Positions 1 to 36,791 of a stretch of DNA of 36,791 nt are shown piece by piece. The stretch comes from Gammaproteobacteria bacterium (GTDB taxonomy: Bacteria > Pseudomonadota > Gammaproteobacteria > Chromatiales > Chromatiaceae), in the NCBI GenBank assembly GCA_020445335.1, contig JAGRGU010000122.1, positions 1 to 36,791 of the forward strand, written 5' to 3'. The notes below the pieces were generated by a model. The model searched no databases and was not told the DNA's origin. It was given only the letters and a program-made list of their open reading frames with translations. Each line of letters opens with the position of its first letter. Within the stretch, counting starts at the first letter, position 1. The position numbers and the translations under genes were made by a program.

Positions 1-555
1 CTGGATTTCGTGATCTGGCTGCAGCACGTGATGGTGCACGCCATTCCCGCGCTGTGGCGGCTGCACCGCGTGCATCATGCCGATCCCGATTACGATGTCA
101 CCACAGGTAGCCGTTTTCATCCGCTCGAGATTCTGCTGTCGCTGCTGATCAAGTTCGCCACCATCGTGCTGCTGGGGCCGCCGGTGGTGGCCGTGGTGCT
201 TTTCGAGGTCCTGCTCAATGCCACCGCCATGTTCAATCATGGCAATATCCGTCTGCCCGTCGAACTCGATCGGTTGTTGCGCCACTTCGTCGTTACACCC
301 GACATGCATCGTGTCCACCACTCGATCGAGGATGACGAAACCAACAGCAACTTCGGTTTCAATCTGCCCTGGTGGGACCGTATATTCGGTACCTATCGCG
401 CGCAGCCGCGTGGTGGCCATCAGGGCATGACGATAGGCATACGCGACTTTCACGATCCGGCGGAGGTTATTCGCTTGCCGGGGTTGCTGCTGCTGCCGTT
501 TCGCGGGCATCTGGGCGACTATGTAATAAATCGCAGATCCTGGCGCAGGGAGTGA
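1..555 (+). CDS. Fatty acid hydroxylase / sterol desaturase family protein, C-terminal part (5' truncated by window)
   Basis: The reading frame is open from base 1 to a TGA at 553-555, so the N-terminus lies outside the window. The 184 visible residues contain two histidine boxes typical of the membrane di-iron fatty acid hydroxylase superfamily: HRVHH at about residues 22-26 and HRVHH at 103-107, with additional His at 9 and 13 and an FNHGN segment before the second box. A hydrophobic stretch (about 45-75) between the boxes fits the transmembrane hairpin of the family. These enzymes hydroxylate or desaturate lipid substrates in the membrane; the exact substrate cannot be told from the sequence. 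It does not overlap the next gene, which starts about 200 bases later. Confidence 0.85.
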   Translation: MDFVIWLQHVMVHAIPALWRLHRVHHADPDYDVTTGSRFHPLEILLSLLIKFATIVLLGPPVVAVVLFEVLLNATAMFNHGNIRLPVELDRLLRHFVVTPDMHRVHHSIEDDETNSNFGFNLPWWDRIFGTYRAQPRGGHQGMTIGIRDFHDPAEVIRLPGLLLLPFRGHLGDYVINRRSWRRE

Positions 556-627
556 TTCCTTCCGATAATACCGTGCTTACTCCAAGGTTGAAGTTTGCAG
601 GTGCTATCATTGAATAAAAGCGTGTCT

Positions 628-643
628 CGTGCCGGCAGGCACG
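628..643 (+). other. Short hairpin upstream of the FecR-PASTA gene
   Basis: CGTGCC and GGCACG form a perfect 6-bp stem around a GGCA loop. No T-run follows, so it is not a convincing intrinsic terminator. It lies between the hydroxylase stop and the FecR-PASTA gene and could be a 5' UTR structure. The rest of 556-753 holds no gene that I can support. Confidence 0.3.
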
Positions 644-753
644 GCCTGGAGTAAACGGAATTTGGGAGATCGCTGATGTCTGACGCTTGCCTCGCTTCCC
701 CGCATCCCACCTCTGAAACATTGCACCAACCGCCAGCTGAGAGGCGGCAGGTC

Positions 754-2973
754 ATGCTCCCGAAATCGGCACCAGCGAGTTCTCTGCTCTTGCTGTTGGC
801 ACTGACACTGCTCCTCAGTGGATGCGGATTCGCCCGCCTCGACCATCTGATGGTGGCGCGTGACGGTCGCTGGGTGCAGACCGGGGGTGAGTTCTTCGTG
901 GTGCGCGAAGGCAAGCGGCTGGATGTCTCGCAGGGCATGACGCTGAAGAAGGACGATCTTCTGGAAACCGGGCCGGATACCGCCGCGACGCTCAGCTTCG
1001 AAGGCGATCTGAAGGGTTCGGGGGATGTGATTCTCTTTCCGTCGACGCGTGTGAAGATACTCAATCCTTCGCTGGGGATAGATTTCGGCAAGATCTTCCT
1101 CAAGGTCAAGGGGTACTTCAACATCCACTTCGAGTACGGCACCGCCGGCTCCGAGGGCACCGAGTATCTGGTAGAGGCGGACCGTGCGCAGAATGTCCGG
1201 ATTACCGTGCTCGAGGGTGTGGTCAGGCTCAGCTCCAAGAGCAATTCCTGGCGTACGCAGCGCTTGGGCGAACGCGAGCAGGCGCGGTTGACACCCGCGC
1301 AAGCGCCGCAGACCCGGCGTCTCGGGCAGGGTGAGTTCAACGAAATGATCAATGAGATCAACCGGGTCTGGGAGGGAACCGGGCGTCGCGACATCCCTGT
1401 CATCGTTCCGGATCTCGGCGGCATGCCGCGCTCGCGGGCGATCGAGACCCTGCGGCGCGAACGGCTGCAGAGCGGCCAGGTTACTCGGCGGTTGACGCAG
1501 CGGGCGGAGGTGGGGGCGGTGGTGGGTCAGAATCCCGCCGCCAACGCACGCGTGCCTGTCGCCAGCCGGGTCGCGCTCGAAGTGGAGGCGGAACCGGCCA
1601 AGGTACCCGATCTGCGGGGAGTCTCGCAGCGCAACGCGGAGCGCCGCTTGCGAAGCAGCAAGTTGCACCTCGGTCAGGTTGAGCAGATTTTGAGCGACGG
1701 CAAGGTCGGCCGGGTCGTACGGCAGCTGCCTGCTGCGGGCACCATCGTCATGCGCGACAGCGCTGTGGATATAGGGGTGGTGGCGGAGTCTGCGCTGGTG
1801 CCCGACCTGCACGGACGGACCCTGAACGATGCGCGTCGCCAGCTTGGGCAGCGCAAGCTGCGGATGGGCCCGCTCGACTACCGCATCACCGGCAATTTGC
1901 AGCCGGATCAGGTGCTGTCGCAGCACCCATCGGCAGGCAACCGTGTGTTCGCCGGTTCGGAGGTAAGGTTGGTGGTCGAGGCGCAATCCAGGCTGGTGCC
2001 CGGCTTGATCGGACAGCAACGACAGGCGGCAGAAGAGCGGCTGCGCGCGCTGCAGCTGACCGTGGGGCGCATAAACACGCGACGGGTCGCCCATTCCGAG
2101 GCGGGCACCGTGCTCGAGCAGAGTCCGCTGGCCGGCAGTCGCGTCGAGCCCGGCAGTCGTGTGGATCTGACGCTGGCCGCGGAGACGGCGACCGTGCCGC
2201 GCCTGGTCGGTAGCCAGTATCGGGACGCACTGCAGAGCCTGCGGTCAAACAATCTGCAGGCGGGGCGGGTCGAAAACCGTCTCGATGACCGCAATCCCGC
2301 CGGCAGCGTGATCGACCAGTATCCCAATCCGGGTACCCTGGTCGATCCCAACAGCAGCGTGACCCTGGTTCTCGCGGAGGCCGCGGTCCGGGTGCCCCAG
2401 GTGATCGGCAAGACATCGCAACAGGCTCAGGCGGAGCTGTCGCGGCAGGGCCTTGGTTACACCACCAGTTACCAGGAGATGCGAGGCTACGCCAGGGATA
2501 CGGTCATCAATCAGTCCGTCTCGGCCCAGACACTGGTACGCAAAGGGCAGAGGATTCATCTGACGCTGGCCAAGGAGAAGCCCAGATGCGCCGTGCCTTA
2601 TGTCATCGGGCAAAGCTACCAGCAGGCGGTCAGCACCCTGCAACGCAGTAAATTCAACGTCAGTATACAGGGCAGATATGGCGACGGAGCCACCATCAGC
2701 GGTCAGTCGCCGTCCGGCAACAGTCAGGTGGATTGCGGCTCCACGGTAGTGCTGACGTTGAAAGTCCCCGCACGCCAGTGCTATGTGCCGAAACTGCAGG
2801 TCAACTCGACCAGCTACCGCCAGGCCGAGCAACTCATCCGAGGCGCAGGCCTGACCATGAGCGCGTCGGGGAGAGTGCGGGACAACGCCTACGTTACCGG
2901 TTACACGCCCTCCGCCGGCAGGCAGGTTCCCTGCGGTTCAACGGTATCGGTGCAGTTCTGGGTCCTGGAGTAG
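754..2973 (+). CDS. Lipoprotein with FecR-like domain and eight PASTA-like repeats
   Basis: The start chosen here is ATG 754, because it gives a canonical lipoprotein signal: hydrophobic residues 11-21 and lipobox L21-S-G-C24, with a purine-rich GAGAGG upstream. An in-frame ATG at 676 with GGGAG upstream would add 26 hydrophilic residues before the signal, which is less likely. Residues about 45-165 resemble a FecR domain. From V218 to the end there are eight repeats of about 65 residues, each opening with a VP-x-(L/V)-x-G-like motif, as in PASTA domains. The last two repeats each carry one Cys pair (612/661 and 676/727), in equivalent places, suggesting one disulfide per repeat. PASTA domains elsewhere bind peptidoglycan or muropeptides, mostly on kinases and PBPs; here the protein is predicted to be on the periplasmic face of a membrane. 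It converges on a TIR-CHASE2 gene with only 12 bases between the stop codons. Confidence 0.85.
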   Translation: MLPKSAPASSLLLLLALTLLLSGCGFARLDHLMVARDGRWVQTGGEFFVVREGKRLDVSQGMTLKKDDLLETGPDTAATLSFEGDLKGSGDVILFPSTRVKILNPSLGIDFGKIFLKVKGYFNIHFEYGTAGSEGTEYLVEADRAQNVRITVLEGVVRLSSKSNSWRTQRLGEREQARLTPAQAPQTRRLGQGEFNEMINEINRVWEGTGRRDIPVIVPDLGGMPRSRAIETLRRERLQSGQVTRRLTQRAEVGAVVGQNPAANARVPVASRVALEVEAEPAKVPDLRGVSQRNAERRLRSSKLHLGQVEQILSDGKVGRVVRQLPAAGTIVMRDSAVDIGVVAESALVPDLHGRTLNDARRQLGQRKLRMGPLDYRITGNLQPDQVLSQHPSAGNRVFAGSEVRLVVEAQSRLVPGLIGQQRQAAEERLRALQLTVGRINTRRVAHSEAGTVLEQSPLAGSRVEPGSRVDLTLAAETATVPRLVGSQYRDALQSLRSNNLQAGRVENRLDDRNPAGSVIDQYPNPGTLVDPNSSVTLVLAEAAVRVPQVIGKTSQQAQAELSRQGLGYTTSYQEMRGYARDTVINQSVSAQTLVRKGQRIHLTLAKEKPRCAVPYVIGQSYQQAVSTLQRSKFNVSIQGRYGDGATISGQSPSGNSQVDCGSTVVLTLKVPARQCYVPKLQVNSTSYRQAEQLIRGAGLTMSASGRVRDNAYVTGYTPSAGRQVPCGSTVSVQFWVLE

Positions 2974-2985
2974 CGCCGGAAGCGC

Positions 2986-4719
2986 TCAGGAGCGACCCAG
3001 GCGCTTGCGAGCGGCATGGATGAAGAGCGCATAGGAGAGCAGCAGCGCAAAGAGCGTGTAGGCGAATTGATGGATCAGGTCGAACAGCGCGAGCGAGAGT
3101 ACGCCGGCGCCCAGCGTCAGCAGCGCTGCCGCGGGCACCACCATCCAGCGCAGCAGGGCGGAGCGGTCGTGCAGGCGCACGCCGAGCCAGCCGCCCACGG
3201 CCACACCGAGCAGCAGCAGGACGAACTCTCCCGATAGCGGCAGGGGGCGGGCAATGCGTTCGTTGCGCAGGGTATTGATGGCATCGGCGTGCAGCTCATA
3301 GCCGAATCGTTCCTCGATCTGCATGCGGTAGGCGACCTGAAATATCTCTTCCCGCGACTCGTGACCGACGATGAAGATGCGTCCCGCGATTCGCGAATCC
3401 GGAATAGCGCCGGAGAGGAGGTCCGTCAGCATCAGCCTGTGCGCGGCGGCGCGCATCTGCTCCAGCGGCGACAGTCGCAGAAAGATCAGCCCCGCCTGGG
3501 TTCCCATGCGCAGCGACTTGCACCCCTTGTGTGGTCTGACGATTGGATCGAGCATGGAGATTGCCGGCCGAAAGGTCTCGCTGGCGCCTTGCAGTTCGAG
3601 TGACATCGCCTCCTGGTTGAGATAGCGAACCGAAAGCGGGCCGAATGCGCCCAGCAGCGCGAGCGCGGGCAGCGGGCTTATCCCGGCTTGCACCGTTTCG
3701 GTGGGAGGGGTGTAGTCGAAAACCACGGGCATGACCTGCGTGTAGTCGAGGCGTCCGCCGGCACAGAGCAGACCCAGGCCATCGGCGTGCTGAGCCAGGT
3801 CGGGCACCGTACGCGGCGCCCCCTCGATCGTCTCATCGAAGCCGAAGAATACCTCGGTGTGCCGTTCCGCAGCCTTTGCCAGAGCGGCCGCCAGCACAGC
3901 GTCGGCGGCGGGTTGCGGTGTTTCGAAATAGAGGTCGAGCAGAATGCGTCTGGCACCGGCAGCGCTCAGGATATCGATCAGCTGTGCGTATCGATGGCGT
4001 GCGTCCGGCGCCCTGGTATCGAAGGTGGCGGGAATGGCGACCAGCGTGATCTCTTCATCGAGTGCCTGCGGGGCGACCATTTCCGAGAGGGCGAAAGACC
4101 ATATGCTGGCGCGTGTGTCCAGGGCCATGAGGTCGAGCAGCCCGACCCACATAAGCGAGAACAAAAGCGCAGTCAGCAGGGGCGTCGCCACCCTTCGAGC
4201 CCGCTCCAGCGCATTGCGGTCGGTAAACCGGCGGAAGCTGTCGCGCAGGGTGCGCCTCTGGATGCGCGCGATCAGGTTTTCGACGTCGGATCCGTAGCTC
4301 GAGGGGTCGGGATGGATTCTGATGCCCTGCCGTCCGGCAAGCGGTTTCAACGCCTCCGGGAGCTCGGATTCACGGGGAAACTCCGCACCGCCGACCGAGA
4401 CCGGAATGACCGTGGTCTGCGCATTGCCCAGTCCCTGAACTATCTCCCAGCGGGTGACATCAAGCGGATCGTCGAGCCGGCGCCGCCCTTCGGCGTCAGC
4501 CAGCTCGAGCCAGTCGGGACCGATGATCACCAGCAGGGTGTCCGCACGTGCCAGTTCGGCCGCCAGCTTCTGCTGCCACTGCTCGCCCAGCCAGATATTC
4601 TCGCCGTCGAGGAAGAGCTCCCAGTCGGGCTGAAACGCCTTGATCTGCTGGTAGAGCGCCCGCGCGCTGTCGATGCCGCCCTGCCTGCGGTAGCTGATGA
4701 AGATCCTTCGCTCGCTCAT
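2986..4719 (-). CDS. TIR domain - CHASE2 domain membrane protein
   Basis: The N-terminus (residues 1 to about 150) is a TIR domain of the TIR_2 type: it opens RRIFISYRR, has ELFLDGENI, the LLVIIGPDW strand, and E92 in the helix that carries the catalytic Glu in NAD-cleaving TIRs (this assignment is by eye). A transmembrane segment at about 179-200 follows, then a CHASE2-like extracytoplasmic sensor (about 205-480, with ITLVAI and the YAQLIDILSAAGARRILLDL region), then three transmembrane segments to the C-terminus. CHASE2 proteins normally carry kinase or cyclase outputs; here the only recognisable output is the N-terminal TIR. ATG 4719 is used; a GTG at 4731 would overlap the sdaA stop. Only five bases separate it from sdaA, so cotranscription with sdaA is likely. 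Whether E92 is active and what CHASE2 senses is unknown. Confidence 0.85.
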   Translation of the reverse strand: MSERRIFISYRRQGGIDSARALYQQIKAFQPDWELFLDGENIWLGEQWQQKLAAELARADTLLVIIGPDWLELADAEGRRRLDDPLDVTRWEIVQGLGNAQTTVIPVSVGGAEFPRESELPEALKPLAGRQGIRIHPDPSSYGSDVENLIARIQRRTLRDSFRRFTDRNALERARRVATPLLTALLFSLMWVGLLDLMALDTRASIWSFALSEMVAPQALDEEITLVAIPATFDTRAPDARHRYAQLIDILSAAGARRILLDLYFETPQPAADAVLAAALAKAAERHTEVFFGFDETIEGAPRTVPDLAQHADGLGLLCAGGRLDYTQVMPVVFDYTPPTETVQAGISPLPALALLGAFGPLSVRYLNQEAMSLELQGASETFRPAISMLDPIVRPHKGCKSLRMGTQAGLIFLRLSPLEQMRAAAHRLMLTDLLSGAIPDSRIAGRIFIVGHESREEIFQVAYRMQIEERFGYELHADAINTLRNERIARPLPLSGEFVLLLLGVAVGGWLGVRLHDRSALLRWMVVPAAALLTLGAGVLSLALFDLIHQFAYTLFALLLSYALFIHAARKRLGRS

Positions 4720-4724
4720 CTCGG

Positions 4725-6104
<1,380 letters not shown>

Positions 6105-6205
6105 GGATGCTCCATCTGCCACTGCTGTTGAACTTCTCCGCTTGAGGTAAGTGTACTCAATTTGGCCAACTACGGGATGATGCTATTGCTTCGACCGCAA
6201 CCCTG

Positions 6206-6211
6206 TAGAAT
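6206..6211 (+). promoter_or_regulatory. Probable -10 element (TAGAAT) of the lipid-transport operon
   Basis: TAGAAT is a 5/6 match to the sigma70 -10 box. Transcription would start near 6218, which favours translation from ATG 6264 (AGGAGG at 6250-6255, 8-base spacer) over the upstream TTG at 6162. No good -35 at 16-18 bases is visible, so the call is tentative. Confidence 0.4.
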
Positions 6212-6263
6212 AGCCGCCATGAACGGCAGGCAACCGGGTGACGGCAATCAGGAGGGCATGGCA

Positions 6264-7373
6264 ATGCTGCACAGCAGTGAGGCGCATGGTCTGCTGCTCG
6301 TCTTTTCCGGCTGCTGGCGCGCGCAGTGCACACTTCCCGCCAGGGATGAGTTGCTGCGGCAGCTGCCGCAGCCGTTTCAGGGCGAGTTGCGTTTCGACAG
6401 CGCCGATCTCCGTGGCTGGGACAGCCGTTTCGTCAACTGGCTGCTGAAGTTGATCCCGCCGCTGGAGAAGCGCGGTATCGTCGTCCGCTACGAAGGGCTG
6501 CCGCCGGGGGTGAGGGGACTGCTGCAGCTCGCGACGGAGGTGCCGGAACGTGCGGGCGCGAGGCGCGGCGCAACACGGCGGGGTCTTCTGGCCACTGTCG
6601 GAGAGCAGATCTACCGTCTTCTGGATGGCGGCAAAGCGCTGTTGGAGTTTATTGGTGAACTGCTCCAGGCGCTTTTCAGAATGTTGATCGGGCGGGCGCG
6701 CATGCGTGCCTCGGACCTGTTCCTGTTCGTGCAACAGAACGGCATCGATGCGTTGCCGATCGTCGCGCTGATCGCCGTCCTGGTCGGGCTGATCCTGGCG
6801 TTCATCGGCGCGTTGCAGCTGCAGATGTTCGGTGCCCAGATCTATGTCGCCAATCTGGTCGGGATCGCCATGGCGCGCGAGATGGGAGCGATGATGGCAG
6901 CCATCATCATGGCCGGCAGGACCGGCGCCGCTTTTGCCGCGCAGCTGGGCACGATGCAGGTGAATGAGGAGATCGACGCTTTCCGCACGCTGGGCGTGGA
7001 TCCACTCGAGTTCCTGGTCCTGCCGCGCATGCTGGCACTTACGCTGATGATGCCGCTGCTCTGCATCTACGCCGATCTTTTGGGGATAATGGGCGGGATG
7101 CTGGTCGGCATCACACTGTTCGAGATCTCTCCGTCGCTCTATCTGCAGCAGACGCTGGCCGCGGTGTCGCTGGCCGATTTTGGCGTCGGAGTGGTCAAGA
7201 GCCTTGTCTTTGGCGTACTGATCGCGGTGGCGGGCTGTATGCAGGGCATCCGCTGCGGTCGTTCGGCCTCGGCGGTCGGCGAAGCCACCACCTCCGCGGT
7301 GGTGATGGCCATAGTCGCAATCATCGTCGCGGATGCGATCATGACGCTGATCGCCAACGCGCTGGGGGTCTGA
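6264..7373 (+). CDS. STAS-MlaE family ABC transporter permease
   Basis: Permease of an MCE-type lipid transporter in the inner membrane. Residues about 1-95 form an N-terminal STAS-like domain (as in MlaB, fused here to the permease). The MlaE part begins around residue 100; it shows the family signature around MAREMGAMMAAIIMAGRTGA, followed by QLGTMQVNEEIDAFRTLGVD, and has five to six membrane segments. ATG 6264 has AGGAGG 8 bases upstream; ATG 6258 is also in frame but only 2 bases from that site. It is the first of four tightly spaced genes (permease, ATPase, MCE protein, PqiC-type lipoprotein). This order matches MlaE-MlaF-MlaD systems of the PqiC-containing kind and lacks a visible MlaC periplasmic carrier, so it is not a canonical mlaFEDCB operon. 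Confidence 0.93.
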   Translation: MLHSSEAHGLLLVFSGCWRAQCTLPARDELLRQLPQPFQGELRFDSADLRGWDSRFVNWLLKLIPPLEKRGIVVRYEGLPPGVRGLLQLATEVPERAGARRGATRRGLLATVGEQIYRLLDGGKALLEFIGELLQALFRMLIGRARMRASDLFLFVQQNGIDALPIVALIAVLVGLILAFIGALQLQMFGAQIYVANLVGIAMAREMGAMMAAIIMAGRTGAAFAAQLGTMQVNEEIDAFRTLGVDPLEFLVLPRMLALTLMMPLLCIYADLLGIMGGMLVGITLFEISPSLYLQQTLAAVSLADFGVGVVKSLVFGVLIAVAGCMQGIRCGRSASAVGEATTSAVVMAIVAIIVADAIMTLIANALGV

Positions 7374-7377
7374 TAGG

Positions 7378-8160
7378 GTGACGCAGCCGAGCGCCAAGAT
7401 CGAAGTGCGCGCGCTGACGATGGCCTATGGCGATTTCGTCATACAACGCGACCTCAATTTCCGTATCGAACAGGGTGATATCTTCATCATCATGGGCGGA
7501 AGCGGTTGCGGCAAGAGCACGCTGCTACGGCATCTGGTCGGCCTGAAATCGCCGGCAAAGGGCGAGGTGCTTTTCGACGGCGCCAGTTTCTGGGAGGCGG
7601 AGGAGCCCCGGCAGCGTGCGATGCAGCAGCGCATGGGGGTGCTCTATCAAAGCGGCGCGCTGTGGAGTTCGATGACGCTGGCAGAGAATATTGCGCTGCC
7701 GTTGGGCGAGTATACGCAGCTTGCGCGCGCCGAGATCGATGAACTGGTTAGCCTGAAACTCGCTCTGGTGGGGCTGGCCGGGTTCGAAGCCTACTACCCC
7801 TCGGAGATCAGTGGCGGCATGCGCAAGCGGGCCGGCCTGGCAAGGGCGATGGCGCTCGATCCGGAAGTGCTCTTTTTCGATGAACCATCGGCCGGACTCG
7901 ATCCGGTCAGTGCCAGGTTGCTGGATGAACTGATTCTGCAGCTGCGCGACAGCCTGGGAGCGACGGTGGTGGTGGTGACGCACGAGCTGGCGAGCATGTT
8001 CGCAATAGGCAACAACTCGATATTTCTCGATCCCGAGAGCAAGACCCAGATCGCCGGCGGCGATCCGGCCCGATTGTTGCGCGAGTCGAGGGATCCGCGG
8101 GTGATCCGTTTTTTGACGCGCGGCGAGCGAACGGAATGGGAGAGCCGGTCTGATGGCTAG
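7378..8160 (+). CDS. ABC transporter ATP-binding protein (MlaF family)
   Basis: Cytoplasmic ATPase that drives the MCE transporter. Walker A is GGSGCGKST (about residues 40-48), the ABC signature is SGGMRKRAGLARAMALDP, Walker B is LFFDEPSAGLDP, and the switch His lies in VVTHELASM. The SGGMRKR form is characteristic of MlaF/TtgA-type ATPases. The start is GTG 7378, 4 bases after the permease stop, with a G-rich stretch upstream. The 260-residue length is normal for the family. It overlaps the next gene by 8 bases, indicating translational coupling. Confidence 0.95.
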   Translation: MTQPSAKIEVRALTMAYGDFVIQRDLNFRIEQGDIFIIMGGSGCGKSTLLRHLVGLKSPAKGEVLFDGASFWEAEEPRQRAMQQRMGVLYQSGALWSSMTLAENIALPLGEYTQLARAEIDELVSLKLALVGLAGFEAYYPSEISGGMRKRAGLARAMALDPEVLFFDEPSAGLDPVSARLLDELILQLRDSLGATVVVVTHELASMFAIGNNSIFLDPESKTQIAGGDPARLLRESRDPRVIRFLTRGERTEWESRSDG

Positions 8161-9199
8161 AAGGGCAAATCCGGCGCTGGTCGGAGGTTTCGTGATGGTT
8201 GCGCTGGCGCTCGCGCTGGCGACGACGCTCTATTTTGGTACCGGTACCTATGGTGACAACTGGTATCGCTTTCACATCTATTTCAAGGGCAGCGCCGCCG
8301 GTCTGCAGGTCGGTGCGCCGGTAGTTCTCAAAGGCGTACGCATTGGCCAGGTCTCCTCCGTCCAGGTCGGGTTCTATCCGGAGGACGAGGATTTCATCGT
8401 TCCGGTGGAAATAGAGATTGATGGCAACAAAATTCTCTGGAGCGACACCCTGATCGCGGGCGAGAGTCAGCAGGATCCGTTGCAGAAACTGATCAACCTG
8501 GGACTTCGCGCGCGGCTGGACATGCAGAGCCTGGTCACCGGCCAGCTGCGGGTCGATCTCGGCTTCTACCCGGATACCGAGGTGGTTCTGCGCGGACGGG
8601 AGCGGAACGGTTTGGAGATCCCCGCGATCCCGTCGACGTTGGACGAACTGATCGACGCCGTGCAATCTTTTCCCATCGAACGCCTGGCTGCCTCGAGCCT
8701 GCGCGTGATCGAAGGCCTGGACCGGTTGATCAATTCGCCACGACTGACGGAGATTCTGGACGGCGCAAGCGCTACGGTGACCGATGCGCGCGCCGCCATT
8801 GGAGCGCTGCGAGCGCGAACCGACCCCGCCGCCGACAAGCTGCTGCTGGTGTTGGATCAGCTGCAGCAGCTGGTGGAGAGGGGGCAGGTTGCCGTCGACA
8901 GCGCGAATCTGCTGTTCGACTCGGTCGGCGGCGACGCGCGCACCTTGTTGCGTAATCTGAACAGCGGCCTGCAGCCGGCGCTTGCCAGTATGCGCCAGGC
9001 CGCCGGTTCGGCGCAATCGGCCTTCAAGGCCGCGGACAGCGCATTTCGCTCGACCAACGAGCTGATCGGGAGCGAATCGCCGTTGCGCCATGAGCTGCTG
9101 ACACTGATGCGCAATCTGACCGATGCCGCGCGCTCGCTCAGAATCATGTCCGATTATCTGGAACGCCACCCCGACGCGTTGCTGCGCGGCAAACGCTAG
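8153..9199 (+). CDS. MCE domain protein (MlaD/PqiB-like), membrane-anchored
   Basis: Substrate-binding MCE subunit. One N-terminal membrane segment (about 9-28) is followed by a single MCE domain (about 40-120, with AGLQVGAPVVLKGVRIGQV), then a helical periplasmic region to residue 348. A single MCE domain with a long alpha-helical tail is longer than E. coli MlaD (183 residues) and resembles Mce-type proteins that form a tube between the membranes. ATG 8153 overlaps the ATPase gene. Together with the downstream PqiC-type lipoprotein it suggests an envelope-spanning lipid route; transport direction cannot be read from sequence. Confidence 0.92.
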   Translation: MARRANPALVGGFVMVALALALATTLYFGTGTYGDNWYRFHIYFKGSAAGLQVGAPVVLKGVRIGQVSSVQVGFYPEDEDFIVPVEIEIDGNKILWSDTLIAGESQQDPLQKLINLGLRARLDMQSLVTGQLRVDLGFYPDTEVVLRGRERNGLEIPAIPSTLDELIDAVQSFPIERLAASSLRVIEGLDRLINSPRLTEILDGASATVTDARAAIGALRARTDPAADKLLLVLDQLQQLVERGQVAVDSANLLFDSVGGDARTLLRNLNSGLQPALASMRQAAGSAQSAFKAADSAFRSTNELIGSESPLRHELLTLMRNLTDAARSLRIMSDYLERHPDALLRGKR

Positions 9200-9223
9200 C
9201 GTGCAAGCGAGAGATCTTCACCG

Positions 9224-9808
9224 ATGAGAAAAATGCTACCGCTGTTGCTGATGCTGTCGTCATGGTTGAGTGGCTGCAGCTCGACGCCCCCTTCGCGTTT
9301 CTACGTGCTGACCGCGGAAGTGGCGGGAGGCGCGGATAGCGACGGACGGTCCGGCCTGGTTCTGGGAGTAGGGCCGATACGCCTGGCGGACTACCTCGAG
9401 CGGCCGCAGATCGTCGCGCGCGAAAGCGATAATCGCCTGAAACTGGAGGAGTTCGATCGCTGGGGGGGATCGCTGGAGACCAATATCAAATGGGTGATGG
9501 CAGAGAATCTTTCACGCGTGCTCGGGAGCGACGCCGTGGTTGCCTTTCCCTGGGAGCGGGCGGTGGTGCCCGACTATCAGGTAACAATCGATATCCGGCG
9601 TTTCGATCCCACTGACAACAATCAGATCCTGCTCAGCGTGCAGTGGCATATCCTCGGCGACGACGGACGGGAGCTGCTGTCGATCGCGCGCAGTGATATC
9701 AGCGAGCCGATCGGAGGCAGCGGCTTCGAAGCCCAAGTGGCTGCGCAGAGCAGGGCGCTGGCGAGGCTGAGCCGTGAGATCGCGCAGCGTTTGCAGCAGT
9801 ATCGCTAG
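9224..9808 (+). CDS. PqiC/YmbA-type auxiliary lipoprotein of the MCE transporter
   Basis: A 194-residue lipoprotein with lipobox L15-S-G-C18 and the FYVLTAE motif typical of the PqiC (ABC-type transport auxiliary lipoprotein) family. PqiC is an outer-membrane-anchored partner of the PqiB MCE tube in E. coli. Later segments RLADYLERPQIV and DRWGGSLETNI also match the family. It starts 24 bases after the MCE gene and is the last gene of the operon. The gap to the next gene (9809-10005) shows no convincing terminator; a short TCGGG/CCCGA stem near its start has no T-run. Confidence 0.9.
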   Translation: MRKMLPLLLMLSSWLSGCSSTPPSRFYVLTAEVAGGADSDGRSGLVLGVGPIRLADYLERPQIVARESDNRLKLEEFDRWGGSLETNIKWVMAENLSRVLGSDAVVAFPWERAVVPDYQVTIDIRRFDPTDNNQILLSVQWHILGDDGRELLSIARSDISEPIGGSGFEAQVAAQSRALARLSREIAQRLQQYR

Positions 9809-10005
9809 CAGATGGTGTCGCTTGCCTCGGGAACTCCCCGACCAAACCGGGCGATCCAATTCGCGTTTTGCGGCGCTGTGGGCAATTTACCGATGCGGCT
9901 CGGTACGGCGTCGAGTATTACCTGAAACTGCTCGTTTGCCAGTTGTAAATCGTGTTTACCGAGCATTTCCCACCTCGTCTTGCCTGCGTTGATTCCGACA
10001 GCCTG

Positions 10006-12021
10006 TCAGTCGCGAAATCGGCGCAACTTTTTTTCGAGGTCGTCTGCAAGAGTGAGGCTGTAGGTTTTCGTCAGATGGTGTCTGTCACTGAATTTGGTGA
10101 TCCCGTTCTCGTATACGGAGCACTCATCCCTGTCGCAGATCGTGTTGTTCATGTCGACGCTAAAGGCGTTGGTGAACTTTGCCACGACAGCGTCCTGAGA
10201 GCGATGGAGCGGATCTTCCGCCTGACTGGGGATGGAGAAGCGGCAGGCAACGGATGGATCTCTGTTCAGCCAGGCCGCATGCGAAAGGCAGTCGGGTGCA
10301 TCCCGCTCGATCCAAGGGGTATCGTACACTACCGCGATACGCTCGCTGACCGGGGCAAGCTGTTTCAGTGTCCGCTCGAGGCTCCGGGGCAGACTCTGCG
10401 GCTGCCCTGACTGATCGCTGAAGTAACCTCTCGAGTTCGACAGAATGATCAGGCTCGGACGCAGGCGGGCGATATGCTCGATGACATTTTTTCGCCACTC
10501 CGTGCACTCGGTATAGAACCTGCCAAGCTTGCTGTCATACGGCTCCAGATCGAACGAGGGGCATCCCGATTTGGTCATCGATAGTAGCCGCCAACCGTTC
10601 CTTGAGGCGATCGCCTCGAGTGGAGGGAACCAGTGGGCGGCGTGCGAGTCGCCGAACAGAACGATGGTTCCCGCGCCCGTTTCGGCGCCGTAGCTGCACA
10701 GTTTCGGCTGGGTCGTGGGGTAGTCCAGATGGCAGTTGTCGCTGTAGATTCTCGGCCTGTCGTTCTTGGCCGCCTGGAAAAGTTTCTGTTCGGGTGCGTC
10801 GAGATTGTCGGCTGCGATCGCTCTTACGCCGAAGGCGATTCCCGCCACGGAGAAGGTCAGACCCATGCCCAGTGCCAGCGAGCGGGTCGCTCTGCCCGAC
10901 AGTGGACGGCTGAAGCGGATCGGATTTTCAACCAGTCTCAGTGTCAGCCAGGAGAGCAGGAAAACCAGCGCGATACTGGCAAACCTGCCCGCGAGCGATC
11001 GCTCCGTGAACAGGTAGTCGGCATAGACGAAGACCGGCCAATGCCACAGATAGAGGGAGTAGGACATGTCGCCTATACGCTGCATCAGCGGTTGCGACAG
11101 AATCGCCTTGACTAGGTGCCGTTCCCCGCGTTGCACCGAGAGTATCACTGCCGCGGTGCCCAGGGCCGGTAACAGTGCGGCGTAGCCGGGAAATGGAGTC
11201 TGGCGGGTATAGATGGCTGCAGCGGCGAAAATGCAGAGCATTCCGGTCAGACCCATGAGGACAGAGGTCATCGGATGTCGCGCCCGTTCGCCCTGAGACC
11301 AGAGGCCGACCATGGCGCCGACGGCGAACTCCCAGGCGCGGGTGGGAGAGCTGAAAAAGGCCCAGGGCTGATTGATCTGCGTGAGCGCGACAGCGGCGGA
11401 AAGCGAAACGGCGAACGTGACGATGAAAACATACCAGAGCCGTCTGTGCGACGAATCCCTCGCACCCCAGCGGAAAACCATCAGCAGCAGAATCGGCCAG
11501 ACGATGTAGAACTGCTCCTCGACCCCGAGTGACCAGGTATGAAGCAGCGGGTTGGCGCCCGTATCCTCGGCCAGATAGTCGGTCGACAGGTGGGCGAACC
11601 AGGCATTGCTGAGGTAGACGGCGGTGGCAAAGGCGGACGAAGAGAACTGTTTGAGATTCAGCGGCGAGTAGACAAACCAGGCGATGATTATGGTTGCTGT
11701 CAGAACCACGGCCGCGGCCGGAAGCAGCCTTCTGATACGCCGGGCATAGAAGTTGCGCAGCGAAAGCGCACCGGTACGCTCCATCTCGCGCAGTATGAGC
11801 GACGTTATCAAATACCCGGAGATGACGAAAAAGACGTCGACTCCGATATACCCCCCCGGCAGACCGGGGAGGCCACTGTGATAAAAGATCACCAACAGCA
11901 CCGCGATCGTTCGCAGCCCCTGAATCTCAGGTTGATAGGCGTGTGAGCCGGATGGCTTAGTCATTGACGGGGTGCCGAAATTGAGCCATAAGGTTGATAT
12001 CGTCCTGGTTGCACTATTCAT
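10006..12021 (-). CDS. Acyltransferase 3 family protein with C-terminal SGNH domain (OafA-like O-acetyltransferase)
   Basis: Integral membrane O-acyltransferase of the OafA/YrhL type, which acetylates surface polysaccharide or other cell-envelope glycans using periplasmic transfer. The N-terminal half has the family start YQPEIQGLRTIAVLLVIFYH and about ten membrane segments. The C-terminal about 250 residues form an SGNH/GDSL-like domain: FGDSHAAHW carries the nucleophile Ser, and DRHHL carries the Asp-His pair. ATG 12021 is given; ATG 11964 (19 residues later) is an equally plausible start, and neither has a clear Shine-Dalgarno site. An extended -10 lies upstream at 12043-12051. The acceptor glycan is unknown, and no LPS cluster adjoins it. 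Confidence 0.9.
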   Translation of the reverse strand: MNSATRTISTLWLNFGTPSMTKPSGSHAYQPEIQGLRTIAVLLVIFYHSGLPGLPGGYIGVDVFFVISGYLITSLILREMERTGALSLRNFYARRIRRLLPAAAVVLTATIIIAWFVYSPLNLKQFSSSAFATAVYLSNAWFAHLSTDYLAEDTGANPLLHTWSLGVEEQFYIVWPILLLMVFRWGARDSSHRRLWYVFIVTFAVSLSAAVALTQINQPWAFFSSPTRAWEFAVGAMVGLWSQGERARHPMTSVLMGLTGMLCIFAAAAIYTRQTPFPGYAALLPALGTAAVILSVQRGERHLVKAILSQPLMQRIGDMSYSLYLWHWPVFVYADYLFTERSLAGRFASIALVFLLSWLTLRLVENPIRFSRPLSGRATRSLALGMGLTFSVAGIAFGVRAIAADNLDAPEQKLFQAAKNDRPRIYSDNCHLDYPTTQPKLCSYGAETGAGTIVLFGDSHAAHWFPPLEAIASRNGWRLLSMTKSGCPSFDLEPYDSKLGRFYTECTEWRKNVIEHIARLRPSLIILSNSRGYFSDQSGQPQSLPRSLERTLKQLAPVSERIAVVYDTPWIERDAPDCLSHAAWLNRDPSVACRFSIPSQAEDPLHRSQDAVVAKFTNAFSVDMNNTICDRDECSVYENGITKFSDRHHLTKTYSLTLADDLEKKLRRFRD

Positions 12022-12042
12022 AAACGGAGCGATCGCCGCAGG

Positions 12043-12051
12043 AGCATAGCA
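12043..12051 (-). promoter_or_regulatory. Extended -10 promoter element upstream of the acyltransferase
   Basis: On the minus strand TGCTATGCT is an extended -10 (TGn plus TATGCT). Its predicted start lies about 15 bases before ATG 12021. A CTGACA lies too close to act as a standard -35, which is acceptable for an extended -10 promoter. Confidence 0.4.
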
Positions 12052-12086
12052 AAAAAGGCGCTGTCAGGTGTGCAGCGGCGACCTGA
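12051..12086 (-). terminator. Possible intrinsic terminator downstream of polB
   Basis: Reading the minus strand after the polB stop, CGCTG and CAGCG can pair around a 9-base loop (an alternative is TCAGGT/ACCTGA), followed by CC and six Ts. The stem is short, so strength is uncertain. The T-run directly abuts the acyltransferase -10 element. Bases 12087-12142 hold nothing I can name. Confidence 0.4.
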
Positions 12087-12142
12087 TCACACGGCGCAAC
12101 GGCAGGAGCGGGCGATCAGCGCGGCAATAACCTCTGGCAGCC

Positions 12143-14443
12143 TCAAAACAGATCCATCTGATCGGCGGTCAGTCGTTCGAAGCTCTCGTCGAGAAAGTGG
12201 AGTATGCCGTCGGCCGCGGGGGCGAGCTGACGGTCGATGTAGTGCCGGTAGTCGATCGGGCTCTGCCGGTTGTCGACCGGCTCTGGGCCATTGACTGTCA
12301 TCAGATAACTTATCCAGCGCCCGCGTTTGTGTGACTTTCTCGCTGCCTGGATATGCGGCGGTACATTGTGGCGGTACTCTTCCAGTCGGCGACGAACGCG
12401 TTTCCGGTAGACCAGTTGACGGTCCAACGCGCCGGCGTTGAGTGCATCGACCGTCTGCCGCAGGTAGTCGTGGTATGGCTGTCGCAGAAAGACACGGCGG
12501 TAGAGCTGCTGCTGGAATTCGCGCGCCAGCGGCGTCCAGTCGCTGCGAACACTCTCCAGACCCTTGAAGCGCACCTCCAGCTCGCCCTGCCGGTTACGCA
12601 CCGTACCTGCGTAACGCTTCTTGCTGCCGGTCTCCGAGCCGCGGATGGTGGGCATCAGGAAACGCAGAAAGTGAGTTTCGAATTCGATCTCGAGGAAGCA
12701 CTCCAGGTCGAACTCACTTGCCAGGCGCTGCTGCCACCAGCGATTCAACCGCGCTGCCAGTTGCTGGCCGGTTGCAATCGATTCGCTCTCGCCGTGTCCC
12801 GTCCCCAGCAGCACGAACAGCGAGTCGGTATCGCCGTAGATCACCGTAAAGCCCTTCGCTTCGAGCCAGTCGCGGCTCTCGATGATGATCTGGTGTCCGC
12901 GTCTGGTGATGCTGCTGGCCAGTTTCGGATCGAAGAAGCGGCAGCCGCTGGAACCGAGCACGCCGTAAAAGCTGTTCATGATGATCTTTATCGCCTGCGA
13001 CAATGGCAGATCCCGGCGCTGCTTGGCGAGATCGCGCCGCTGCCAGAGCTCACCGATGATCTCGGGCAGGATGCTCTGCCGGCGTGAAAAATTTGCCCCG
13101 AGAAACCCCGGGACCGGCTCCTCGCCCGGCTCCGCCAGTCCCAGCGGGTCGATGCGAAAGGTGCGAATGATGCTGGGATAGAGACTCTTGAAGTCAAGCA
13201 GCAGCACGTTGTCGTAGAGTCCCGGCCGCGAGTTCATGACGTAACCGCCGGGGCTGGCGGTGTCGAACTGCCGCGCGCCGATGTCGAAGGCAACCCGGCC
13301 GGCGCGGTGCAGACGCGGCAGGTAGAGATTGTCGAAGGCGGCAACCGAGCCACCCTGCCGGCCGAGCGGGAGACCTGTCATCGTCGCCCGCTGCAGTGCG
13401 AAGTCGATCAATCCGGTCTCGGCAAATATCTCCTCGACCAGCCGGCAGTCCTGCAGATTGTAGGCGGCAAGCGCCCGCCGGTCTTCACGAAACAGGCGGC
13501 GGATCTCGGCGATCTTGTCGCCGGTTTCGTCGATCAGCTTGCCGCGACCGAGCAGCTCGCGCGCCACCCGCTCCAGCGAGAAGCTCTCAAAAGACCAGAA
13601 AGCAGCGCGCAGACTGTCGATGCCGTCGAGTGCCACGCGACCCGGGATCGCGGCGATGCGCGGCTGGCCGGACTGCCGCGGCTGCAGGATCGCGGCCGTT
13701 TCTCCTCCACGGCCGATGTGGAACGGGATACCGTGATGTTGGAAACGCCGTTGCAGCGTCTCCAGGTCGAAATTGATCAGATTCCAGCCCAGCAGAAGGT
13801 CGGGATCCTGCCCTACCAGCTGGGCCAGAAAACCTCGCAGCAGCGCGGGCTCGTCGATGAACCAGCTGATCGCGCCGTCGCCGGGCCAATCCTCCTCCTG
13901 CCCCTGCATCAGCACCAGCGCCGTCTCGTGGCTGCTGCAGCCGATCGAGAGTATCTCGCCGGAGCCGACATCGGTTTCGATATCGATACTCAGATAGCGC
14001 GGCGATGGCTGCAGCTCGACGGGTCGGATTCGCGGGTTGATCATTTCGCGGTAACCGTCGTGTTGCCGGGTTTCGCCGCTGGCCTGGAATGCGGCTGTGA
14101 TGAAGCGTTCCATCAGGAATCGGTCGGCGGGTTTGATCTCCGACTCGCACAGCGGCAGCGAGCCACCGCTGGCCATTCCGCGCAGGCGGGTCAAATCCTG
14201 CTGCTGCCGAAAATAGATTGCGTCGACCGGATTGCCCTCCAGATCGGCAAGTGCGAGCGCCTTGCGTTCGCAATTGACACTCAGCGGCAGGTCCCGGTCG
14301 CGCCGGATAAAACAGACTGCCCGTTGGTCGGGAAAACGCAGTCGCAACGGCCCCGACTCGCTCCAGGCCCAGAGGTCGAGATCGACACCGCCGGCGCCGT
14401 CCCGCCAGTGACGCGTCAGCAGATAACCGGTGACGGAGTCCAA
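12143..14443 (-). CDS. polB: DNA polymerase II (family B)
   Basis: Family B DNA polymerase with 3'-5' proofreading, a translesion/repair polymerase in E. coli. The N-terminus GYLLTRHWRDG matches E. coli PolB, as does the ERFLMERFITA-like region (here DRFLMERFITA). Motifs in order: ExoI SIDIETDVG, motif A DFKSLYPSIIR, motif B KIIMNSFYGVLG and motif C YGDTDSLFV. The 766-residue length is close to E. coli Pol II (783). The start is TTG 14443, three bases after the stop of ybbP, so it is probably cotranscribed and translationally coupled with ybbA-ybbP. I see no LexA box next to it, unlike E. coli polB. Confidence 0.96.
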   Translation of the reverse strand: MDSVTGYLLTRHWRDGAGGVDLDLWAWSESGPLRLRFPDQRAVCFIRRDRDLPLSVNCERKALALADLEGNPVDAIYFRQQQDLTRLRGMASGGSLPLCESEIKPADRFLMERFITAAFQASGETRQHDGYREMINPRIRPVELQPSPRYLSIDIETDVGSGEILSIGCSSHETALVLMQGQEEDWPGDGAISWFIDEPALLRGFLAQLVGQDPDLLLGWNLINFDLETLQRRFQHHGIPFHIGRGGETAAILQPRQSGQPRIAAIPGRVALDGIDSLRAAFWSFESFSLERVARELLGRGKLIDETGDKIAEIRRLFREDRRALAAYNLQDCRLVEEIFAETGLIDFALQRATMTGLPLGRQGGSVAAFDNLYLPRLHRAGRVAFDIGARQFDTASPGGYVMNSRPGLYDNVLLLDFKSLYPSIIRTFRIDPLGLAEPGEEPVPGFLGANFSRRQSILPEIIGELWQRRDLAKQRRDLPLSQAIKIIMNSFYGVLGSSGCRFFDPKLASSITRRGHQIIIESRDWLEAKGFTVIYGDTDSLFVLLGTGHGESESIATGQQLAARLNRWWQQRLASEFDLECFLEIEFETHFLRFLMPTIRGSETGSKKRYAGTVRNRQGELEVRFKGLESVRSDWTPLAREFQQQLYRRVFLRQPYHDYLRQTVDALNAGALDRQLVYRKRVRRRLEEYRHNVPPHIQAARKSHKRGRWISYLMTVNGPEPVDNRQSPIDYRHYIDRQLAPAADGILHFLDESFERLTADQMDLF

Positions 14444-14446
14444 GGC

Positions 14447-16936
14447 TCAGCCACCGCGCAGTGTCTGCAACGGCGGATGTATCACCAGCGGCCAGGTGGC
14501 CGCCACTCCGGCGACGGCGATGCCGATACCGCCGCCCAGTGTTCCCGCCAGCCATAGCAGCGGGTTGAAGCGGTACTCCAGGGCGAAGAGCTGATCGGAG
14601 ATGGCCCAGCCGGTGAGGCTGGCGCAGGCGCTGGCGAGCGCGCCGGCCAGCACACCGAGCAACAGAAACTCGATCATGGTGGCGAACAGCAGCTGCCGCC
14701 GCTTCAGCCCCAGTGTGCGCAGGATGGCCGACTCCTGGCGGCGGTGCTCGCGGCTTGCCTGGATGCCCGCGTAAAGTACCAGCACACCGGCGAACAGCGT
14801 GAACAGAAAAACGTACTCCACGGCGATGGCGCCGCGTGCCATGATCTCGCGGACCTGCTGCAGCAGCGCCGCGACATCGATCGTGGTGACCGACGGAAAC
14901 TGCTGCACCAGTTGCGACAGCAGGCGCTCGCGGCCGGGCTGCAGGTAGAAGCTGGTGATATAGCTGGTTGGAAGCTTTTCGAGCAGCCCGGGTGTGCCGA
15001 TGACGAAAAAGTTGGGCTGGAAGGAGTCCCACTGCACCGAGCGGATACTGCTGACGCGGCCTTCGATCGGCGTACCTGCGAGATCGAACACCAAGCGGTC
15101 TCCGAGCTCGATCCGCAGACGCCGGGCGAGACTCTGCTCGACCGAGAAGAGCGCCTGATCGAGTTCCGCCGGCGACCACCAGTGGCCTTGCAGTATGCGG
15201 TTGTCCGACTGCATACGCTTGGCATAGGAGAGATTGAATTCGCGCGCCACCAGACGCTGCGCGTCGGGGTCGTCGTACGTCTGGGGTGAGACTGCGCCGC
15301 TGTTGATCTGCGTCAGGCGCGCCCTCAGCATCGGATATATCGCGTTTTGGCCGGCGTTCTTCTGCTGCAGGAAGTTATGCAACGGTTCCACCTGCTGCGG
15401 CTGGATATTGATCAGAAACTGGTTGGGGGCGTCGTCCGGGATGGTCCGCTCCCAGGCGGCGAGCAGGTCGGTGCGGACCAGCGTCAGCAGCAGCAGTGCC
15501 AGAATGCCGAGACCGAATCCGGCCATCTGCAGACTGGTCAGTGCCGGGTTGCGCGCCAGTCCGGCGAGGCCATAACGCCAGATCGCGTTGCTGTGATGGC
15601 GCAGCGGGGTGAGCAGCGCGACCATCAAGCGCGCCGTCAACAGCAGCAGTGCGGTGCTGGCAAGCGCGCCGGTCATCACCAGCAGCGCCAGCTTTGCCTC
15701 GCCGGCCTGCCAGAGCATCAGCAGCGCCATCGCGGCAAAGGCGAACAGGGCCAGTATCCAGCTCGCGACCGGCGCCACTTCGAGATCCCGCCGCAGCACC
15801 CGCAACGGCGGGACCGATCCGAGCCGAAGCACCGGGGGCAGGGTGAAACCGAGCAGCGTCACCAGTCCGGTACCGACGCCGATTGCCAACGGGTAGAGCC
15901 CCGGCGGCGGCAATTCGGTGGTGAACCAGCGTGCCACCATCTCCGTCAGTACCAGCTGGCCCATATGGCCGAGCAAAAGGCCGATCGAGCTTGCGCACAA
16001 CAACAGTAGCAACAGCCGGATCAGCAGTACCTGCACGAGCAGTGGCCGGGTGGCGCCGAGGCAGCGCAGAATGGCGCTGGCATCCGCCTGGCGCTCGACG
16101 AAGCGACGGCTGGAGAGCGCGACCGCGGCGCTGGCGATCAATACCGCGACCAGCGCGGAGAGGCCAAGAAAGCGGCCGCCGCGCTCGAGCGCGTTGCGCA
16201 GTGCCGGGCGGGCGTTGCTCAGGTGATTCAGCTTGACGCCCACATCAAGATTTTTTTCGGCCCACTGCCGGTATGCCTGCACCTGTCCCGGCGCGCCTGC
16301 GATCAGCAGCCGATGGTGCACGCGGCTCGCCGGCGTCACCAGACCTGTGGCGGGGATATCGGCCAGGTTCATCAGCACGCTGGGACCGAGTCGGAACATG
16401 TTCGACGCCTCGCCACTGTCTCGGCTGACGACTGCGGCGAGCCGGAACCGCTGTTCGCCCAGATCCAGGGAGTCGCCCACGGCGACAGCGAGATCGGCGA
16501 ACAGCCGCGCATCGGCCCACAGTTCGCCGCTGGTCGGCGCCTGTGTGGCACGCCGCTCCTGCGCGCCGGGCGCGTCCCGGGTACGGAGCTCGCCGCGCAG
16601 CGGATAGTTGTCGCTGACTGCCTTGACCATTACCAGCCGGGTGCGATCATCGTGTAGCACCGCGCTGGGAAAAGCGAGTGTCTGCGCGCTCTCGAGCGAG
16701 AGCTCGGCCGCCTTCCGCTGGTAGCGGGGGTCGAGCGGGTTGTGGCTCGAGAGTACCAGATCGGCGGCCAGCGCTTCGCCCGCCTGCAGCTCCATCGCCT
16801 GGCCGACGCGATCGGTGAAGAAGCCGACGGCGCTGACCGCGGTCACCGCCAGCACCAGCGCCAGCGCCAGCAGCCGCAACTCGCCGTTGCGCCAGTCGCG
16901 CCGGAACAGGCGCAGCGCAAAGCGCAGCGCTGTCAT
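14447..16936 (-). CDS. ybbP: FtsX-like ABC transporter permease (YbbP family)
   Basis: Large inner-membrane permease of the YbbA-YbbP ABC system. The 829-residue protein starts FALRLFRRDWRNGELRLLALALVLAV (membrane segment about 17-38), has a long periplasmic region up to about residue 260, then clustered membrane segments (about 260-450), a second periplasmic part, and FtsX-like membrane segments at the C-terminus. This two-fold FtsX arrangement matches YbbP. Its ATG overlaps the ybbA stop by four bases (ATGA). In E. coli ybbA-ybbP diverges from tesA, as here; function in E. coli is poorly defined, and type VII-class ABC mechanotransmission is an inference from family. Confidence 0.92.
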   Translation of the reverse strand: MTALRFALRLFRRDWRNGELRLLALALVLAVTAVSAVGFFTDRVGQAMELQAGEALAADLVLSSHNPLDPRYQRKAAELSLESAQTLAFPSAVLHDDRTRLVMVKAVSDNYPLRGELRTRDAPGAQERRATQAPTSGELWADARLFADLAVAVGDSLDLGEQRFRLAAVVSRDSGEASNMFRLGPSVLMNLADIPATGLVTPASRVHHRLLIAGAPGQVQAYRQWAEKNLDVGVKLNHLSNARPALRNALERGGRFLGLSALVAVLIASAAVALSSRRFVERQADASAILRCLGATRPLLVQVLLIRLLLLLLCASSIGLLLGHMGQLVLTEMVARWFTTELPPPGLYPLAIGVGTGLVTLLGFTLPPVLRLGSVPPLRVLRRDLEVAPVASWILALFAFAAMALLMLWQAGEAKLALLVMTGALASTALLLLTARLMVALLTPLRHHSNAIWRYGLAGLARNPALTSLQMAGFGLGILALLLLTLVRTDLLAAWERTIPDDAPNQFLINIQPQQVEPLHNFLQQKNAGQNAIYPMLRARLTQINSGAVSPQTYDDPDAQRLVAREFNLSYAKRMQSDNRILQGHWWSPAELDQALFSVEQSLARRLRIELGDRLVFDLAGTPIEGRVSSIRSVQWDSFQPNFFVIGTPGLLEKLPTSYITSFYLQPGRERLLSQLVQQFPSVTTIDVAALLQQVREIMARGAIAVEYVFLFTLFAGVLVLYAGIQASREHRRQESAILRTLGLKRRQLLFATMIEFLLLGVLAGALASACASLTGWAISDQLFALEYRFNPLLWLAGTLGGGIGIAVAGVAATWPLVIHPPLQTLRGG

Positions 16937-17613
16937 GCGGCCTCCAGCACGCCGCCCTGCAACAGCAGCCGACGATCGCAGCGCTGCGCCAGGTGCGCGT
17001 CGTGCGTCACCAACAGCAGCGCGGCGCCGATCTCCCTGCGCAGACGGAACATCAGCTCGGAGATACGGCCGCCTGTGGCCTGATCGAGGCTTCCGGTCGG
17101 TTCGTCCGCGAACAGCAGCTCAGGTCGGGTGGCGAAGGCGCGGGCGATGGCGACCCGTTGCTGCTCTCCGCCGGAGAGCTGGCTGGGGTAGTGATGAATG
17201 CGGCGCGCCAGCTCGACCTGCTCCAACGCTTCTTCGGCGCGTCTTCGGGGAGCTGCAGTACCGGCCAGCTCCAGTGGCAGCATGACATTCTCCAGCGCGG
17301 TCATGCCCGGTAGCAGCTGGAACGACTGGAAGACAAAACCGACGCGCCCGGCGCGCAACAGGGAGCGGCTGTCCTCGTCCATCCGACCCAGTTCGCGGCC
17401 GAACAGTTCGATCTCGCCGTCGCTGGCGTCATCCAGACCGGCGAGCAGGCCCAGCAGCGTCGATTTTCCCGAACCGGACGCACCCAGGATGGCGACCGCC
17501 TCGCCGGGGGCCAGTTCGAAGTCGATGCTCCGGAGAATATCGATGCGACCCGCGGGAGCGGCGATGCTTTTGCTCAGACGCCGTGCGCGCAGTGGGGTAG
17601 AATCAACCACCAT
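16933..17613 (-). CDS. ybbA: ABC transporter ATP-binding protein (YbbA family)
   Basis: Cytoplasmic ATPase partner of YbbP. Walker A is GASGSGKST, signature [16 protein letters not shown], Walker [13 protein letters not shown], switch His in [10 protein letters not shown]; these match the LolD/MacB/YbbA class. ATG 17613 gives 226 residues, as in E. coli YbbA (228). AGGAG on the minus strand at 17624-17628 lies 10 bases upstream. This start and the divergent tesA start both lie in one CATG, so the ybbA ribosome-binding site is inside the tesA signal-peptide codons. A longer reading from 17661 is possible but would cover all of that region. Confidence 0.94.
17598..17603 (+). promoter_or_regulatory. 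Possible -10 element (TAGAAT) for a leaderless tesA transcript
   Basis: TAGAAT is a good -10 match and ends 8 bases before the tesA ATG, so transcription would begin at or within a base or two of the start codon. No Shine-Dalgarno site precedes tesA, which fits. No clear -35 at the right spacing is visible. Confidence 0.35.
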
Positions 17614-18235
17614 GAAAACAGTTCTCCTGCTGCTTCTTATCTCAGTTATGCCGATCAGCAACGCTGCCGCCGCTCAGCCGGCGATTCTGGTGCTGGGCGA
17701 CAGCCTCAGCGCCGCTTATGGTTTCGATCAACGCCTGGGTTGGGTCAGCCTGCTGCGTCAGCAGCTCGCTGCCGAGGGTTATCCGCACCTTGTCGTCAAC
17801 GCCAGTATCTCCGGCGATACCACCGCCGGCGGTCTCGGTCGACTGCCACAGGCGCTGCGGCAGCATCAACCAAGTATCCTGATTCTGGAACTCGGCAGCA
17901 ACGACGGCCTGCGCGGCGTCGATTTCTCCACCATCGAGAGCAATCTGCGGCAGATGGTCGAGAGCGCGCGCGCGGAGGGGTGTGCGGTGCTGCTGCTGGG
18001 GATGCGTATGCCACCCAACTTCGGCAAGATATTCACCGAAAGGTTTCACCGCATCTTTGTCGACCTCGCACAGCGCATGTCGCTGCCGCTGGTGCCGTTT
18101 TTGCTGCAGGAGGTGGCCGACAAGCCCGGCTGGATGCAGGCGGACAATCTGCATCCCACGGCGGATGCACAGGCGCAGATGCTGAACAACGTCTGGCCCT
18201 ATCTGCAACCGTTGCTCGAATCGCCTTCGGGCTGA
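17612..18235 (+). CDS. tesA: Acyl-CoA thioesterase I / lysophospholipase L1 / arylesterase (GDSL family)
   Basis: Periplasmic SGNH hydrolase acting on thioesters, lysophospholipids and aryl esters. Signal peptide is residues about 1-21 (hydrophobic core LLLLLISVM, cut near AAAA-Q). Conserved blocks: GDSLSAAYG with nucleophile S31, SISGDT with G69, GSND with N97, and DNLHP with D178 and H181. The 207-residue length equals E. coli TesA (208). ATG 17612 shares CATG with the divergent ybbA start. The frame is open upstream to 17198, but that is antisense to ybbA and would put residues before the signal peptide, so it is not used. Its end is 16 bases from the convergent phytase-like gene. Confidence 0.95.
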   Translation: MKTVLLLLLISVMPISNAAAAQPAILVLGDSLSAAYGFDQRLGWVSLLRQQLAAEGYPHLVVNASISGDTTAGGLGRLPQALRQHQPSILILELGSNDGLRGVDFSTIESNLRQMVESARAEGCAVLLLGMRMPPNFGKIFTERFHRIFVDLAQRMSLPLVPFLLQEVADKPGWMQADNLHPTADAQAQMLNNVWPYLQPLLESPSG

Positions 18236-18251
18236 GGGTGCGCGCGGTATC

Positions 18252-19232
18252 TCACTCGGGGGCCACTTCGAAATAGAGCAGCTGGGTCTGCAGGAAGGGT
18301 TCGCCGTTGTCGTCGCTGACCATGAAGTAGCGATCGCCCTGGTGCCTCGCCAGTCCCTCGAAGTTCTGCGTCAACCACCCCCGGGTACTGTCAAAGCTGG
18401 CGATGCGCAACGGCCGCGGTGTCGATTCGCGGTTGGTGGCGCTTATCGGCAGCAGCGACAAGGTGATCACCAGTGGATCAAGCATCGATTCATAGGCCCT
18501 CTCGAGCACCAGCAGACTATCATTTCGGTAGTTCTCCATTGCCACCAGAGCGCCGTAGGAGACCGCCGGAGTATAGTGCCAGCGCTCTCCCCGGGAGATG
18601 CTGTAGATCGGTATGGTGTACCCTTCACGCGGTTTTTCCGGGGCGCTGAGAAAGCCGAATACAGGCTGCAGAACCAGCGCTTCCAGGCCCTTGTTGTGGC
18701 CCCGATAGAAGTCGGGGTCGCGCAGATCTGCGGGCAGCCGCAGCTTTCCGATCAGCTTCCCATCGGTGGTGTAGCGGGCGATGCGATGCTTGCGTTCGAA
18801 TGAGACGTTGAGCCGGCTGTCGCCGCGGATGCCGTTGTCGCCATTCTCCAGCGCCAACCCCTCCGCGTCGGCACTGCTGCCGCTCAGGGATTTGCCCCTG
18901 CCATCTCTTAGCGGATAGACGTGGTGCAGGACCGCATCGACCAGGCGCTGATTTTCGAAAACCGGCTCGAGGTGCAGCAGCAGGCCGCGATCCGAAACCG
19001 CGTACAGCAGCTGTTCGTCCTGGTCCCAGGCGAGATCGGAGAGCTCCGCCAGCTCCGGGCGGCCGCTGAGTACGAGCGCGCCGAGCAGCCTGATGCCCAT
19101 ATGCCGCTCGATGACGCGGCCATCCTCGTGCAGGCGCAGCGGCGTTCCCAGGCGCTGACCGGCAGGCAATGCCTGCGTCAGCAGTACGAGGCAGAGCAGC
19201 AGAGCATGACGGAGAGGGCTCGAGCCGGGCAT
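18252..19232 (-). CDS. Esterase-like activity of phytase family protein
   Basis: Predicted secreted beta-propeller protein of the phytase-like (esterase-like activity of phytase) family. A signal peptide spans about residues 1-25. Family motifs include ELSDLAWD (about 62-69), a region of SSADAEGLAL (about 118-127), HNKGLEALVL (about 178-187), NFEGLAR, and the C-terminal YFMVSDDNGEPFLQTQLLYFEV. Members occur in many proteobacteria and their true substrate is usually unknown, so no specific activity is claimed. It converges on tesA (16 bases apart) and diverges from the stator operon. No clear Shine-Dalgarno site precedes ATG 19232. Confidence 0.85.
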   Translation of the reverse strand: MPGSSPLRHALLLCLVLLTQALPAGQRLGTPLRLHEDGRVIERHMGIRLLGALVLSGRPELAELSDLAWDQDEQLLYAVSDRGLLLHLEPVFENQRLVDAVLHHVYPLRDGRGKSLSGSSADAEGLALENGDNGIRGDSRLNVSFERKHRIARYTTDGKLIGKLRLPADLRDPDFYRGHNKGLEALVLQPVFGFLSAPEKPREGYTIPIYSISRGERWHYTPAVSYGALVAMENYRNDSLLVLERAYESMLDPLVITLSLLPISATNRESTPRPLRIASFDSTRGWLTQNFEGLARHQGDRYFMVSDDNGEPFLQTQLLYFEVAPE

Positions 19233-19266
19233 CTAATTTAGGATAAGGGTGTGCGGTTATGGTATG

Positions 19267-19278
19267 TTTGCGCGCAAA
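19267..19278. promoter_or_regulatory. Perfect 12-bp palindrome in the divergent intergenic region
   Basis: TTTGCGCGCAAA is its own reverse complement. It lies midway between the starts of the phytase-like gene (19232, minus) and the stator operon (19334, plus), where an operator would be expected. No known regulator motif is assigned. Confidence 0.35.
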
Positions 19279-19333
19279 ATAGCACATCGTCGCAGCCGTT
19301 GGGGCATGGCGCGCACGAAATCGGGATAGCCGC

Positions 19334-20170
19334 ATGAGAAACCCTAAACATACGATCTTCTGGATGCTCTTCTATCTGGTCATCGTCGGTGCCGTCTGCA
19401 CGCTGCTTTTCAAGCCGTTGGAAAGCGCTTTCATGGCCAACTGGGTATTCAACGGACTGATTCTCGGAGTGTTGCTGATCGGCGTGCTGATCACCTTTCG
19501 ACAGGTGCTGATACTCGGGCCGGAGCTGGAGTGGATCAAGGTATTCCGCACCGGCCAGACCGGGCTGTCGGTGACGCGCGAACCCCGGCTGCTGAAGCCT
19601 TTGGCCAGAAGCCTCGATAGCCACATGAAGCGCGATCGCTTCAGCATGTCGGCTCTCTCCTTACGCACGGTACTGGATGGCATTCGGACCCGCCTCGACG
19701 AGTCGCGTGAGATCTCTCGCTACATGATCGGCCTGCTGATCTTTCTCGGCCTGCTGGGTACCTTCTGGGGTCTGCTCGGTACGATCGAGGCGGTGGGCAA
19801 GGTGATCATGGGGCTGGAGGTCGGGGGCGGTGACTTCGCCGCCGTTTTCAACGAGCTCAAAGGTGGATTGTTGAAACCGCTGGCAGGAATGGGCACGGCT
19901 TTCAGCTCATCGCTCTTCGGCCTGGGTGGTTCGCTGGTGCTGGGCTTTCTCGATATCCAGGCCGGTCATGCGCAGAACCGTTTCTATGACGGCCTCGAGG
20001 AGTGGCTGTCGGGCATGACACACCTGATTGACGAACCGGATTCGATCGAAGAGGTCGAGATGGTACACAGGGTCGAGCGTGAGGATCTCTCGGGTGTGGT
20101 GGCGGAGCTGCAGAAGGAGAATCAGCTGCTGCGCGAGCTGCTCAGCGACGAAGTCGCCAAGTCGGACTGA
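19334..20170 (+). CDS. MotA/TolQ/ExbB-type proton channel subunit (non-flagellar stator)
   Basis: Inner-membrane proton channel subunit. Membrane segments lie at about residues 9-28, 37-55, 131-155 and 188-215; the last two carry the MotA/TolQ/ExbB signature (LLGTFWGLLGTIEAVG and LLKPLAGMGTAFSSSLFGLGGSLV). A cytoplasmic loop of about 75 residues separates pairs 2 and 3, and the C-terminus is a coiled-coil-like acidic tail. The 278-residue length is close to MotA, but there are no flagellar neighbours. The next gene encodes the matching MotB/OmpA-like subunit 28 bases downstream, followed by a small lipoprotein. A role as a proton-driven, peptidoglycan-anchored motor is inferred from family; its load is not known. 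Confidence 0.88.
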   Translation: MRNPKHTIFWMLFYLVIVGAVCTLLFKPLESAFMANWVFNGLILGVLLIGVLITFRQVLILGPELEWIKVFRTGQTGLSVTREPRLLKPLARSLDSHMKRDRFSMSALSLRTVLDGIRTRLDESREISRYMIGLLIFLGLLGTFWGLLGTIEAVGKVIMGLEVGGGDFAAVFNELKGGLLKPLAGMGTAFSSSLFGLGGSLVLGFLDIQAGHAQNRFYDGLEEWLSGMTHLIDEPDSIEEVEMVHRVEREDLSGVVAELQKENQLLRELLSDEVAKSD

Positions 20171-20198
20171 TCCGCAGCCGGGTCACGGAGCCAGATAG

Positions 20199-21476
20199 AT
20201 GCTTGCCAGCCGCCGCCGTTCCCGCAACGCCATCGATGTTTGGCCGGGTTATGTCGATGCGCTGTCAGCGCTGTTGATGCTGGTGATCTTCACCTTGTTG
20301 ATATTCACGCTGGCGCAGGTGTTTCTGACGGAGACGCTGTCGACGCGCGATCGCGAACTGGCCGATCTCAACTCACGCCTGATGGAGATCAGTGCGCTGC
20401 TCGATCTGGAACAGGAGAAGAGCAGTACGCTGGACGAGAAGGTGAAATCCATCTCCGATGAATACAGCAGCAGCCTGGAGAAGCAGTTCGAGCTCTTCGG
20501 CGAAGTCGAGAGGCTCAATCAGGTGGTTGCGGCGGACAAGGAGACCATCGATCTGCAATTACGCACACTGGCCTCGCTGCAGCAGGATATCACTGCGTTG
20601 CGTGAGCTGCGTGCCCGGCTTGAAAAGCAGGTGGGCGATCTGAGTGGGTCGTTGCAGGGCAGTGAAGCGCAGGTGGGGTTGCTGCGTGATCGCAGCAAGG
20701 CGTTACAGGCCCGGCTTGCCGACGAGGAGGAGCGCACATTGTTGGCGCAGCAGGAGATCGAGCAGAAGGATATCCGCATCCAGGAGCTGTTCGTGATCGC
20801 CGAATCGGGCCGCCAGGCGCTGGAGCAGGAGAAAGCGCTATCGAGCAGCGCACGGGCGCAGATCGCGCTGCTGAATGAACGCATCGCGGCGCTGCGCGAA
20901 CAGCTGCAGCTGATCAGCTCGGCGCTGAAGCTGGCGGAGGAGAAGAGCCAGGGGCAGGAGCTGGAGATCAGCAACCTCGGCAAACGGCTCAATCTGCTGC
21001 TGGCGCAGCAGGTCAACGAGCTCGAAAAGTACCGCTCAGAGTTCTTCGGCACGCTGCGCAAGGTTCTCGGCGAGAACCCGAATATCCGTGTGGTCGGCGA
21101 TCGATTTGTTTTTCCATCCGAGCTGCTGTTCGCCTCCGGGTCCGCCACGCTGGGTGAGCGCGGCAAGGCTGAGCTGGCGAAGCTTGCCGTTACTCTCGAT
21201 GATATCGCCTCGCGGATTCCTTCCGAGGTGAGCTGGATACTGCGAGTGGACGGTCATACCGACCGTCAACCTATCAATACCGATCAGTTTCCGTCGAACT
21301 GGGAGCTCTCGACCGCCAGAGCGGTCTCCGTGGTTCGCTATCTCGCCTCGCAGGGGATCCAAGCCAAGCGTCTGGCGGCAACCGGATTCGGTCAGTACCA
21401 TCCGGTCGACCGCGGTGAGAGCGCCGAAGCATATGCGCGTAACCGGCGCATCGAGATAAAACTGACCGACCGCTGA
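20199..21476 (+). CDS. MotB/OmpA-like stator subunit with long coiled coil and peptidoglycan-binding domain
   Basis: Partner of the upstream channel. The N-terminus WPGYVDALSALLMLVIFTLLIF (about residues 15-36) is a single membrane segment with D20 in the position of the proton-carrying Asp of MotB/TolR/ExbD. Residues about 45-270 are almost entirely heptad-like coiled coil (many L, E, Q, R). The C-terminal about 130 residues are an OmpA-like domain: DGHTDRQPI, NWELSTARAVSVVRYLA and GFGQYHPV, then ARNRRIEIKL. The coiled coil of about 225 residues would set the peptidoglycan-binding domain far from the membrane. GGAG lies upstream of ATG 20199. This architecture is known as a flagellar-motor-like or peptidoglycan-binding protein in other proteobacteria, with no settled function. 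Confidence 0.88.
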   Translation: MLASRRRSRNAIDVWPGYVDALSALLMLVIFTLLIFTLAQVFLTETLSTRDRELADLNSRLMEISALLDLEQEKSSTLDEKVKSISDEYSSSLEKQFELFGEVERLNQVVAADKETIDLQLRTLASLQQDITALRELRARLEKQVGDLSGSLQGSEAQVGLLRDRSKALQARLADEEERTLLAQQEIEQKDIRIQELFVIAESGRQALEQEKALSSSARAQIALLNERIAALREQLQLISSALKLAEEKSQGQELEISNLGKRLNLLLAQQVNELEKYRSEFFGTLRKVLGENPNIRVVGDRFVFPSELLFASGSATLGERGKAELAKLAVTLDDIASRIPSEVSWILRVDGHTDRQPINTDQFPSNWELSTARAVSVVRYLASQGIQAKRLAATGFGQYHPVDRGESAEAYARNRRIEIKLTDR

Positions 21477-21496
21477 CCGGTCTACGGAGCGCAAGC

Positions 21497-21790
21497 ATGA
21501 AGCCACGAGGCATATTCTGTCTCTCCTTACTCCCGGCACTTCTGCTCGCCGGGTGCACGCAGGAGCAACAGAACAGGATCTCCCGGATCGGCGTGACCTG
21601 GCTGGAGGGGAATTATCGCGTCACCTACGCTGACGGCAGCCATGTACACTCCTGGGAGGTGATCGATGGCAAGGTCACCAGTGAGCCGGAGAAAGGTTAC
21701 TACTTCTTCTGGGTGCGCAAGAACGGCAAGCGATACTATGTACAGACGCCGATTGCGCGCAGTTACATCGAAGAGATTCCTTCACCCTGA
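21497..21790 (+). CDS. Small lipoprotein, third gene of the stator operon
   Basis: A 97-residue predicted lipoprotein with lipobox L17-A-G-C20 (LLAGC). The mature part is short, aromatic and basic (YRVTYADGSHVHSW, YYFFWVRKNGKRYYVQTPIARSYIEE) and resembles no family I can name. GGAG lies 8 bases before the ATG, and the gene begins 20 bases after the stator subunit, so it is probably in the same operon and may be an outer-membrane or periplasmic accessory of the motor. That link is by position only. Confidence 0.72.
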   Translation: MKPRGIFCLSLLPALLLAGCTQEQQNRISRIGVTWLEGNYRVTYADGSHVHSWEVIDGKVTSEPEKGYYFFWVRKNGKRYYVQTPIARSYIEEIPSP

Positions 21791-21814
21791 TACTCCCGTG
21801 TTGACCATCGATCC

Positions 21815-21842
21815 GACCGTCACCGCGGAAGCGGCGACGGTC
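21815..21842. other. 12-bp stem with GGAA tetraloop downstream of the stator operon
   Basis: GACCGTCACCGC and GCGGCGACGGTC pair over 12 positions with a single A-C mismatch around a GGAA (GNRA) loop. No T-run follows, so it could be a processing or transcript-stabilising structure, or a rho-dependent-type end, rather than a standard intrinsic terminator. The surrounding 21791-21966 shows no other gene. Confidence 0.45.
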
Positions 21843-21966
21843 AGGCCTTGCCGCGAGTTCCCCATCCACGCCCGCAGCCGGAAAGAGAAGCAACCTGTAA
21901 CTGTCGGCTTTTCCATCTATACTCCTGCCTAAACTGCATTTTTTCAGCTTGACTCCAGGGTGCGAA

Positions 21967-22431
21967 ATGGCGAAGAAAGAGAAGAAAAAAGAGAAGCAGA
22001 AGAAAAAAGAGAAGGGCAGGGAGAAGAGAGAGAAAAAACTCCTCAAGCGGTTACTGCAGGAGGACAAAGGGGGGAAAAAAGCAGATAAGAAATCCTCTTC
22101 AAATTCGAAAAAGATGCTGCTGCGTGAGATCGAACAGCTCAAGGCGGAACTGCAGGCGAGGTCGGCGGCCGCGCCGGCAGAGCATGGCGCGACTGATGCG
22201 GTTGCGTTCACGGAGGTCGACGAACTGGATCGGGCCTCGGATACCGGTTCCATCAGCGAAAGAAAGAAGACCTGGGAACGGCATCAGTATCTGCGCGCCC
22301 AGTACGAATCGCACCTCGAATCCGGCAGCGCCAAGGCCGATGCGCGAGTGGCGGCCGATCGTGATCTCAGGCAGCGTTACGGTGATCAATTCGGTTATTC
22401 GCTCGAGGATCTCGACAGTATTCTGAGTTGA
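21967..22431 (+). CDS. Hypothetical Lys/Glu-rich protein
   Basis: A 154-residue protein not matching a family I recognise. Residues 1-50 are almost all Lys, Glu, Arg and Gln (a low-complexity basic tract, in a purine-rich strand), residues about 50-70 form an amphipathic helix (LLREIEQLKAELQ), and the C-terminal half has TWERHQYLRAQYE and ends DQFGYSLEDLDSILS. ATG 21967 is preferred over 21949 because AGGG lies at a suitable distance and the earlier start adds only six residues (MTPGCE). It ends shortly before a palindromic hairpin. The basic tract suggests nucleic acid or membrane-surface contact, but that is a guess. Confidence 0.65.
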   Translation: MAKKEKKKEKQKKKEKGREKREKKLLKRLLQEDKGGKKADKKSSSNSKKMLLREIEQLKAELQARSAAAPAEHGATDAVAFTEVDELDRASDTGSISERKKTWERHQYLRAQYESHLESGSAKADARVAADRDLRQRYGDQFGYSLEDLDSILS

Positions 22432-22472
22432 GCTCAGTTTTTACGCTTACCCTGTTTTTCCCCTCCCATTGG

Positions 22473-22495
22473 CGAGTCGGCTTGCAGCCGACTCG
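22473..22495. other. Perfect 10-bp hairpin with TGC loop between the Lys-rich gene and the chemoreceptor
   Basis: CGAGTCGGCT and AGCCGACTCG are perfect reverse complements separated by TGC. No T-run follows on either strand, so it is not a clear intrinsic terminator; it may end the Lys-rich transcript or act as a DNA site. The 22432-22641 gap otherwise holds a sigma28-like promoter and a 9-base direct repeat (CTTGAGCCG at 22509 and 22528). Confidence 0.4.
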
Positions 22496-22559
22496 GAAAC
22501 TTCCGGGACTTGAGCCGAATCCGTCGTCTTGAGCCGGTGGAGTACTCGTGAGGCGTGCT

Positions 22560-22587
22560 TAAAGTATCAACTTCCACCGACCGATAG
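22560..22587 (+). promoter_or_regulatory. Sigma28 (FliA)-like promoter of the chemoreceptor gene
   Basis: TAAA at 22560-22563 followed 17 bases later by CCGATA at 22581-22586 resembles the FliA consensus TAAA-N15-GCCGATAA, with a one-base longer spacer. It lies about 55 bases before the ATG of a chemoreceptor, the usual class of FliA target. Confidence 0.5.
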
Positions 22588-22641
22588 TTCCTATACGGAA
22601 ATTTCGGCTTCTGGCTGCAAGTCTCATCGAGAGGGTCAAAT

Positions 22642-24342
22642 ATGCTGGTCAGACGGGGTAAACGGGTATTCCTGATACCGACAATCGTCGCTGTGGCGGG
22701 CAGTGGGCTGTTGGCACTGCTGCTGCACTATTGGATGAGCGACAGCGTCGGTGATCTGGCGATTCTGTTGACGGCGACGCTGGCTACCACGCTGATCGTT
22801 GCCGCGGTCTCCTACCACTGGATCGTCGCACCTTTGCAGGGGGGGCTGGATCACATTGCAGCCAAGGTAAGCGGCTCCGAGCCTGAGGGCAAGGGCCTGC
22901 ACGGCTATGATGAAGCGAAGCTGTTCCGGCATCCGGGCCTGGGTTCCCGCTACAGCGAAATGGCAGCGTCGATCGACGAACTCTACACAATGGCGCAAGG
23001 GCTGGTGGGTAACGGAAGCCAGATTGCAATCGCCGCAGCCGAGGTCTCCCATGTCGCTGATATCATCTCCGGCAAGGTGCACGCGGAGGTTGAGGATATC
23101 AACGGCATTGTCGCTGCCAGCGGCCATATGACCAGTATCGTGGCGGATACCTCCAGTCGCGCTGCCGATGCGGCTAGATTGGCGCAGCAGGCGCAAGGCG
23201 TCAGCAAGGAGGGGCAGATAGCGGTCGACGCCGCGGTGGCGCAGATGCGCCAGACCAACAGCCGGGCACGCGACGCGTCACTCATGATCGCCGATCTCAG
23301 CTCCAAATCCAGCCAGATCCAGCAGATTACCGCAGTTATCAGCGGGATTGCCGAACAGACCAATCTGTTGGCCCTGAATGCCGCCATCGAGGCGGCGCGA
23401 GCGGGTAATCAGGGCAGGGGGTTCGCTGTCGTGGCCGATGAGGTCAGATCGCTGGCGCAGAAGACCGCGAGTGCGACCGACGAGATCGGCCAGATGATCA
23501 ATGAGATCGGGCGGGATATCAAACATGCCGTCGCCTCCATAGGCGATCTTGTGGAGTCGATTGCGGATGGTGCCGAGAAGACGGAGCGGGTGGGCGGCCA
23601 GCTGGCAGAGATCAACCGCTCTTCCGAGTCGATGATGCAGCAGGTCGGAGAGATCGCGCAAGGCACGGAAGGGAGCCACACGCAGATCAATCAGATCTCC
23701 CAGGCGATCAATTCAGTCAGCGGTCACCTTGGAATGACGGAAAAAGGGATTCTGGGGGTCTCCGATCAGGCGCTGCAGCTGGCGGCGATGGCGGAGGGGA
23801 TGCATGCGCTGCTGCTGCGCTTGGATCTGGACTCCTATCACAACAGGATGCAGCGAAAGGCGACAACCGCCGCGGCGGAGATAGAAGCATTGTTCGAGAG
23901 CGCGATCGCACGCGGCCAGACCAGCATGGAGGCGCTGTTCGATCGCGATTATCGTCCGATTGAAGGCAGCGATCCGCCGAAGTACCAGACCCAGTTCGAT
24001 ACCCTCACCGATGAACTTTTGCCGCCGATACAGGAGCCAATTCTGGAATCGAATCCGAATATCGCCTATGCCGGTGCAGTGGACAACAACGGCTACTTCC
24101 CGACGCACAACCGGAGGTATTCCAAACCGTTGACCGGAGATTACCAGACCGATCTGCTGAACAATCGCACCAAACGAATTTTCAACGATCCCACCGGTGC
24201 CCGTTGCGGCGCGCATACCGATCCCTTTCTGTTGCAAACCTACAAGAGGGATACCGGTGAGGTGATGCACGACCTGTCGGTCCCCATCTATGTGAAAGGA
24301 CGCCACTGGGGCGGTTTCCGCATCGGTTACAAGCCGGAGTAG
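22642..24342 (+). CDS. Methyl-accepting chemotaxis protein with C-terminal Cache-like sensor domain
   Basis: Chemoreceptor with two N-terminal membrane segments (about residues 8-30 and 37-60) joined by a very short loop (SDSVGD), so there is no periplasmic ligand domain. The cytoplasmic signalling helix hairpin has the tip motif [21 protein letters not shown] followed by [20 protein letters not shown]. After the signalling domain, residues about 415-566 form an extra domain with conserved-looking [51 protein letters not shown] and HWGGFRIGY. This C-terminal piece resembles a Cache/PAS-like fold sensor, and would sit in the cytoplasm. GAGAGGG lies 6 bases before ATG. A sigma28-like promoter precedes it. 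The ligand is unknown. Confidence 0.92.
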
Positions 24343-24409
24343 TCGCCGAAGATGGACGCTGTTCGTCGCCCGGCCTTGAGCGGGCATGGCTGGCTGGCAC
24401 GCGCTGCGT

Positions 24410-25606
24410 TCACGCCAGCCGATTGGTCTGCGTCGTGACCAGATGGCCGGCAAACTTGCTCATATTGTCCAGAATCACATCCCCACGGCGGAAGCCGAGA
24501 CCGCAGGCTTCCCAGATGTAGAACACGCCGGCCTGATAGCGATTGCCGGAGCTGTCCTGCGGCAGCTCGACGAACTGCTGATAGACGCTCTTATGGTGCG
24601 CATAGGGACCGTCGGTCTGCGCCACCGTTTTCCCGTCAGCGGCGACTATCCGTGTGTTTGCACCCTCGCGGCCGTACATCTTCTTCTCGACCTGGGCTAT
24701 CCCCTCGAGCGGTTCGAAACTGGTGGGCAGCAGATAGGGTGATTCTGGAAAGAGATCCCACAGCAGTTTGAGCATTCCCTTGCTTTGGAACAACAGCGTA
24801 TAGGCCGGGTTGATGAAACGGGTGTGACCGCGCCTGCTAATTTTTTCGAGTATCCGCGTCAGCTCCAGTTCGTCGCTGGCGATATCCTCCCAGGGGTAGA
24901 GCTTGAACCAGAAGTCGGCCAACTGGTGATCACGGTTGAATACTCCCTGGTCGGCGATGAATCCGACCTCGTCGAGGTAGCAGAAATCGGTGTAAAAGCC
25001 TGCATCGCGGGCCACACTCTGGAGATAGCTGACGGTGCGTTCCTCCTCCGGCAGATCGCGCACGCTGGAGAAGAGTAGCTTCTGGCTGGCGTAGATCTCC
25101 TCGAATTCTGCGTCTCCATCACCGGTCACCAGGCGGCGGAAGTTCTCTTTCAGCATCTCCTGGATATTGTTGAATTGCAGTGACTCATCCATGCCGTTGG
25201 CTTTCAGTATGGCCCACTGCACGATCGAGGTTTCGAACAGTCCCGTCGGAGTGTCGGCGTTGAACTCCAGAAGCTTGATAGGGGCGCCGTCCACACCTCC
25301 GGCAAGGTCGAAGCGTCCGTACAGGTGCCAGTCGTCCCGCTCCCAACTCTCTTCGATCAGATTGACCAGGTTGGAGGCGATGCCGAGCTCATAGTAGAGC
25401 CGGTTGTCGATTGCATGCTGCGCAGCCTCCACGAACATATCGTAGAGCGCGTTCGCGGCTGCATAATAAGCCTCCGCCTCCTCTTCGCCGACCAGGACAA
25501 GTTCATCGCAGATATAGTCGCTGCCGTCGGAGTCGGTGTGCCAGCTCATGCCGACCTCCTCCAGCAGCGATTTGTCCAGCGGTTCTACATGGCGGGTGGT
25601 GACCAT
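24410..25606 (-). CDS. ygiC: Glutathionylspermidine synthase-like ATP-grasp protein (YgiC family)
   Basis: ATP-grasp fold protein of the glutathionylspermidine synthase C-terminal family. Family segments: KLLEFNADTPTGLFET (about residues 110-125), FKLYPWEDIASDEL, and MYGREGANTRIV, which resemble the E. coli YgiC equivalents (LLEYNADTPTSLYES, FKLYPLEW, YSREGGNVTI). E. coli YgiC has no amidase domain and is not known to make glutathionylspermidine, so the substrate is uncertain. ATG 25606 has GGGGG about 10 bases upstream and lies 4 bases beyond the stop of the upstream ygiB gene, indicating an operon; a start at 25702 would overlap ygiB. It converges with the chemoreceptor gene. Confidence 0.93.
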   Translation of the reverse strand: MVTTRHVEPLDKSLLEEVGMSWHTDSDGSDYICDELVLVGEEEAEAYYAAANALYDMFVEAAQHAIDNRLYYELGIASNLVNLIEESWERDDWHLYGRFDLAGGVDGAPIKLLEFNADTPTGLFETSIVQWAILKANGMDESLQFNNIQEMLKENFRRLVTGDGDAEFEEIYASQKLLFSSVRDLPEEERTVSYLQSVARDAGFYTDFCYLDEVGFIADQGVFNRDHQLADFWFKLYPWEDIASDELELTRILEKISRRGHTRFINPAYTLLFQSKGMLKLLWDLFPESPYLLPTSFEPLEGIAQVEKKMYGREGANTRIVAADGKTVAQTDGPYAHHKSVYQQFVELPQDSSGNRYQAGVFYIWEACGLGFRRGDVILDNMSKFAGHLVTTQTNRLA

Positions 25607-25610
25607 CGAT

Positions 25611-26234
25611 TCAACCCCCAAAAGAGCCGAAGATGCCACGACTGGAACTGGTGCCCGATCTGCTGCCGCCGAAAAATCCGCTGCGCGGCTTGCTCTGCGC
25701 ACTCTGGTTGCTCAGTGGCCGTGAAATGGAGGTGGTGGGTCGACCGCCGCCGTAGCGCTGTTGAGTGCGTTGGAAATTGGAGTTGCTCATCAATCGGTTG
25801 GCCAGCATACCGCCGATCAGAGAGCCGGCCGCGGCCGCGAGGATCGTCTCTCCAAGCGACAAACCGCCGGAGTGCATGCCCGGATCCTGCGTCAGGTTGG
25901 AGGTGCCGGCCTCCACTTTGGCCGCTTCCTGCTCGGCGATCAAACGCAGCTCCTCTTCGCTGAGAAAGCGCTCCTGACCCTCCATATCCCGCAGGATCGC
26001 CCGGGTGGGTCCGCTGGTCGGATGTTTTTCCACCACTTTGTAGGTGTCCGGGGCGGTGCCGGTCTGTTCGATGACCAGGAATTGGCTCTGTTCGGCGGCG
26101 GCATCCAGCATGCTGCCACCGTCGACTTGGTGCGGCGGCGCCGGCTGCTCGCTGCAGCCATTGAGGCTGGCGATTACCGTGAGGCCGATGCTGCCCGCGA
26201 TCGAATAGGAGAGTGCCTTCTTGATATGTTTCAT
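25611..26234 (-). CDS. ygiB: DUF1190 family lipoprotein (YgiB-like)
   Basis: Predicted lipoprotein of 207 residues with lipobox L24-N-G-C27. The mature part has DMEGQERFLSEEELRLI and an AAAAGSLIGGMLANRLM segment, then a Gly/Ser/Arg-rich tail ending RGIFGSFGG, as in DUF1190/YgiB proteins (E. coli YgiB, 223 residues). The upstream position to ygiC is the same gene order as E. coli ygiB-ygiC, which supports the identification. A minus-strand -10 (TATAAT) lies 37 bases upstream. Function is not established. Confidence 0.88.
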   Translation of the reverse strand: MKHIKKALSYSIAGSIGLTVIASLNGCSEQPAPPHQVDGGSMLDAAAEQSQFLVIEQTGTAPDTYKVVEKHPTSGPTRAILRDMEGQERFLSEEELRLIAEQEAAKVEAGTSNLTQDPGMHSGGLSLGETILAAAAGSLIGGMLANRLMSNSNFQRTQQRYGGGRPTTSISRPLSNQSAQSKPRSGFFGGSRSGTSSSRGIFGSFGG

Positions 26235-26270
26235 GAATGGTTGGTCCGTTTTCTAAGCCAGATCGTTGCG

Positions 26271-26276
26271 ATTATA
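26271..26276 (-). promoter_or_regulatory. -10 element (TATAAT) of the ygiB-ygiC operon
   Basis: The minus strand reads TATAAT, a perfect -10, 37 bases before the ygiB ATG. The -35 at a 17-base spacer is TTCTCC, a weak match. Confidence 0.5.
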
Positions 26277-26329
26277 AACGCTGCCATATTGAAGGAGAAT
26301 CGAGAGCTGGTTTCCCCGTCGATTCTGGG

Positions 26330-26359
26330 GTTGAACTTTTTTCGCCGTGATCCAATCTA
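26330..26359 (+). promoter_or_regulatory. Possible sigma32 (heat-shock)-like promoter of DUF971-hspQ
   Basis: GTTGAAC, then a 14-base spacer, then TCCAATCTA resembles the sigma32 pattern (CTTGAAA, 13-14 bases, CCCATnT). The downstream operon contains hspQ, a heat-shock gene in E. coli. The predicted start falls almost at the DUF971 ATG, implying a nearly leaderless transcript. The match is partial, and a sigma70 reading (TTGAAC with CAATCT) is also possible. Confidence 0.35.
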
Positions 26360-26365
26360 CCGGCG

Positions 26366-26716
26366 ATGAGCAAATATCAGATACCCACTGAGCTGATCCT
26401 GCACCGCACCTCACGCACGCTGGAACTGGTCTACGCAGATGCGCCCGGTTTTCAGCTTCCCTGGGAGTATCTGCGTGTCTTCTCACCGAGCAAGGAGGTG
26501 CGCGCACGCCACGGCAAGGGGCGCATCCTGGTGACCGGCAAGGAGCGGGTGACGCTGCAGCGAGTGGAAGCGGTCGGCAACTATGCGGTCAAGCTATACT
26601 TCGACGACGGGCACAATTCGGGGCTGTTCGACTGGCGCTATCTGTGGGAACTGGGCGAGAAGCAGCAGGTCAACTGGAGAGAGCACCTGCAACGTCTGCA
26701 GGAGGAGGCGCCATGA
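26366..26716 (+). CDS. DUF971 domain protein
   Basis: A 116-residue stand-alone DUF971 protein (the fold found at the N-terminus of gamma-butyrobetaine hydroxylase). Characteristic segments: LPWEYLRVFSPSKE, and VGNYAVKLYFDDGHNSGLFDWRYLWELG. The role of stand-alone members is not settled; links to Fe-S or protein partner binding have been proposed for the family. No Shine-Dalgarno site precedes the ATG. The stop overlaps the hspQ ATG (ATGA at 26713-26716), so the two are translationally coupled. Confidence 0.9.
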   Translation: MSKYQIPTELILHRTSRTLELVYADAPGFQLPWEYLRVFSPSKEVRARHGKGRILVTGKERVTLQRVEAVGNYAVKLYFDDGHNSGLFDWRYLWELGEKQQVNWREHLQRLQEEAP

Positions 26717-27033
26717 ATCCTGTCATTGCTGCTGCCGACTACCCCATCGGACAGATCGTTCATCACAAACTGTTCGACTATCGCGGTGTGGTCTGTGACG
26801 TCGATCCGGTGTTCATGCTGCCGGATACCTGGTACGAACGTGTCGCCTCCAGTCGACCGCCGAAAAACGAGCCCTGGTACCGGGTATTGGTCGATGACTC
26901 CGATCGTAGCACCTACGTGGCGCAGCGGAATCTGGAGTGCTCGATCGACCGGAGCGAGATCAATCATCCGCAGATAGTGCAGTTCTTCTGCGCTTTTGAG
27001 GGTGGCCGCTACCGACTGCGGCATCGAAACTGA
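26713..27033 (+). CDS. hspQ: Heat shock protein HspQ (hemimethylated-DNA-binding / Lon cofactor family)
   Basis: A 106-residue HspQ (YccV) protein, known in E. coli as a substrate, specificity enhancer of Lon protease and hemimethylated-DNA binder. Segments AADYPIGQIVHHKLFDYRGVVCDVDPVF, TWYERVASSRPPKNEPWYRVLVDD and YVAQRNLECS match the family. ATG 26713 with GGAGGAGG upstream is used; the longer reading from 26644 would add an out-of-frame copy of DUF971 codons. HspQ of E. coli has 105 residues, supporting this start. Confidence 0.95.
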   Translation: MNPVIAAADYPIGQIVHHKLFDYRGVVCDVDPVFMLPDTWYERVASSRPPKNEPWYRVLVDDSDRSTYVAQRNLECSIDRSEINHPQIVQFFCAFEGGRYRLRHRN

Positions 27034-27373
27034 CTCGATCCACCGCACTTGTCGGCTCTCCTCCAGCACCACCCGGATCCGGTCACATGCTGTAAATAGA
27101 TTGTTCGTCGGTACAGAAAAATGAACTGCCGGCCGATCTAGGGTGAGGAAACTTTCATTTTCAACGACCGTCAGCTGACCGGCCACGGATATGGCCCGCT
27201 AGGCGAGGTCCGGGTCGTCCGCTCCGTCAGCAGGCTTTAGAAATTCCACTCATGCGGCAAATCTCGCCTTCAAAAGTGACCTCTGTATCAGCATTCACGG
27301 CCGCCAGAGTACGCCACCAAGTCGAACCTGGGCGGGTCTGCGCAGATCACGATCGATTCGGACGCGTTGCCGG
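27034..27373. other. 340-base intergenic region without a supported gene
   Basis: Between hspQ and the diguanylate cyclase. It contains a perfect 10-bp palindrome, GTCAGCTGAC, at 27170-27179. I find no clear terminator, riboswitch-like motif or promoter in it. A minus-strand open frame of 182 codons (26638-27186) covers hspQ antisense and has no recognisable motif. Confidence 0.5.
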
Positions 27374-28555
27374 ATGGTCCCAGTCTGTCTGATGCTTTCG
27401 AGTCTGCTACAGAATATTCGGCGAAGAGTCTCGGGTTTTACGGATCAGGCCCCGGTCTCGGAAGAGGAGCGTTCACGCTTTTTTCACTATATCTTGTTTC
27501 TTATCCTCGGAATCCCCTGCATGCTGGGATTTGGTGCGCTGAATCTCATACAGGGGGAGCGGGTGGTTTCGCTGCTCGCTTCCGTTTGCGCGATTGCGTT
27601 GGTCACCGGTGTCTTCTATCTGCGTCACAGCGGTAACAGTGGTCTGGTCTACCGCGTCAACGCACTGCTTTATCTCTGCCTGATCGGCTATATGATCGTC
27701 ATAGGCGGTGAGCACGGTTCCAAGTCGCTTTGGGCCTACACGCTGCCGCCGATCACCTGTTTTCTTTTAGGCTATCGGGAGGGTGCACTCTGGGCCTCGC
27801 TGGTTCCCGCAATCGCTGTTCTGACCTATCTGCTGCCGGAACACTTCTTCAGCGGAGTGCATCAGTATCCGCCGGACTTTCAAGTGCGTTTTCTCGTCAC
27901 CTACAGTGTCTGCCTGGTGATCTCCGTGTGGCTGGAGTACTCACGATCCTTCCACTACCGCAAGAGCCAGGACAGAAGCCATAGACTGCAGCTTGAACAT
28001 CAAAATCTGAATCGGGAGATCCAGAAGCGCACACTGCTCGAACAGGAGCTCAGGGAGAGCGCCAGAACGGATCATCTGACGGGTCTGCTCAATCGAGGCG
28101 CTTTTTTCGATCTGGCGGAGCAGGAGCGCAAGAGGCATAAAAGATATGCCAATCCGCTCAGTATGGCGATCATCGACGTAGACCACTTCAAGCGGATAAA
28201 CGACATCTACGGCCATCCGACGGGCGACGCGGTGCTCTGCGCAATCGTGGAGTGCTGTCGTGGCTGTATCAGGGAGGCTGATATTTTCGGTCGTATCGGC
28301 GGTGAGGAGTTCGGCATCGTCATGTCCCAGACCGTATCGGCGGATGCGAAAGATATCGCGGACAGGCTAAGGCGAGGGGTAGAGGCGCTCAGTATCCGTC
28401 ACGGACAGTACGAGATATCGTGCAGCATCAGCATCGGTATTTACACCTCCGGAAACACCGGCGAGGATCTGGATACGATCTATAAACGGGCCGATTCAGC
28501 GCTCTATCGTGCCAAGGGGGGCGGCAGAAACCAGGTCTGCATTCAGACCGTATGA
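27374..28555 (+). CDS. Membrane GGDEF diguanylate cyclase
   Basis: Makes c-di-GMP from two GTP. Residues about 35-195 hold five to six membrane segments of the kind seen in N-terminal membrane sensor domains, followed by a coiled-coil linker (LEHQNLNREIQKRTLLEQELRES). The GGDEF domain starts at RTDHLTGLLNR; active site is GGEEF at 309-313, with the inhibitory-site motif READ (RxxD) at 300-303, five residues before. So it is likely active and product-inhibited. No periplasmic domain of size is visible. ATG 27374 and ATG 27392 (six residues later) are both possible; neither has a good ribosome-binding site. It ends 4 bases from the convergent TPR gene. Confidence 0.92.
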   Translation: MVPVCLMLSSLLQNIRRRVSGFTDQAPVSEEERSRFFHYILFLILGIPCMLGFGALNLIQGERVVSLLASVCAIALVTGVFYLRHSGNSGLVYRVNALLYLCLIGYMIVIGGEHGSKSLWAYTLPPITCFLLGYREGALWASLVPAIAVLTYLLPEHFFSGVHQYPPDFQVRFLVTYSVCLVISVWLEYSRSFHYRKSQDRSHRLQLEHQNLNREIQKRTLLEQELRESARTDHLTGLLNRGAFFDLAEQERKRHKRYANPLSMAIIDVDHFKRINDIYGHPTGDAVLCAIVECCRGCIREADIFGRIGGEEFGIVMSQTVSADAKDIADRLRRGVEALSIRHGQYEISCSISIGIYTSGNTGEDLDTIYKRADSALYRAKGGGRNQVCIQTV

Positions 28556-28559
28556 TCCG

Positions 28560-28877
28560 CTACGACGGCGGCTTCCGCAGCCGTTTGAGAAACACTTCCA
28601 TCTCCTTGACCGCCTGGACGTCGCCTTTCTCTGCTGCGATCGCGATTCCTTTGCGGTAGGCTTCGATCGCCGCTTCGGTACGCCCGAGTAATGTCAGCGT
28701 CTTGGCGTAACTCTTCCAGCTTGCCGAGTGCCCGGGCTCTTGCGCCAGGGCCATTTCCAAATGGATGAGTGCCTGCTCTGGCGACTTCTCCTGTAGGCAG
28801 AGGGTGCCCAGTGTGTAACGGAGCAGCGGGTTGTCTATTCCCCGTGCCAGCATCTGCTCGAGTGCCTTGCGGTCCAT
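28560..28877 (-). CDS. Small TPR (tetratricopeptide repeat) protein
   Basis: A 105-residue protein composed of about two to three TPR helices pairs: NPLLRYTLGTLCLQEKSPEQALIHLEMAL and ASWKSYAKTLTLLGRTEAAIEAYRKGI match the TPR pattern (W-LG-Y-A-F-A-P-like positions). No signal peptide is visible, so it is probably cytoplasmic. TPRs mediate protein contacts; the partner is unknown. A GGACAG lies upstream of ATG 28877. Confidence 0.85.
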   Translation of the reverse strand: MDRKALEQMLARGIDNPLLRYTLGTLCLQEKSPEQALIHLEMALAQEPGHSASWKSYAKTLTLLGRTEAAIEAYRKGIAIAAEKGDVQAVKEMEVFLKRLRKPPS

Positions 28878-29014
28878 TTTTTCTGTCCGGTGTCTGCTAT
28901 TTCAGAAAATTCCTACAAATAACCCTATATCTTTTTTTACCATCCCAAGCATAATAAGCCCCTGGAGCGACAGGGATATTGACAATAAGAGAGGGAGATC
29001 GTCACGGAGGAGCG

Positions 29015-29038
29015 ATGTGCTGCAAAGCATATTATTGA
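29015..29038 (+). CDS. Seven-codon open frame (MCCKAYY) with strong ribosome-binding site
   Basis: ATG TGC TGC AAA GCA TAT TAT TGA follows GGAGGA (29006-29011) at a 3-base spacer, or the earlier GGA at 29006 at a longer one, and the stop is immediately followed by an intrinsic terminator. Such a layout would make it a leader-like or free-standing micro-peptide gene with two Cys and two Tyr. The ORF codons also form a clean hairpin with a GCAA loop, so the frame could be an accident of RNA structure. A reading of TGA as Sec has no support. Confidence 0.28.
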   Translation: MCCKAYY

Positions 29039-29061
29039 CCCGGCAAGAAGCCGGGTTTTTT
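29039..29061 (+). terminator. Intrinsic terminator
   Basis: CCCGGC and GCCGGG form a 6-bp GC stem around AAGAA, followed by six Ts (29056-29061). The minus strand has no T-run after the stem, so orientation is plus. It ends the candidate small RNA / micro-ORF. Confidence 0.85.
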
Positions 29062-29103
29062 ATGCGTGCGACGCTGGCACCAGAAAGCGCATGCTCTCAC
29101 TCC

Positions 29104-30045
29104 CTAGAAATTCTCCTGCTCCACCTCGAGAATGGCCAGGCTGATGTGCCTCCCGATCTGGTCGTCAAAGTTCACCCATCGATTGAAAGGTTCCAGCAAC
29201 GGAACGATTTGCGGCTTCATCTCGAAGTCGCTCAGGTCCTCCTCGTAGAGGCGCTTGACCTCCTGGTAAAGGGTCATCAGGTAGTTCTGGAACGCTTTGG
29301 GCAGCTCGATGCCACCACTCCGGCCGTGTCCGGGAACATAGTGCCGGGTATTAAGCGCGATGGCCGCTTCGCAGGCGGCAATATTGCCTCTGAAGCTGGC
29401 GTCGTCCATGCGCGCGATACGCTCATTGAGGACGTTGTCACCGAGAAACAGTACTGACTCTTCTACGACCTCGATCATAACGTCGGTACCGCTGTGCGCC
29501 TTCTCGGGAGCGTGAAAGCGGAAGCTTACGCCGCCGGTGCGCAACTCCTTCACATTGGCGGTCGAATGTGTCGGGATAATGGCGACAGTTCCTGCGGTGA
29601 AACCCTCCGTCGACCGCAGCATCAGATCCAGCCACTGTTGGGCAACCCCGTTGTGCGCGCGCTCGATCATCAGCGGGTGAGCGTAGAAGAGTGCCCCGGG
29701 ATAGGCGTCGGCGATGGCGTGGTTGCCAAGCCAGTGGTCGCCGTGAACATGGGTGTTGAGTACGTGTGTGACGGGTTTATCGGTGATGGTCTTCAGTTGC
29801 CGCAGAACCATGCGTCCGGCTTGGAGGCTGGAGCCCGGGTCGATCACAACGACACCTTTGGTGGTGATCACGAATCCGGGGTTGTTCATGAACCCCTGGT
29901 TCCCGACCGAGGGAAACCCGAGCGGGCCATGGATGATATAGGTGTTCGGCGCCAGCTGTTCGACCGGGTAGTCGCGAACTGACTCCACTGCCTGCGAAGC
30001 GGGCAGCATGAGCACGAGAATCAGCGATGGCAACCAATAGCGCAT
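29104..30045 (-). CDS. Exported metallo-beta-lactamase-fold hydrolase
   Basis: Predicted periplasmic MBL-fold hydrolase of 313 residues. Residues 1-20 form a signal peptide (cut near ASQA-V). The metal-binding motif is THVHGDHWLGNH (H99, H101, D103, H104, H109), followed by GDNVLNER and YVPGHGRSGG, as in the SoxH and quinoprotein-relay-like branches of the superfamily. Substrate is unknown. ATG 30045 is preferred over GTG 30051 because GGAGG lies 5 bases upstream of the ATG but abuts the GTG. It diverges from the HDOD gene. Confidence 0.88.
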   Translation of the reverse strand: MRYWLPSLILVLMLPASQAVESVRDYPVEQLAPNTYIIHGPLGFPSVGNQGFMNNPGFVITTKGVVVIDPGSSLQAGRMVLRQLKTITDKPVTHVLNTHVHGDHWLGNHAIADAYPGALFYAHPLMIERAHNGVAQQWLDLMLRSTEGFTAGTVAIIPTHSTANVKELRTGGVSFRFHAPEKAHSGTDVMIEVVEESVLFLGDNVLNERIARMDDASFRGNIAACEAAIALNTRHYVPGHGRSGGIELPKAFQNYLMTLYQEVKRLYEEDLSDFEMKPQIVPLLEPFNRWVNFDDQIGRHISLAILEVEQENF

Positions 30046-30108
30046 AGACACCTCCGGCAGGAACGTGGCGAACAGGCGATTCGGGATCCCAGTGTAACGA
30101 AGAAATCG

Positions 30109-31083
30109 GTGTCTGACGAACCTTCCCGGTGGCCGTCGACTGAGCGCCTCCGGTTACTTGAATTGGTGGCAGAACGCGCTCAACATAATGTCATATCGAT
30201 CATCGAGAAGAGATTGATGAGGATGGACAGGGAGAGCATTCCCTACATAGTAAATCTGGCAGGAGAGCTCTATTCGCTGCCCGATATCTGTCTGCAGCTG
30301 CGCTATCTGTCGAATCAGCCGACTGCGTCCGCCGAAGAGATGGCACGTCTGATCGCGACAGATCCGGCGTTGACCGCGCGCTTGCTGAAGCTGGCGAACA
30401 GCGCCTACTACGGGTTTCCCGCAACCGTCTCCACGGTCAGTCGTGCAATCACGCTGATCGGCGTGCGCGAGATGAACGATCTTGCTTTTGCCACTTCCGC
30501 CGCCAGCCTGTTCAAGGGTGCGGGTGGCGAGTTGATCGATATCAGCCAGTTCTGGTCGCAGAGCGTCCACACCGCAATTTGGGCCAAGGGAGTGGCGCGA
30601 CAGCTGGCGGGGCAGGAGGGTGAGCAGCTCTTCGTGGCCGGATTGCTGCACAACATCGGCAAACTGGTGATGCTGGAGCAGAGTCCGTCGGTGGCTGCAG
30701 CTGCCTGTTATCGGGACGATGAGACCGCGCCAGAATGGCGGCGCGAACAGCAGGTGATGGGATTTACCTTCGCCGAAGTGGGCGGCGCCCTGCTGGCGGC
30801 CTGGGGGTTGCCCGAGGCGCTCTCCGAACCTGTGCGGCAAAAGCATTTGCCGTCGCAGGCCGGCGATCATGCACAGGCAGCTGCTATACTGCATGTCGCC
30901 GATAAGTTTTCGGCGGCAACCGTTGCCGCTCGGGATCAGAATCACAGGGTCGAAGTGGAGGCGCTTCTTCCCGCAATCGATCCAGGCATTCAACGGTTCC
31001 TGGGAATACGAAGTGAGCAACTGGAGATGCTAAGCGAGTGGGTGACGCAGAGTGCCCCGGAAGTATTGAGAATAATCGTATAG
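30109..31083 (+). CDS. HDOD domain protein
   Basis: A 324-residue protein with an HDOD domain (about residues 45-250), an HD-like fold lacking most catalytic metal residues. Evidence: LSNQPTASAEEMARLIATDPALTARLLKLANSAYYG, STVSRAITLIGVREMNDL and FVAGLLHNIGKLVM. HDOD proteins typically act as signalling adaptors rather than phosphodiesterases. The start is GTG 30109, with no good ribosome-binding site. It is 10 bases before the REC-HD-GYP gene, so the two form an operon, and the convergent histidine kinase gene suggests a common signalling set. Confidence 0.9.
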   Translation: MSDEPSRWPSTERLRLLELVAERAQHNVISIIEKRLMRMDRESIPYIVNLAGELYSLPDICLQLRYLSNQPTASAEEMARLIATDPALTARLLKLANSAYYGFPATVSTVSRAITLIGVREMNDLAFATSAASLFKGAGGELIDISQFWSQSVHTAIWAKGVARQLAGQEGEQLFVAGLLHNIGKLVMLEQSPSVAAAACYRDDETAPEWRREQQVMGFTFAEVGGALLAAWGLPEALSEPVRQKHLPSQAGDHAQAAAILHVADKFSAATVAARDQNHRVEVEALLPAIDPGIQRFLGIRSEQLEMLSEWVTQSAPEVLRIIV

Positions 31084-31093
31084 GTGAAAACCG

Positions 31094-32617
31094 ATGGGGC
31101 AGCCGCTAAAACTCAAAGACAAACCCACCAAGGCGCCCGAAGATCAGAACAATCCCTGGCGGGTATTGATTGTCGACGACGAAGAGGAGGTTCACAGGGT
31201 CACGCTGCTGGCGTTGAAGCACTTCGAATTCGATGGCAGGGGGCTCTGGTTTCTGCATGCCCACTCCGCCGCCGAGGCTCGCGAGATAATGCTCACCGAA
31301 GGGGACATCGCGGTGGTGCTGCTGGATGTCGTGATGGAGACGGATCACGCCGGGTTGGGGCTGATAGGCTTCATTCGTAGCGAGATCGAAAATCATTCGA
31401 CCCGCATCGTACTGCGCACCGGACAACCTGGACAGGCTCCGGAACACAAGGTCATCAAAGAGTACGACATCAATGACTACAAGGATAAAACCGAACTCAC
31501 TGCCACCAAGCTGTTCACGCTGCTGATCTCTTGTCTGCGGGCCTATCGCGATATCTGTACACTGAACCGCAGTAAGAAAGGGTTGGAGAAGCTCATTCTG
31601 GCATCGCGCGGTATCTCCTCCCGCCAGGAGCTGGGGAGCTTCGTCAACATAACGCTGCACCAGCTCGTCACGTTGTTGAATCTCGATGATGCGGAGATTT
31701 TCAGCTGTGAAACCGAAGCCTTCCGGGTCGATCGTGATGAGGTTCTGCAATACTCGTTCGACGAGGATATCGCCAAGACGCAGAAGATCCTGATGTCGGA
31801 GATGCTCGCTGAGAAGCGCGCAGTACTTCGCCAGGTGCTGCAGAATCGAACCAATGTCTACCAGGGGAACTTTCTCGGAATCTACTGCGCCAGCAAGCAT
31901 ATAGTGCTGATCTTTTACGCCAGGACCGACAGCCCGTTGTCGAGTCTCGATATTCACCTGCTGAATACCTTCACCGAGAATCTGGTGGTCGTACTTGAGA
32001 ATATCCGCCTCAATGAAGTCATCACCGAAAGCCAGCGGGAGATGATCTACCGCCTGGGTGAAGTGGTGGAGACCCGCTCGAACGAGACCGGAAATCACGT
32101 TAAGCGTGTCGCCCACTACTCCGAGATTCTCGCCAGGTTGGCAGGCTTGAACGAGGAAGAGGCGACGCTGATCAAGTTCGCCTCTCCGCTACACGACATT
32201 GGGAAAATAGGCGTTGCCGACGCTATTCTGAATAAACAGGGCAGGCTCACGGCGGACGAGCGCGATCTGATGGAGAACCATACCAGCATCGGGTATTCGA
32301 TTCTCAAGGGTTCAGGTCTGATTCTGATGGATGTCGGTGCCATTATCGCCCGAGATCATCACGAGAACTGGGATGGCAGCGGCTATCCCAAAGGGAAGCG
32401 CCGCGAAGAGATTCATATCCACGGCCGGATAACGGCGCTTGCCGACGTCTTCGATGCGCTCTGCAGCGAACGCTGCTACAAAGAGCCCTGGCCCGATGAG
32501 CGGGTCAAGGAGTACATATCCGAACAGAGCGGTTCCAAGTTCGATCCGCGGCTTGCTCAGCTCTTTCTGGATAATTTCGACCGGTTTGTCACGATAAGGG
32601 ATTGCTTCAGCGACTGA
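31094..32617 (+). CDS. Response regulator with DUF3369 and HD-GYP domains (c-di-GMP phosphodiesterase type)
   Basis: Receiver domain (about residues 22-145) with acidic pair D28-D29, phospho-acceptor D78 in VVLLDVVME and a Lys near YKDKTEL; then a DUF3369 domain (about 160-310); then HD-GYP (about 320-500). The HD-GYP signature is SPLHDIGKIGV (H367, D368) and HHENWDGSGYP (H422-H423, and GYP 430-432), so c-di-GMP hydrolysis is likely active. The 507-residue length is normal for the REC-DUF3369-HD-GYP type. AGGTG lies upstream of ATG 31094. It follows an HDOD gene and faces a histidine kinase gene across 104 bases. Confidence 0.94.
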   Translation: MGQPLKLKDKPTKAPEDQNNPWRVLIVDDEEEVHRVTLLALKHFEFDGRGLWFLHAHSAAEAREIMLTEGDIAVVLLDVVMETDHAGLGLIGFIRSEIENHSTRIVLRTGQPGQAPEHKVIKEYDINDYKDKTELTATKLFTLLISCLRAYRDICTLNRSKKGLEKLILASRGISSRQELGSFVNITLHQLVTLLNLDDAEIFSCETEAFRVDRDEVLQYSFDEDIAKTQKILMSEMLAEKRAVLRQVLQNRTNVYQGNFLGIYCASKHIVLIFYARTDSPLSSLDIHLLNTFTENLVVVLENIRLNEVITESQREMIYRLGEVVETRSNETGNHVKRVAHYSEILARLAGLNEEEATLIKFASPLHDIGKIGVADAILNKQGRLTADERDLMENHTSIGYSILKGSGLILMDVGAIIARDHHENWDGSGYPKGKRREEIHIHGRITALADVFDALCSERCYKEPWPDERVKEYISEQSGSKFDPRLAQLFLDNFDRFVTIRDCFSD

Positions 32618-32721
32618 AGCGCGGAGTGTTTCAAGCTTGTCACCGGGCTGCCCATTCTTGCGCTATCGAGGATTCAAACGCAGACAGACGCACAGCCGGC
32701 TTTATGGAGCGGGTGTTACCG

Positions 32722-34407
32722 TCACTCTTCCGTCGCTCCGGGATTCAGTGGCAGTCTGATTTCGAATCTGACTCCATGGCCGGGAGAGGAGCTGCTCTGC
32801 AGAGATCCCTGTAAAGTCTCGGTGACCAGATTGTAGAGAATATTCATGCCGAGGCCGGTACCGCCGGCTCCACGCTTGGTGGTGTAGAAGGGTTCGAATA
32901 TCTTCTTCAGCTGCTCCTTGTCCATTCCCTTGCCATCGTCCTGATAAATGAAGCGCGCGTGCTGTGCGTCGGTTTCGAGTGTGATCCGGATGTTACCGTT
33001 ATCCATCCCTTCGAAGCCGTGAATCAGGGAGTTCATCACCAAATTGGTGATGATCTGCGAGACGGCACCCGGGTAGGAGAACATTTTGATCTCCTGATCT
33101 CCCTCTATATGCACCTGATGCCCGGTCTTTCTGATCCTCGGGTTGAGGCTGAGCAGCACCTCCCTGACGTAAGAGCCAAGTTCGAACAGCCTCCGCTCGG
33201 AGGTTGTCTGGTCAACCGCAATCTGCTTGAAGCTCTTGATCAGCTCCGCAGCACGATTCAGGTTGGCGTAGATCATCGATGAAGCCTGGTCCGCGTCCGC
33301 CAGATACTCTTCCAGCTCCTGCGCCGAGAGTTGCTCCTCCGAATAGAGCCGTTGGATCGATCGGGTCGTGTCGCGCAGATGTGTCGCCGCCGTGATGCTG
33401 ATTCCAACCGGTGTGTTGATCTCGTGTGAAACTCCGGCAACCAGGCCACCGAGCGCGGCGAGTTTCTCCGACTGTTGCAGCTTCTCCTGGGTGCTGCGCA
33501 GTTCGGTTACATCCGTGCCGGATCCCCGGTAGCCCGAGAACTGCGCCTTGGCATCGAACATCGGTACCCCCGAACTCCGCACGACCATGGTGGTGCCATC
33601 CTTCAGCAACAGCGGATACTCGAAGTTGCGAATCCCCCGGTGCTGGATCATGGTCTGCTCGTTACTCTCGAGCTCGGAGGAAGCTTTCGCCGAACCGTAG
33701 ATGGCGACCAATTCCTTGCGGCTTTTTCCCAGTACCTCTTCCGGCGTGAAGCCGCTGAGCTGAAAGAAGCGTGATGAAATGTAGGTGAAGCGTAGATCGC
33801 CGTTCATCTCCCAGAACCAGTCGCTGGAGGAGAGGGCGATATCACGCACCCTCTGTTCGGCCAGTTTTCTCTCGGCCACTTCCCGTCGCAACTCTTCGGT
33901 ACGGGCATCCACCATCTCCTCGAGGTGCTCCTGGTGCTGTTTCAGCTCCTCGGTACGCCGTGCCACCTCCTCCTCGAGATGCTCTCGATAGAGCGTGTTG
34001 GCGCGCAGCAGATCGGCCCGTTCCAGCGCCGACTCGACGGCATGCCTCAGCACGTGCATATCCGGTATCGGTTTGACCAGATAGTCCCAGGCGCCAAGCC
34101 GCAGCGCTTCGACCACCTCTCGTACGCCAGAGGTACCTGAAACGACGATGACCGGAGTGTCGTGCGTCAGTTTGTTGACCTCACGCAAGACCTCGAGCCC
34201 GTTCATCTTCGGCATGCGGATATCTATCAACAGCAGGTCGGGCTGTTTCTGCTTGAACAGCTCGAGCCCGGCACGACCGTCATCCGCCTCGTATACGATG
34301 TAGTCGAGGTCTTCAAGGTAGTCCCGAAAGCTGTGGCGAATCGTCGATTCGTCTTCGATCGTCAGGATACTTTTGCGATTGGCATGGCTGCTGGTGGCAA
34401 TACTCAT
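32722..34407 (-). CDS. Histidine kinase with N-terminal receiver and PAS domains (hybrid-type)
   Basis: Domain order: receiver (about residues 14-130, phospho-acceptor D62 in LLLIDIRMP, K112), coiled coil (about 130-185), PAS (about 195-305), then a HisKA-like H-box GLVAGVSHEINTPVG with H328, and an HATPase with N-box TNLVMNSLIHGF, G1 DDGKGM and the FEPFYTTKRGAGGTGLGM region. It has no transmembrane segment, so it is probably a soluble kinase. A receiver placed N-terminally suggests it takes input from another phosphorelay. It converges on the REC-HD-GYP gene, and the pair may form a system; this is inference. A TATAAT with an 18-bp palindrome lies upstream. Confidence 0.93.
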   Translation of the reverse strand: MSIATSSHANRKSILTIEDESTIRHSFRDYLEDLDYIVYEADDGRAGLELFKQKQPDLLLIDIRMPKMNGLEVLREVNKLTHDTPVIVVSGTSGVREVVEALRLGAWDYLVKPIPDMHVLRHAVESALERADLLRANTLYREHLEEEVARRTEELKQHQEHLEEMVDARTEELRREVAERKLAEQRVRDIALSSSDWFWEMNGDLRFTYISSRFFQLSGFTPEEVLGKSRKELVAIYGSAKASSELESNEQTMIQHRGIRNFEYPLLLKDGTTMVVRSSGVPMFDAKAQFSGYRGSGTDVTELRSTQEKLQQSEKLAALGGLVAGVSHEINTPVGISITAATHLRDTTRSIQRLYSEEQLSAQELEEYLADADQASSMIYANLNRAAELIKSFKQIAVDQTTSERRLFELGSYVREVLLSLNPRIRKTGHQVHIEGDQEIKMFSYPGAVSQIITNLVMNSLIHGFEGMDNGNIRITLETDAQHARFIYQDDGKGMDKEQLKKIFEPFYTTKRGAGGTGLGMNILYNLVTETLQGSLQSSSSPGHGVRFEIRLPLNPGATEE

Positions 34408-34465
34408 GGTGTGCGTTGTTCGCGGCTGTTCGGTGGGTCGATCCGTTTGCCGGTGAAAATAAGTG

Positions 34466-34485
34466 TAATCGCTTAAGCCATTATA
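34466..34485 (-). promoter_or_regulatory. TATAAT -10 overlapped by a near-perfect 18-bp palindrome
   Basis: Minus-strand TATAAT (34480-34485) lies upstream of the kinase gene. TAATCGCTTAAGCCATTA (34466-34483) is palindromic except for one C/C pair and overlaps the -10, the layout of a repressor site. A -35 at 16-17 bases (TCTTGG) is weak. Confidence 0.4.
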
Positions 34486-34505
34486 TTCGATGTACGGCAG
34501 ACCAA

Positions 34506-34537
34506 GAAAAAGGGCCTAGCATCGCTGCTAAGCCCTT
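34506..34537 (-). terminator. Intrinsic terminator of the tRNA-Asn gene
   Basis: On the minus strand, just after the tRNA, AAGGGCTTAGC and GCTAGGCCCTT form an 11-bp stem with one T-G wobble around AGCGAT, followed by a T-rich stretch TTTTTC. Confidence 0.85.
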
Positions 34538-34545
34538 GATCTGTC

Positions 34546-34621
34546 TGGCTCCTCGGGACGGGCTCGAACCGCCGACCTAGTGATTAACAGTCACCCGCTC
34601 TACCGACTGAGCTACCGAGGA
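34546..34621 (-). tRNA. tRNA-Asn (anticodon GTT)
   Basis: 76 bases including an encoded CCA. The acceptor stem is TCCTCGG paired with CCGAGGA; the anticodon loop is CTGTTAA (GTT, Asn); the T-arm contains GGTTCGAGCCC; the D-arm contains AGCTCAGTCGGTAGAGC. It closely matches gammaproteobacterial tRNA-Asn. Confidence 0.98.
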
Positions 34622-34637
34622 ATAAGTTGAGGCGCGT

Positions 34638-34666
34638 ATACTAATCACCCGCCACGCCCCGGTCAA
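34638..34666 (-). promoter_or_regulatory. Promoter of the tRNA-Asn gene
   Basis: Minus-strand TTGACC (34661-34666) and TAGTAT (34638-34643) are spaced by 17 bases. A GC-rich discriminator (ACGCGCC) follows, as in stringently controlled tRNA promoters. Confidence 0.7.
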
Positions 34667-34689
34667 TAGCGGCCGCCCAAAAAAAGCGC

Positions 34690-35235
34690 TCAGCACTGCA
34701 GGGCGCTGCCATCCGCGCGGGTGCGGGACAGGCGGGGACGACCGGGATTGGAGATGATCACCGCCGCCGGCGCCGCGTATCCGTGGCGGTCGCAGACGGT
34801 GATCGTGGCGGTGGAACCAGGCGCCATCCCGGTCGCCCGGTAGATCAGCTTCTTGCGTCGGATGCTGCTCCACACCCTCACCCCCTTGTGTTCCGGGCGT
34901 TTGAACTTGAGCAGTAACTCGCCCTGGTCACGCACTCTGTTCTGATTGCTGTCGGCAAACAGCATGAATCCCCGGTGCCACTCGTTGACATCGTCGCAAC
35001 CGCTACCGTCGCGGCTCGGGCAGATAACAACCGAGGTGACGAGCCGTATCGCTTCGCTGCGGGCGTAGTGCAGGTGATGCACCAGATCGTTGGCGGTGGC
35101 GCTGACGCGGCTGCTGCCGCTCAGATGATGCGCAGAGGGGATGCCGATGGCGAGCGCGATGCTGATCATCGCGAAGGCGATCAGTAGTTCGATGAGCGTG
35201 AAGGCACTGTCGTGCCGGCGGGAAAAAGCAGTCAT
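34690..35235 (-). CDS. Type IV pilus pseudopilin (GspH/FimT family)
   Basis: Type IV pilus or type II secretion minor pseudopilin. The N-terminal prepilin segment is SAFTLIELLIAFAMISIALAIGIP: cleavage after A11, with F12 as mature residue 1 and E16 as the conserved Glu5. The FimT/GspH-like body has DLVHHLHYARSEAIRL, VVICPSRDGSGC (paired Cys), and ends with C (ADGSALQC). 181 residues fits the family. It stands alone here, between tRNA-Asn and aspartate aminotransferase, with no other pil genes. AAAGGAG lies 8 bases upstream of ATG 35235, preceded by a hairpin with AAGGAGC in the loop. Confidence 0.88.
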   Translation of the reverse strand: MTAFSRRHDSAFTLIELLIAFAMISIALAIGIPSAHHLSGSSRVSATANDLVHHLHYARSEAIRLVTSVVICPSRDGSGCDDVNEWHRGFMLFADSNQNRVRDQGELLLKFKRPEHKGVRVWSSIRRKKLIYRATGMAPGSTATITVCDRHGYAAPAAVIISNPGRPRLSRTRADGSALQC

Positions 35236-35259
35236 GGACGCACTCCTTTGCTAGGTTGA

Positions 35260-35282
35260 TCGGGCACGCTCCTTGTGCCCGA
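35260..35282 (-). promoter_or_regulatory. 5' UTR hairpin with GGA loop ahead of the FimT-like gene
   Basis: On the minus strand TCGGGCAC and GTGCCCGA form an 8-bp perfect stem with loop AAGGAGC. GGA in the loop and a second GGA in the Shine-Dalgarno site lie 26 bases apart, like CsrA/RsmA sites. No T-run follows, so a terminator is unlikely. Confidence 0.4.
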
Positions 35283-35340
35283 AGTGAACTGTTGAAGTCC
35301 GCTATATCGTCCGCTCCGCTCTCACCGGAGGGGACGGTCG

Positions 35341-36528
35341 CTAGCCGGCCAAGGTCTTCTCCAGTCGATCCAGCGCGTTGGTCAGATTTGCCATGCTGGT
35401 GGCGATGGAGAGACGGACGTGGCCGCCGAGGCCGAACGCGGTGCCCGGCACCAGTGCCACGCCGGCCTGTTCAATCAGGTACTCGGCGAGTTCAAGGTCG
35501 TTGTTTACGCCGTCGATGTTCTTCAGCGCCGCTTCGACGTTGGGGAAGACGTAGAAGGTGCCGTCGGCCGGCAGACAGCTGACGCCCGGCATGCGGTTGA
35601 GCCGGTCCACGACATAGTCATGGCGCTCCTTGAACGCGGTCAGCATCTCCTGGATGCAATCCTGCGGACCTTCGAGCGCTGCTTGCGCCGCCACCTGAGA
35701 GATCGAGGTGGGGTTCGAGGTGCTCTGCGACTGGATCTTCTTCATCGCCTTGATTACATCGGCGGGGCCGGCAGCGTAGCCGATGCGCCATCCGGTCATC
35801 GAATAGGCTTTGGAGACGCCGTTCAGCACGAAACAGCGATCCACAAGCTCCGGGCAGGCGTTGAGGATGTTGACGAAAGGCTCTTCGGTCCAGAGGATGT
35901 GTTCGTACATGTCGTCGGTGGCGACCGCGACCCGTGGGTGCTCCAGCAGCACCTTGCCCAGCGCTTCCAGCTCCTCGCGGGTGTAGGCCATGCCGGTCGG
36001 GTTGGATGGACTGTTGATTACCAGCAGCCTGGTCTTGTCGGTGATCGCCGCCTGCAGCTGAGCCGGGGTGATCTTGAATCTCTGCTCGGCACCAGCCTGC
36101 GCCAGCACCGGAACACCGCCGGCCAGCAGTGTCATGTCGGGATAAGAGACCCAGTAGGGGACCGGGATGATCACCTCGTCGCCCGGATCCAGGATAGCCT
36201 GCGCCAGGTTGTAAAAGCTCTGCTTGCCGCCGCACGAAACCAGAATCTGTTCGGGTTTGTAGTCGAACCCGTTGTCCCGCTTGAACTTCTCGATGATCGC
36301 TTTCTTCAGGCCGACGGTTCCATCGACCGGGGTGTACTTGGTGAAGCCGTCATTGATCGCCTTGATTGCCGCTGCCTTGATGTGATCCGGCGTGTCGAAA
36401 TCGGGTTCACCTGCGCCGAGACCGATGACGTCCTTGCCGGCGGCGCGCATTTCGGCGGCGCGTGCGGTGATGGCCAGTGTTGGGGAGGGCTTGACAGCCT
36501 GTACGCGGGAGGAAAGCTTGATACTCAT
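35341..36528 (-). CDS. Aspartate aminotransferase (PLP-dependent, class I, 1-gamma-like)
   Basis: Transfers the amino group between aspartate and 2-oxoglutarate in the cytoplasm. Residues: N176 in NSPSNPTG, D205-D206-M-Y in the PLP-ring-stacking region, K240 (PLP Schiff base) in GVSKAYSMTGWRIGY. It starts MSIKLSSRVQAVKPSPTLAIT, typical of this bacterial group. ATG 36528 is used because an upstream in-frame start (36585) would add residues of no family match. 395 residues fits. Specificity for aspartate versus related amino acids is by family. Confidence 0.93.
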   Translation of the reverse strand: MSIKLSSRVQAVKPSPTLAITARAAEMRAAGKDVIGLGAGEPDFDTPDHIKAAAIKAINDGFTKYTPVDGTVGLKKAIIEKFKRDNGFDYKPEQILVSCGGKQSFYNLAQAILDPGDEVIIPVPYWVSYPDMTLLAGGVPVLAQAGAEQRFKITPAQLQAAITDKTRLLVINSPSNPTGMAYTREELEALGKVLLEHPRVAVATDDMYEHILWTEEPFVNILNACPELVDRCFVLNGVSKAYSMTGWRIGYAAGPADVIKAMKKIQSQSTSNPTSISQVAAQAALEGPQDCIQEMLTAFKERHDYVVDRLNRMPGVSCLPADGTFYVFPNVEAALKNIDGVNNDLELAEYLIEQAGVALVPGTAFGLGGHVRLSIATSMANLTNALDRLEKTLAG

Positions 36529-36580
36529 TTGTCGTACCGGGGTTCTTAGTGGTTGAATTCGAGTCTGTCGGCGATCGAAT

Positions 36581-36595
36581 ACCATTTATAATGGT
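36581..36595. promoter_or_regulatory. Inverted repeat containing divergent -10 elements between the aminotransferase gene and uvrB
   Basis: ACCATT-TAT-AATGGT is a perfect 6-bp inverted repeat with a 3-base centre. It contains TATAAT (36587-36592) for the plus strand (uvrB, ATG 54 bases downstream) and TATAAA on the minus strand for the aminotransferase. No LexA-type box is seen. Confidence 0.5.
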
Positions 36596-36645
36596 CGGAA
36601 GCCAAGTGCAATAATATCCAATCCGTCCGGTCAGAAGAATCCCCC

Positions 36646-36791
36646 ATGCGAAAAGAATTTCAGCTGCAATCGGAATTCGCTGCTGCCGGCGATCAACCGG
36701 CCGCGATTACACGGCTGGTCGAGGGCCTGAACGACGGCGAGGCGGGTATGACACTGCTGGGGGTCACCGGCTCGGGCAAGACCTTCACCAT
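36646..36791 (+). CDS. uvrB: UvrB, excinuclease ABC subunit B, N-terminal part (3' truncated by window)
   Basis: The first 48 codons of the nucleotide-excision-repair helicase-like subunit. After [22 protein letters not shown] comes the Walker A loop [13 protein letters not shown], matching the UvrB start (SGDQPEAIRRLEEGL...[13 protein letters not shown] in E. coli). The frame runs off the end of the window. ATG 36646 is the natural start; upstream has a TATAAT. Confidence 0.97.

Follow-up and report, generated by a model that had tools for sequence, protein, structure and literature searches.

A probable CsrA-sequestering small RNA gene with repeated GGA motifs, conserved in two species of an uncultured genus of the Chromatiaceae

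Positions 28949-29062 of the window, i.e. the whole 36,791-nucleotide stretch of DNA analysed here, form a conserved unit that extends from a -10-like box to an intrinsic terminator and is present in two species of the genus. Based on the comparison of the two sequences, we suggest that this unit is probably a gene for a small RNA (sRNA) of ~100 nt, which is predicted to show several GGA sites and to sequester CsrA from its mRNA targets. In this model, phosphorylated GacA would switch the sRNA gene on, a ~100-nt RNA would be transcribed from the plus strand, and CsrA would be bound by this RNA at several GGA sites. As a result, CsrA would be sequestered and CsrA-repressed mRNAs would be freed, which would be the role of the sRNA. 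We consider the element as likely real and of an ordinary kind, in an uncultured lineage. Outside model organisms, Csr/Rsm sRNAs are difficult to detect because so little of their sequence is conserved; if correct, the model provides a candidate CsrA sponge for an uncultured genus together with a box for finding others in the family.

The features of the locus are as follows, with G000 designating the source genome of the window, G001 the relative from the same genus, and G002 and higher numbers other genomes compared.

28560-28877, minus strand: gene for a small TPR protein, the divergent neighbour in G000 and G001 (70% identical)
28900-28918, plus strand: GacA-box-like palindrome TTTCAGAAAATTCCTACAA, starting 49 bases before the -10-like box
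28949-28956, plus strand: -10-like box GCATAATA, identical in G001
28960-29062, plus strand: predicted sRNA gene, ~100 nt; alignment z 7.8 for the body vs 1.5 and -1.9 for the flanks, folding z -4.2
28964-28966, plus strand: GGA 1 (CTGGAGC), GGA aligned in G001
28974-28976, plus strand: GGA 2, in ACAGGGATAT, GGA aligned in G001
28994-28996, plus strand: GGA 3 (GAGGGAG), mostly unpaired in G000, aligned in G001
28998-29016, plus strand: hairpin H1, ATCGT/GCGAT with the 9-base loop CACGGAGGA, 5 of 5 pairs kept in G001
29009-29011, plus strand: fifth GGA, inside an SD-like GGAGGA, TGA in G001
29015-29038, plus strand: open reading frame MCCKAYY (ATG TGC TGC AAA GCA TAT TAT TGA) with the SD-like GGAGGA upstream, not conserved in G001
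29017-29030, plus strand: hairpin H2, GTGCT/AGCAT with loop GCAA, 5 of 5 pairs kept with one double-sided change in G001
29037-29061, plus strand: intrinsic terminator, stem GACCCGGC/GCCGGGTT followed by a T-run, stem identical in G001
29104-30051, minus strand: gene for a metallo-beta-lactamase-fold (MBL) protein, bounding the gap on the far side

The initial annotation had placed a plus-strand unit in a 226-base gap between two minus-strand genes, and the coordinates bear this out: the gap comprises 28878-29103 and the ORFs 28560-28877 and 29104-30051 flank it. In a DNA search of 55 genomes, 28988-29076 matched G001 with 71% identity (E 0.0027), G001 being one of the two genomes of the genus besides G000. 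Two other matches scored better, one to the terminator in G017 (E 2.9e-4) and one to the palindrome in G007 (E 0.0017). The unit in G001 adjoins the ortholog of the same TPR gene, and five other ORFs of the window have matches within 16 kb around this locus. Of the 79 ungapped columns between the -10-like box and the terminator, 50 are identical, an alignment that none of 2000 shuffles equalled, while the upstream 71 bases were equalled by 182 of 2000 shuffles and the downstream 40 bases align no better than chance would have it (z -1.9). The MBL gene is absent from the G001 locus, where the next ORF encodes a convergent DUF2971 protein, and the idea that the MBL neighbour is a functional partner of the unit was therefore dropped. 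The gene arrangement also bears on the possibility that the unit belongs to a downstream gene as its leader or attenuator, or is a mere terminator for the flanking genes. A short ORF immediately before a terminator does look attenuator-like; however, the neighbours with family matches are on the minus strand on both sides, the DUF2971 ORF in G001 is convergent as well, and a mere terminator would leave the conservation of the unit's body unexplained. We therefore regard this explanation as very unlikely.

A Csr/Rsm sRNA gene is recognized by being a stand-alone intergenic gene with its own intrinsic terminator and its own promoter, by several GGA motifs in the RNA, and by the presence of CsrA in the same genome. 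The unit stands alone in its gap and ends in a strong terminator of its own, with a stem (29037-29057) of 8 pairs, 6 of them GC, followed by a run of six T. As the initial annotation had stated, this terminator starts just past the stop of the short ORF: its CCCGGC arm begins at 29039, directly behind the stop codon. At the other end, transcription is predicted to start at about 28960-28964. A consensus scan of 28000-30000 detected no sigma-70-type promoter and no -35 consensus; the candidate promoter element is GCATAATA, kept in G001 and without a sigma-70 consensus pair.

Five plus-strand GGA triplets had been reported, and we located them at 28964, 28974, 28994, 29006 and 29009; four of them are aligned in G001. 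According to passages of PMC7652899, CsrA recognizes GGA, preferentially in hairpin loops, and its SELEX consensus is RUACARGGAUGU; sequestration needs several GGA motifs, as described in part of PMC2375449. ACAGGGATAT (28970-28979) agrees with the ACARGGAUGU core of this consensus at 9 of 10 positions, two of its bases being paired in the G000 fold, and CACGGAGG is at 29003-29010. The claim that one GGA lies within a hairpin loop holds for GGA 4 (29006-29008), which sits in the loop of H1 and is unpaired in the folds of both genomes (0.79-0.88 in G000, 0.99-1.0 in G001). GGA 3 and 5 are mostly unpaired in G000, and GGA 2 (in G000) and GGA 1 (in G001) are largely paired. The four conserved triplets align base for base, with a P of 0.0024 for 12 of 12 bases at an identity of 50/79. 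The number of triplets as such is not extreme for the composition: five GGA occur in 13% of dinucleotide shuffles, while three ANGGA occur in 5.7% and two (A/C)A(G/C)GGA in 0.9%. Jointly, five GGA and three ANGGA are found in 0.17% of the plus-strand and 0.04% of the minus-strand 77-base stretches of the window.

The RNA of 28960-29064 is predicted to fold at -34.3 kcal/mol, compared to -22.65 (sd 2.78) for shuffled sequences (z -4.19; 0 of 200 as good), part of this stability being owed to the terminator. The G001 RNA also folds better than its shuffles (z -2.36; 2 of 200 as good). Four hairpins in a row had been proposed for this RNA. H1 and H2 are kept in G001, but G001 has not retained the first hairpin (CCCTG/CAGGG, 28960-28975), which may start before the transcript does. 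H1 is absent from the minimum-energy fold of G000; enforcing H1, H2 and the terminator together is penalized by 1.5 kcal/mol in G000 and by 1.9 kcal/mol in G001. In G001, H1 carries two double-sided changes and one one-sided change, and its loop reads CAGGGATGA. H2 follows directly after H1, and its loop GCAA at 29022-29025 confirms the earlier description of a GNRA loop in a hairpin that overlaps the ORF codons. Altogether, 10 of 10 pairs of H1 and H2 are standard in G001, with three double-sided changes and one one-sided change. All ten pairs survive in 3.6% of cases when the differing letters are redistributed at random, versions slid along the alignment pair at 24-44%, and 67 of 500 shuffles reach the observed level of covariation, in each case with two sequences. 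Thus, the compensating changes support H1 and H2, but coming from two sequences they are only suggestive.

A stand-alone sRNA could also be of the Hfq type, base-pairing with mRNAs, in which case the GGA triplets would be incidental. The conservation of the unit, its strong terminator with the six-T run, and the fact that the GGA count alone is matched by 13% of composition-matched shuffles all fit with this possibility. However, every base of four GGA is conserved, one of them in the loop of a hairpin with compensating changes, and the alignment of G000 with G001 does not reveal a long invariant seed outside the promoter, the GGA triplets and the terminator. In addition, GGA-rich units in three other genomes among the matches listed have the same kind of upstream palindrome as the unit, as described below. 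We consider an Hfq-type sRNA unlikely.

The initial annotation had left two readings in competition, a CsrA/RsmA-titrating sRNA and a free-standing micro-peptide with a ribosome-binding site in a hairpin loop. The sRNA reading is favored because G001 keeps the GGA triplets, H1, H2 and the terminator, and loses the ORF. For MCCKAYY as the functional product, it speaks that GGAGGA in the H1 loop is well placed before the ATG, that this is the only ATG ORF of 1-12 codons behind a GGAGG site on either strand of the window, and that its stop codon abuts the terminator; with a looser site (GGAG, GAGG or AGGA), the window has six such cases. A conserved micro-peptide is expected to keep its reading frame in relatives, and codon conservation, a check suggested in the initial annotation, speaks against it: in G001, the ATG is an AAG and a one-base deletion lies in the would-be codons, so that both start and frame are lost. 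The G001 unit has no aligned counterpart: a 12-codon ATG ORF, MDTQNRKGLWQG, lies further upstream and a second ATG ORF runs on through the terminator, but neither of them aligns with MCCKAYY. Moreover, the H2 stem varies by compensation at positions where the codons would need conserving. A search with the peptide pattern (at most 2 mismatches) gave hits in 2 of 55 genomes, G000 and a single G002 match without the context of the unit, and hence no further case. A glutathionylspermidine-synthase-like ATP-grasp ligase, one of ten neighbouring proteins scanned and located 3.3 kb off, is also encoded in the vicinity of the G001 locus, and this locus lacks the peptide. The literature searched did not yield the peptide MCCKAYY either. 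A functional heptapeptide gene is therefore highly improbable, and the micro-gene, i.e. the striking part of the observation, is not supported by the comparison, although MCCKAYY may be translated in this one species as a species-private peptide.

One variant would combine the two readings in a dual-function RNA. Here, a CsrA sponge would have gained, in this one species, a translated heptapeptide, with the CsrA-binding loop itself serving as the ribosome-binding site; ribosomes and CsrA would compete for H1, and translation would open the sponge; we see this as a long shot. Heptapeptide genes do exist, as exemplified by mccA of microcin C7. The unit has a seven-codon ORF in common with it; MCCKAYY is, however, a different peptide and its ORF is not conserved. 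If the sRNA reading is right, the locus illustrates that a CsrA site can produce, as a by-product, a tempting micro-ORF complete with a good ribosome-binding site.

Returning to the CsrA-sequestering sRNA, the source genome has one CsrA match, and this protein has L4 and R44, the residues named for CsrA in passages of PMC7652899. CsrA is found in 25 of 28 genomes, the source genome included. The GacA candidate is a response regulator that scores 278.7-279.1 bits against the UvrY/SirA/GacA model, which has a cut-off of 280; its gene is followed by UDG and UvrC-domain ORFs, as in a gacA-uvrC locus.

The CsrA-sequestering reading is strengthened by a GacA-box-like palindrome upstream of the unit. 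Short matches of several genomes to 28896-28921 in the 55-genome DNA search led to this box. On its other strand, TTTCAGAAAATTCCTACAA has the format of a GacA box and differs from TGTAAG-N6-CTTACA at 3 of 12 fixed bases; for comparison, the rsmY box of P. fluorescens is given as TGTAAGCATTCTCTTACA in part of PMC4353343. Within 500 upstream bases on the same strand, the best match in G001 differs at 5 of 19 positions and also lies 49 bases before the -10 box, and a box match of this kind at spacings 47-49 has a P of 5e-5 in 20000 shuffles. With one mismatch allowed, TGTAAG-N6-CTTACA is found in neither G000 nor G001. The same search gave four hits at two palindromic places in G002 without a GGA-rich, terminator-ended unit, and matches to its reversed control pattern were obtained in both G000 and G002.

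To place the box in the family, 12 stretches from other genomes and the earlier locus L009 were considered among the matches listed, which gave eight places with 0-2 mismatches. Among these matches, 3 of the 8 places (in G002, G003 and G021, with 1-2 mismatches) are followed by GGA-rich units. Within 180 bases behind the box, these units have 4, 6 and 4 ANGGA, respectively, again among the matches listed. Against a background of 0.8% for at least 4 ANGGA in 180 bases, the binomial probability of 3 in 8 among the matches listed is 2.5e-5. Each of the three units lies divergently to a Tyr_Deacylase (PF02580) gene. Two of them end in a terminator, and in G002 the contig stops first. The other 5 of 8 places among the matches listed have no GGA-rich unit, and three of these carry the window's 19-base box without any mismatch, one in G007 (L157) and two in G013 (L148 and L009). 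We therefore treat the box as a marker of GGA-rich units in the sense of a lead with support, among the matches listed. The loci L155 (G003), L156 (G021) and L152 (G002) are themselves candidate Csr/Rsm sRNAs of the family behind a GacA-box-like palindrome.

The unit itself was found in this genus only. Rfam gave no gathering match in the gap, and at E <=5 only unrelated families in G000 and G001. A TPR match is present in 76 of 194 genomes; 30 of these loci were read by eye over up to 450 upstream bases, and besides the source genome only G001 has the unit. Four of nine further loci were read, with the unit in one, which is the same record as G001. Another relative of the TPR protein (P0002, 84% identical) is encoded on a contig of 7.1 kb. 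In G002, the unit was not found: the best DNA match covers 23 bases on the terminator and there is no TPR match at 1e-15. Under stricter filters, the model R1 retrieved G000, G001 and contig C5 of G002 (E 0.058) from 210 family genomes; the last match was rejected, as its strand has two GGA and its stem is not followed by a T-run. A promoter-plus-GGA pattern matched G000 and G001 only among 38 genomes, and BLAST against plasmids and E. coli genomes gave no match. On the same G002 contig, the locus L136 (minus strand, ~1503-1613) has six GGA before an ACCCGGC/GCCGGGT terminator, on the same strand and behind an alpha/beta-hydrolase gene. It has no counterpart in G000 or G001, and three other matches in the 55 genomes are on its 3' end.

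In Pseudomonas, the GacA-controlled sRNAs RsmX, RsmY and RsmZ bind RsmA/CsrA. The unit described here resembles them in its similar length (an rsmX-2 of 110 nt has been named), intergenic position, several GGA motifs and intrinsic terminator, as well as in the presence of csrA and a candidate gacA in the genome and of a palindrome in GacA-box format upstream. It differs in that it has no Rfam match, in the three deviating bases of its box, in its locus, and in having been seen only in two species of one genus. The Tyr_Deacylase-side units of G002, G003 and G021 share the same kind of box, the ANGGA repeats and, in 2 of 3, the terminator, but differ from it in locus and sequence. For the G003 unit, RsmY gives a weak match with 19.1 bits, below the threshold of 57 (E 0.31). 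With CsrB and CsrC of Escherichia coli, the unit would share its predicted mode of action, i.e. repeated GGA sites that sequester CsrA. In comparison with the 22 and 14 GGA of CsrB and CsrC, respectively (passages of PMC11882849), its 4-5 GGA are modest, and there is no sequence match. The same passages describe Csr sRNAs as usually lacking sequence conservation.

Two observations concern the surrounding genes. The MBL-fold protein is related to the quinoprotein relay zinc metallohydrolases TIGR04559 and TIGR04558, with scores below the cut-offs, and has a relative at E <=1e-30 in 78 of 194 family genomes. Finally, the unit is surrounded by signalling genes (27374-34407), which code for a diguanylate cyclase, an HDOD protein, a DUF3369/HD response regulator and a PAS response-regulator kinase.
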